A stretch of 64,000 nt of DNA from Agrocybe praecox (taxonomy: Eukaryota > Basidiomycota > Agaricomycetes > Agaricales > Agrocybaceae), in assembly GCA_964017145.1 (NCBI GenBank), contig OZ024840.1, positions 1,426,001 to 1,490,000 of the forward strand. The letters are read 5' to 3'. The translations under genes were made by a program, and so were the position numbers. Of the stretch, positions 1-64,000 are shown one piece after another. Each line of letters starts with the position of its first letter. The first letter of the stretch is position 1. Below the pieces are notes generated by a model that was not told the origin of the DNA, ran no database searches, and worked only from the letters and a program-made list of their open reading frames with translations.

Positions 1-965
1 CGATAACATACGCTTTCATGGGTTGAACCATCGGGAACGCTGGGGGAGGACTTATTTCTACTGTTGCGATCTCCTGAGCTTGAACAGAAACTTCGGGAGC
101 CTGTTCAAGTTCCTCGCACTCGACATAATTTTTGGGAAAGCAGGCCTGTACGATGGATTCCTCGACCTCGGGCTTTTGCAACAGTTGTAAATAAATCTAA
201 AACTTTTGTTAGAAACGTAAGCCTCGCCAAAGTTGAACTGCGTCGAAGAACCTTAAGAGTAACTAGCAATTGTTCCATGGCAGTTGAAATACAGGATTCT
301 GCCATTGAATAATCTGCAGCGTCAAAATCGAAGTATTCAAAAGCTTTGATTGTTTTCGCATCAAGGACTAGTTTCGGACTAGGCCTGGCACCTTTGCGTT
401 GACGCTGTGACCTCTTACTTGGGAAGATGGACTGCAGGTCTTCATCCTGAGTGGGCTGCGCACTTTCCCCGAGTGTAGTGGATCTATCTCTCATCTGAAG
501 CAATGCACGAATGACGAACGGGCTGTATTCGACCAAAGTTCGACAGGCATTGAGTTGCAGAGATATTTCTCGGTCAAACTGGTGAATGAAAGGAATGAAG
601 AGTGTGATCTTCTCGAGAAGCAGATAATGAGAAGACGTAAGATAACAATCGGCTTGATTCAGGAATGTTTCAATAATCCATGCGCGGAACTGTGCCATGC
701 CACTCTCTTTGCCTGGATTAAAGTGGTCAGAAGGAGACAAAAGTTGAAAAGAGATCGACATACAAGCAAGAAACAGTCCCAGGAATGGTCTACTGTTGTT
801 AATGTATGGAGGGGATAGAAGGGTTTTCAAAAATTGAGGATGGCATTTGCTGCACAAGTATCCCGCTACGGTTTGCAAGGCTGCTTGCAGTTCTTCAGAG
901 CTAATCTTTTCGTCTTCAAGTAACTTGAAGACATCGTCGATGTCGTGCCCTGTGCCAGGGCACAT
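1..965 (-). CDS. Unrecognised protein, N-terminal part (continues past the left edge)
   Basis: I do not recognise this protein. The proposed ATG is at 965 (MCPGTGHDIDD). The frame is open to 252, where an intron (about 197-251, GTTCTT...TTTTAG, with CTAAC near the acceptor) is inferred. Reading on in a second open frame from 196 to position 1 gives an acidic, proline-containing stretch with no stop, so the gene extends out of the window. The visible ~300 residues are mostly helical and leucine-rich, with a basic linker (KRSQRQRKGARPSP) near residue 185. There is no signal peptide or membrane segment, and no catalytic motif is visible. It is divergent from MIP1, with about 430 bp between start codons. 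The start is uncertain; an upstream exon is possible. Confidence 0.5.
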
Positions 966-1398
966 TTCAAATTCCCCGAAAGGTTGAAGTAAAAGGTAGG
1001 CTGAAGAGATGAAAAGGAAGGGAGCACAACGAAGTTGGGCGCTCTAAGGGAGAACGAACTTTGATCGGATGGACCTTCAACACGTTTTTGGAAACAAAAC
1101 AAAAAAGGGGCAACGACTAAAAAAAGGTTATCCGCAATAAAACAAATCCAATGAGAGACAAGCTGAAAATGGATACTTTGCTTCAATAAACGGGGTCGAA
1201 CGCGTTCTTTCATGCTGAGACTTTTAGCGAATCGAGGTCTGTTCACGACGCGTCACGCACATATGATGCGTGACCTCATGTCATTTGAATTTTGATCCAG
1301 ATTTTGATGACCGATCGACCTTGGTCACTAGAAGACGAAGAGCTCGCGTTCCAACATACCCTTTGCTCTATGTGAGCACTGAGCACCTCCAAAAAGGA
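966..1398. promoter_or_regulatory. Divergent promoter region between the left-edge gene and MIP1
   Basis: This is the 433 bp between the two opposing start codons. It carries a perfect inverted repeat at 1252-1274 (see separate entry) next to an ACGCGT hexamer. No other gene is seen in it. The promoter role is inferred from position only. Confidence 0.4.
1252..1274. repeat. 8-bp perfect inverted repeat GTCACGCA-N7-TGCGTGAC
   Basis: GTCACGCA at 1252-1259 is the exact reverse complement of TGCGTGAC at 1267-1274, with the 7-nt spacer CATATGA between them. It lies 125 bp upstream of the MIP1 start codon, in a divergent promoter. It may be a site for a dimeric regulator, which is inference. Confidence 0.5.
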
Positions 1399-4300
1399 AT
1401 GCCCCACGCTCTATGCAGACTGGCAAAGTCTAACCACTTCTTGGCTCGTGCTCTTCACACTTCTCCCCTACACCATTTGCAGAGTCTCAAACCAAAAACT
1501 TCATCTCTAAACGTAGCTAATAAGCGTATCCGCGATGCTCGAGAACTCCCTGAAATCCAGAGCCAGAAGAAGGAATCTCAACCACAGGGTGATGCCAAAC
1601 CTACTCTTCAGGGTTAATATTCTATTTTGTCATCCATTTCGGTGTACTGAGAATTCCGTACAGTGAAACGAAACGAAGTCGGCGTACAGCTTCTTTCTCG
1701 AGACTTGCATGCCCAGGTTTTTAAAGGGGTTCAATTTCCACCACCTTCACCTGAAGCAGTGCAGATATCTTTGGACCATCTACATATGCATGACTTAGAC
1801 CCCACTCAATCTTCTGTTCTGCCAGACATCTCCTTCCAACTTCCCCACCTACAAGGGTCAGACATATCCGAACACTTCCATAGGATTGGGTCCCAGACAG
1901 CCGAACCATGGCTTTCTCTCGCAAAATCATTTGTGTCGCAGAAGCTACCTCCTCAACCCGACGACTGGCATATACAGAGTGGATGGACGAAGTATTACTA
2001 TCTGGAAGACGGCTCAAGCTATGGCGAGCATGTCGAAGCGCCGGTTCATGATGGACGTCCGGAGCAAATTCTTACCTTCGACGTTGAAACCATGCCCAAG
2101 TACCACCCATACGCCATCATGGCGTGTGCAGTATCTCCCAATGGATGGTATGTTTGGATATCGCCCTGGCTGCTTGGAGAGACTGAGAACCCCGAGCAAC
2201 TCATTCCTCTCGGTGATCCACAGACTCCTCGCGTAATTATAGGCCATAACATTTCCTATGACCGTATTCGCATTCTAGAAGAATATAATGTTTCCGGGAC
2301 CGCCAATCGATTTATCGACACTATGTCCCTTCACGTTGCTGTTCATGGAATATCTTCGCATCAACGTCCAGCATGGATGAAGTATCGCAAAGTGAAACAG
2401 CAGGAAGAAGAACAAAAAGATGAAGCAGCTCAAGCAGCGCTTGGACTAATGCAAGCTATCAAGGAACGCCAGAAACAAGGCTTAGACCCTGAACGAGAGG
2501 CCGAAGCCCGGCGGCTGTTTAACGACATCCAAGAAAGCTTAGCATCACTGCGGACAAATACAAATTCCTCTGCCGAATTTGAGGTCGATGACAATTCTGA
2601 AGACGCTATCTCAAAAAGATGGGAAGACGTAACGTCGGCCAATTCTCTTGCAGATGTTGCCAAGCTACATTGTGGTATCAAGATGAACAAGGAGGCCAGG
2701 GATGACTTTATGACGTTACGACCAGAGGACATTCGCGAGAATATCACGGATTATCTCGATTACTGCACCACAGATGTCGGTGTCACTCAGGAGGTCTTCA
2801 ACGTTGTTATGCCTGCGTTTCTCGTAGGGTGCCCTCATCCTGCTTCATTCGCAGGGGTATTGACGATGGGATCCTCTTTTCTAACTGTGGACGAAAGCTG
2901 GGAGGGATACCTAGAGAAGGCTGACGCTGTGTACCATGAGATGGAGGGAAAGGTTCAAACAAAACTCAAAGTCCTAGCAGAATCAGCCAAGAAATTAACG
3001 TACGGTGACGAAAACGTGTGGAAGAGCGACCCTTGGTTGTCCCAACTGGACTGGACGCCGAAAGTTGCTGGAAAATCTCGGGGCATAATACCTCCAGACG
3101 AAGTTAGTCCAAATTATTCGTCATTTTCACTTTTCATTCTAATCATCTATGTATAGGCAGCTCTGCCAGAATCAGGAGAAGAGCTCGATATCCAGAATGT
3201 ATCACCATCTACAGAGATGTGGCCAGTGTGGTACTTGCGCGTCATAGCAGACCCTTTGCATAGTCTGAAGACGGAACCAATCATCCCACTTTTACTCAAA
3301 ATTTCATGCAATGGGAAACCTCTGCGCTACGATACTACACACGGTTGGCATTATCATGCTGATAGGATTATTGTGCCTCTCAAACTACGAAAAGGCTCAA
3401 AAACGAATTCGATTCTAATGAAGGCCGCTATCAAAGAACTCGACTCCGGAAATCTGGAAGCAGCTGATACCGAACTAGCACTAGCTTTGTGTACAAACAA
3501 TGCAGATGATGGAAGTCTACGGGATCGTATAATAGCTCTTGCAGAGTCGGCATTGCATGAAACCGGAGACTCAAAGTCGGACCCATGGTTATCCCAGTTA
3601 AACTGGGATTTGGCTCCCAAGGAGCTCTCTCCAGAAGGCAACGTAATAGCACCACGGAAAACCACAAAGGTCAAGAAACCAAAGCCGGTGAAGCCACCCC
3701 CAGTGTTATGGCCCACATGGTACTGGGAAGCAACGAAGCCGAAGAAAGGCATGCCTCCTGGTACACTTGAGGTGACCGTTCGAAACCGTATTGCCCCGAT
3801 CTTGTTGCGCCTCTCGTGGGCGGACTACCCTCTTTTCCATTCTCGCGAACACGGATGGACATTCCGTGTTCCTGCAAATGCCGATTTCAAGACGCGATGG
3901 ATGCCAGTAACATTTTATGACCCTGCTGACTCAGCCCTAGCAGAAGCTGCTCTTTCTGGAGGCTACTTATTCTACAAATTGCCTCACAAGGACGGAGATA
4001 CGGCTAATGTCGGAAACCCATTCGGGAAAACATTCCTGAAATATGTCCAGAACGGAACTTTGAAAAGTCCAGGCGGTGAGGCTACAGAAGCCCTTGATTT
4101 AAGCTGCTATTGTAGCTATTGGATCAGTGCTCGTGATCGAGTTCGCAGCCAGCTAGTTATCTGGCAAAACTCTCAACGATCACTTGGTTTACCAGCCCCA
4201 ACCGATGGACGCAAGAAATATGGCATCATATTGCCACAGGTCATTACGATGGGCGCCGTCACTCGCAGAGCAATAGAGAGAACATGGCTTACTGCTAGCA

Positions 4301-5559
4301 ATGCCAAGAAGAATCGTGTTGGCTCAGAATTGAAGGCCATGGTAAGAGCACCTGAAGGGTACGCCATCGTGGGTGCGGATGTGGACAGCGAAGAATTATG
4401 GATCTCTAGCTGTATGGGCGACGCCCAATTTGGCTTACACGGAGCTTCAGCTATCGGATGGATGACTTTAGAAGGGACCAAAGCGGCAGGAACAGATTTA
4501 CACTCAAAAACCGCCAAAATCCTTGGAATATCCCGAGATCAAGCCAAAGTTTTCAATTACTCTCGAATTTACGGAGCCGGTATGCGGCATGCTGTGCTGC
4601 TTTTGCTTCAATCCAATCCGAACATGTTGCCCGAAGAGGCGCAAAAGTTGGCTGAAAATCTATATGCTTCTACGAAGGGGAAAAATACACATCGCAATGA
4701 CATTTTCGATCGTAAATTTTGGTTTGGAGGGACCGAGAGTTATCTATTCAACAAACTGGAGGAAATTGCCACCTCTAGCAAACCCCAGACGCCTGCTCTC
4801 GGTTGTGGGGTCACATATGGCCTTTCAAAAGAATATCTTCCTGAAGGGTTTGGCTCGGACTATATGCCAAGTCGCATCAACTGGGTAGTACAGTCATCAG
4901 GCGTCGATTATCTCCATCTCCTAATAGTCTCCATGAACCACTTGCTCGCAAAATATGATATCAAGGCTAGATATCTCATGTCGGTCCATGACGAGTTGCG
5001 TTACTTAGTTGTTGAGGAAGATAAGTACCGGTTAGCTCTTGCCCTCCAGATAGCGAATCTTTGGACGCGCAGCCTATTCGCCTATAAGTTAGGCATGGAT
5101 GATCTACCACAGGGTGTTGCCTTTTTCTCCGCTGTCGATATCGATACAGTCCTTCGCAAAGAGGTCGATATGCCATGCGTCACGCCTTCACAACCTATAC
5201 CGATTCCACCCGGGGAGAGCTTAGACATCTCGAAGGTCTTGCGAAAGACCAATAGCACTTTAATGAAAGATGGTCGTCCCATGCCGAAGGAACTCAGTGT
5301 CCCATACGAAGGAACGTTGGAGGGATACATCGAGCCCAACTGCCTTTTACATCGTGCTTCATCTGTCGGATTTTTAGAGGCCCAGGCCACCGACGATTTT
5401 GCGATCGTCAAAGAACTTGCCCAGGACAGTACTGGTCAGAAGTTCTCTGGAGGAACCCACCCACAAAAAAAACGCCGCAAAAAGGCTCCCATTGGCTCTG
5501 GGGAAGGTTTCGATTGGGCTGAACATGCAGAACGCTTTTTAGCGTCCATTCCAGCTTGA
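1399..5559 (+). CDS. MIP1: Mitochondrial DNA polymerase gamma (family A)
   Basis: Replicative DNA polymerase of the mitochondrion. Three exons join in phase: 1399-1612, 1664-3102 and 3157-5559 (introns of 51 and 54 nt), giving 1,351 aa. The ATG at 1399 opens a mitochondrial presequence (MPHALCRLAKSNHFLARALHTS, basic with no acidic residues). The 3'-5' exonuclease motifs are visible: Exo I DVETMP, Exo II GHNISYDR and Exo III YCTTDVG. Polymerase motif A is GADVDSEELW, motif B is RDQAKVFNYSRIYGAG, and motif C is the HDE triad in SVHDELRY. All key residues are present. The C-terminal tail after motif C is long and ends in a basic run (KKRRKKAP). Length and motif order match fungal Mip1. Recognition is certain at family level. 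Confidence 0.96.
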
Positions 5560-6176
5560 AGTCCGCATTCTCTTTATCCTAACGCATCAAACTTAATCTA
5601 CCCTACTGCACTGCTCGCTATATGATCCTCGCAACGTCACCATACCCTTGCAATCTACTTAAGATAATTTATTTCGCTATCCTTGTAATTGTATGCATTT
5701 GAACGCCCCTGTAATAATAGGTCGACGAGATATCGACAAATGCGCTTCAACTTTCCACCGTTCACGTATTACCTCCAGACTCTTAGATGGATTGGCTTTG
5801 GGGCCTCTAGAGAAATAAGAAATTAGTCCGGTGACCCTTCTGTCTATAATGACAGACGCCCGGCGAGCCGGTGTTGCAAGCTGTTGTCCACAAACCTCAT
5901 AGACAGAGCTGTTACAGGTCTAATAAGAGACGTCCATGTTTTAAAAGGCTAAAACATGTGATACTTTCAATCATTGCTGGTTCGAGGTTCGTCCAGCAAA
6001 ATAATAAAAAGGGTGGGGTTCGGAGTTTGGAGGTTCGCCTAGGTTCGCGGTTCGCGGTTCGCAGGTTCGCAGGTTCGCCGAACTTTACTCCCAAAGTTGA
6101 AAGAATGAGGCTTTCTGATTTTGATATGCACTGCTATCTAAGTATTATGAGATGTCACTGTATCATATTAATGTAG
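5560..6176. other. Intergenic, MIP1 / GET3 3' ends, with GGTTCGC repeats
   Basis: 617 bp between two convergent stop codons. It holds the GGTTCGC repeat cluster listed separately and a short hairpin (TCTGTC/GACAGA, near 5839-5856). No gene is supported here. Confidence 0.5.
6032..6078. repeat. Short tandem array of GGTTCGC heptamers
   Basis: Six exact GGTTCGC copies lie at 6032, 6042, 6049, 6056, 6064 and 6072, separated by 0-3 nt. Degenerate GGTTCG copies occur upstream from about 5979. The array ends in TTCGCCGAACTTT, a 13-mer also found in the right arm of the transposon near 41149. Its role is unknown. Confidence 0.75.
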
Positions 6177-7584
6177 TCACTCTTGAAGAGGCACGTATGG
6201 TTCGACAAGCATTTGACTGAAAGCTTTGAGTTTCTCTGGACCACGAACCTCCTCTGTGAGCAGTGGTAGTTGAACAATATGGAAGAATTCATCATAAAGT
6301 TCATGAGCCTCCCCTAAGTACTTCTGCTGCATCTTTTGACGAACTTGACAATGCTCGCAATTGGACGCTTTATGACAAGCTTTTGTCAGATACACACGCA
6401 ATTGAACGATAGCAGGAACACATACATTTCTTCGGGAATAGAAGCTGGTTTACAACAATGTTGTGAGTGTCAATCTCATAAGCCGTAAGCTCTTGGATCA
6501 GACGTTCTGTTTCATATAGTGACAGGAATTCTGAGATGCAGACACAAACGAATGTTGTTTTTTCCTATCTGATATTAGTCTTCGCCTTGTGAAAGGGCAA
6601 ACAACTCACAGGATCCTTGAATTGAGTGTTGACTTCGGTAATTACTGCCCGCATATTCTCGAGTTTGGCAAACATATCTTCTTGCGACCCTGCCTCACCG
6701 CCCATCATAGCTGACATCTTCATAACTGTTGTCAAAATGATGTGTATGAAAAGAGACTAAAGGGTTACCTGGCTTATCATAGGGCCAAACCGAGATCCCA
6801 AGGAGCTCAATTTCCCTAACGCCTTTTCTAATACAGTGGGGAAAGACAAGAATCGGAGCGTGTGTCCCGTCGGTGCAGTATCAAAGACAATCACAGAATA
6901 TTCCATAGATTTAACATGCCTTCAAGAATAAGTTGGTCAACTGTCGCCCGATATTGAAAAGAGTAATCCAAACTTCATGATTTCGGCAAAGCTCATAGCT
7001 TCATCGACTCCGGGAATGGCAAACGCCAAATCTTGCATCATTGAACCCATCATACCGTTAGAATCAGCTTCATATTGAATGTCAGCTTGAGTATAGGAGT
7101 ACGGTGCTCGAGCGCAACTTACATTGTTCTACCATCTCTTGAATGGCGCTCGTCGGATCAATTTCCATTGCAAAAAGGTTGTCGAAGCCGTTAACCTTCG
7201 TAGCATCCTTAGAGAACTTTTGACCAAATGCATCCGATAGATTGTGGGCAGGGTCGGTAGACTAGCAAATGACAAAACAGTTAGTCAAAAGCAAGGAGAA
7301 TATGGGGATCTGTTGTACAATCAGGAGCACAGATTTGCGGCATTGTGCCAGCTGAATGGCGAGAGAGCACGACGTAGTAGTTTTGCCTGGGGAATACGCT
7401 TCAATTACGCGACAAACATTGGGTAGATGGTTTAAGTGTACCAACACCACCCTTCCCTCCTACAATGCGATGATATGAGTAAGGAATATACAATACATAT
7501 TTAAGACCAACCACAAAAGATCCACTTCAAAGAAGTTTGATCCAAGATATTTTGTAGAGTTGGAGGTAGAAGTTCGTCTGACAT
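6177..7584 (-). CDS. GET3: Guided entry of tail-anchored proteins ATPase GET3
   Basis: Cytosolic ATPase that delivers tail-anchored membrane proteins to the ER (ArsA/GET3 family). The start at 7584 gives [21 protein letters not shown], as in other Get3 proteins. The deviant Walker A/P-loop GKGGVGKTTTS is split by a short intron between GGVG and GKTTTS. Switch I follows as [11 protein letters not shown], and Switch II is [11 protein letters not shown]. The C-terminal exon carries the zinc-binding CEHC pair that makes the homodimer. It ends with the conserved [22 protein letters not shown] block and a LVEPYVP tail. About seven small introns interrupt it. Start codons of GET3 and SRP68 are 126 bp apart, so they probably share a promoter. 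Internal exon ends are approximate. Confidence 0.93.
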
Positions 7585-7710
7585 GATGGAGCAGGAGAGA
7601 GTATAAGAGTAAGGAGGTGCCAATATATAGACCTATAACGATCAATTGATTGATGCGTCACACCTTTTCTTTACCACCATCTTACGGAACGTACTGGAAG
7701 CCTCTCCAAC
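7585..7710. promoter_or_regulatory. Divergent promoter GET3 / SRP68
   Basis: Only 126 bp separate the two start codons. The segment contains pyrimidine-rich tracts and GATGCGTCA near 7650. Both products act in targeting proteins to the ER, so shared control is plausible but is inferred only from position. Confidence 0.45.
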
Positions 7711-9817
7711 ATGGCAGATAAATCTAAGCCCATCGTGGAGTTTCGAGGCAAGATCGGCGTTTGTTTCCTCGAATAATCAAGTCTAAATCAATTCGTTTAT
7801 CGGTCTAGCTCTGCAACTTGCTAACGAGCAGAGAAACGCGTACGGTCTTCGCTATAATGACTTTACTCGCTATCGGTGCGTACCTTTCCAAAAAATGTTA
7901 TTTGTTCACTAAATCGCCAATATAGCAAGCATTGTGCAAATCGAACACATCGTCTCCGCTCCAGCCTCAAGATGACCCATGGAAAGGGGCGAGAGTTCAA
8001 GAAATTACCACCTCTAAATCCAGAGCTCGCGAAGGATGGACAGTTTGTAGTTTCATTGCTTATTTCATACGTCTTCTTATATATTTTCTACAGCCTTCAA
8101 ATCCTTCTTTTTGAAGCAGAACGTACATGGGCATATGCTCAAGAACTCACCAATTTCGCCCTCACACCCAGCAATAAGGATAAAGCAAGTTCCCTTCGAC
8201 ATAGCGCCACGGGTCGATTCCGTCGTGCCGTAAATTGGTCTACGCAGCTCCTTTCTCTGTGCCAAAGTCTGCATAGCCAGTCACGATTGTCCACGGAGAG
8301 CTTAATCGAAGCCACGATTTACACGATCATTTTGAATGGACGCTTTCTACGCTATCGAGACGACTTCGAGGACGCTCTTATTCAACTCAGCGTCGCAAGA
8401 TCTCTACTGGACTTCCTAGCAGATACATCACCTACCAGTCGCGATCAAGCATTAGCTGTACTGTTTTCAGATGAGATTGGCCCGGAAATTCGGTATTGCG
8501 CCCATGAACTGGGGCGAGCAAAAGCGTATGATATCAGTGGAATTGTAGCAGAGCTTGCACCCAAACATCGCAATGAGATCGTAGAGAATTGCGATGCTTT
8601 ATTATCAAAGCTGCAGAAAGAAGAACGTTCGAATGTATCCCCGTCAAACCTCGAACCTCGAATGTGGGAAGGCGAGCCTGTCCCTGTGCGGTACCCAGAG
8701 CTTGTGGATGTACTCCTTCGTGTTCAACAAGCTGAAATTGGGCTTGCCCAATCTGAAGAGGAGCACCCACATACGTTGGAAAGAAAAACCAAACTAGGAG
8801 TCACCGCGTACGATGCTGTCCTTTCTGCCCTGAGCGACGCCGAGGAAGTTGCACGAAAGCTGAAAGAGACACAACAGGTACGTGCCAGCTTTTTGTTACA
8901 CTAAAATGTGTAAATAAATGATTGGTTTGTAGTTCACTGGCCCTGCTTCCAACTCTTCGAGCAACGGTCGAGATATACAGTTTGTCCACACATACATCGT
9001 CTATCAGCTTCTCTCGCGTCGTATACAACGCGATCTACTCCTTATGAACACCCTTCTCGCGTCTGGGCCTGACAAGTCAAAGTCCCATACTACTAAGGCA
9101 TCAACTTCAAAAACTACAGCGGAGCCGGTTGATAATCGGCTATATCCTGCTGTCGTGAAATTGTTGGACACAGTCTTACAAAGTTTAACTCAAATGCGAA
9201 CGCTGAGCATAGTCGACGACAATGCCGACCTGGCCTCCGCCACTGAAGCTAGGTTGTCTTTCATCAATGCCCGGAGATGTTTGTATCTAGGTCGTTGCTA
9301 CGCTGCTGTCAAGAAATACGGTGAATCGCTGGCTCTTCTCCAGCATGCTTTGATCCATGTTCGCGAGACCATCTCAAGCATGTCATTAACCGAAACCGAC
9401 CCTTTGAATGAAGCTGTGCCACGGTTTTTCGCCCTTACGGATGAAGACATAAAGACTTTAGAAGCAACTATTGCGTCGATCTCCGTGGAATGCAAAGGAG
9501 AGTGGTTTGCTTACAATGGCGGATCTGCCACGGCCGACCCTTCGACACACAAAAAGCCACTCTTTTTCAACATTGCTCTTAATTACGTCGAATTAGATAT
9601 GGACCGACTCCAACAACGTGCTGGTAAACAACCTGTACCAGTTCCTATCCAAGCACCGTCGCAGATCAAACCTGATGTTACGACGGAGAAGAAACAGATG
9701 CCCAAGACAAAGGCAGACGAACCCAGAGACGTAGAACAAGTACCTTCATCTCAACCTCAACAGCCAGCACGAGGAGGTTTGTCAAGTTTGTTGGGTGGTT
9801 GGTGGGGCAAGAGTTAA
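7711..9817 (+). CDS. SRP68: Signal recognition particle subunit SRP68
   Basis: Largest protein of the SRP that targets nascent secretory proteins to the ER; it binds 7SL RNA and SRP72. Five exons join in phase: 7711-7747, 7809-7875, 7926-8042, 8094-8877 and 8933-9817 (629 aa). The N-terminal RNA-binding domain is recognisable from LQLANEQRNAYGLRYNDFTRY and KHCANRTHRLRSSLK through HGKGREFKKLPPL. Next come TPR-like helices including LLFEAERTWAYAQEL. The C-terminus after about residue 560 is a charged linker ending in GGLSSLLGGWWGKS. Intron 1 uses a GC donor (CGAG|GCAAGA), which is needed to give EFRALQLANEQ. The 51-nt intron 8043-8093 has the weak donor GTTTGT and is in frame, so reading through it creates a false hydrophobic segment. 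The gene is convergent with Ku80 (157 bp apart). Confidence 0.93.
7748..7808 (+). other. GC-AG intron in SRP68
   Basis: A 61-nt intron starts GCAAGA and ends TCTAG. Using the GT at 7758 instead breaks the frame or deletes the conserved residues before NEQRNAYGLR. The GC donor restores the family sequence exactly. AG|GCAAG is the classic minor donor context. Confidence 0.75.
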
Positions 9818-9973
9818 GACATAAAATATCTTCTCTTTTTAAAATCTTTCAAAGAAATAATGTGCAAAATGGTATCATATTATTCACAGAAAACCGTATA
9901 GTACGTTGTTGGTTGAAGAAAACTTGATCCCTTGCAGTTCAACGTAAGTACCCATGAGTGATCTTGCAAACGT

Positions 9974-12900
9974 TCATGAAATGAACTGCATTCCAAAGCA
10001 AAGAGCGGTTAGACATCTTTGTCATATCTCATAAAGATGAATAACTCACTTCTCCTGCTTCATTCTCGGTAATAGAAGAACTGGCGCCCTGCGCCTTCGC
10101 TTCTTGAACACTGATCAAGCTCATACCTCTCCCGATGTCCTTGACACGCTCCCAAAATCCGGGGTTACCTGGTGCCGACATACATTTGTCTTTCAAATCG
10201 CGCAGAAATCTGTCGAAAATGTATTCGAGTCAGAAATAAAATAACTTTAATTGAGTGAATTCTTACCTATTCCAGGCAGGAATTTCATCTTCCTGCCAGT
10301 CAAAAGACACCAGTCGGCATGAGATTGAACAAATGAGGGGTAAAAAAGACACAGACTTCTAAGCATGTTTTCCTCAGTATTGCCATGCACTCAAGCATTT
10401 CCTTCGTTCTCCTGGAGGCAAAAGGCCTCATTACCACTTCCGTTACTATGGTTGAAAGATCTTCCACGGCCTTCGTCACGACATCCCCTTGGGCGATATG
10501 CTTCTGGAAATCTCTCAACGGGTATGTATTACCAATGATTCTTCCAGGTGCGCGTCCAGAATCAATGACAGGAGAGACAGACCTTGCAGGTGTTGGGAGA
10601 GGTCCTCCAGAGCCTTTTTTAGAAGGCGGAGTAGTTGCTTTCTTTTTTTCAAGCAGGAGTTCCTCCTCATCTTCCTCCTCAGTCTCACTGTCGTCTTCAG
10701 CCGTGACCTTTGCTGAAGGTTCAACGACCTTCATTCTCGAATCGCCTTTTTCTGACATTTTACGATCAAGGAGGAGAATGTCATCGTCATCTTCTTGAGC
10801 ATGAGAATGACCGTCCTTCTTTGCCTTTGCAGCTCTCTTGGGGACTGAAAAAATGATGAGCATGCATTAATTAAAAATTCCATAACGGCAAAGCACTACC
10901 TTCTTTGACATTAAAAAGGGATTTGCAGTTCTCGAGAGCGTGCTTTGCTCTTTTCTGGACTCTTTTTGGTGGTTCAAAATACGCGAGTAACTCCGGATGA
11001 GGCGGAGGAAGTGGGTTAGATACAACATCAGAGACGATTGCTGAATGGAAAATAGCCTGCTTTACTCGGTGTATAGCCGGGTTAAATGACCACCGAGTAT
11101 CAAACCAAGCTGGTCGATTTCCTTCCTCGTCCTTTTCACCACCATCCATAAGATCCATGGCGTCCACAAACTGGTCCATTGATTCGAGTTGCTCATCTGT
11201 CGGGAGATACGGGTGCTCCTTCACTTCTTCACCCCTTTTATTAACCAGGATGTCGAGGGAAGCAAAACTATACTCCCTGACATCATCTGCAAAAGGCATC
11301 TATTGAGAATGATTGAGCCCAACAAAATTTCCCAGTCAGTTGAGATAACCATTTACCTGACACCAAAGCAAACAATCGACTTTGTCCAAGCTACCTGGCG
11401 TTAAAATACCCATTTTTGGGTCCATTCCATCTCTAGAGACCCATCGAGCAATAGCCATGAGGTGTTTTTTTGCCATAGCCTTCGCAATGGAGGATAAAGC
11501 AACCTGTTCTCGTGGTGAGCTCGGATCCGCCCAGATGTATTGAATTTCGCCCATTGACAACTCTCTACGAAACTGATTTGCACGCAGAAAAATTAACACC
11601 AGCTGTCTGAGTAAAAGAAGAAAAGTTTACGTTTTTGGAAGGAAAGAAACCACATATGTCAATCCCCTTACGCATATTTAGCCTTGGAAATTGACCATCT
11701 GGACAAGGAGCATACGTCGTTCCGTATTTAAATCCTCGTATGAGATCTTCTTTTTCCACCCTTTGGGCATTTTCAATTTTTGGAACTTTAACCATACCCT
11801 CTTCAAGTAAATCGTCGTTTTCGTGATCTTCTTCTTTGATTTCAATATCTTGGTCTGCTTCCTTGTCGTCGGGATTAGGTTGGAGGTAGTAATCTGACCT
11901 CATTTTGAGTTGCACATAGGTGGTTTTATCATCATCATCTTGTTCGTGACTTTCGTCAACATCCATTTCATCTTCTTGTTTACGCTCTCTCAACGCAAAT
12001 TTCTTCCAACCCTTTGGCCTGGCGAGGGCCGTGCATTTACTGGTTTTGATTGAAACTTCTATGGCTTCGTCTATACGCGCGTCGACGTCCCCGATTCTCA
12101 AAATAGTCCCAGCAAGGGTAGACCTGACGATTTTGACTTCTGGCCGAGCAGTTTCGCGTAACGCGAATGCTAAGGTACCCACAATACCAGAATTTAAGCT
12201 GGAGGTCAATGTGGTATAAAATTGTTCATTGATGCGCTGTGGAATAAAACGGTCGGAACAGCAAATATTAAGAAGACTGCACAGGTACCTTGATATTGCT
12301 TTTATTTGACTCCGTATAGGGCAATTCGTCATCATCAAAATCTACCCCCCTGATACCAAGCAAAAGTTAGACGAAAGTAGAAACGTGATAAATGTGTTGC
12401 ATACACAACTTTGAGATCTATGTTGAGTTCGTCCATTCTCCTGACTGTTACTTCCCAGTCTTCTACCTCGATAGGACTTTCACCATCAGTGATCAGGACA
12501 ATTTTACGAGTCCAAGTTTTCTTGGTTGTAAGGTATCGATTTTGTGTATCAACCCCAACTATTAGCGCGTCGATGGCTAAACGAAAAGTCATGGTGAGTT
12601 CACAAAAGTAAATGTTCAAAAAACCGTACGATCTCCTGAAGTGGTTGAAGCATGGAGAGCGTCAATCTTAGCAATGGTACTGGAGTTGGGTTGCCCGATT
12701 GGGATGTATTCGACAACAGTCTCGTAGCCTCCTCTGGCAGCATTGATAGAATTCTTGGTATCTATTCTCAAAAATTCATAAAAACTTCATGTAATGATTA
12801 TGGCTTATTACCAACCTTCAGAACCGAATATGACGACACCGCACTGGTCTGTTTTCCTACCGTTGAAAATCTGTTGATGAAATCAAGACAAACAAACAGA

Positions 12901-13148
12901 ATGGAAAGCAGTATGTAGCACATACCATTTCTTGTATTTTCAGCTTCACGTATTGCAAGCTCCAAGCAAGATTGGTCATTTCGACTTCCTGGACTTGGCT
13001 ATCTTCTGTTTCAACTTCTACGGCGCGTATGGTGCCCATCGAGGACGATATATCAATGATAAACATGGTCACCGTGTACTGTATATATTCATTAGTATAC
13101 TTCCTTAGTCTTCAAGCTTTACATTACCCCTGCACGTTCTGCTGGCAT
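9974..13148 (-). CDS. KU80: Ku80 subunit of the Ku DNA-end-binding complex
   Basis: With Ku70 it binds double-strand breaks and starts non-homologous end joining; it also acts at telomeres. Exon 1 (MPAERAG) begins at 13148. The N-terminal von Willebrand A-type domain reads TVTMFIIDISSSMG and later RKIVLITDGESPIEVEDW. The Ku core beta-barrel follows (YTTLTSSLNSGIVGTLAFALRETARPEVK, then an acidic insert, then LIRGFKYGTTYAPCPDGQFPRLN). The central part (AIARWVSRDGMDPKMGILTP and the bridge region) is complete. The C-terminal Ku_PK_bind-like helices (KDKCMSAPGNPGFWERVKDIG) are present. The protein ends ENEAGEFIS, so the DNA-PKcs tail of vertebrate Ku80 is absent, as usual in fungi. There are around ten introns; internal junctions are approximate. 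The gene is divergent from the SNF2 gene. Confidence 0.93.
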
Positions 13149-13474
13149 TGTGTATACGAAAGTACTGGTATAAGTGAGGAATAAGTTGGGAACAAGAGTC
13201 AGAAATTAGTGTCCGGGTCCGTGTTGGTCCTTGGTCCTTGGACGCGACTCAATTAGGGTGCACGTGAAGTAATGACTGACTTTCCCACACATTGTTTGTA
13301 AAGTGTGACAAAGACATTATGCAACCGATTCTGTGACTCACCGTCGTTGTTTGCAACTCTCTGGCATTCATCACGCGGCTTCGTGACCTTTTCAAAGCTC
13401 TGCAGCATAATCCCCTGAAAGCTCGGGTAGACGCGACATAGCGAGATTCTATTTCCTCTGTTTTTCTTTTTTAA
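13149..13474. promoter_or_regulatory. Divergent promoter KU80 / SNF2-type ATPase
   Basis: 326 bp between opposing start codons. It contains the E-box core CACGTG near 13261 and short repeats of TTGGTCC. No reading frame is supported in it. Confidence 0.4.
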
Positions 13475-16400
13475 ATGTCGGCTCCTTTGCTGGGGAACGG
13501 CATACCCCCCAACATGATGGCGCAGCAACCAGCTCAGCAAAGGCCTGATTTGCAGCAATTGATCAGTGTATGTACTTGACTTCAAATCTGATTTGCGTTA
13601 CTTATTCCCCACCATTAGAGGGCAAACTTCTTGCGTAAAAATCCTATGGAGCAGAAGAGTGCTTCTGAGCTCGACAATCTTCTGGGGTATATCCGAATGG
13701 TTACATCTCAGCAGCAACTTCAGCATCAAAGTAGGTCCCATAATACTTGCTATATCGCATCTGCTTATAGCTGTTCACAAGGACATGCGCAAGCACCTCT
13801 CGGAAACTCACAGATTCAACCACAAACCATGGCCAATGGCCATGTACAAGCACACACAAATGGCGTTGCACCAGTGATAGCTAGCGCTCCTGGTTTAAAC
13901 CCCACCCAAGCTTATCCAACTACCTCTCAGACTCCAGCTGTGTTCTCGCCGGAGCAATTGGCTGCTTTACGTGCCCAAATCGCCGCGTATAAGTACGTTT
14001 CTCGTGGGCAAGCTCTTCCAAACCACTTGCAGGCTGGGATTCGCGTTGCAAACACAGCCATTCCCGACCTCGAAAAAACTCTTCAAGGCCCTGACATTTC
14101 TTCAAGAATCGTGGATGCCGCTGTGAAGACATCCAAAGGAGAGGCTGTGAACTCTTTGCCTGCTGTCTCTTCAACTTCAAGTGGAGAAAACTCTGTCAAA
14201 CCGGAAGAAGCAAACGCAGCTCCTGCCGACTCTGCGGATTACCCTAAAGGCCCCTTCCTAGAAGACGATGTGAACTCTGGTATCCATCCTTATAACGCAT
14301 TCAGGCATCCCTTCTCTCACCTCAAACGCCCATCCGATATGGATCCGGGCCTGTATGCGACTCGATTGCAAACACTTGTTATACCGACAATCATGCCAGC
14401 GGGTTTAGATGCGCATCAAATTATCAACGAAAGGGACCGTCTTATCGAGGCAAGGATTCAGCAACGCATTCGTGAATTGGAGGCCATGCCTGCTACTATG
14501 GGCGACGGCAGTTTCGACGCCAATATCGATATCACCCAAGATGACAGGGCTGGGGCCGACAAGGAGAACGACGGTTCTACTTCGACACCACTTGATTCAT
14601 TAAATCCATACAGTGCTCTGCTTCATCCTAGTGCCACAGCCCATGGCAAAATCAAAGCTCTCATTGAGGTCAAAGCCCTTCGGATGGTCGATAAACAACG
14701 TGCGATGCGAATGCAAGTGGCAGAAAATTTGGTGCACGCTGAGATGTTACCCCTCAATCGATTAGAGTTCCGCAAGAGCCGCAAGCCTACCATTCGAGAC
14801 GCTCGCATGACCGAACAACTCGAGAGAAAACAAAGGCAAGAGAGGGAAAGGCGTGCTAAACACAAGCATGTCGAACAGTTAGGAATTATCTGTACCCACG
14901 GCAAGGAAGTCATTTCAGTGAACCGTACGTCACAGGATAGGCTCGTACGACTGGGTCGCGCAGTCATCAACTTCCATGCACACACCGAAAAGGAAGAGCA
15001 AAAGCGGGTCGAGAGGCTAGCCAAGGAACGTCTAAAGGCTCTCAAGAACGACGATGAAGATGCCTACTTCAAGCTTATTGATACTGCCAAAGATACACGT
15101 ATCACGCATCTACTCAGACAGACAGATGCTTACCTGGATTCGCTTGCGCAAGCTGTTGTTGCACAACAAAACGAGGGTGGCCCAATGAACGACATGGGTT
15201 TCGAACAAGAAGATGGACCAGCGAACGAAAACACATTCGGAGCTCAGATCAACAGCGACGATATTGTTGAGGACAAGAAACTCGACTATTATGCTGTCGC
15301 TCATCGTATCTCGGAGAAGATTATGAAGCAACCCAACATCCTTGTTGGCGGCAAATTGAAGGAATACCAACTTAAGGGCTTGCAATGGATGGTCAGTCTT
15401 TATAATAACAGATTGAATGGAATTTTGGCCGATGAAATGGTATGCTCGATTAATTTTAAGATGCTTAGACTCTGAACTCATTGTTCGAAAACATAGGGTC
15501 TTGGCAAAACTATCCAAACAATATCACTGATCACTTTCTTAATTGAAAGTAAAAGACAACGTGGACCTTATCTTGTCATTGTCCCCCTCTCTACCATGAC
15601 GAATTGGTCAGGCGAATTCGCCAAGTGGGCGCCCAGCATCAAAGTAGTGGCTTACAAGGGAAATCCTACTCAGCGTCGGATGTTGCAAGGGGACCTGCGC
15701 GTCGGTCAATTCCAAGTTTTGTTGACAACATATGAGTACATCATCAAAGATCGCCCCGTGCTTAGCAAGCTTAAATGGTTGCACATGATCATCGGTTCGT
15801 AGCGATACTTCTCGTCGATTTATCCTTCTAATAACCTGGTCGTTTCTACAGATGAAGGACATCGTATGAAGAATACCCAGAGCAAACTGACGCAGACGTT
15901 GACGACGTTTTACCACTCTCGCTATCGTCTTCTGCTAACCGGAACTCCCCTGCAAAACAATTTACCAGAATTATGGTCTCTCTTAAACTTCGTATTGCCC
16001 AAAATTTTCAATTCGGTCAAGTCATTTGACGAGTGGTTCAACACTCCATTCGCCAATTCCGGAACTGGGGACAAAATTGAGTTGAACGAAGAAGAGGCGC
16101 TGCTCATCATTCGACGTCTGCACAAAGTGCTTCGCCCCTTCCTCCTGCGTCGCTTGAAGAAAGACGTAGAGAGTGAGCTTCCGGACAAGGTGGAGAAGGT
16201 TATCAAGATTCGAATGAGCGCCCTCCAAAGTCAGCTGTACAAACAAATGAAGAAGCACAAGATGATTGCTGATGGAAAAGACTCGAAAGGGTAAGCTCGC
16301 TCCGAACGATTTTACAGAATTGCTCATAATTCCCAGAAAATCTGGCAGTGTCAAAGGTCTTAGCAATGAACTTATGCAACTCCGCAAAATCTGCCAGCAC

Positions 16401-18528
16401 CCATTCCTGTTCGAAAGTGTCGAGGATAAAATCAGTCCGGGTGGATTCATCGATGAAAAGCTTGTACGAACGTCCGGTAAAATTGAATTGTTGAATCGTA
16501 TCCTTCCGAAATTCTTTGCTACCGGCCATAGAGTAAGTGTGGTACTCGGGAGTGGGGTGTCACAGCTGCTCATTATCGTTAACCCTAGGTCCTTATCTTT
16601 TTCCAAATGACTAAAGTCATGGATATCATGGAAGATTTCTTGAAGATGATGGGCTGGAAATATCTCCGCTTGGATGGTGGCACCAAAACCGAAGAACGAG
16701 CATCATTCGTACAACTGTTCAACGCGAAAGACTCCGAGTATAAGGTTTTCATTCTTTCTACAAGGGCTGGAGGACTGGGTCTCAATCTCCAAACTGCCGA
16801 CACGGTCATCATGTAAGCCTTCTTATGTATGATAGTCAATTTGTTTGCTAAAATTGGACAAATAGATTCGACAGCGATTGGAATCCTCACGCTGATCTAC
16901 AAGCTCAGGATCGCGCCCATCGTATTGGACAAACGCAGGTTGTGCTGATCTTACGATTCATCACTGAAAAGAGCGTCGAAGAGGCCATGTATCAGCGTGC
17001 ACGTTACAAGCTTGATATAGACGACAAAGTTATTCAAAAGGGCCGCTTCGATAACAAGTCTACTCAAGAGGAGCAAGAAGAATTTTTGGTGCGTTTCAAT
17101 TCATAAGCATGCTTTTTGACCTTTGAGACTAAGGTTCCTCGTCGTCATTAGCGTTCAATTTTAGAGGCTGATCAGGATGAGGAAAACGAAGAGGCCGGAG
17201 ACATGAACGATGAAGAATTGAACGAACTTATTTCTCGACACGATGAAGAAAACGTGATATTCCGAGAAATGGATCTGAAACGAGAACGAGATGCTCTCGA
17301 AGCCTGGCGAGCGGCAGGCAACCGAGGAAAGCCGCCTCCGCCTTTGATGCAGTTTGAAGAGCTTCCTGAATGTTATCAAACGGAGGAACCATTTGAAGTC
17401 AAGGAAATCGACGAAACCACTGAAGGTCGCGGACAACGTCGTCGTAATGTCGTCAGTTACAATGATGGCCTCAGCGATGACGCATGGGCCCAGGTGAATT
17501 TTTCCGTGCGATTTAGGTTTATTACAGTTAACCGAAATTATATCAGGCTCTTGAAGAAGGCGAAGATATCCAGGAACTTGCAGAGCGTGCTCGGGATAAG
17601 AAGGAGCGGCGCGCCCATAACAAGTTGCTCAAAGATACCGATGCTTCTGGACGAAATACTCCTTTGTCTGATGTTGTTGTCGATGGCCGAGGTCGGAAAC
17701 CAAAGAAAGGGAAGGCTAAGGCTAATAACGATTATGATGCGCCTGTGTCCTCGAAGAGAAAACGTGGTATTAAATCTATGTCTGCCACGCCAGATGTAGA
17801 TGATGATGATGACGACCATGAAGTTGTAAGTTATTTGTTTTGTCTATGAAAAGGTAATCTAACCAAGAATGTTATCATTTGTAGAAAAGGCGCAAGACAA
17901 AAGTCCCCGTCAACCCGAATAATGTTGGTCCTGAAGTGTCGCCGGCTGTCCGTGAAAAGATGAAAAAGGCCTTCATGGAATGCTACCGTGCTGTATTGGG
18001 CTGCGAGGACGAGACTGGAAGAAAACGCTGTGAACTTTTCCGTGAACTTCCTGACCGACGAGTACGTTCTTTTCGTCCATCAATGTCCTAACCATACTTT
18101 TACTAATCGATCTAATATAGGATTACCCTGACTATTATCACCTCATTACGACGCCCATTGCATTGTCGACAATCAGAAAGCGAGCCAACTCGAATTACTA
18201 CAAATCAGTCTTAGCTTTCCGTGATGATTTCCGTCTCATGTTCAACAATGCCCGTACATACAACCAAGAAGGGTCATGGGTATACATTGATGCCGAAGAA
18301 ATGGAGAAAGTCTTTACTGCAGCCTGGGAAAAGTCTATCGTAGGCTCTGAACTTCCAGGAGCACCTCCTGTAGTGACGGGCACTGGTTCTGCATCAGGTT
18401 CGTACGCCTCAGCGTTGACTCCAATGGATGAGGACGACCGTCCACCACCGCCAACGCGAGGAAGGAGTACCGGTCGCAAGCAAGTTCTCAGTGACGAAGA
18501 ATATCTGACACCGAGCGACGACGAATGA
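13475..18528 (+). CDS. STH1: SWI/SNF or RSC chromatin-remodelling ATPase (SNF2/STH1 family)
   Basis: Catalytic ATPase of a SWI/SNF-class remodeller. The start at 13475 gives [15 protein letters not shown]. Domains in order: a QLQ motif ([17 protein letters not shown]), the HSA region (basic helix ending [12 protein letters not shown]), then the SNF2_N ATPase. There, motif I (ADEMGLGKT) is split by an intron, motif II is DEGHRMKN, and motif III is [11 protein letters not shown]. Helicase C follows ([19 protein letters not shown] and AHRIGQT). After it come a SnAC region ([16 protein letters not shown]), an AT-hook ([12 protein letters not shown]), and a C-terminal bromodomain with YPDYYHLI and the acetyl-lysine-binding asparagine of NNARTYN. 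This order is that of Snf2/Sth1. Choosing between SNF2 and STH1 needs a tree, so the symbol is provisional. It is convergent with YAP1. Confidence 0.93.
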
Positions 18529-19215
18529 TTCATAGCACCTCTACTTCCATGTTAATAGTCACTAGTCCCTAGTAAACTACATCGTATCTCTCTTCGACTT
18601 TTTTATGTACTTTTTTGATGTATTTTCTACGTTTTTTCGGCTTTGTACATACTTGTCGGCTCAAGTAATATATTTCTCTTGATCAATCGCTAATAGGAAG
18701 ATTTTTTCTGATTCAATAAATACAGAGACCATTTCCTCGGAACGAAAATATCTACGAGATGCAGCAAGATTACAGGAGGTAACATTGGGCCTCTACATAA
18801 AGTATATACAACCGACAGTATTAACCAAGGAAGGTGGCTACTGAAGATGACGATTGTGTTTATACAAAAGGCGGGTTATAAGGAAACAAGTATAGCAGCA
18901 TCCTAGTGAAATTTTATTTGATACATTTCAACGGTCAATATAAACAGAAATATAGAAAATAAAAAAGAAAGCAGACACGGAGAAATTCGTAAATGTGAAA
19001 TGAAAGACAAAAGCCAAAAAGTTCGGGGTGCTGGCTAGAGTCTCCGCGGTTAGAGGTATACATTCCCCACCACTCTGCAAATGAGACTGCGAGGTCCTTT
19101 GCTGTTGGTCGATTGACGAGCGCAATCTGAAATCGGCGTCAACCAACACTGCAGTTTGGACTTATTTCTGGGTTATCAGGAATAGTCTCCGCCGGAAAGA
19201 AAGTGAACACAATTG
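18529..19215. other. Intergenic, convergent 3' ends of STH1 and YAP1
   Basis: 687 bp of AT-rich 3' flanking sequence with several AATAAA-like tracts (for example TCAATAAAT near 18713). I see no gene here. Confidence 0.45.
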
Positions 19216-21190
19216 CTACTGTTTCTTCGACAAACTTTCTAATATTGAATTGACGCCCTGCGGTTCCAGGACAACCTTGGTGCCATCACAACGTGCCTTG
19301 CTCGTGAACTCTGAACATAGTTCATTGATATCAGCGTCCTAAATAGAGATATCAGCATATTTCGTTCAGAACATGTTTTACTAAAAACAGACAAACCTTG
19401 AACTTAGGATCTGAACGTATAGTCCTCCAGGCACTCAGCACCTCAATATTCTTGTCACTCTTGGCTGTTTTGGGGAAACTGGAACCCGCACAAGCGATCA
19501 TTGTGCCTAGAACAGCATCGGAACTCTTCCGTACATTGATTGGGGCAGGAGGCGCAAAAGGCGAGGAACCTTCGTTCACGATGCGCTGCTCTAACTCCGA
19601 TTTCGTCTTCGGACATTCAGAATTGTTGTGAATAAATTCAGAACCACGATGAATAACCATCTCTGAATCCGATAATGGGGAATCTCTAGGAGTCATGTTG
19701 GACTGAAGTGATCCGGACATTGGTGGTGATAATGATGATGATGAAGACGATGATGATGCGTGGTTGAGAGGAGATCGTGCAGGTGAGATATGATGCGCTA
19801 CGGGACTTATCGAAGCAGGTGATGAAGTCAATATTGAATTATCCAGTACGCCGTTCGATGTGAGATACCCCGCAAAAAGATCATCGAGGATATTGTCCTG
19901 GTTAGCCGAAGGAGCGGGCCATGTCGACAGGCTGTTCATATCAAAATTGAAATTCATGTTATTATTCATGTTGCCATTATGCACAAAGTTGCTCGACCCC
20001 GATCCCGAAGGTGTGGATCCTGAAGCTTCGGGAATATAACTGTCGAATGTGGAGGCAAAAGACATGAACATCGGGTTGCTGGCAATTGTTGTGTAGGGGG
20101 CATTAGAAGCAAGGCCCGTGTTTGCTCCAAATCCAAAATCCATCTGCATGGCGCCTTCAGTGGCCGTTGGTTGTGGGACACTGTCGTCGAGCAAATTAAG
20201 CATTGTCGGATCGAAAGTCGTGAGAGAACTCCAGTCAAGAGGATTGCTCATCTTGGGAGATGTAGAAGCTGACGCTGAAGATGATGCAACTGGAGGTGGT
20301 GAAACAGAAAAAACAGGGTTCTGTGGAGCAGTCGGCGACTCGACATTACTTGGAGTACTCTTCGGCACAGAAAATGTGAACGCAGATTGCTTGACAGCTG
20401 CATTCTGCTTGAGAGTAACGTTTTCACTTTGTAGTCGGGTCAACAGATCCCGTAGATTTTCGTTTTCGTTCAGTGCTTGCTCGTTCTTGGCTTCAAGGTC
20501 CGCAACCTTATCTTCAAGCTATATATGTCAATAGTGGATTAGAAATCGAGACATTTTCGCAAAGGATAAAACTGACATCTTTAACGTGCTTTTCTTTCCT
20601 CTCTCTGAATGCCCTCTGAGCTGCTCTATTCTGCTCCTTGCGTTTCAGCAAACGACCCTCATCCTTACCCTAATTTAGAAGAAATATTAGATAAGGGCGC
20701 AAAGTGGAGTAAACAGATTACTTACCGTTCCAGTACCCCCCGACTTCCGCCTTGCTCCACCGGTATTTGCTCGTTTCTCTGACTGTTGGCCTTTTGATAG
20801 GAGGATTTAGGAAGAGTGCATTGCAAGTAATCAAGATGTGTTCTCACCATTAGTGTGCTGAGACTTCTGCGTGGGTTCATCGGAAAGATCATCATCACTG
20901 GCCTTGCGCTTTAGCATCGAATCGTTTCCATCATCGTTCATGTTATCTTGGTTTGAATTAGGGGGACTTGGACTGCTGTCTTCGGAAGGTGGTGTAAGGC
21001 TTGGAAGAGGGTAGGATGATAAATTTTGAGGATTGACCCCTTCGGTGAAAGGACCCATGTAAGAAAGAGCATCGCTATCTGTTGGAAATTGTTTCTGTAA
21101 GAGAGCGAGAAAGTCGTTGTCGGGGAGTTGGTTGAGGTCTACGTGCTGCGAGAGATCCCAAAGGGGAGTTACTTCTGGGAAAGCTTCCAT
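19216..21190 (-). CDS. YAP1: AP-1-like bZIP transcription factor, YAP1/PAP1 type
   Basis: Redox-responsive transcription factor. The start at 21190 is MEAFPEVTPLW. The bZIP lies about 140 residues in, split by short introns: basic region KRKEQNRAAQRAFRERK has the NxxAQxxFR signature of the Yap family, and is followed by a leucine zipper (LEDKVADLEAKNEQALNENENLRDLL). The centre is serine/asparagine-rich and disordered, including a Ser run coded by TGATGA repeats near 19735-19765. The C-terminal cysteine-rich domain is clear: NSECPKT, IACAGSSF, then ELCSEFTSKARCDG, containing the exportin-type signal of Yap1. This suggests oxidation-controlled nuclear retention. An N-terminal cysteine-rich domain is not obvious. 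The last exon ends at 19216 (LESLSKKQ). Confidence 0.9.
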
Positions 21191-22336
21191 TTGTAAGGAT
21201 AAAGCGAAGTGATGAGAATGGGCGGTGAGGAAGATGAGAAAGCAAGAAATAAACAGTCAGCAAGGGACGGATGAGAACGAAAGAAAGAGTAATAAAAAGT
21301 TGGTCAAGACAAGGAGGAGGAATGAAAGTGGTTACAGTGAAACAATCGACAAGGACCATATATTACCAAGCAGCTACCAATAAAGATCACATGACCTACG
21401 CTCTCGGCGGGACGCGTTGCACTTACGCCTTCTCGGCTTCCAACTTCCAACTTAAGGGTCCATTCTCCAAGCGACAGCGCTGATTTATTTCTTCTTCTCC
21501 CTCTTCTCTCCCAAGGAAATGCCTCATTTAAAGCACTCTTCTCTGTCTGATTTGCTTTGAAATTCTCTTTTCTTCCACTTCTGGTCTCATTGACCAACTA
21601 TGCACACAGTATCAACCAAGGACGGGACGGTTCGAATCCAACCGTTTTCTAGGGTCACCGTTGGTCGCCGAGCGACTTCCATCAACATAAGTCACAGGGC
21701 CATCAGGGGCCTTTCTCCGACCTTCCCGCAAGCCCCATTTCATGATTGGCCCACTCTTATTCCCACTCTGTGTCTATCATTGATTCAGTCCGAGAACTCT
21801 TACATACGCCCAATGATGACACCACTTCTGTATTACGCTTCATCGTTCTACCAATCATATCCGTGTTTCCGGGATATACAGACTTGCGTGCGACGGTAGA
21901 CTTCCCGCTAGTGAGCTGGAATAGACGATGCCAGCTCAAAACTTGAAGAAGCCAATCCTAGCACCTCATGTCAAATCCTTATCAAAGTGAGTCACCTTGA
22001 GATGAAGTGAAAATATTGTCGGATTATAAATGTACATGCAGAAAGTCGAATTACCGTATGATATAAGAATAAATCCGAGGATCCAGTCTGTCGATGATGG
22101 TCGCGCGGTGAAGGGCCAAGACTCGTCGTTGGTCGGGACGTCCCGCGGCTCTCCAACTCTTTCCCCCACATAGACCGTTCGTCGGTACGAACGCTTCACA
22201 GGCGACTGGAGATCCTCGGAGGGCTAAGACACCGGACCTGCATTTTTAGTTCATAGATAAAAATATGCCCGACTCCCATGGCCACGCCCTCAATTAGATG
22301 TAGCTTCACTAAAATGCATGAAACAAAAACAAAAAG
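21191..22336. other. Gene-free stretch upstream of YAP1
   Basis: About 1.15 kb between the YAP1 start and the 3' end of ERF4. The first part has long pyrimidine/purine tracts (TTTCTTCTTCTCCCTCTTCTC near 21487) typical of fungal promoters. No gene or RNA is supported. Confidence 0.4.
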
Positions 22337-23868
22337 TCAGGCGAGAATGTCCGTCTGAGGGAAGAAAAAAATACCGACGTAGTATTCGATCTCCAGCTAA
22401 TTAAATAACAAGAATAAAACATATTCAACGACATGCGATGGGGAATGAAAAGGTGAAGAATCGTTCCAGTTCGATCAGATAGCATCCTTCATTATTTCCA
22501 AAAAAGCACATACGTATAAAAAGGCCACGTTCCGGGGCCAAAGGATATTAAGACCGACAGGGTTGAATAATTCGGAGTTCAGATCGTTTATTAGACTGTG
22601 GAGACGGTCCATTTCCTAAACACGATCGATTGAAATGTAAGTCGCAATCGCAGAAGAAACGTATGGGGAAACAATCACACCTTTTCGAAATGTGATTTCA
22701 CGAATAGCCTAGATATCTGTAGGGAGAAAACGGCCAGCGTGTTATCGAAGACCGAGTGCCGAAGGCTATGTGCTGAAATGAGTAGCTCGTTAATCGCATT
22801 AATTGATTCCAGGAAATGCGTAGGTGTGATCTATTTTACAAGTCAGCGACATATATACACGAAATTCGGTGAGGTAGACTCACTCGATTTTCAAGTTCAA
22901 GGGGGTATATGGGTGCAAATTGAATCACTTCGCCGCCACTGTAATCTCGTTCCACGCGTAATACTTCACGAGGATGATGAACACCAATTTGGCCTATGGG
23001 TTGCGTTCCGTATGCAGAATCCGGAGGTGGAGGACCAAAATAATAAGAGGATTTAGGTATCAGCGGCCGTGGTCCTCTTAAGGGAAACATTTTATTCAAA
23101 AAACATAACCTTTGACAAGAAAATAGATAGAACATACCCAGCACTTTGCAAAGTACGGAATTTTCGAGAAGATGCCACAGAGTAATGCCCAGTGACCGAC
23201 TTATCGTTATTGTCAGCAGGTGGCTCTATCTGCTCCCATGGCATGGGCGATGGTGGTTTAAGGTCGAGCCGAAGATGAGAAGTGCGTCGGGAAGGTAGTG
23301 CTGTTGGCTTGTTATCATTCTCGTCGGGGCATAGAACTTGGCCATTTGCATCAATCACATCGTCCTCTTCCATGACCACGGTTTCATCGTGTAGTTGAGT
23401 TTTGTCATTGTCTACTGAGTCGTTGGCGTGGAGAGGATCCCAAGTAGCAGGATGGTTAAATGAAGTCCGCGAGTCATCACGATTATGCATTTGTCCACCA
23501 CGCCCTTTCAACGACAAAACGGTTGAAGAAGAGGGGCCTCTGGAATGTGTCCTTCCTGCTTCTCCGCCGTCGGTGCTGTTGATGCCATCCACCAACGTCT
23601 GCTCTGCCATTGTCGTCGATGCCAATTCGTTTTCCGCTGTAACGATGCTTGTGTCCGCACCGTGCACTGCCATGTCACTCATGTCACTTTCCCCTTTTCC
23701 AGTGCCAGAAATACCCTCAGTACGGTCCAAAAAGACGGTATTAGATGGAGGAAGAATGAGAGGAGGGGCCGACTCCAATTGCGAAGGCTGAGAAACGTTG
23801 CTTAGGCTGCTGGTGTCCGTGTGCTCAACAGGTGGAAAAGAAGCATCAGGTACCGTGGGTTCTGACAT
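22337..23868 (-). CDS. ERF4: Ras palmitoyltransferase subunit ERF4 / Golgin-7 family
   Basis: Accessory subunit of the DHHC palmitoyltransferase (Erf2-Erf4; DHHC9-GOLGA7 in animals) that palmitoylates Ras at internal membranes. The start at 23868 is MSEPTVPDASF. The first ~240 residues are Ser/Thr/Asp-rich and unlike any domain I know. The Erf4 domain starts around REVLRVERDYSGGEVIQF (22935-22985) and continues through PIYPLELENR, ITPTHFLESINAINELLISAHSLRRS, LAVFSLQISRLFVKSHFEKEMDRLHSLINDLN, and ends NPVGLNILWPRNVAFLYLEIEYY near 22390. A short divergent tail follows to the TGA at 22337. At least four introns are present; junctions are approximate. Domain recognition is firm. The acidic N-terminal extension is poorly conserved in this family. 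Confidence 0.85.
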
Positions 23869-25779
23869 TTATGTCAATAACATTGACGCTGATCAGCAAT
23901 TCAGAGAAAGGTAAGGTCGAGGTCGAGGCTATAGCGCGTAAAGTCTATGTGTCTTAGCCTAAACGGACACCGACGTTGCAGTTGGAGAGATGCCGACATG
24001 TTTCTGGGAACAAAATTATGACTTACACAATTCGGTCTTCTTCGCTACGACGCTAGCTTAAGTGCACGTTGCGCCCTATAGAGCTTCCATTTCTTTACCT
24101 CGGGCAAGTCATACTCACGAAACACTAAGCTTAGTCTTGATAAGCTGATGCCACCACGCAGAACATTATCATAGTTATGGCCACCGTGAACTGGTTCAAA
24201 CGTTGTGATTACAACCAAACTTTACATCGAGCGCCTGGTGTCGAAATTAGTCGATTTCCAGCTGTCGAAGTACTCGTCTTCTGTACCGGTCAAAGCAATC
24301 AATGTAAGTCATAAGACATCTCCACACTATCTAGCTAGGATATTGCTGATCTTAGAGCGCACTGTCAGCTAACCATTGAAGCTAGAGCCTCATTGAGCAT
24401 ATATTTCGGACACGAACTTCACCTGGTCAGACATACTTTTCAGAGGATCAAGCCGCATACATACTCCGTCCCTTGGGCGGTCGGATTTTGTTCTTCCTTC
24501 ATTTCTATCACCGAAGGAAAGGGACTAGCCGACAGTTTACTTCATCAGAAAAAACCCCGATAACAGATTGTCAATGACATAGGTATGTATATCTTCTATC
24601 CACCCAATCGGTACATAAAACCTATAACCAGACGACTATGGACAGAGCGAACTATCTATTTTGGACCGGCTCCTTTACATATCCCTATATGTACCGGGGA
24701 AACCTCACCTACTACCGACTGAAACGACAGTGCCTCGAGATGAACGCACGATCAATCCGTACATTAATACCCAGGCCAAATGCCCTTCTATTTGGATCCC
24801 CAAAGTCCGAATACAGAACCCTTCGGCAGCACTCTCAGCCAAGTGCTATTCATCACGACGTAAGTCTAAAACATCATCCAACCCACGTACTAATACCCTC
24901 TTTATTCTCGTCTTCATCTAGATAATCTCTAGCTGCCAACTTTACCCCTATTTGCAGTATTAATACCATGTCCATATCATCTTTAATAAACCGCGCAGTC
25001 TCTAGCCTCAAGAATGACATCCACGCCCAATTCAGACTTATTCATAGTCTTTCTAGAATTCAGAATCCAGCATCCTATCCATCATTATAGAGCGCCCGAT
25101 TCAACTTCCCTGTCCAAATGACGGAGACTATACGAATCCCCCACATTGAACGGAAATAAGTCAAAATCAAATACTACTGCACCACACCCGTGGTTCGCAC
25201 CTATCTTCCTAGGCAGGATATCCTTCTTCAGGCCAGTATTGCCAGCGACCCGCTCTAAAAACAGGGCCCAGATTCTTCTCACCTCCCTTCAATCAACTTC
25301 AATGAAATACCTGCGTGTGATAACAGCAAATGGCCCTTGTGCTTCCTTTCCCTGATCATAGGGAAATTTCAAGAATACGTAGGTCCTTGGGAACGGACAG
25401 CTTCGCAACTTCATACCTAGTGATGGCTCTCATGGAACGAATCCAGGTAACATCAGACTCGTGGTGGCGTGGATGATAAACCAATTCTCCTATCGGCTGC
25501 AGACCTATTTATCGCATCGAGGTAATAGTCAATTACAACCTATTCTAATGCAGAATAAAGTTTCTAATATTAAATTTCTCCCGGTAGGAACGTCACACGT
25601 GTCAAAAATATAAAAAAGAAGGAATCCTTACAGGTCCTTCCGATTATCTCACATATCTAATCTCAAAATAGAGAAACGGACAGCCGGCGGTACTTTGATC
25701 CTTCTACACTACAAGAGTGTTTCTATTCGATCTTTTCTGAGCATTAAGCGAAGCGCATGTGTACCAAATACCCGCTCGC
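23869..25779. other. Gene-poor 1.9 kb between ERF4 and the EasG-like pseudogene
   Basis: I find no long coding frame with recognisable protein, no tRNA and no clear repeat family here. Base composition is not unusual. It could hold decayed transposon sequence, but I cannot show that. Confidence 0.35.
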
Positions 25780-26750
25780 CTACAGCCATTCATTCCTTAA
25801 CCACAGAAGGCGGTTCGCTTTGAAATACTCCAACGTTTTTTTCCCATAAATTTGCGATCGATCAGCGGGTTCCTTCTCAGAGGCTGCGTCTTTGCCTTGG
25901 GCGACGAATCCTTCAAGGAAGGACATAATACGGGCGATACTCGGAGGAGAGCCTGCGTTTTGAATATTTCTTCTTGTTCTGCACTTGTGTTCTTGTTGTG
26001 GGTAATCTTCCGTCCAAGAATTGAGGACAACAGTTCAGCCACGTATAATATCTCTCGGTAAGTATGTATGTATTGCGAACGGTGTTTATTAAAAGATTAA
26101 TCACCTCATCGTAAGAACACTGCAACTCCGGGCCCAAGACGTAAATGCCTTTGTTGATGCTCTTTTTAGCGGTCAAAGCCTCGAAAGCAACCTGTGCAAT
26201 GTCTTCACTCGATATCCATGGGACCGTGCCGTCTCCAGTAACTGAAGGAGTTTCATCGTTCTCCTTGATATATTGCGCAGGTATCTTGTTCCGAAATTCT
26301 TTATTCATATTAATTATCAGTGAGCTTTACTCCGATGTCTAAAAATAAGTTGTTACTAAGGCTCACGCATAAACCAAGTAGGTTTGAGAACCGTATAATC
26401 GATACCCTTCTCAAGGACATATTTATGGATTAGTCCTGGCCCTGGACTTCCTGGACTCGACTGGCTTGACGTAATCAATACGATTCGCTTCATGCCTTTG
26501 GAAATAGCAAGGTCGCTGAATAGACCGACAATAGCCAGGACATCGACCGCGGATGGTCCTAAGAGATACATACGGTTGATACTTGGATCGACATTGAATG
26601 GAATCTCAAAAGTGCCAGGATGGTTCCAGTTGAACTGAGCAACCTTGAAAGGGGTCAGCAAGAACGCAGGGGTGGTTCGCTGCGTGAAGGAGTACTTCTG
26701 GCAAGGCTTCCTCCAGTCTTCTCAGTTCCGCCTGTAATAAGAGTTGTCAT
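25780..26750 (-). pseudogene. NmrA / EasG-like NAD(P)-dependent oxidoreductase, degraded
   Basis: Relative of the festuclavine dehydrogenase/EasG subgroup of NmrA-type short-chain dehydrogenases. It begins MTTLITGGTEKTGGSLAR at 26750, an intact Rossmann start. The frame is then lost, and about 40 residues of the normal domain between there and PFKVAQFNW seem missing. The next segment is good (GMKRIVLITSSQSS, YTVLKPTWFM), followed by an intron and SVTGDGTVPWISSEDIAQVAFEAL. After YDE and another intron comes VAELLSSILGRKITH. Near 25960 a one-base shift is needed to continue into the family's C-terminus (SIARIMSFLEGFVAQG ... IYGKKTLEYFKANRLLW), which ends at 25780. Two breaks plus a shortened N-domain suggest a pseudogene. 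An assembly error at 25960 is possible. There are no neighbouring pathway genes. Confidence 0.62.
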
Positions 26751-28122
26751 GTCCGGGATTTTCTTTGTACGCCGAAAACCATGAGCCCTGAGATGGATAT
26801 CCCCCGAGCCCCCGGACCTTTTCCCTTTGACGCTCTTTATACCAGGGCCCGCGCAGCGACTAGCTCAGAAGACATTATTACTTTAATAAACATATTTGTC
26901 ACACTTCAACAGCCTCTGCATTCCAGTGATATTCATCCAGCAGCGAAGCAATGAGGAAGACAAACAGCTCGTACTCGCATTCGCTGCTTGTGCAAAGCAA
27001 GTGCAAAGTACAAGTTAAATAGACGCGCGCGTCCGGTAACCAATCAAAGCACTCCACAACCAGACTAAAAATAACGAATGCGAATGCGTACTGTGGGCGC
27101 AGCAATAATGAATTTTCGACATTCAAACAACCGTCGACTCGTGAATCGTAAAGCCTCGTTGCACATTACCAACGTTACCATGCCCATGAGCCATATAATA
27201 CCAAAAAAATCCGTTTCAATAGTTGCACAGCTATGTATCAAGGAGATAACTTACTACCTCCAATCAGTGGTTACCCTTCACTGGCATCTAAGTAGTTCCA
27301 GACCAATCTCATGTCCCAACACATCCAACTACTGAAGTTGGTGGCATCTCATGCAGTTCGCAAAATGGTCGTTGTGGCGCTAGATCTTTTACATTACAAT
27401 CTGACTATTGATTCTTTAATCTGATGACCCCAGTTCAACTTGTTGAAGGACACCTTAAACCGGCGTTTCAAGTGCTTAATTAGCAACCACCGTAGCCTCT
27501 AGCAATAGCCTCATCATCTACAGGGTCAGAACTCATCTGAGTACCTTTCTCATGAAAATCAGACATTACTCAGAAGCTTGAATAAGTAACAACAGAAGCC
27601 CGTATTTTTGTCGTATTTACTTAATTAGCAACATCAGTTGAGGTCCGAACTCATCCAAGTAACATTCTCATGAAAATCACGAACAGCACAGATATATATT
27701 TATATTGATGATATGTATGTATTATTATTCATATAACGGCGGGATATGATGATGTTGATGATGGATGATGATGATATCGATGCATACTAGACAGACCGAC
27801 GGAAGGAACATACGGCGACAGCATGAAAGCTCCAAAAAGAAAGAAAACGGGATATGTACTGCATATGATATGTATGATAAATGTGATATGAATATGATCG
27901 CGATGAGTGTGCGTGCGTATGTGTGTGTCTAATGTACAGCAATGAGTATAAACTAACACAGAGGTGCATGATGGACAGCAGGCAACAAAAAAAAGAGAAA
28001 GAGGAAATGAAAGCGAGAGAATGTACTAAAAAAAAACTAAAAGTCATCATAAAAAGAATCGTCGTAAGAGGCAAGAGAGTGCAACAGATAGAAACATAAT
28101 CCCAAGAGAAAACAAAAAAAGC
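26751..28122. other. Gene-free stretch with a degenerate direct repeat and GATGAT runs
   Basis: About 1.4 kb. It holds the 38-bp direct repeat listed separately, a GATGAT-rich microsatellite at 27747-27775, and the long AT-rich 3' flank of CYC8. No coding gene is supported. Confidence 0.4.
27524..27679. repeat. Degenerate 38-bp direct repeat
   Basis: Copies at 27524-27561 and 27642-27679 match at 33 of 38 positions and share the end TTCTCATGAAAATCA. Each is preceded by CTTAATTAGCAAC (27474 and 27620). This may be remnant duplicated sequence. Confidence 0.6.
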
Positions 28123-31100
28123 TCAAGCTGAACCCTCTTTCTTATCCGACGGGGGTGACTGCGAAAGCTTCGACGTAGGCGATCGTGACGAAGGATGCGA
28201 CATCTTTCCTCTCGAAGCAGGTGACGCCGATCTCGCCCCATTATCCACAACCATCTTATCATCACGCTCCCTGTCCACATGGTTTGTCGGTGAAGGAGCA
28301 GTCGACGTCGGCGAGAGCGTAGCAATAGGTGGGAGAGCAATAGACGAGACGTTGTTGTGACTCTGCGAGTGACCAGCACCGATAGGTCTAGGATGAGGAG
28401 GGAGCTTGGCGGGTAACGACGGACTGGGTGGGTATGGTTCTCTCGCTTCTGGCGAGTGCGATTGCGGCTGGGTACGGAACGGAATAGGAGACGGTCTTGT
28501 CGATGGAATAGGTGTCTGTCGACCTCCAGACGGTGACGAAATACGACGCTTCATGACATCCATCCTCGAACGCTTGTTGTTATTATTCGAGTCGTCCTCG
28601 GGCCCAGGACTCAATGCGCGCTTCAGGGGAGCAGGCTGCAGAGGTGGTGGTGAAGCATGATTCGAAGACACCGAGTTACGATGCGAAGGAGGAGGTCTGG
28701 ACAGTGCGTCACTGCGACTGCTATGCGAGGACGAGATCGTCGGTGAATGCGAAGGTCCATCTTGTCCAGAACCAGATCCATCAGCACGATAATTGCCAGA
28801 ATTGCCAGAATTATGCAATCCAAGCAAAACATCAGCGGCAGCAACACCATCGTAATCTTCGTCCATTTGCCTCAATGGCTGGCCTGGTGCAGCACTAGTA
28901 GGCGACGGTTGAATAGACCTCGATGAGCCCGAGACAGAACTGTTCTCCGGCGAACCTGGTCCTCGCTGTCCAGCCTTGAAGTTACTTGGCATATTGGCAG
29001 TGGATCGTTCAGCACCAAATACCTTGGGTGGTTGACGCTCCATACTCTCCTCGTCCTTTCTCCTGGAGCTTCCATGCTTCCTCCTCCTATCCTTCTTTGG
29101 CGCGGGTTCACCCATGGACGGTGGCTGAGAAGAAAAGTGAGGCGGAGGCCCCTGCTGCTGCTGCTGCTGAAGTTGAGGAGGCATAAGTTGAGGAGGCATC
29201 TGCGGTGGTGGTTGTGACTGCGAGTGGGGCTCTTCCCTGTCCCTAGCACGGGTACGACGGGATTGCTTGGCTTCACCTATCAAGGGCGTCGCATGAGGAC
29301 TCTCTGAAGTTCTCGAACCGATAACGATATGGGATGGCATTTGACGGGCGCGCATACCTTCCGGAGAAACTGGGTAGCTCCTGCTTTCAGGATGCTCCAT
29401 ACCGTATTCCCTTTGTTCTCGTGGATTTATAACTGGATCGTACCGTCTACCTGACTGTTCGTGATGAACAGGCGGTTGTGGGGGCGGAGGAGACTGCCTG
29501 AACGAGTTGTAGCCTCCAGGGCCATTGCTAGGTGGCTTGTTGTCCCAATACCTCGGTGCATGACCGACGCGAGGTGATGGAGCAGGAGGGCTATGTGCTC
29601 GAGGAGATCGTGGAGGGTAGAAAGGTTGAGCACCACCATGCTGCACATATTCACCACTAGTGCTATGTCGAGGTTGACGACGATCATCCCATTCCCGATG
29701 TTCAGCAGACGGGGGAGGTGGTCGGCGATCCCAACCATTCTCAGTGGCGTCTGGATGACTGGGTTCGCGACGATGAACGCGAGGAGAACGTGAAGGTGGA
29801 ATGGCACTCGGTTGAGCGGGACCAACGGGCTGACGCACTTGCTGTTGTTGTTGCTGAGGAGGATAGCCCTGGAAACCAGGTGGAGGAGAGCGAGGTCGAC
29901 CACTATGTGGCCCAGGTGAAATCGAACGCGAGCGCGGGCCACCACGGTTGAAATATGGGTCTTGGGGATGGTGTGGGTGTGCACCATTTCTAGGATCGTC
30001 GGAGGGGGGTATCGAGTGCTGCAATAGCATGCTTTGCTGACCATTGGGACCTCTCGCGTGCTCACGTGGAGGAGGATAATCGCGACCGCCGTGATGAGGT
30101 GGTCTATCGATTTCCATTGGCGCAAGAGGAGGATGTGACGACATGTGTTGCCTGCTCTCGTCAATGATCACAGGTGGCGGTGGACCTCCTCTAAATGGAG
30201 GCGGAGGTGTTGCACGTCCATTTGGAGGGGCAAGGGAAATTTCGTTCGGTGGTCCTCGCGATTCTGTGCGGAAAGAAGGGCGATGGTTCGGTTGCAACAT
30301 CAAAGGTGGCCCTTGTAGGCCAGGAGGAGGAACGGAAGAGCTTGCATATGCTGTTGGGTGGACATCCTGCGGACCTGGTGCTGCTGGCAGTTGACCTCCA
30401 GTAGCTTGAGCATTCTTAAGAAGCTGTAGCCGCTGTGCAATCGCGGTGTTACTAGGATCCAGCTCGCTTGCTCGGGCGTAAGCGTCGATGGCGTCAGTGA
30501 TTTGGTTATTACAACTCTCATACAAGCTGCCAAGATCGAACCATACTTCTGAAATGTATGGATTAATGCGGATGGCTCGCGAATAGGCGTCTAGGGCGTC
30601 ACGGAACTGGTTGATTTGGAAGTAGAGTACTCCGATCGAACACCAGAAGGTTGGGTTGCGTCCATCTCGGTAGACGGCCTGCTGATATGCCTCGTATGCT
30701 TTGTTGTACTTCTGACCCGCCATATAAGCGCGACCAAGAAGATACCAACTCTGGGCATCGGTAGGGTCTAAAAGAAAAGAATTGAGTCTGTATAAGAAAC
30801 TCGAGTATCCGAATTAACGTACCAGCTTCGAGACTTTTAGTCAAGTACTGGATGGCAAGCTCTTGGTTTTGAAACGAGGACCCATCTTGATGATAAAGCC
30901 ACCCCAGTTGTTGGAGGACTTTGGCGTGACCGGGATTTGCCTCGACTACACGTTCATATGCATCTTTTGCTCGTACGTGCTATAAAGTACGTTAATAGGG
31001 AACAAGGGCCAGGACAAAAGGCGGACATACATTCTTTTGTTGCTCAAAGACATGCCCGATTTGGAACCAAATGTCAGCATGAGCGAGAGGACTTGGAGGG

Positions 31101-31961
31101 TTGCGGAGAATGTGATCGAAGCAATCCAATGATTCTTGGAACTTGCCCTGTTGCTTGTAAATTATGCCCAGACGGAAAAGTATTTCGTTTTCTTTGTCAA
31201 AGTCTAAATCTGCAAAAGGATCAGAGAGGGGATCGTTGAGAGGGTCCCAACACAAACTAACCTTTGCACATGCGTAATACAGACGCAAAAGCCTCTTCCG
31301 CATGATCAAGGGAGCCATATCGGTCGTAGAGGATGCCGATACCATACCATAGTTTGGGGTCCTCCTTTAGCAATGAATAAGGGCGAGTATGAAGAAGGAA
31401 TAAGAAAAACTACCTTTGGATTGGGTAAGAGGTAGAGAGCTTGCTGGTAGGCGGAATAAGCCTTTTGAAGGTCATCTTGCATGAGGAAGCAGTGACCTTA
31501 TAGTGGATGAGCATAGAAAAGGAGGACAAAAGGGAAAAACATACCAAGAGCACTCCATATCTCGCCATTCTCCTCGTCTACTCTGATCGCACGCTGAAAG
31601 TACTCGACGGCCTAAAATGGAAAAGGAAATACGTCATGTAAACAAGGGCAAACCGCGGAGGGGCGCGGCATAGACACCTTTGGATAGTTTTCTTTGATCC
31701 GAGCGATTCCCGCAACCTGGGACAAGCCAGACAGGGAGGTTGGATTATGGCGAAGAGCATTTTCGTACGCAGAAAGTGCGTGCTCGAGATCGCCCATTTG
31801 CTCTGCAACTCGACCTAGGACTTTGTGAGAAAAGGACAAGGGGACACTAGTAGGAGCATACCTATGAGGAGCCATGTGTGCTCGTTGGCAGAGTTGAGCT
31901 TGTTGATGACAGAGGAGTCCGCGTCTGGGGGATCCTGACGGGGGATGATTCTGTGAGACAT
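28123..31961 (-). CDS. SSN6: General transcriptional co-repressor CYC8/SSN6 (TPR protein)
   Basis: Partner of Tup1 in global transcriptional repression; nuclear. The start at 31961 is MSHRIIPRQDPPD. The N-terminal half is a run of about ten tetratricopeptide repeats. Examples are RVAEQMGDLEHALSAYENAL, AVEYFQRAIRVDEENGEIW, RLGIIYKQQGKFQESLDCF, and AGQKYNKAYEAYQQAVYRD. The last is LGSLYESCNNQITDAIDAY, ending about residue 430. This is the Ssn6 arrangement and distinguishes it from other TPR proteins. The rest (about 28123-30400) is one long exon of Pro/Gln/Ser/His-rich disordered sequence with short polyQ runs near 29155 and 29840 and basic patches. Introns are confined to the TPR part (about eight). 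The gene is divergent from the SERF-like gene. Confidence 0.92.
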
Positions 31962-32592
31962 GGGGGGGAAAAGGCAAAAGAGCAACAGGGAGAGAGGAAG
32001 GGTTGATATATATAATGGGCGATCAAGGTGGAAGAAAGAGATTCCATCGATGTCAATGTCATTTTCACCCGCGTGCCTTTGTTTCCGCCTCCAAATCGAG
32101 ATCCCTCGCGTGTCATCCACAGCCGCCAAAGATTCCGCAGATTCCCGTCATCTAGGTACTCATCTACTTCCCCACATACCTCCGGGACCGTACCGTCCGT
32201 CCGTACACTATTCTCGGCCCGAACTAATATTTGCCGAATCGGGGGTTACTAAGCCCAACCTTATTTCTTCCGTTACAGGGGCTTCTGGAATCCACTCGAG
32301 TCTTGAGCGGTGTTAGCTTGTTGATGCGCTTGTCACTTCACATGCAAAACTTCGGATTAAATCCTCCTTCCACTTTCGCTCACAACAATCTCGATTCAGA
32401 TCCACTCCCCCCGATCATCATCCAATCGACGCCCAACCTCGGTCTCAACCCGAAGGACCAAATCGGAAGCCTACTCCTGATCCTCTTTCTTTTCAAACTC
32501 CGACAAGCTCCGACTCGAACGATGATCAGTCTTCTTGCTCGCCGTTGGCAAAACTCTCTTCATCATCATCGTCGTCTACTACGTGTGCCATC
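31962..32592. promoter_or_regulatory. Divergent promoter CYC8 / SERF-like gene
   Basis: 631 bp between the opposing start codons, rich in pyrimidine tracts (for example TCCTCTTTCTTTTC near 32479). The right part probably includes the SERF 5' leader. No other gene is seen. Confidence 0.4.
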
Positions 32593-32979
32593 ATGACTCG
32601 TACGTATACCCATCCCATCTCTCTCGACTTTCTCCCTCAATTCAAATCCTACTACTAGGCGGCAATCAGCGTGATCAAGATCGTCTCAAAGCACAGAAAA
32701 AAGCTGCTGCCAACGCAAAGAAGCCAAAGGAAAGTGCCACCAACTTGGCCAAGCGAAAGGAAGCGTGAGTCTCTACTACAACAACTTCTTATTTTGAAAC
32801 TAATACATATTTTTCTCAGTGACGCAGAAGTTCTCCGTGCAAAGCAGAAAGTAAGTAAACACGGTACCCCATCATCCTTGCTCGATTGATCTTTCTTGTT
32901 TGGGCCAACTCACGTTTTTCCGATATTATAGAAAGCCGAAGAGGCCAAGGCTGCCGCACCTTCTGGGAGTAATAAATGA
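32593..32979 (+). CDS. SERF-like (4F5 family) small basic protein, 63 aa
   Basis: A small EDRK-rich factor, conserved in eukaryotes and linked in other organisms to amyloid modulation and nucleic-acid binding. Four exons join in phase: 32593-32599 (only 7 nt, ATGACTC), 32659-32764, 32820-32850 and 32932-32979. The product starts MTRGNQRDQDRLKAQKK, the invariant 4F5 signature. It continues with a lysine/alanine helix (ANAKKPKESATNLAKRKE) and ends APSGSNK. The length is typical of the family. All three introns have GT-AG ends and are 55-81 nt. Because of the 7-nt first coding exon the gene is invisible to simple open-frame searches. The function is known only from homologues. Confidence 0.88.
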
Positions 32980-35577
32980 CATTGGCGTTCACGTTTTGGG
33001 GCTGCCGGTTTGACACGGTATTTCGTCGTGCGGATAGGTTTGAGGAAATTGTAATCGATCTTCATCATCATCGACATCGCGTCGTTCATGATCAACAACA
33101 ACAACAACTGGAAATCTTGTTATTCTTGTGCTGCTTTCTGTCCGTCTTTTCTGTTTTTCCCGCTGCGGTGCGGAGAGAGGGAGGACGAGGATGACCGTCA
33201 AACTCTTTCTACTGACATGTACATAGAAATAGGAACAATGGATTATACTTATAGGCTTGGGTCATATATATATACTAGGTACTCGTAAATGGATTGATTT
33301 AAAAGCTGCGATCTGTCATTGCATGGATCGCGTGTTTGTTTTATTTCTACCCCAGCGGGCGTACGTTCCTATCGCAATCGATCACGACATGTGTTAGGAG
33401 ACTTCTTGAACCTTTCCGAAGAGTAGGGAAATACGTATGATATGATGCATCTTTTTGATATGTGTATATGGATGCAATTGCGCATTTTACGAAGCTTCTC
33501 TATGACATTACATGCTATGCACTCGTCGATAGCACCGGACGAGAGACTGTATGAATCACCTTATCACAGAACTACACCGACTCCGAGTCTGTTTCCATAA
33601 CTTGTCGATCGTACATAGGGGGTCTGGTCACCAAGGGTGCTGCTACCGGCGATACTGGTCAAGAAGCGTAGAAAAGAATGTGATATGATACATTCGTATG
33701 TAGGATCTGATTTGAATTACCGTCAGTACTTCGGGCTTCAGAAATGTGATATATGTAGGATCATGATTTGAATTGCCGTCAGTACATAGACTCGCCGGAT
33801 GATCGATCCTCCCTGGCAGGGCAGCAGTCTCTCCAACAGGTCATGATCATGCGAGGTCGATGTCTATCTATAATGAAATCTTGACATATCACACAGGAGG
33901 TGGTGGCCCGCCCCACTGCCACTACCGCCACCACTGTCTAAATAGTACATATCAATATTAAGGGGGTTGTGCTCTCGAACGCCTCAAATGATACATACAT
34001 ATATATCCATAGCAAAATACGTATTGGGCTTACCCGAAGCCCCGAATGTTCCCCCGCCGCTGTTTTCGCTGTTCTTCCTAAAACCTTTTAACAACCTAAC
34101 GCTACGTGAACGCTTAATGGATCGTGATGGCGTACGTAACTCGTACATCCATTTTTTTCATTACCGTAGCTAGCTAGCTAGCGGCTTTGATTCATCATAC
34201 GTCAGCAGTGGCAAAAAGAGTCGACGACCCCTTTTATACTCGACGTTTGTCCAGGTAAGTAAAAGAGTCATGCTCTGCTCTGCGGCTCTGCTCGGCACTC
34301 CCAGGCTAGAGTAGCTTCCTACAGCACCCAAATACAAGGGTCCCTTTGATTTCATGATGGCACTTACCCAACACTTACCACATCCACTTACCTACTTACC
34401 CACTTACTAACTTAGCCTGATCATGATCACAAATCACCCTGATCGCACCGCGCTCCCGTTACCGTTACCACACGACCGACAAGGAAGTTCAAGTACCACA
34501 CTACTAGTATGCACCGTTGTTGTCGTGGAAGAAGGCCATGTAGAAATAAAAATAAAACCTTTAATTTAGTGCCATCAAAAAAAGAAACAGCTCGGCGGTC
34601 CAGCCGTAAGTATATGTACAACGTAACAAAGGCAAGGCATTTTGTAAGTAAGGCCACTCTTGGACAACGTATGTATATGTATGTAAATAGTGCACTGTGT
34701 ACATACAGAGCTCACCGCTCGTCTCCGTCCGTCCAAACTCGACTCTTAGCGCGGAGTGGGCCAGAAAGGGAATTTGCTCAAACAAATAAATCGCGATTGC
34801 AATGGAGAAAAATGATAAACATATCGCTTGATTGCTTGATCACTTAAGATAGACTATGACCCCTCATGCTGATCAGTACTCAGTGCTGTGATCAGGTTAC
34901 TCCTTATTTGTCTTTGATCCACAAGAATTCGAATTCGAATTCATTCATTCAACATCATTCAGGTAACACGCCGGCCCTAAGACTTAACCGGAGGGGAAGT
35001 CACTCGGTCGGTCATAATTGTCATTTGTCATAAACTTGTCGGGCCCAGCTGTCATACGCCCAATGGATATGAATACATACATACATACATATGAATGGAT
35101 GGATGGATGGCTCGATAGAAAGAAAGCGTCTAGCCGTAAGTATGTAAGATATCTAACGGGATTTTTTTTTTCGGACAGATCTCTGATGCTGTATATATGA
35201 GTACATAATACATAAGAACGTCGGCAACCAGAAACCCTGTCGTCGTACATATGTTAAGTACATATGTATAGATACGTACGTACGTACATACGTACCAAGG
35301 TATAAAGTAAGCTATCAAATCACATCAGAGTGTGAAAATAACATATGCCTATGTACATATTCACTGCTCCCGATAATTGATTGAGAAGGGCTTACAAGTT
35401 AACTAAATAGTTACTAGTTACAGGCAACGTGGTTCATGCTTGCAGGAACGACTGCTAATGCTATCTTATGTTAGCTCTTATGTAAAAACCTCTAGGCTCT
35501 CGTCCTGACTCCTGTAAGTAAGTAATATATACATGCCTAGAATCGACTCCATATATTACTTCGCTTCCTCGGAATAA
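32980..35577. other. Gene-free, simple-repeat-rich stretch left of the transposon
   Basis: 2.6 kb without a supported gene. It contains a degenerate direct repeat (33697-33785), TAGC x4 (34167-34182), CACTTACC-like runs (34360-34410), GAATTC runs (34925-34942), ATAC/GGAT runs (35073-35111) and TACG runs (35273-35296). Accumulated simple repeats next to a transposon suggest a relaxed intergenic zone. Confidence 0.5.
33697..33785. repeat. 33/34-bp direct repeat
   Basis: Copies at 33697-33729 and 33752-33785 read TATGTAGGATC(A)TGATTTG and AATT(A/G)CCGTCAGTAC. They differ by one indel and one substitution. They are 55 bp apart start to start. Confidence 0.7.
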
Positions 35578-35583
35578 CCTAAC
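35578..35583. repeat. Left target-site duplication CCTAAC
   Basis: CCTAAC lies directly before the left TIR. The same six bases directly follow the right TIR at 41482-41487. Confidence 0.85.
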
Positions 35584-35651
35584 TACGGTCGGCCATCACT
35601 GCCAGCTTCGTTTGCACTTTGCACTGTGCACTTGGTGATATTGAAAATGAT
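35584..35651 (+). repeat. Left terminal inverted repeat, outer block
   Basis: 68 bp from TACGGTCGGCC to AAAATGAT, including TTTGCAC repeats. It matches the reverse complement of 41414-41481 at 66/68. Weaker similarity continues to about 35680. Confidence 0.88.
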
Positions 35652-35876
35652 AGCAATGATCGGCATGTATCCAAACCGGGGAACCGTCACTGATGACGAA
35701 GACCCCCATATGACTGGGTTTCGCAAGTTCCCGCGCGCCGCTGGTTTGAGCACGGTGGATGGGGCTATTGGCGGGGCTCTTTATCAGTGCTCGGGCATTG
35801 TTTTGAGACATTTTGTGGACAGGGCTAGGTTTTGGACAAGCCGCCAGACAGATAAGATGCTTAATCTTTCAAATTT

Positions 35877-35947
35877 CCTTTTCCGTAAGTATTTTTCTTT
35901 TGAACCTACGCACGTGAGGTTCAAAAGAAAAATACTTACGGAAAAGG
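35877..35947. repeat. Perfect 31-bp hairpin with a 9-nt loop
   Basis: The arm at 35877-35907 (CCTTTTCCGTAAGTATTTTT...) is the exact reverse complement of 35917-35947. The loop is ACGCACGTG. It lies in the left subterminal region between the two inverted blocks and has no counterpart at the right end. Confidence 0.92.
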
Positions 35948-35994
35948 CAGAATGTTCTCGCGGGCCTACGGTGGGCCGTTTGCGGTTTCAATGC

Positions 35995-36092
35995 AGTTTC
36001 AATGTCCGACGGGTAATGCCGAACTTCCCTCTCTCGCGCTAATTGTACACGTATCTAACGGAGTATGAACCAGTATTATACCAAACGTAGTC
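35995..36092 (+). repeat. Inner inverted repeat, left copy
   Basis: Pairs with 41074-41168. Shared blocks are TAATGCCGAAC, GCTAATT, TATCT and the perfect 21-mer at 36062-36082. Between blocks the two copies diverge. Confidence 0.78.
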
Positions 36093-36296
36093 AGAGTAAT
36101 TTGAATGCTTATTAGAGTGCATTCATTAAATAAAAAGTGAGGCCAGGCTTTCTGGTCATCTTAAAAACTCGAAATTTCAAACGGACCTGCACTCGAGTGC
36201 CGTGAGAACATATCGAGACGATTCGCTTATCAAATTTTATCGATGAAGGTTATCGTCCGACATCATCCAGTATCCTTCCCTTCCAGCCAACCTGCT

Positions 36297-37810
36297 ATGC
36301 CAAATCCAAAGGGCATAAATCAATACCAGGACTGCCGTAAGTATTTCTTTTTTAATAATAAGATCTTTTCGACTTATCTGTGGGTGCTCAGCCAGCCCTG
36401 ATGACGAGGATTTCGCCCAAATTCTAAGGGATTATCACAGGAGGGGAATTACGTCTCCAAAAATCATTCATGAACTCCTTTTAAAAGAACATAAAATTAG
36501 TATCAGGTGAGCCACCTTTTTCCTCACGCTAATATTTGTATTTTAATGCACTTCCGATTACTTCATCCAGCGAAAGAAGCTTATTTCGTCGAAGAAAGAG
36601 TTTGGGATTGATGGGCAGCAGCTCTACAACACAGAGTCTGCCAGAAACTACCAAAAGACAGTATGTTCTGGATGAACTTGCCAATGACCCACTCGGAAAT
36701 CATGGCCCAAACACCGTGCGCGAAAATGTTCTTCACCGAACTGGACTTCTCCTTACCAGGTATGGCCGATAATTCTATAAATATCCTTCCTACATATATG
36801 TGTTATTTGACAGGCAATATATACGCGACGAAATGCGTTTGCACAACCCAGAAGGTTTCGAACATCGTGCACCAACCGCTAAGAAGATCCATCGAATCCC
36901 GTTGACTGCAGATGGGCCTCACGATGAATGGTCAGCAGACGGACACGATAAGCTGGTTTCAATTGGGTTTCCAATTTGGGGAGTTAGAGATAAGTGGTCG
37001 TCGAAGTGGCTCGGGCTCTGGGTTATCCCAAATAACCGCTTGAAGCTTGCAGTTGCATATCTTTATCTCAGCCTGGTTTACGAGCTTGGAGGAATGCCTG
37101 TCCAAAGCACCACTGACTGTGGCTCGGAGACAACAAGAATATTCTCTCTCGCAAACGCAATGAGGTATGTTTCTTCTATTTTTTATCTGAATTTTGTTGC
37201 TGACCATCTCAAAAGGGAAGTTTTGTTCGAGGAATTTTCGGAGGATGGAGACTGCCCTGTTCATAAATTTATGACCAGTATTAGGAACATTACCGTTGAG
37301 CGAGGATGGTTCCGATTGCGCATCAACTGGGGTGACAATATCAAAGTTGTCTTCGAGTCTGGTGCTCATCTCTACAATCCTGCCGATCCTATTCATTAGT
37401 ATGTTCATAAGGTTATTTATGTTATTTATGAGATTTTCTAACTACGCTACAGCGAGGTCTTTCAATGGCTGTGGCCAAGGTTTATTCAACAGGAACTTGA
37501 TGAATTTCGAGCTTTTCAAAACGATCATGTTATCCGTCGAGACAACAACAAAATCTTGCCGTCCGGTGTCTCGCCCAATATCGCATATACTCTACATGAA
37601 AAATACAATGGGAAGTATTGCCTGATTCCCATCGACAGAGAGATCGTGAAGGAGCTTATGGATGGAATTGGGGAAAGTGTTATTCAATTTGTGACACCAG
37701 AAGCTGCAGCGAGAGCGGAGATGGTATTTTCAAGCTTAAATATTAGAACACTTTCAAAGGGTAATATTTGGCATGTATTTACGTTAATGGTTGTGGAAAT
37801 GAGAAAATAA
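36297..37810 (+). CDS. Integrase-like DDE transposase
   Basis: Catalyses cutting and joining of the element's ends. Six exons join in phase: 36297-36336, 36392-36506, 36571-36759, 36814-37164, 37216-37398 and 37453-37810, giving 411 aa with no internal stop. The start MPNPKG precedes an N-terminal helix-turn-helix-like region: PDDEDFAQILRDYHRRGITS, then SERSLFRRRKSLGL, which resembles the specificity end of bacterial IS3-type proteins. The retroviral-integrase-fold core has D157 (EWSADGHDKL), D216 (STTDCGSET) and E260 (ITVERGW), with spacing D-43-E. The C-terminal part has FQWLWPRFIQQELDEF and KILPSGVSPNIAY. This family is common in Agaricomycete genomes and is usually called 'integrase core domain protein'. 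The gene is intact and lies within TIRs, so it is probably functional. It converges on the kinase gene. Confidence 0.9.
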
Positions 37811-37824
37811 AATACTGTAAAAAC

Positions 37825-40492
37825 TTAAAATCCAACGCGAAGAGGATGAACCCTATCAGCCATAGACCCATTTCCCGAAGAACTGCGTTCTAAGACATTT
37901 GCGTTACCGTCATTACTGGTGTCCTGCACATCAGCATTAACAGTAGTCAGTTTCTCTGGAGCTTGTGGCTTCTTTCCCATTCGCCTTTTTTCCTTTCTGT
38001 TTTCATCATATTCCTGCTTGTGTGCCTTGAATTCGGCCTCGGATTCGTCAGTCGAGAGCTCATATGACATCATATCGAGATCCTTCTTTGCAAGATCAGG
38101 AAGATTGAGCTTCTTGCAGTAGTTATTGCACTTATGCGTCTTCATATACTTCTCGATGACTGGCCTTCCACCGTCCCAGTAGCCACACGATGGTCCAGAC
38201 CTAAAAATATGGATATATCAGTAATTCAAGTACCTGCATCATTAAACCGTGTACGTACTTTGTATGGGCTTGCGGATCAAACATAATAAACTCCTGTGTT
38301 GTGAGTGTACCGGGCGTAAGAAGACCTTTTAATCATATGAGAAAAATACTTAAAAGTTAAAAAAGAAGTGAGTAGCGTACCTTGAACATCAGCAAATAAA
38401 ACATTGCCATAGCTATTGCAAAATGCCGAGTGTACAAATGATTCTACAATAGCGCCAATACCTAGGGCATAGTTGTCGAACTCTTGGTTTCCGCTAAACT
38501 TTAATTCTTGATATTGTTGGTCACCGATGGGCAAAAGTGGAGCGGCAAGAAAATGATTAAAGTAAAGACTGGCATTTTTATCAGCGGCCGATCCTACAGT
38601 TGCGAGCGGAGTAACCAATTCGCCAACAAAGGTACCCATGACATTCCAAGCAAGCTCTGTTAAAGACAATAAATAAAGACTTTATGTGCAAAATTCAGGA
38701 CTCACTGGGAAGCTTATCAACAATTCGTTTTTCCGATGCCTTAAGATAATAGAGACGCAGGAAATATTGGCCAAGGACGAGAAGACGAAGCTCAGCCAGA
38801 AGATCTTCTCGGTTTTCTGCAGCAGTTGAACGCATTGGGCAGCTCTGGAAAATTGCATACTCTTTTCCCTGATATGTTCCCTACATAATGAGAGCGCTAA
38901 ATCAGCATTGTGGGCGTTTATTTGAACGAACCCCAAGACTTACTTTAAAAGCATATTTTGTATAGCCTTTGGCAATATATCCTCCCTTCGGCTTTTCTTC
39001 CTTCTTGTACTTCTGCCATCCTTTGACGATCTCGATCTTCTCAGAAATGGAAGATATCTTCTTTGTTACTGCACCAGACTCGTCAATAGAATAATCTATT
39101 TTATAGAACATAAAATCCTCATAATCGTGGCCGCCGCTGACTTCATCGCTGCTGACTTCACGAAATGCTCGAAATGCACTTTTAGACCGAGGGCCACTAT
39201 TGAAAGTCAGTCGTGGTAAATCTAAGCGGTCGGGAATAGATGAGAAATTTGTAGGGTACGCATAATTAGAAGACATACCTTTTCTTGCGCTGTTTATAAC
39301 AGTGCGACGTTTTTTCGGAGGAGGTGAGGCTGTGCCTGATGCAGGTTTAGCAGATTTGCGACTGCTTGGGATAGCTTCGAAATCGTAGTCCCCATCGTCA
39401 TCATCGTCTAAATAGCTCAAGTGATTCTCTTCGGTGGCCTCCGCCTATATTACAGTCAGCATAGTATGTAACAATGTTATAAAAAAGCACGAAAAATACC
39501 TTTTCATAAGTAGTGATCCGTAAAGGAATCTTACTTTCCTTGATCGCTTTTTCATTTATAAGACGATGGATCTTGAGTTGGTTGAACAAATTTTCGATAG
39601 ACCCCAAAATGTAGGTACTGTCGATGTCAGTGACAGTACCTCCTTGAGTAATTCCAATGTTAATGGAGTCGCTTTTGAAAAGGTGAGCAATGAGAGAATG
39701 AAGTTTGAAGAAATAAGTAAACTTACATATTGAACTCAAGGACTGCCTTTGGCTCCGGGATTTGGGCATATTTATTCTCGATTTTTTTGAGAAGATCCAT
39801 GAAAAAGGAATACGCGCTGAGATTAAACGCAGCATCTTCAGCGAACATGTTCATTTGAACCTGAAGAATAATAACACATGTTGTGAGGAATGACTTGAAA
39901 AATAAGGCATTACTCACCTTCTTTGAATTGCCATTACTCTGACGACCACCTTTCCTTGGCCAAAAAAATACCTGGATTTCCATACGAAGAGTCTCGATTT
40001 TATTTGAATGTCGACGAAGGGTATCAATCCTAGCCTCTCTTGGTGCAACTGATACTGTAGGCTTCTTCTGGAATAGACGACTGCCGCTCGCTGACTTCTC
40101 CCGAACCGCCGCAACCTCATTGATTCGCAATGCGATTGTCTTTACCGACTCCGCAGCAGCTGAAGTAGCTGAATACCCTGCTCGTTCCTTTAATTTCTGC
40201 CTTACATTCATTAGAAAGTCACAACTTACCAGACAATCTAGGCTTGCACGAGCCGCAGTATTCTTCGGCAAGAAATCGGTATACAACACCACATCCAAGG
40301 CATTGTGGGTCCTTCTATTTAAACAATAAAGTCAATAAACAAGCTCCTCTAATATATACTTGTACAAGTATAACTCACATCAATGTTTGGCCACTCGATT
40401 GGATCAGCATCCAACTTCTTCGTGCATCGAGAGCAATTAGTTCCAGGGGACAGATGTATAAAGTCTTGTGCACAGCTAGAGCAAAGAGGCAT
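37825..40492 (-). CDS. Zinc-ribbon alpha-kinase (MHCK/EF2K family) carried by the transposon
   Basis: Predicted atypical Ser/Thr kinase. Ten exons join in phase: 40379-40492, 40230-40314, 40177-39918, 39860-39727, 39671-39500, 39444-38944, 38880-38706, 38656-38381, 38325-38259 and 38200-37825 (719 aa). A 57-nt in-frame stretch near 39240-39280 (GTATGT...CTTAG) may be a further intron. The N-terminus has four CxxC pairs (C4/C7, C20/C23, C43/C46, C58/C61), likely two zinc ribbons. The middle is basic and acidic low-complexity sequence. The kinase domain begins about residue 405: KGYTKYAFK, GTYQGKEYAIF, then NREDLLAELRLLVLGQYFL and FVHSAFCNSYGNVLFADVQG (D570). It continues FDPQAHT (589-594), a Gly-containing SGPSCGYWDGG, and the zinc-binding THKCNNYC (H617, C619, C623). 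These are the hallmarks of alpha-kinases. An acidic/basic tail follows. The ATP-site lysine was not assigned with confidence. Confidence 0.88.
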
Positions 40493-41073
40493 ATTGAATA
40501 GAGTTCGATGGTGCGATCACAAGATATGTAGCAGAGTAACTGAAGATAACACGTTGAGTTTGTAAAAGAACTTGAAAGGTAGCCACTTAAATATTCTCCG
40601 GCTAAGAACACTATGGAACACCGTCGAAAATACAGTGCAGTGATAAAAAAACATGTGTTTTTGAAAGCTCCTATTTCAGGGATGAAACCTATGGTATTTG
40701 ATTTTCTACCACTAAGATCATGCATGATGACGATAAATTAAACGAGGATTGTTCAGAAGTTCTTAGTAAGTAGGCTGTTTGCTTCGTGTAGCTGGTATTC
40801 ATAGCGGGAAATAATGTCTATAATTACAGAAGAGCTATCACAAAGCATGTAAAACATGTTCATGAGTATTACAGAGGATATAAGAACCATGTAAGTAGCC
40901 CAACGCGTCGACACGTTGAAGTCCAAATACATCACGTTCGCATCAAATATGCGTTCTCACGGTGCTCGGCATACATTCGATCGAAAAGGTTTCATGTTTT
41001 CAATTGCCAGAGGACCTGGCCTCGGTTTTTATGTGGTTTTTACGTTTAAATATACATATAGAGTATAATTGTC

Positions 41074-41168
41074 GACTACGGTATAATACTGGTTCATACT
41101 TTGTGAGATATGAGTAGAATTAGCAAACAAGCGGCGGGTTCGGCATTATTCGCCGAACTTTGAAATTA
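41074..41168 (-). repeat. Inner inverted repeat, right copy
   Basis: Reverse complement of the 35995-36092 block, with the perfect 21-mer at 41080-41100 (GGTATAATACTGGTTCATAC+T). It includes GTTCGGCATTATTCGCCGAAC, itself a small palindrome. Confidence 0.78.
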
Positions 41169-41413
41169 CATGAAACGAACATATTTGAAATTTCAAAAAG
41201 CTGATACCCGTCGGGGGTCCAAGATTTTTGGCAGGGATACTCTGCATATATATGTAGTACATATTATAAAGGCTTCTTTTAAATTTGGTGGGTTCCTCGA
41301 ACGGGGCAGTACAATTGAGCTCAACGAACACCTTATCCGGCACGAGTTTCCATAAATAGCACGACGCCGCGAGCAGTCACATGGTTGTGGATACAAATAC
41401 CGATCAGTCCTTC

Positions 41414-41481
41414 ATCATTTTCAATATCACCAAATGCAAAGTGCAAAGTGCAAACGAAGCTGGCAGTGATGGCCGACCGTA
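41414..41481 (-). repeat. Right terminal inverted repeat, outer block
   Basis: Matches the left end at 66/68 and terminates GGCCGACCGTA at 41481. Confidence 0.88.
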
Positions 41482-41487
41482 CCTAAC
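41482..41487. repeat. Right target-site duplication CCTAAC
   Basis: Identical to 35578-35583 and directly abuts the TIR. It marks the insertion as a single event that has not been scrambled. Confidence 0.85.
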
Positions 41488-42430
41488 TTGATGATAGATG
41501 ATTTCCCGAGAGTCGCATGCACATACCGCAACAGTATGCCATCTAGCAATATCCCCTCACGTCCCCTTCCTGCAACAACAGCAACTCAATCTCCTGTACA
41601 TGTCCCTGTCAGCGGGGGGTGGAGTGAGTTAGTATGTAATTGAAAATGATAATGATTGATACGATGCTCACATACATACTTGATATATCCTCGGTCCTGT
41701 TCGGCTAACGCACTCGGCCAACAAAAATACTTATATACTTACTTATACATATCTACATGTACAAGCCGCAACTTCTTACGCTTAGATTATCCAAACAACG
41801 CAACATCCAATATTTCCCGAGTCCGATGGACTTGTCTTCTTCCTTCCAGAAGGCCAGAGCAGCTCCAGGGTTACTTTGCCCAGGGATATTTAAGAATGCA
41901 CGCTTGTCTACGCTCGTATAGAGTATAAATATCAAACAAGTCCAGAAGGAGAATCCACCGGTATCGAGGTGTTAATAATTCACCCAGGAGGATAGGCAAG
42001 GGGCCTTGAAAATGCTTAGCAACCCTTGGATGGGCTCTTCACATGTGGCGGCGTTCCTGTTGGTTGAATGTGAGTGATCCTGCTATATATATATAGAGTT
42101 GAGTTGGGACATGACAACACATGCACCAATCGCTTGGATATCAAGATTAGCTTCCTAAAATTAACCATGATCTTCGCCCATTATGGAAAAAAAGCTGTGA
42201 ACACATACATACCGAGTCCCGAGAAGATTGGGAAAAAAGAAAGGCAGATGATCAAAAAGCAATCGTCAGTTCCAAAAATACTTTCCGCAGTCTACATAGT
42301 CAACAGAGGCTAAATGACCGCACGGAAAGAACCGGGAGATAAATGAAGAACACGAGCAAACCCTTTCAGAATAAACATATATGTAAAAACATAATTAATA
42401 GCATATGTCATTGCATGAGAACAGCTAACA
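41488..42430. other. Intergenic between transposon and BRL1
   Basis: 943 bp with no supported gene; AT-rich with short TATA runs (ATATATATATAG near 42085). Probably the 3' flank of BRL1 plus pre-insertion intergenic DNA. Confidence 0.4.
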
Positions 42431-43884
42431 TTATTTTATTTTCGCGGCCACACCTCCTTCTAGTCGCCTTCTTCTCGATGGCTCTTCAAAATCTTCTTCG
42501 GACCGGTAGCGACCCCACCCTGGAGTACCACCAGAAGCCAAGTAATTCCCGTATTGATGAGGCACGGACGGTGCAATAGGAAATGACGGCACAGGATGAT
42601 GCATGGTTTCGGCGATAGGTTGGTGCTTTGAGCGGTACAACGAAAGCAGGGTATTAATGAAGACGGTTAAAAAGGCCAGCGATGTCAAGGTGAATATCTA
42701 TTAGAGTATAGTGTGATTAGCATGCCTCTCATCTATATGAAAGCTTACGCACCAGGGTCTTCCAGCTTATTGGCTCGACGAACCCATTTATGACTTCCGC
42801 GATCAGCTCGGCCCCAACCTTTGCACGCCCCACGACTGTAGGGTCTCGATTCATGCAAGCTTCCCAGTTGGCACACTGTTGGATCATAGCGGGGATAATA
42901 TTTCCCTCTGCACACCGATTGTCCTTAAATTGCAGAGCGCACATGCTGATTTCCTGTATGATGTCTAGGCCACGATTAATCCCTGCACTGATCGGCGAAA
43001 CGTGCTCGACTAACCTTGAGAATACTCTGAGATGCGTAATTGCACATCACGTTGGACCGTTATAATGAACTGCACGAAGAGGTACAGGAAGATCAGGATT
43101 AAAGATAAGTTAAAGAAAAACTGAAGGTATCTAATAGATAAGTATGTAAGCGCTATATTTCTTAAAAATAGAACGTTCGACATGACACTCACCCAAGGAG
43201 AACATAAGGCGTGTCGGATGGTGGAGCAGGATGGGCAGGCATATTCAGAGTATAATGATTCGATGTAGTTTTCGATGTAGTTCGGCTCAAGGCTTTCTGT
43301 CCCTCTTCCTCACTTTCTTCTCCAGAACTCGATTCAGCTTCGTCTTCATTCGCCCTTCGCCTCCGTGACTGGCTAAACTTCGCTCGTTGCTTGAAGACTC
43401 GTCTCAGCCCTCCAGTTGCCACAGGTCTGGTATCTGGCTCCTCCTTCATAGGACTCGACTCTTCACTCGTTTCCTCATTCTTACGAGGACTAGCTTCGCT
43501 CATGTCCACATCTTTTAGCTCAGGAAATGCTTTGGCCGGCGAGAATTGTGGTGGCGGCGCCCATGGGTGTGTTTGTGGTTCTTGTGGGAGAGGAGTAGGT
43601 TGGAATAAAAACGGAACATTCTGGTTAGCCCCAAACACAGGTTGTTGAGGCGCACTCAGAAGCGAAGGAGTTGTTGGATTCAGATGGTCGTGAGAGCCTA
43701 GTACATTGAGTCAGAGATCAGAGAGCAACAAATGAGTACATGACACAAGCATACGTTTCCTAGGTGTATTAGAAGTATCGTCACCGCCAGTAGCCCATGC
43801 TGGCTTTATAGAGCTGCGGTTTGTCCACTCGTAGTCCATGGGAGCCTCTTTCGACCTTTGATTGAATGTGTATCGTGACGCCAT
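42431..43884 (-). CDS. BRL1: Nuclear envelope protein BRL1/BRR6
   Basis: Integral nuclear-envelope protein needed for nuclear-pore assembly and lipid balance (Brr6/Brl1 family). The start at 43884 is MASRYTFNQRSKEAPMDYEW. After an intron a Pro-rich and then acidic, Ser-rich N-domain follows. Transmembrane segment 1 is YLQFFFNLSLILIFLYLFVQF. The lumenal domain contains the family's four cysteines in ISMCALQFKDNRCAEGN and IQQCANWEACMNRDP. An amphipathic stretch (VINGFVEPISWKTL) leads to transmembrane segment 2 (FTLTSLAFLTVFINTLLSLY). The C-terminus is short and basic and ends AAKIK at 42431. The two TM segments, the four Cys and the CxxWExCM-like motif fit the family well. BRL1 and BRR6 cannot be told apart by eye. 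Confidence 0.9.
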
Positions 43885-44129
43885 TAGTAGTTGGTATCTT
43901 GGAGGTATTTAATGGTATTCAGAGGCAGAATTTTCCGCAACGAGTCTAATGTAGATATGTGGTACGAAAGCCTCCTCTCGTCGGGATGAGTGATGGAAAG
44001 AGTGTGCTAGCAAACCATCAACTTTTTTCGTTGACGCGTTAGTCACGTGCACCCAATTGCACATCGACCACTGTAAGTCTGACTGAAGGCTTTGTTCAAG
44101 TTCAATTCATATACCATCGTCCAACGACT
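43885..44129. promoter_or_regulatory. Divergent promoter BRL1 / CLPP
   Basis: 245 bp between start codons. It contains GTCACGTGCACC with an E-box CACGTG near 44043 and ACGCGT near 44034. Confidence 0.4.
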
Positions 44130-45274
44130 ATGTTGGGACGCAATGTACTCCTTTCAGCTCTTCGAACGTCTATAGCCTGCTCGAGAAGAAGATTTCATCC
44201 TTTAGCAGGACAGTCAATACGGGCTATTACGGACCAGTGGCAAACACCTCCATCCGCCAACCTGGTACCAATAGTCATTGAACAGACGGTAAGAACACTG
44301 TTTGTATACCGCACCGTGCTTAACCTATTGGACTATAGGGAAGAGGTGAGAGATCATACGACATATTCTCTCGTCTCCTCAGAGAGCGCGTAATAATGCT
44401 ACACGGACCTGTGAGTTTGTAATTTGCTGCGTGTAATTTTAATGTTTACTAGACGACTCTGGACAGATACGGGACTCTGATTCGACATTAATCGTCGCAC
44501 AAATGTTATTTTTGGAGGCCGAAGATTCTACGAAACCGATACATCTATACATCAACTCTCCTGGCGGGAGCGTAACTGCAGGACTTGCTATATATGACAC
44601 AGTACGATACCTGTTTGCCTGGGTTGCATTTGTAAACTAATTATGCAGATGCAGGTGGAATTTTGACTCTATTACAGCCTCAAATGGACCTCTGATTGAC
44701 ATCTTCTACAGTATGTCTCTTCTCCCATTCACACATACAGCTTGGGTTTAGCGGCGTCCATGGGTTCACTGCTTCTCGCCGCTGGAGAAAAGGGAAAACG
44801 ACACTGCTTGCCAAATGCGAGCATCATGATCCACCGTATGTGAGCAGCCTTATTATGCTCCCAGCCCCACTAACTTCTTTTTAGAGCCTTCCGGCGGTGC
44901 CTCGGGCCAAGCTTCTGATATTGCGATCCATGCTAAGGAAATATTACGGATACGGCGACTTCTAACTAGCATATACCAACACCATTGCTCTAAAGAAGGA
45001 GAAACCCAAGCCGAAGGCCTCGCACGTTTCGGTATGTATCATTTCTCCCCCCTTTTTCCGTTGTTGCCCCCCTCAAATGGTTAATCTCTCTACGCCACAA
45101 TAGAAACAGCACTAGAACGAGACTATTATATGACCGGTAAGCTTCAATCCATTCCCGCTCCTTCAACGAAAATTCTCAAATCTATCAATAGCCCAGGAAG
45201 CCATGGAATTTGGCATCGTGGACGGCATATTAGAGAAAAGACCTTCATCTGGCACTGACAGGTCTCCTGTATAG
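44130..45274 (+). CDS. CLPP: Mitochondrial ATP-dependent Clp protease proteolytic subunit
   Basis: Serine protease of the mitochondrial matrix, working with ClpX. Eight exons join in phase: 44130-44288, 44339-44410, 44467-44601, 44649-44654, 44712-44835, 44885-45031, 45104-45136 and 45192-45274 (252 aa). The presequence [27 protein letters not shown] is basic and mitochondrial in type. The mature part starts near [31 protein letters not shown]. The catalytic Ser is in [13 protein letters not shown], His in [18 protein letters not shown], and Asp in [13 protein letters not shown]. The oxyanion loop [19 protein letters not shown] is complete. The MQ of DTMQ comes from a 6-nt microexon. ClpP is absent from budding yeast but present in many basidiomycetes. 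The C-terminus is short ([13 protein letters not shown]). Confidence 0.93.
44649..44654 (+). other. 6-nt microexon ATGCAG in CLPP
   Basis: Introns 44602-44648 (47 nt) and 44655-44711 (57 nt), both GT-AG and phase 0, leave only ATGCAG between them. These two codons supply the M-Q of the conserved DTMQY. Without them the frame stays open but the conserved pair is lost; other splice choices introduce stops. Confidence 0.75.
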
Positions 45275-46612
45275 TTTATTATCCTATAGGCTTCCACGCC
45301 AAACTGGGGCTTGTAGTAAATATACTCCTGCTATTTGCTCACTGTTCTCGTGACAGTAGAAACATCTCACCCTTACCGGACGGGGAACAACGTACAGATA
45401 GATACTGTGCGATATGATAAGACAAGGGTTCTAACTTCATCTATCGGGGATTGCTCTTTTAGTCATGTGCTTCAGCACGGCTGTCTTCGACGATCGCAAC
45501 CTTCGCTTGTGACGAGGTGGACAACCTAAAATGGGTTAAGAAAATGGTTACGTCTTTTCCCAATCGTACAAATTCTCTCACTTGTCTGACTAGGTTCCCA
45601 AGCACTTAACGTGTATATTCCCCTGGAGACATTTGGCAGCTTCATTGTTTCCCATGGCCCATTGATTATTTTTCGACAACTCGTCAATAATGCCGCTGAC
45701 CAGATGATGGAGTTAACTCGGATTCAGTCGGACCATCTATCAGTGTTCAGTGCCTTTGGCTTCTCTACAAATAGCTACGAGTAAGCTGAACCGAGCCCAC
45801 CGCTTTGCGAATTCGAAGGAGTGCCATGTGCATCATCATTATCATCATTATAGCTCTCAACCAGTCCCGATGTACTTATGTTTAGCTAATATCGTCCGCT
45901 GGAATCAATCATCAATCGAACTTGCGTGTTTGGCATAATCCCTTTGTAGCCGGCTGCAACTCGATTTGATGAAGGTCAGGGAAAGATGATGATTACGCAT
46001 ACGGGATATAAGGTTCCATTCATCTGCCAGAACAAATTAATATAAGAAACAGGTGCGCTTGCTATATTTACTTTATGCTCAAGCTTTTCGAGTTGAGCCG
46101 GGATTATCTATACACACCGATGTGCTACCTTGTGTCATCGTCTTATGTCACCGTCAGAAAGGCGCTACCCAGCCGCTGTCGTTATAGTGCGTTTCATAAG
46201 CTGGCCTTGAGAGCGGGCGGCGGAAATCGAAAACCGATATAAGTTTAAAATCTTTTGGTTTGTCGAATGCCGATCAGCTTCACAACTCTCATGAGGTTTG
46301 ACCTCCCTGAGCTGATTAACCTTATTCTTAAATGAGTGTTTAAAAATAGCATCAACCCCCAACATGGTGCCTGGCGCCATGATTATCGCTCAAATCATGA
46401 TCAGGTAAGATAAATCAGTTTTCTGTCCTCTTCTTCTATCGAACAAAGGTAAAACAATTTATAGGAAAATAAAAATAATGTAGTATCATAGCAATCCAAT
46501 AGAGCATGTAAAACGTCCATACATAATATGAAATACACCGTCGTGATCCTTTGTTTACAGAGCAGGTCTACATATATTAAGCTAGCGAATAAGCAGTGGG
46601 GACGATGAAAAT
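45275..46612. other. Intergenic, CLPP / ADAM 3' ends
   Basis: 1.34 kb between convergent stop codons. It has an (ATC)n-type run near 45832 (CATCATCATTATCATCATTAT). No coding gene, tRNA or repeat family is recognised. Confidence 0.35.
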
Positions 46613-49600
46613 TTAATACTTCCGAGGGCCATTATATGAGCTGTCATCCACCCAATCCATGCGATTATTGGCAGAATAATTGTACCTCACTTCTGCGCCT
46701 TCGCCTGACCTTGAGCGATCGTGTGCAGCGGGAGGTACGCGAGTGTATGCCGTACTGTGAGAGAGAGTAAAGAAGAATACCCTAAGAAAAAGACAAGTTG
46801 ATATCCGAGGACATAATTCTACATACCTTGTACCAGGGAGTATTCGTGAGGCCCTACCCGTCCTGGAAGGACCATAAGGGTCCACGTCTACACTAGCAAG
46901 TCTCTCATGAATTGCCGTTCTTGTCATCGGGGAAGCCAGCACAGCTCTTCGTGAAGGCGGTTGCTGCCGTGAGCCGCAGCATCGTACCACGCCTGTTAAA
47001 CAGGAAAAACAAAAATAACGTTAATGAATGGAGTGGGGAATTTTGGGTTATCCCACGACGTAGAAACCTTGTAGGAAAGTACTTACTTCTAATGATACAC
47101 CACAGTAGCAGGATAGCGAACAGGCCGGCAACGATGGTTACCGGGATTGCAATCTGTAGATTCTGAACATACCAGGCCTACGGTACATAATATGTCAGAA
47201 AATCGTCCATATAAGTTACTCAGTTAGGAAACGTACCTTTGCCATGTCTAAAAAGCCAGCAGCTTGGCATTTCCCCCCGAGGCAAGTACCAGCATAGCCT
47301 GTTTAAGAAAAGAATACAGTTTACACCGAGGCAAAAAAAAACAAGATGAAGGTAGTTTCTCATACCACACGGAGATCCGTCGATTAGGAGTGAACTTAGA
47401 CGAACACAACCTCTCGAATTGGTAGGGTCTTGACAAGAGATCTGACATGACTGATCGTTATGGTCTGGGCATGCGTCTTTGAGACCCATCGATGCCCCAA
47501 CATTTTGACATTGCTCTGTCGGTCATAAAGAAAACATGACATGAGCTCATGACTTGTAGGTATGTAGCAAAACCGTGATAGACTCACGCGCGACGGATGT
47601 ACATTGACCACTGGCACATGCCAAACCATTGGAGCCACAACTTTGCCCTTAATTATAAAAGAAGCAACATCTATGGTTAGATAGAGGCCTGTTAAACCAC
47701 GACCCCACTTACCATTGTTTGACATCACATCTGTGGGACAGGAAGACGAGTTTCCGGTGCAGAATTCCGCGGTGTCGCATCTGGAGTCTCGGGAAGGACG
47801 GCAGACCTGCGTGGCTGGTGCAAAACTGCAAGTCGGCAAGCAACAGGGGCTGTTAGCCGGCTCGCAAACGGCGTTGTTCGTGAATTTGCAAGTATTAACA
47901 TCACAGCAGTTAGACTGTGTGCCCTGACCGGGATCGCACTCTTCGCCATCATCGACAATACCATTACCACACATTTTCAGACTGATCGTCTTTACTGATG
48001 GGTTTGGGTCGACCAAACAGGTTGTTGTTACGCGTGAACCTTGTGAACCTTGAGCTTGCATGACAGAGCCTAGTATGTGCATGTTAATAAACCGAAGAGT
48101 AAACTTGAAGAATTCCGAGTGTGACACTCACAAATATTTCCAATGCTGCATGGCGAAAACTGTGTTTCTCCAGCTTGGGCAACAGGGCTCATAATGAAAC
48201 GGGCGTTTGCATCGCATGTAGTCGAAGTCAGAGGGCAACAGCCGTCAGAAGTCGTACAGCCTGAAGCACACTGAACGGCAGAAGAGAATTGTCAGCGAAA
48301 TGAAAAAACGAGCATCGATCTCCAGAGTGTACACACATCGTGCTAAAGGTCATGAATTTAATTAACAATCGGTCGTTCAGCAGAACACGGAGATACTCAC
48401 GATAGCACCAAAGTTGTGACCAATTTCGTGAGCAACGACCTGCCACTCCGTACGGCCACCAGTTGAAACTGCGGTACCTGATACAACGGAGGGTGAGTTG
48501 CCAGTTGCGTCCTGTTGACATCTAATGAAATGTTGGATTAAAGTTTTAACTCGACAGTATGGCTATACTCACAAGGTTGCGAGCCAAGCAATGCCAACTT
48601 CCGATCCAGTAGGACAACCACTCATGAGATGCCATAAACCAATACTATCGTTGCCCTTAGCTCCTCGCCACTGCGAGAACAATGACAAGCGTGCGTCAAG
48701 GGCTGCACCACTGCAAGGTATATTCCAAGGCGTATTTGGATCCGTAGTGGTTGGACAACTGAGATTGACAGTGGTCAGCTACTCTTCTCTAATGGTATAG
48801 GCTTCAAATGAACTTACACAGGATCCTTGACTTGAACCTCTACGATACCAAGACTGACATTGAACGTTGTCTTTTCAAAGTGTTTTAGAGTCCCACACAA
48901 AGCCCAATTAGGGTAGAATATACCTTGTACAAGGCGCTCGCGGAATTCCAATTATTGAGAATCTGAGATGTGGCATTTGCTTGTGTGCCATAGTTAGAGA
49001 CGTAGGTGCAATCGGCTGCTACACCCATGTATAACTACAGACCATCATGGATGAGTTGAGGCCGAGCTAATCGGCATGAACACGTGTTGCTCACCACTTT
49101 CTGTGTGCTGGGACATCCTACAGTCGAGCCAATAGAGTTAATGAAACTGGCGGTGTAGACATATAAGCATACTTGAATCGGTTAGGAGCAATAGACTCAC
49201 TTGGTACCCATACTTCCGCCGTTTCCTGTCCCTACGTCGTCTCGACGATATAGACTCTCATTCATGAAGGGGCTCAAAAGTCCTTCGATCCAGCTAGATG
49301 GTCCATATTCTTGAGGTCGCATCATCGGGTTTTGGGATGGATGATTGTAGTCCAATCTATCATGTCCACATGCCTGAGGCAACTCGACCTTTTCCGAAGG
49401 GAAATGCACTCCTGTCCTTGCAAATGTTTCTTCTTTCAGACTCATCACATCGGTCTCTCTCCAAATAACCAAGCCCGAGTCCGTAATATCCGCAACCTCG
49501 TCAAGGTTAGGATCAAGATCGAGTTTGTTTCGTAGATAGTTTTCTTTTGTCATGAGATGATATATTACTCCGTTAGCGGAGAAAGCGCCTTCGTAAACTG

Positions 49601-50200
49601 GTGCAATCCCTCGACTAGCATCGCCTTGTTCGTGGACCATGATGCGAGCCCATCCTAGATCTGCGGGGTGTGATTGGGGTATAACTCGAGCAGCATCCTC
49701 ACGCATGCGATCCGGTGAATGGTATGGTGCGATGACCTCCCCCAGGTAAGCTCTAACAGACTCCCTCAGTAGGGGCACAGTGTGGCTAAGTATTTCACGT
49801 CCGTCCGGTAGTGTGGTATAGTAGTTTATCCTAGCAGCAGGGTGAATGAGATGGTCATTAGGTCGAAGATGCAGATGGAAAGTTTGGTTATATGCAGAGA
49901 GAATTAATCTGAAAAAGTCGTCATGGCGCAGGGTATTTGAATTGAGCGGCTGTCGTTTTCTGAAGGTTGTGTCCGACGGTGAGGATGAATGGGAATTACG
50001 AGGAAGGATTTCGAGAGATTGAGTGATAGGGCTTCCCACCCGCTTCAGTGGCCTTGCTGCGGGGCTGTTGGCTGCGGGAAAAAGAAGACGATGATTGAGC
50101 TGAAATGAGTGCGGCTGATGTAGTAGTACATACCATTTGCGAATTGAAAACTAGAAAGCAACAGAACGACCAGCGCAAATAAAGAACGAAAGAGTTCCAT
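46613..50200 (-). CDS. ADAM-type membrane metalloprotease-disintegrin
   Basis: Reprolysin-family zinc protease of the secretory pathway or cell surface, like fungal Adm proteins. The start at 50200 gives a signal peptide (MELFRSLFALVVLLLSSFQFA). The prodomain spans about 49197-50039 (FHLHLRPNDHLIHP, YLGEVIAPYHSPDR). The catalytic motif HEIGHNFGAI is at about 48405-48440; an intron follows directly, and TMCSSGC appears in the next exon. The domain ends FSPCSIGNIC. A disintegrin domain follows (CGNGIVDDGEECDPGQGTQSNCC ... CRPSRDSRCDTAEFCTGNSSSCP), then a Cys-rich part to about 47240. One transmembrane helix (IAIPVTIVAGLFAILLLWCII) lies near 47095-47155, and a cytosolic tail ends GPRKY at 46613. 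There are many introns; internal junctions are approximate. The catalytic Glu and all three His appear present. Confidence 0.9.
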
Positions 50201-51279
50201 AAGAGAGAGAAAAGCCGCCTGTGAAAGAAGCCAGCGAAGAGGTGGGGTATAAGGATAGATGAGAATATAAGTAAAGACGAGCCCAAAACAAAACAGGAGC
50301 CGCTTGGCGTCTCCTTTAGGCAGCGATGGATGCTTACCTGCCTGAGGCTGTAGCCGGGGTGGGATCGAAATGGTTGAAAAGGAAAGAATGTAGGCGTAAT
50401 CCACCCGTCAACAGAAACACTGACTGAGAGCGAAAGAAAACCTCGCACTCGTATGTTGCCTTCTGACTTTTGGCGATCCTGAGCATGGGCGGCAAGTCGA
50501 ATCAACTACTGTTGCCATCTATGGCTGACAAATATCCATCAAGTCGTCAAGGCTCACCGACCTCAGTCTAACCCGGGTCACATATAAAACCACTTTCGGA
50601 ACCTTACCAATTCCTACGCTCGCAGAGGTTTTAGTCTTCGACTCGTTGTTTGTGGAAAGTCACTGGACAACACAGCTACTTATTTCAGTTTAGTGCGGGC
50701 GCAGTTACCGGTAACCGAGCCCATCCTCTTCTAACATTTTAACCATCCTCAAGGAGCTTGGAGGCTGGGGCTTTGCATTTTGGCACTCCATGTTGTATAA
50801 TAACCATCTTTCATTCACTGCGCATGCCAAGTATTACCAATCACTTGAGGCGGTGTTCAAGTTCCCAATCTCAACCTTTGGTATACTAGTATATGAGCTC
50901 GGTGCTTTGTCATTATAATTATACATATGCACAATGACCCTAGTATGGACCGTCGGTTGATCCGATGGTATGAATTTCGAGAAGTACATACTCCCTTTCG
51001 AAACCGAAAATATATATCAGATGCGAGATTGAGTTAGACGCCCTCTAAGCCAACCTAAGCTTCAATTGACGTCAGCGCGTCAGGAAACGTGCCGCCCACA
51101 GGCGCCTGCCACCTGACCCCAAAAGGGCAATTCCCATCAACGGCATCAACATTTTTTCACGATCAAATATTTCCGAGTCGATCACTTGTTTCCAGCGGCC
51201 ATATTCTGAATTCTTCAGGATATCTGGTACAAGACCAATCCAACTTTACGACTTGACCACCTGAAAGTCCTTTGCTACG
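50201..51279. promoter_or_regulatory. Divergent promoter region ADAM / DBP3
   Basis: 1.08 kb between start codons. No gene is seen. Pyrimidine tracts (AGAGAGAAAAG complement) lie near the ADAM start. The rest is unremarkable. Confidence 0.35.
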
Positions 51280-53848
<2,569 letters not shown>

Positions 53849-53988
53849 AATTATATTACAAGTCACGAGCATTAGGATAGATATGACATCAAAATGTGAA
53901 TCGTTCCTCTTTCTCTACTTGCGACCACTGAGGCTGTGATCTGTGAACGTGAACATCTGATTCCCACTCTTAAACTTCTTCTCTCATC

Positions 53989-55924
53989 ATGATGGGTCTC
54001 TTCAGCCAGGCCGGGTCCACGTTTAATCGGGTCGTCAAGCCTCGCGGCTCTCTCGAGGCTAACGAAGACAAGCCGCCTTCAGATACCGAGCCAGACGATA
54101 CCTCTATCTTGTTTGTGCTTCAGCATCCCCCAATACCATGTTCGCCTTTGACACTGATTCGGATTGTAGAGACGAGAATGAGGGGTCCATTATTGCTTCT
54201 CTAATATCCCAACTCAGGTGTGTGTACTGTGCAATTTTTCCTCCGAAAACGGTCATCTAATTGCTGTTCTACTCTTTCTCTGCCTCCTCTCGCTCCCTGT
54301 TCTTCATGGCATACCAGAGTTGGCATGGATCTCTCCAAAGTCACCTTCCCTACTTTCGTGCTAGAGCCTCGAAGCATGCTCGAGCGAATCACCGATTTCA
54401 TGTCCCATCCTGACCTTATTTTCGGGTCAGTTCACAATCACTATCTAATATGTGAGGATTATCGAGCATCTGACGCTTTTGCTCTATCAGCGCTGAGAAG
54501 TGCGACGATCCAGAGGAACGATTCATCAGAGTTCTACAGTATTACCTCGCTGGGTGGCATATCAAGCCAAAGGGCGTCAAGAAGCCGTGAGTCCTCACGA
54601 GTCATATCCACTTGACCCTTCCATGTACTTACTGCGCACCCAATCCCCCACAGCTACAATCCTGTGTTAGGAGAGTTTTTCAGGTGCAGATACGATTATC
54701 CCAATGGGACACATGGGTTCTACATTGCGGAACAAGGTGTGTTCGTGTCGCGCATGCAATTCGCATTCTCGCATTCTCATACAAGGCCTAATTCTAATTG
54801 AAATTATATTCTTCGTCGAAAAGTCTCTCATCACCCACCCATTTCCGCCTTCTACTACATCACACCCGCAAACCATGTGAGCATTATCGGTGAACTTCGA
54901 CCCAAATCCAAATTCCTGGGCAACAGCGTGTCGACCACCATGGAGGGTGAAAATCGTGTAACGTTACTCGGAAAGCCAGAGGATGGTGGTATGTACATCT
55001 GTCTTCCGTTGGTGCCGCAGTCGTTTCATCTTTCTTTCTCCGACATCGTTAGAGTACGTTATTACGATGCCGAACATGTACGCACGGGGGATATTATTCG
55101 GCAAAATGGTACTCGAGCTTGGGGACACTTGTGTCGCGAAGAACGAAAAGAACGGTCTATCATGCGACATAGAGTTTAAGACCAAGGTGATATCAACGAG
55201 TTTCGTTATTTCAAGGTAGTGGTATGCTCAACCAGTGGTTCAGGGATTCTTTTCGGGGACGTATAATGCGTTAGCTGGGAAGGTTCGCAAAAACTCCAAT
55301 GAGGTTGGTGAAATATCAGGGCGCTGGAGTCATGTCATGGAGATCAAGAATACAAAGGTATGAAATTAAACGTATATTTGTTCAGAAAAGAACACTTGAC
55401 TGATGTTCATGTCGTAGACGGGCACGAAACGAGTGTTGTTCGATGCCGTGAAGGACGGCCAATACGTTTCACCGAAGTGGGTCCCTCCTGAGGAAGAGCA
55501 AGAGCCAAATGAATCAAGGCGGTACGTCCCTCTAAATCTACTCTAGTTCATCTGTGAATATTGACATTTTGATCTTCTAGGTTATGGTCTGCTTTGACAG
55601 ACGCTATTGCGCACAAGGATATGGAACAGGCAACAATAGCCAAGACTCAAGTAGAAGATGCGCAAAGAGAACAAAGAAAGCAGAGAGAAGAGAGTGGAGC
55701 AGTGCATGTACCCAAATTCTTCCACAAGGTCAATGGAAGATGGTTACCCAAGCTTGTGTACGTGGTTATACCTAATTTTCCTTCCTCGGCTGAGAATCGA
55801 CCTTTTTTGTAGGGTACCAAAAGACCCGGAAGAAGCGACGAAGGTCGTACAGGAATGGATATTCCCGACATCATCTAAATCAGGATCAACAACTAGTGGT
55901 CTATCTCCCCAACCCGCCCCGTAA
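53989..55924 (+). CDS. Oxysterol-binding protein homologue (OSH4/KES1-like)
   Basis: Cytosolic lipid-transfer protein exchanging sterol and PI4P between membranes. The start at 53989 is [20 protein letters not shown]. The sterol-binding (ORD) domain is the whole protein with no PH domain, as in the short Osh4/Kes1 class. The lid/N-terminal segment is [24 protein letters not shown]. Core landmarks are [26 protein letters not shown] and the family signature [14 protein letters not shown], with the PI4P-binding His pair. [20 protein letters not shown] and [20 protein letters not shown] follow. The C-terminal part ([22 protein letters not shown], then a helical region) ends PQPAP at 55924. About nine introns. 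It is convergent with the UPA2-like gene. Which OSH subgroup it belongs to needs a tree. Confidence 0.9.
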
Positions 55925-56341
55925 GACGCACGCGCCGTTCTAGACTACGGCTATAATGAATGTACATTTCTTACCTCACCTTCTGTACACGAGACATTGC
56001 ATTGTCAATTTTCATGATGTAGAGATCCGTATTAATTGTAATCTATCTGCAAGTGTACACAGAGTAGTACCGTTGAGGAACAAGGGTATATGTATGTACA
56101 GAATTCCGGAAGTGAATCGATATCGTGGAAACAATAGAATGAGATAATAGTGAAATGAATGAATGTACGGTGGTAGGTGGAAGCAGAGATAAACAAAAAC
56201 CCAGATTAGATGCAGGAAAAAAAGAGCGTTACAGAAGGCTGAAAATAGGCCGCATTATATACGTAGAGGCTGCTAAGAAAAAATTACTGATAACATGTGA
56301 AATAGTGAAATAGTAAAAATATCTAATTGGAGGTCAACGGC
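55925..56341. other. Intergenic, convergent 3' ends of OSH and UPA2-like genes
   Basis: 417 bp of AT-rich 3' flanking sequence. No gene is seen. Confidence 0.4.
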
Positions 56342-59300
56342 CTATGACCACCAACCATCGTCACCTTGCGTTGGTGCGGCTGACACAACACTTGGAGTTG
56401 GTGAAGGGGCCCTTGCAGCATACTGATGATGATTATAAGTTGGCCGTTGTGGCTTCGGTGTGCTATATGGTGCAAGTGTGGCGTGGCGAGACGTGGGTGT
56501 GTGCATGGGAGGTGAAGCCCACTTATTCTGGTTCTGGTTTTTGGACTGGCTTGGAGCATGCATCGAATCATACACAGAAGTCTCGGGAGTGAAACTGTTC
56601 GATGTGACGCTACGGGCACTAGAATAAGAAGTTATACGACGATTGGTTGACTCGCGAGGATCATATATTGTGCTTGCACGCGAATCAGGACGCGGTGGAG
56701 GAACATTTCCATTCGTCGTCGGACGGAAAGGAGCTGGCGATCGGGCGGCCACCTTTGCTGCATTCGCCTTCTCGAGTTCTTTCTGCAGCAGTGTGCATTT
56801 AGATTCCAGGGCCGAAATCTGTTCTCGTAATTTGTTCTCCCGATCCTAGTCACCGAAATAAATTAGCAAAACGTGGTACTGTAAGTCATTCTGGACACAT
56901 ACATGCTGCAGACGATTATCAGCTTCCCGTTCTTCGAGCTGCATCTTAGCCAACTGGCAGTCAGCTTCCAATTGGGAGTGAGTTTGCTCTCCTTGTTCCA
57001 ATTCGGTGCGAGCCATCTCAAGTTGACCTTCCGATTCTTTGGCGCGTCTTTCCCATTCTGCAGACCGTTGTTGTGCTTGTGCCAATGTTTGACGAGTGGT
57101 TGCGGCTGATCGATCGCTATTGGCCAATTTATTTTCCAGATCTTGGAGTCTTTTCTGTAGGTTGACATTATCTTCTTCTAACGCTTGGCTGCGGTCGCGG
57201 AAATGTCTGAGCTCCTTTTGTTCCTCGCTGTCAGCATTCTCAAGTAGGTTGTATACCATGTTGATCCTTTCAGTGGCAGAACGGAGAGTGTCCCAGTTGT
57301 TTTGTTGGGAGGACAATTGTTCGTGCTGACTCTGAAGAAGCTGGAATGATTTTGAAATAGATTCCTTCTCCCGATGTGCGAATTCGACCTCCATTTCCAG
57401 AGAGTCAACCTACATACAGGTCGTTAGGATAAAACACGACACAGCAGTAATAACGGACAAACCTTTAATTTCAGATCCTGCTTCTCAGAAATGAGGTCCT
57501 TATTCGTCTTTTCCAGAACACTTATGTTACACTGGTTGGTCTCGGCTGTGACATCTGCAGACTGGAGACGGGCGAGGGCCTTAGCCAGAGCTTCTTCAAG
57601 CTCTGCGTTGCGAGAAGCTAGAACGGCGACTTCTTTGTCTTTTGTAGAAGTCCCCGTTTGTGAATCCAGTACTTGAACGCGTAGCCTATCCCGTTCGCTC
57701 TCGGCAGTTGCCAACTTTTCGCTGAGATGGTCCTTCTCGACACGAGATTGACCATAGGAGCCCCTGGCTTTCGTGAGTTGGACCTGGTACTCCGCATTAA
57801 GTCTACGGAGTTCCTCCAGTTCCCGTTTAGATTTATCTTGAGAAGAAATCAGTTCCATCAACGTATTTTGGAGACCCGATGCAACTTCAGAGAAACTCGT
57901 AGGCAGGATTTCAACTTTATCAGAGACATATTTGCTGTGAGATAAGACTGCGTCGATCTGCTCTGCGAGCTTCTTCTGGTCTTCAACAAGTGATTCTGAA
58001 ATCTTCTTGATTTCTAGGATGTTGGTATCAGGCTCAATGGTGGGAACCAAAGGTTGCTCAAGCTTCTGCATGATATCCTTCTGAACTCCCTTGATGGATT
58101 CCAGTTGGAGGTTGATTTGACTTGGCACTTCTCCAATAGACGAAAGAATGCGCGCTTGAGAGCTCGCCAGATCGATGTGTTTCTCACTGATCGAACTCTG
58201 CATGGTTGTCATACTTTCAAGTGCTGAAGGGACAGTGTTGAGCGATTCAAGCAAGCTAGACACACTTTCAGTAACCTTGGAAGTTACAGTGTCGACATTG
58301 AATGCCTTGTCGCGGACAGCAAGGCGCGAATCTAGACGTTCGACAACAAGGTCGGCCACTTGCTCCTTGATTTCGAAAGCGTCGATGGGTGCAATCGCAC
58401 GACGGATTTCATTAATTAGATTCATGGTCATGGCATCGGCATCAATGGTAATGTTCTTGATGGCTGGCAAGATTTTATCGACAATGAGGCCTGCAGTTTC
58501 CCGCTTATCTGAAGCAAGGTCAATGAGTTGGGAGATGTGTGGTTTGACTGCTTGAGCGAGTTGTGTCGTCAAGAAGTCATAATCGATAGGATCGGCATGC
58601 ACTGAGTCGATCAAAGGTGATAACGCGTTGACGATCTTGTCGGCGATGATATCCTGCTCACGCGCAGGAGTGTTGAGAGCCACGGCTTCCTGGCGAGCAG
58701 AGAGTTCGGAGATAGCCTCGACAACTGCGTTGATCGTCCTAGCTCCAACTTGCTCGACCACAGGCACGATATCTTTTGATACACCCAACACGTTGGCGGA
58801 GACTTCGGGTAGAGAAATAGATTTCATCTCTCTCTGTATTGTGGCAATCAACTCTCGCTGGCTATCTTCAAGAATGTCTTTGACCATCTGGAAGTCCAAT
58901 TCTCCTCTTGCATCAATCTGGCTATCTTCTAAACCACGAGTAGCGGATTCCTGTAGCTGAGTACGGAATAATGAAATGACGTCCGTCATCATCGTCTCTG
59001 TCGAAGACGACAGTCCCTGTTGAGCCTTTGGACTACTGCGAGCCAGATGACGCTTGAGTTCAGCAAATTTATCATCAAGAAGCTCTGCGAGGACGTCTTC
59101 AAGACGGTGCATCTCCATACGCGTCGTAAGATCTCGAGGACTGACAGATATTTCCGAAGGAGACGCCTTCCTACTGCGATCGTTGAGGGCATCTGGGAGA
59201 GATGAGCGACGACGTACGTGTCGGACAGATCCAAACACATCATCAGAAGGAGGACTATGCCGTTCTCCTGGATCAGTGACCAGTCGATGGCGAGGATGCT

Positions 59301-62300
59301 TGTGCGCAATTGTCGCGACATACTCATCATCCATCGAAGGACGTCGTGAATGCTCAAAGTAATCCCGAGAACTCAAGCGAGAACGCACAGCTCTCCTTGT
59401 ACGGTCGTCACTGCTATTGATCAATGCTTTAAAGAGACCTGCAGGTACTGTGTTGCCGGAGACAGGGTGCTTGAAATCCAAAGGAATAGGTGCACGTTTC
59501 TGTTTTGATTGGACAGGCATGGGCATTTCAATTTCCTGTTCCTCCTGTTCCTCTTCTTCAGCTGGTGGGTTACTATCGTTCGCCTTCGCAGTACTCGCAT
59601 CATTCGCAATTTCTTCTCCGAAAATACTGTCTTGCTCTGAGAGGGCCATTTCTTCCGCTTCTTCGTCTTCGTCTTCCGACGCTGTAGTCATACGAGGCAT
59701 ATTACTAGCAACCTCGGAGAATCCAGCAAACGTGAAAGGTTGAGCATCTGCATTCAGACGCTTCTCTGAAGATCCAGAGAGCGTACCATGATGCTGACTG
59801 CGTATGTTTTCAGGTGGTGCGGTCTCAGATTTCATGGATATAGGGAACTTGAACGAAGCCATACTATCTCCTTCCTCCACAAATTCGTCCGAGCCAAGAC
59901 GCTGTCTCTTTTCTCTGCCTTGAACCTTGTACGGCGTCGACTCAACAGATATTATTGTCTCTAATGGTTGAGGCAGTGGCATGGGAATGGAAGGTTCAGG
60001 AATAGGCATCTGAGGGGCATTCGAAAGACGGAAGCTGAACCCTGTGGGTTTGAATTCTGGGGCAGCGATATTGAGAGCTGGCCTGAATTCTTGAGCAGCT
60101 ACATTAAGAGGTTTGCCTATAGATGGCAAACGAGAATGCGTAGAGACTGAAGCACTAGTAGGCATCGAAGGTGTCGCTGAATGTCCTCCAGGGGACTGGC
60201 TCCAGGAACCAGAATCGCGATCTCGAACCCCGCCAAACACGAAAGGCTTTGCAAATGGATTGAGAGAATCTCTACGACCTGACGACGGGTTTTGTTGGTG
60301 GTGGTAAGCGGGCTGTGGAAACTCCATATTGTCAGATGCAGCACGCGAATGGGCCATCGCAGGATCATGGACAGAATACTGGCCAGAAGGACCTCGCGAG
60401 TGAAGAGGCATAGTCCCGAAAGCCATTGTGTTGAGCGACGCTTCAGGATGATACTCCTCAGTAGACATACCAACAAACTCTGCTTGATGGCCATTGACAT
60501 AGTGCTCTTCTTCGCTTGGATTTGAGATGATATCGTCCTCTGCGCCACGAGTAATGAATCCAATAGGGTTCTCAGGAGGTTGAGGGAAGTTAGGTAAACG
60601 ACGAGGCTGGTCGACTAGTTGGGCATTCCTACGACGCATCCGACGCTCAACCCTTTGCTGCCTGGCTCGCTCTTCATCGGATGGATTTGACCATTCGCCA
60701 ATACTCTGTGAAACCATGTAATCAGAAACTTTGCATTTGTCTCAAAGCTCAAACTTACTTCATCGTCGGACTCGTCCTGTTCAAGATATTCTTCAGATCC
60801 TGTCCATTCCTCAACAGCAGGGTCAAGGACAGCAGGCATGTCTCGCGGCGGCTCGTTCTCCTTTTCTGCCTCGTCGCTTCCATCATTACCATCCTCGCTC
60901 TGCTGTTCAACTTGATCTCCGGTATTCCTAAACTGGGCAGTGAAATTGCCTCCAACAGAACGAAGTGACAGTGTGGCCGACAACCTCGAAACATGCCGCG
61001 AATGCATTCTACTTCGTGGACCAGTCGTTTCGCCATCGTCAAATTCGCCTATGCTTTCCGTCTCCCTATCTGAAAGAGCGTCGTCCCGAGCACTTTCATC
61101 ATCTCCTTCGTCTGCTTGTTCGTCATTGCGACCATGCTCTGCTTCCTCTTCCTCTTCCTCCGACTCCAATGGGACGTCTAAACCGAATCCGCGAATGAAA
61201 TCGATGTGGTTCTTGTTTCCGCCAACGGCTGATAACGGTGGAGGGGAGAAAGTTGGCATGGTCAAGGGAACACGACCTTGCGGTGCAATAATCCCATCGT
61301 GTGGTCCAACAGAAGAGTCAGATACTGTACCATCTGCAACAGATTCTGGCGCCAAAGCACCGTGTCCAAAAGGATTGAAAGGCGAAGGATTGAAGGGAGA
61401 TGGAGCAGAAGAGAACAAAGAAGATTGATATGAAGTTGGTTGTGCAAGAGACATGCTGTGCCCATGACGGTTCGTGATGAAGCGCGACTGACTTGGAGAT
61501 GGTGAAAGGCCGAAAGGGTTGACGAAAGGCGGTTGAGGGGACACCGTCAGCGAATTGTTCCCCGAGTTAGATCCCTGGGCCTGCTGCAGCTTGTTCAGCT
61601 TGAACAATAATAGCGCAGGATCCGCAGGCGATGAAATCTAAGTAAACGGTTAATTCTATGCCTCAGGGACACGTGTAGAGGATATAATGGACGCACAGAA
61701 GCAGCCCTAGCATGAGGAGCATGTATCTGAGGGACGTTACTCCCTGAACCTCGAGCCACTCCAAGCTTCTCTAATTTTTCTTCGATATTTTTCTGTTTGA
61801 TGTCGTTCCAAGCCATCTAGGTAACCAAGGGTGAGCAATAAAATAAACACACGATGAAAGAGGGTTGCGCACCTTTCCTGGAAGATACACATCAACGGAG
61901 TCGGGCAAACCCAGTCTCCATGAATCTGGCGGGAATGACTCGGCAGTTGTGAGCTCTACTGGGTCGACTTTGGTATCCTTGTAGACAAAATTATCGTCCA
62001 ACGGTATTCTCGCCCACGAAGGACGCGTCTTCGTCTCGCCATTCTCTTCCGACACCGTCTCTTTTGGTAAATTGACAACGATCTTCTTGACTTTCACTGG
62101 TGTGACCGACGGGGCAGGCGCCGGGCTTGGAGCAGCTAACCCTGGTAAAGGGCTGACCTTCCTCGCAGGACCACCCAAAACTGCTTTCGGAGGACCGCCA
62201 ATGCTCAACTGACGCCGGTTCCTGTTCGGAAACGGATTCGATGGACCCTGTGGCTGGCTTCCTGGCGCGAGCATCATCGAAGGCCGGGGGAAATGTGTGG

Positions 62301-62592
62301 CGACAGGGGTCATGAAGTTGTTAGGGGGGTGAATCCCTGCTGCAGCCAACTGCATACTTGCATGGTGGGCGTGAGTTGGGCGACCTGGGGCGGGTGGAGG
62401 GTTGGTGAAGAAGGATTGCATAGGAGTTTGTAGGGGATTGTTGAGCGGAAACGCGGGATGGAAACTTTGTTGCAGACTGGTTGGTAATGCAGGCGAGTAT
62501 AAAGCTTGACCTGGACCGCCTAAGGGCTGCTGCATATTAAGATTTGGGGCAATCTTGAGATGAGGCAGGGGATCCCGACGCCTGGTAGACAT
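56342..62592 (-). CDS. UPA2: Multi-PAM2, coiled-coil protein with C-terminal GWW (UPA2-like)
   Basis: Probable orthologue of Ustilago maydis Upa2, a dimeric scaffold of endosome-coupled mRNA transport that binds poly(A)-binding protein. The start at 62592 is MSTRRRDPLPHLKIAP. The first ~1,150 residues are low-complexity. At least four PAM2-like motifs (LNPxAxxFxP type) are readable: SLNPFAKPFVF (about 60241-60270), PLNVAAQEFRP and ALNIAAPEFKP (60046-60115), and RLNADAQPFTF (59720-59762). A long helical/coiled-coil region follows (about 59100-56850; for example RQTLAQAQQRSAEWERRAKE and LESKCTLLQKELEKA). The protein ends GDDGWWS, matching the C-terminal GWW that places Upa2 on endosomes. Length is near 2,000 aa with five or more introns, similar to Upa2. 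The identification rests on the combined architecture, not on alignment. Confidence 0.8.
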
Positions 62593-63283
62593 GGCGTCTT
62601 ATTAGAGGGGGGAAAGGGTTGACAACGGGGGCTCTCGTAGTGAAAGAGAGCTTGAATAAGAAAGGTATAGGAAACTAAGGGTATACGATGGAGAGGAAAC
62701 CTCTCAAAGTCTGAGTAGGCAGTCCCTGATGACCGTACGGTAGCAAAGGAAAGCCTTCAAATTTTGTCGTCTCAATAACCTTTCCACGTGTGCCACACTG
62801 GTCACTCTGATCCTTCTCACACACCACAGACCCTTTTCTTATACCGCTCAACATTTCAAATTAATATTGCAGGTCTCGAAATACTGCCATTTGCACAAGA
62901 AATGACATATGCATCAAAATCCCAACGTTGCGAAGGAAAGTGCTATTGAATTGTCCGGCCCTCCTCCGTTAAAGTCAAAGCAAATCATATTACCGGCCGC
63001 ACTGAGTACTCTATCTGGAATTGCTTTGATCCTCAGTGAACGACCCGAAAATCAATTAATGAGAACGTTGGAAGCGACGTCATATTGAAGCAATAAGCGC
63101 CTGTGTGATATACTGTAGCTCAAAATACGTGAAAGAGACAAGTAGAAGAGCGCGTTGTAGTAAGTTGTCGTCGGGATTCGGCATCAAAAGCCGACTTCTG
63201 TAAATAGCTTTCACCCGAAATAAATAGTATGACTGGGTCAAACAACTCGCGCGGATCTTCCTACTATCTTGCTCTGAGCGACC
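62593..63283. promoter_or_regulatory. Divergent promoter region UPA2-like / BAT
   Basis: 691 bp between start codons. Contains CACGTG (near 62787) and CCGTACGGTA-type motifs (near 62733). No gene is supported. Confidence 0.4.
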
Positions 63284-64000
63284 ATGTCTTTAGCTTTCTC
63301 GCGTGCCTTGCGCTCTTCCAAACCATCCTCTGTTCACTTCAAGGCCCAGTCATGGCGTATCACGTCCTATTCTGCACGGACGATGAGCTCTGGTTCGAAC
63401 CTATCAGACATAAATGTGCGTTTACCACTGTCAGTTCTCTTTCTCGACAGCCATATTGACAGAAAATCCTTCTAAATAGCCTTCAAAACTCGTCGTCAAT
63501 AGAAATGAAAACCCCAAGTCGATGCCTCCCTCTTCCGCCTTGAAGTTCGGGCACAACTTCGTGAGTACTACTTATCGAACGTTATTGAACAATTTAACGA
63601 ACAGTATTCCAGTCCGACCACATGCTAACGATTCCATGGACGCAAGAAGCTGGCTGGGGCACACCCCAGATTCAACCTTGTGAGTTAACACGTTCCTTTA
63701 CACCAACATTCAGCTCTCATCACCTTTGAACAGACGGGCCGCTCGCCTTAGATCCCAGTTGCACTGTCTTACACTATGCACAGACTATCTTCGAGGGTAT
63801 GAAAGCATACAAAGACCCAGAGGGCAAGATCCGAATGTTCAGACCCGACATGAACATGAGGCGAATGAACACTAGTGCTAAGCGTATCGCTCTACCCGTT
63901 CGTTATACACTTCACTATGAATTCAAGTCATTAATCCGTGCCTTAGGAATTCGACGGCACTGCGTTGTTCGAGCTCATTAAAGAACTCGTCCGTCTCGAT
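63284..64000 (+). CDS. BAT1: Branched-chain amino acid aminotransferase, N-terminal part (cut by window end)
   Basis: PLP enzyme transaminating Leu, Ile and Val (fold-type IV). The ATG at 63284 opens [19 protein letters not shown], a basic Ser-rich presequence, so the mitochondrial isoform is likely. A second ATG at [11 protein letters not shown] could give a cytosolic form. After splicing the sequence reads [98 protein letters not shown], all in conserved family blocks. Then comes [18 protein letters not shown] at the window edge. The catalytic lysine lies beyond the window. Four short GT-AG introns are visible. Introduced here as partial; no defect is seen in the visible part. Confidence 0.92.

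Follow-up and report, generated by a model that had tools for sequence, protein, structure and literature searches.

A DNA transposon of Agrocybe praecox with IS3EU-like ends carries a transposase gene and an alpha-kinase-family gene

The window analysed here is a stretch of 64,000 nucleotides of contig OZ024840.1 of Agrocybe praecox. At positions 35584..41481 it contains a complete DNA transposon with two convergent genes. The features of the element and of the target-site duplication (TSD) around it are the following, TIR standing for terminal inverted repeat:

35578..35583, no strand: left TSD, CCTAAC
35584..35651, + strand: left TIR, 68 bp, start TACGGTCGGCC
35877..35947, no strand: subterminal 31-bp perfect inverted repeat with a loop of 9 nt
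35991..36082, + strand: inner (subterminal) inverted repeat, left arm; the arms are 76% alike across 92 bp
36297..37810, + strand: transposase gene, 411 aa, 6 exons
37825..40492, - strand: alpha-kinase-family gene, 719 aa, 10 exons
41080..41171, - strand: inner inverted repeat, right arm
41414..41481, - strand: right TIR, 66/68 versus the left one
41482..41487, no strand: right TSD, CCTAAC

An earlier note on this DNA had described a complete cut-and-paste element of the DDE type with two genes in open spliced frames. Its boundaries were confirmed to the base, with TIRs matching at 66/68 positions and CCTAAC on both sides, and splice models rebuilt by hand gave exactly 411 aa and 719 aa. The introns of the kinase gene are all GT..AG and 49-64 nt long. 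The DDE assignment is likewise supported: the transposase consists of an N-terminal helical part and a DDE core with D157, D216 and E260, and it matches Pfam rva_4 (PF24764) above the cut-off with an E-value of 1.7e-7. Moreover, the relative P0005, which is 61% identical to it, has a predicted structure with an integrase-type core. Pfam matches to RB_B, DNA_ligase_aden and DZR_2 in the window proteins were weak and below their own cut-offs. The stop codons of the two genes lie 14 bp apart, which leaves no room for a third gene between them, and no TET/JBP gene is present there. Across the genome PF12851 gave 11 matches (1 above the cut-off), none of which lies at the window element or at the related elements described below.

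The 719-aa protein matches Alpha_kinase (PF02816) with an E-value of 2.1e-13 and 51.2 bits against a cut-off of 21.3. It carries paired CxxC motifs at its N-terminus and an alpha-kinase domain with DVQG and DPQAHT at its C-terminus, and the catalytic DxQ/DPQ and zinc-site H/C/C residues are present (D570, Q572, D589, H556, HKCNNYC). PF02816 and the DxQG, DPQ.H and H.C...C motifs are shared with MHCK-A, eEF2K and TRPM7, whereas the N-terminal paired CxxC motifs are an addition in the window protein. A profile built from five kinases matched the chains of these three known enzymes in the C-terminal lobe. Identity to the window protein is 24-38% for four kinase relatives, and the DxQG and DPQAH motifs occur in all seven kinases compared. 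An AlphaFold model of the Gymnopilus kinase P0001, made from 5 sequences, reached a mean pLDDT of 37.8 and was left out of the analysis.

The gene had been called an intact alpha-kinase. Its reading frame is indeed open, but intactness is shown for the frame only; the ATP site is possibly altered, as judged by eye. When the strand is placed by eye, the ATP-site lysine of MHCK-A (FVLK, within KFVLKLY) and that of the genome's own kinase (NIVAKQAF) align to F, T or L in 7/7 kinases, and from residue 429 onwards the window protein has no lysine until beyond 455. There is some chance, clearly below even, that the protein no longer transfers phosphate and, as a pseudokinase, joins the transposase as a zinc-ribbon partner that binds DNA or protein. 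Automatic alignments, however, do not bear out this placement: it differs among three MAFFT modes, HMMER put the MHCK-A stretch elsewhere, weakly, and against the host kinase the family profile found a match in the C-terminal lobe only (1.9 bits). In three of the seven (Hygrophoropsis, Gautieria and Tricholomella) a lysine stands two residues after the Q. Retention of DxQG and DPQAH in 7/7 would also be unusual for a dead enzyme. A pseudokinase would be a variant of the reading that we favour, in which the kinase-like protein works for the element, and is compatible with it.

Elements of a second family, here called TACCGTT, were defined from the TIR alone and then examined for a TSD. This gave 17 matches in the same genome, forming eight pairs and one orphan, while the reversed control gave 0. 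A comparison of the flanks by eye showed all eight elements to be bounded by a 6-bp TSD without mismatch. Both transposase and kinase sequence is present in three of them, namely C10 (6853 bp), C4 (4240 bp) and C6 (3399 bp), so that sequence of the pair does recur between TIRs with 6-bp TSDs; the other five have no match to either gene. The C10 kinase also has N-terminal CxxC motifs, and the C10 transposase model contains one stretch with a stop that the aligner left unplaced. C4 and C6 lie at unrelated sites and are two copies with internal deletions, 99.5-99.8% identical to each other. A fragmentary fourth element, C195, carries pieces of both genes; its TIR (15/20) was first noticed by eye and gains support from a gapped continuation. 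Together with C10, C4 and C6 it indicates that the kinase on the window element is not a one-off. The gene order is convergent in the window element, tandem in C10, C4 and C6 and divergent in C195.

The TIR check of alpha-kinase loci took the best three matches, C195, C3 and C13, and left out C4:3084900, C12, C3:4165965, C10:3485119, C4:228336 and C8. At C3 we found an element with a TATGG TIR of 24/24, the TSD ACGCAC and an alpha-kinase fragment, with no match to a window-type transposase. At C13 a TIR and TSD were looked for and not found. The loose scan used (12/20 plus a perfect TSD) also matched shuffles (5/20 for C195 and 7/20 for C3), and the 24/24 of C3 is far above this level. Over all 13 alpha-kinase loci, a window-type transposase lies within 5 kb of five, against an expectation of 0.024; these five are not independent, because C4 and C6 represent a single element type. 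None of the 23 loci of other rva_4 transposases shows such a pairing (6 of the 23 are below the family cut-off). No partner lies within 5 kb of 8/13 kinase loci and 6/11 window-type transposase loci. The suggestion that transposons explain the number of alpha-kinase genes is thus only partly borne out, by these five of the 13 loci found in this genome, with two of the five belonging to one element type.

Outside Agrocybe, the kinase P0003 and the transposase P0011 of Hygrophoropsis each come from a contig of 7,881 bases, and the kinase P0001 and the transposase P0021 of Gymnopilus each from a contig of 290,224 bases. These equal sizes strongly suggest that the gene pair recurs in these two other mushroom species. 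For three of the five protein-database kinase relatives, no transposase on an equally long contig was present among 120 of the 165 transposase matches. Co-evolution of the two proteins, which the earlier note had raised, is supported by a correlation of kinase and transposase distances (r 0.94, reached by 3/120 permutations, with only five pairs). When proteins were searched with a kinase alignment of five rows, the single match was a protein from Tricholomella that carries the annotation laccase and has an alpha-kinase domain.

It is rather unlikely that the kinase gene is passive cargo, a host gene captured once or more that is of no help to the element. The five short TACCGTT elements that lack both genes, the varying gene order and the C3 element would fit such a history. 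On the other hand, the transposon-borne kinases share the paired CxxC N-terminus and DxQG/DPQAH at 24-38% identity, their distances correlate with those of the transposases, and the accessible part of PMC12730594 reports the pair from rusts and Tuber.

The window element ends in TACGG..CCGTA and has a 6-bp TSD. KDZ (Kyakuja-Dileera-Zisupton) elements have TSDs of 8 bp, and in this the window element departs from that group. The IS3EU superfamily is described, in the accessible parts of PMC12730594 and PMC10045372, by TAYGG..CCRTA ends, a TIR of >30 bp and a 6-bp TSD. The termini, the 68-bp TIR and the TSD of the window element match this description, on which the assignment to IS3EU is based. 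The ends of the TACCGTT family, TACCG..CGGTA, are also of the TA..TA type, yet fall outside the TAYGG pattern. With IS3EU and GingerRoot as treated in the part of PMC10045372 available, the window element shares TA..TA termini, the 6-bp TSD and an integrase-like DDE core; the word "kinase" is absent from the main text of that paper. We regard it as improbable that the element should instead be placed in GingerRoot or in some other superfamily of the integrase type. In GingerRoot, too, TSDs are 6 bp long and termini mostly TA..TA, but according to the same part of PMC10045372 IS3EU and GingerRoot form a single lineage (99% bootstrap), which makes this a matter of naming, and alpha-kinase genes are in print for fungal IS3EU in the accessible text of PMC12730594.

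That text reports, for TET-bearing IS3EU families of rusts and Tuber, an alpha-kinase gene opposite to the transposase (Kojima 2025, PMC12730594), so the claim that no alpha-kinase had been described as a transposon component does not stand. In the literature searched, which lay outside subscription papers and Repbase reports, this was the one paper found to join an alpha-kinase to a DNA transposon, in passing and, in the part available, without a function. The published elements and the window element have in common TAYGG..CCRTA ends, a TIR of >30 bp, a 6-bp TSD and opposite orientation of transposase and kinase. In contrast to them, as far as that text describes them, the window element sits in an Agaricomycete and has no TET/JBP gene, and the genes of C10, C4 and C6 have the same orientation. 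Relative to the literature found, a TET-free form in a mushroom and a family in which the genes stand in tandem are new, as would be an altered ATP site, for which the only sign is the placement by eye. KDZ elements with TET/JBP, as covered in that text (PMC12730594), are likewise fungal DNA transposons with an accessory enzyme, but theirs is a dioxygenase and their transposase a different one.

A second copy of the window family had been proposed as a sign of mobility. The 68-bp TIR was not found in the assembly beyond the element's own two arms, nor was a second copy of its first 28 bp with <=3 mismatches allowed. The inner-repeat stretch 35991..36082 is present at other loci, and 12 loci resemble subterminal parts (main pieces 73-85% alike); within the 3.3-3.5 kb scanned they showed no TA..TA ends with a TSD. 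The left flank (33000-35583) is single copy, so no empty allele can be read from the assembly. The case for mobility of the window copy thus rests on its TSD and on the copies of another family, TACCGTT. That the kinase is host-domesticated and the TIRs are remnants of an old insertion is very unlikely: the window family is single copy in the assembly, but TIRs of 66/68, a TSD of 6/6 and two open frames point to a young insertion.

Taken together, we consider the element to be, probably, a two-gene transposon of the IS3EU kind with the kinase-like protein as a regular second protein that works for it. The kinase gene has most likely long been an accessory gene of the element, and its function is one that we infer. 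By analogy with other integrase-type transposases, the 411-aa DDE enzyme would cut at the TA..TA ends and insert with a 6-bp stagger. The kinase-like protein probably binds via its N-terminal zinc-ribbon-like motifs; its target, which it would then modify or, as a pseudokinase, hold, would be the transposase or a factor of the host's chromatin or translation. The published TET-bearing elements would be versions with a TET gene inserted between two pre-existing genes.

In weighing this two-gene reading, we counted for it the IS3EU-like ends and TSD, the pair in C10, C4 and C6, the 5/13 proximity, the equal-size contigs, the r of 0.94 and the motifs in 7/7. Counted against it were the unpaired loci, the three database kinases with no transposase on a contig of the same size among those compared, the shared element type of C4 and C6, the inconstant gene order, the C10 stop stretch and the five gene-less TACCGTT elements, which are expected for non-autonomous copies, yet indicate that the ends move without the genes.

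A wider version is more doubtful. The zinc-ribbon protein of alpha-kinase type, whose ATP site may have been rebuilt, might be an obligate second component of a transposon lineage already present before mushrooms, rusts and truffles diverged. It might assist the transposase or counter silencing by the host, and its copies might make up most of the large alpha-kinase families of rusts and mushrooms. The alpha-kinase family is described as 'highly expanded in the rusts' in the accessible text of PMC4469406, and in a table of PMC5295586 PF02816 is among the protein families with significant enrichment in wheat rusts, at a ratio of 2.34 and a Q of 3.5E-02.

With a kinase-like accessory gene, a cut-and-paste transposon could influence its transposase or its host through signalling, in contrast to DNA modification as an accessory function. 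A transposon-borne kinase gene also offers a possible cause for the reported alpha-kinase expansion in rusts.

The element in the window is delimited by its TIRs and TSD, and encodes two convergent genes with 14 bp between their stop codons:

35584-41481: the element, with 68-bp TIRs (66/68 positions alike) and the TSD CCTAAC on each side
36297-37810, plus strand: transposase gene, 6 exons, 411 aa, spliced by hand
40492-37825, minus strand: alpha-kinase-family gene, 10 exons, 719 aa, spliced by hand

The bounds and both frame lengths agree with those in the earlier note. In Pfam, the transposase matched rva_4 (PF24764; 31.6 bits, cut-off 26) and the kinase Alpha_kinase (PF02816; 51.2 bits, cut-off 21.3). 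The G+C content of the element is 0.42, compared to 0.47 and 0.46 in the flanking 10 kb. According to the available text of PMC12730594, IS3EU elements as defined by Kojima have 6-bp TSDs, TIRs of more than 30 bp and the ends TAYGG..CCRTA. The accessible part of PMC10045372 adds that TA..TA termini are constant in complete IS3EU families and 6-bp TSDs the usual case, and places IS3EU and GingerRoot in a single lineage. Each of these end features (termini, TIR size and TSD) is present in the window element. Its TIR matched the genome at its own two ends only. The left subterminal region contains a perfect 31-bp inverted repeat with a 9-nt loop (window 35877-35947), which has a relative in locus L014. 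Stretches similar to the subterminal parts are found at genome loci L012-L021, L024 and L025, with main pieces 73-85% alike; in L012 (C6:590069-590997) and L013 (on C3), left and right parts are joined and both genes are gone, apart from about the first transposase exon.

Searching the genome with the transposase and the kinase led to a second family with the ends TACCGTT..AACGGTA. The TIR pattern gave 17 matches, forming eight pairs and one orphan, and none for the reversed control. When flanks were compared by eye, all eight pairs had a perfect 6-bp TSD (CTCAAG, TGGGTA, CTGCTG, CAAGGG, CACCTC, AGGCCG, CTGGTG and TACGTA). The elements are:

C10:3611122-3617974: transposase and kinase sequence
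C4:662176-666415: transposase and kinase sequence
C6:2120846-2124244: transposase and kinase sequence
C4:1081731-1083998, C4:1084340-1086207, C1:4524304-4526173, C2:2960985-2962804 and C4:3459277-3461144: no gene match

Sequence of both genes recurs between TIRs with 6-bp TSDs, a check that the earlier note had proposed. The C4 and C6 elements with gene sequence are 99.5-99.8% identical in aligned parts, lie at unrelated sites and each carry a separate internal deletion. Paired CxxC motifs are present at the N terminus of the C10 kinase, as in the window kinase; the C10 transposase model includes one stretch with a stop, which the aligner left unresolved. The five remaining elements (1.8-2.3 kb) matched neither gene at E 1e-3, and four of them are 93-99.9% alike.

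Two further elements contain alpha-kinase sequence:

C195:18262-21023: TSD GCCGAC, fragmentary, pieces of a transposase and of a kinase domain, oriented divergently (loci L048, L036)
C3:3122902-3127484: 4.6 kb, identical 24-bp TIRs (24/24) starting with TATGG, TSD ACGCAC (loci L084, L002, L085)

The latter encloses an alpha-kinase fragment that looks classical, and searching it for the window-type transposase gave no match.

To quantify the association, we used 13 alpha-kinase loci (12 from a genome profile search plus that of the window); locus counts are lower bounds. A window-type transposase lay within 5 kb of 5 of the 13, against a chance expectation of 0.024 pairs, and 5 of 11 such transposase loci had a kinase partner. 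In 200,000 random draws, two or more kinase loci fell near a transposase 58 times. Since C4 and C6 represent the same element type, the five pairs do not count as independent cases. No kinase was near any of the 23 loci of other rva_4 transposases in the genome (6 of them under the cut-off). Among the matches listed for other species, two of five kinase relatives had a transposase from the same species and an equal-sized contig, our proxy for the same contig: Hygrophoropsis aurantiaca (7,881 bases) and Gymnopilus junonius (290,224 bases). The second Gymnopilus protein and the Gautieria and Tricholomella kinases had none among these matches. On the question of co-evolution, the distances of the two proteins correlate over five pairs (r 0.94, reached by 3 of 120 permutations), with two clades driving the value and approximate models in two pairs. 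The Tricholomella constricta relative P0125, a "laccase" in the database, also has a transposon-type alpha-kinase domain, perhaps from an insertion into a laccase gene or a false fusion with one.

We compared seven kinases (window, C10, C4, Gymnopilus, Hygrophoropsis, Gautieria and Tricholomella). All harbour the DxQG and DPQAH motifs, and D589 of the window kinase should be the counterpart of MHCK-A Asp766, described as an invariant catalytic residue in the available text of PMC4876393. On visual comparison, the segment following the P-loop, the expected counterpart of KFVLKLY in MHCK-A and NIVAKQAF in the genome's own kinase (C10:3485119), reads YAIFQ, YALFQ, YVLTQ, FAVLQ or YAVFQ. This puts F, T or L at the expected lysine position, a placement that automatic alignments did not support: three MAFFT modes set the strand differently, HMMER aligned the MHCK-A stretch elsewhere in a weak match, and the family profile aligned with the C-terminal lobe alone of the host kinase (1.9 bits). 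A lysine lies two residues past the Q in three of the seven, and residues 429-455 of the window kinase contain none. The AlphaFold model was unusable. The ATP site may therefore be standard, rebuilt or lost.

The view that no alpha-kinase transposon had been described is untenable, since the available text of PMC12730594 reports TET-bearing IS3EU families with an alpha-kinase gene opposite the transposase. Compared with these, the window element is a TET-free form of the same layout in a mushroom. A TET/JBP profile gave 11 matches in the genome, one over the cut-off and none at the elements described here. The two genes point in opposite directions in the published elements and in the window element, whereas both share one direction in C10, C4 and C6, a structural variant that we did not find in the accessible literature on the pairing. 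The original observation is confirmed and its interpretation supported in part; the window element is another example of a transposon type that is known but barely studied.

Judging from its fold and the TSDs, the transposase would recognise the TIRs, with cleavage at TA..TA and joining across a 6-bp stagger. In this genome, the kinase-like protein occurs with the window-type transposase rather than with the other rva_4 transposases. Its motifs are conserved although overall identity is low, and in other species it very probably accompanies the transposase. It is therefore expected, on these sequence comparisons, to serve the element, possibly by acting on the transposase, chromatin or translation.
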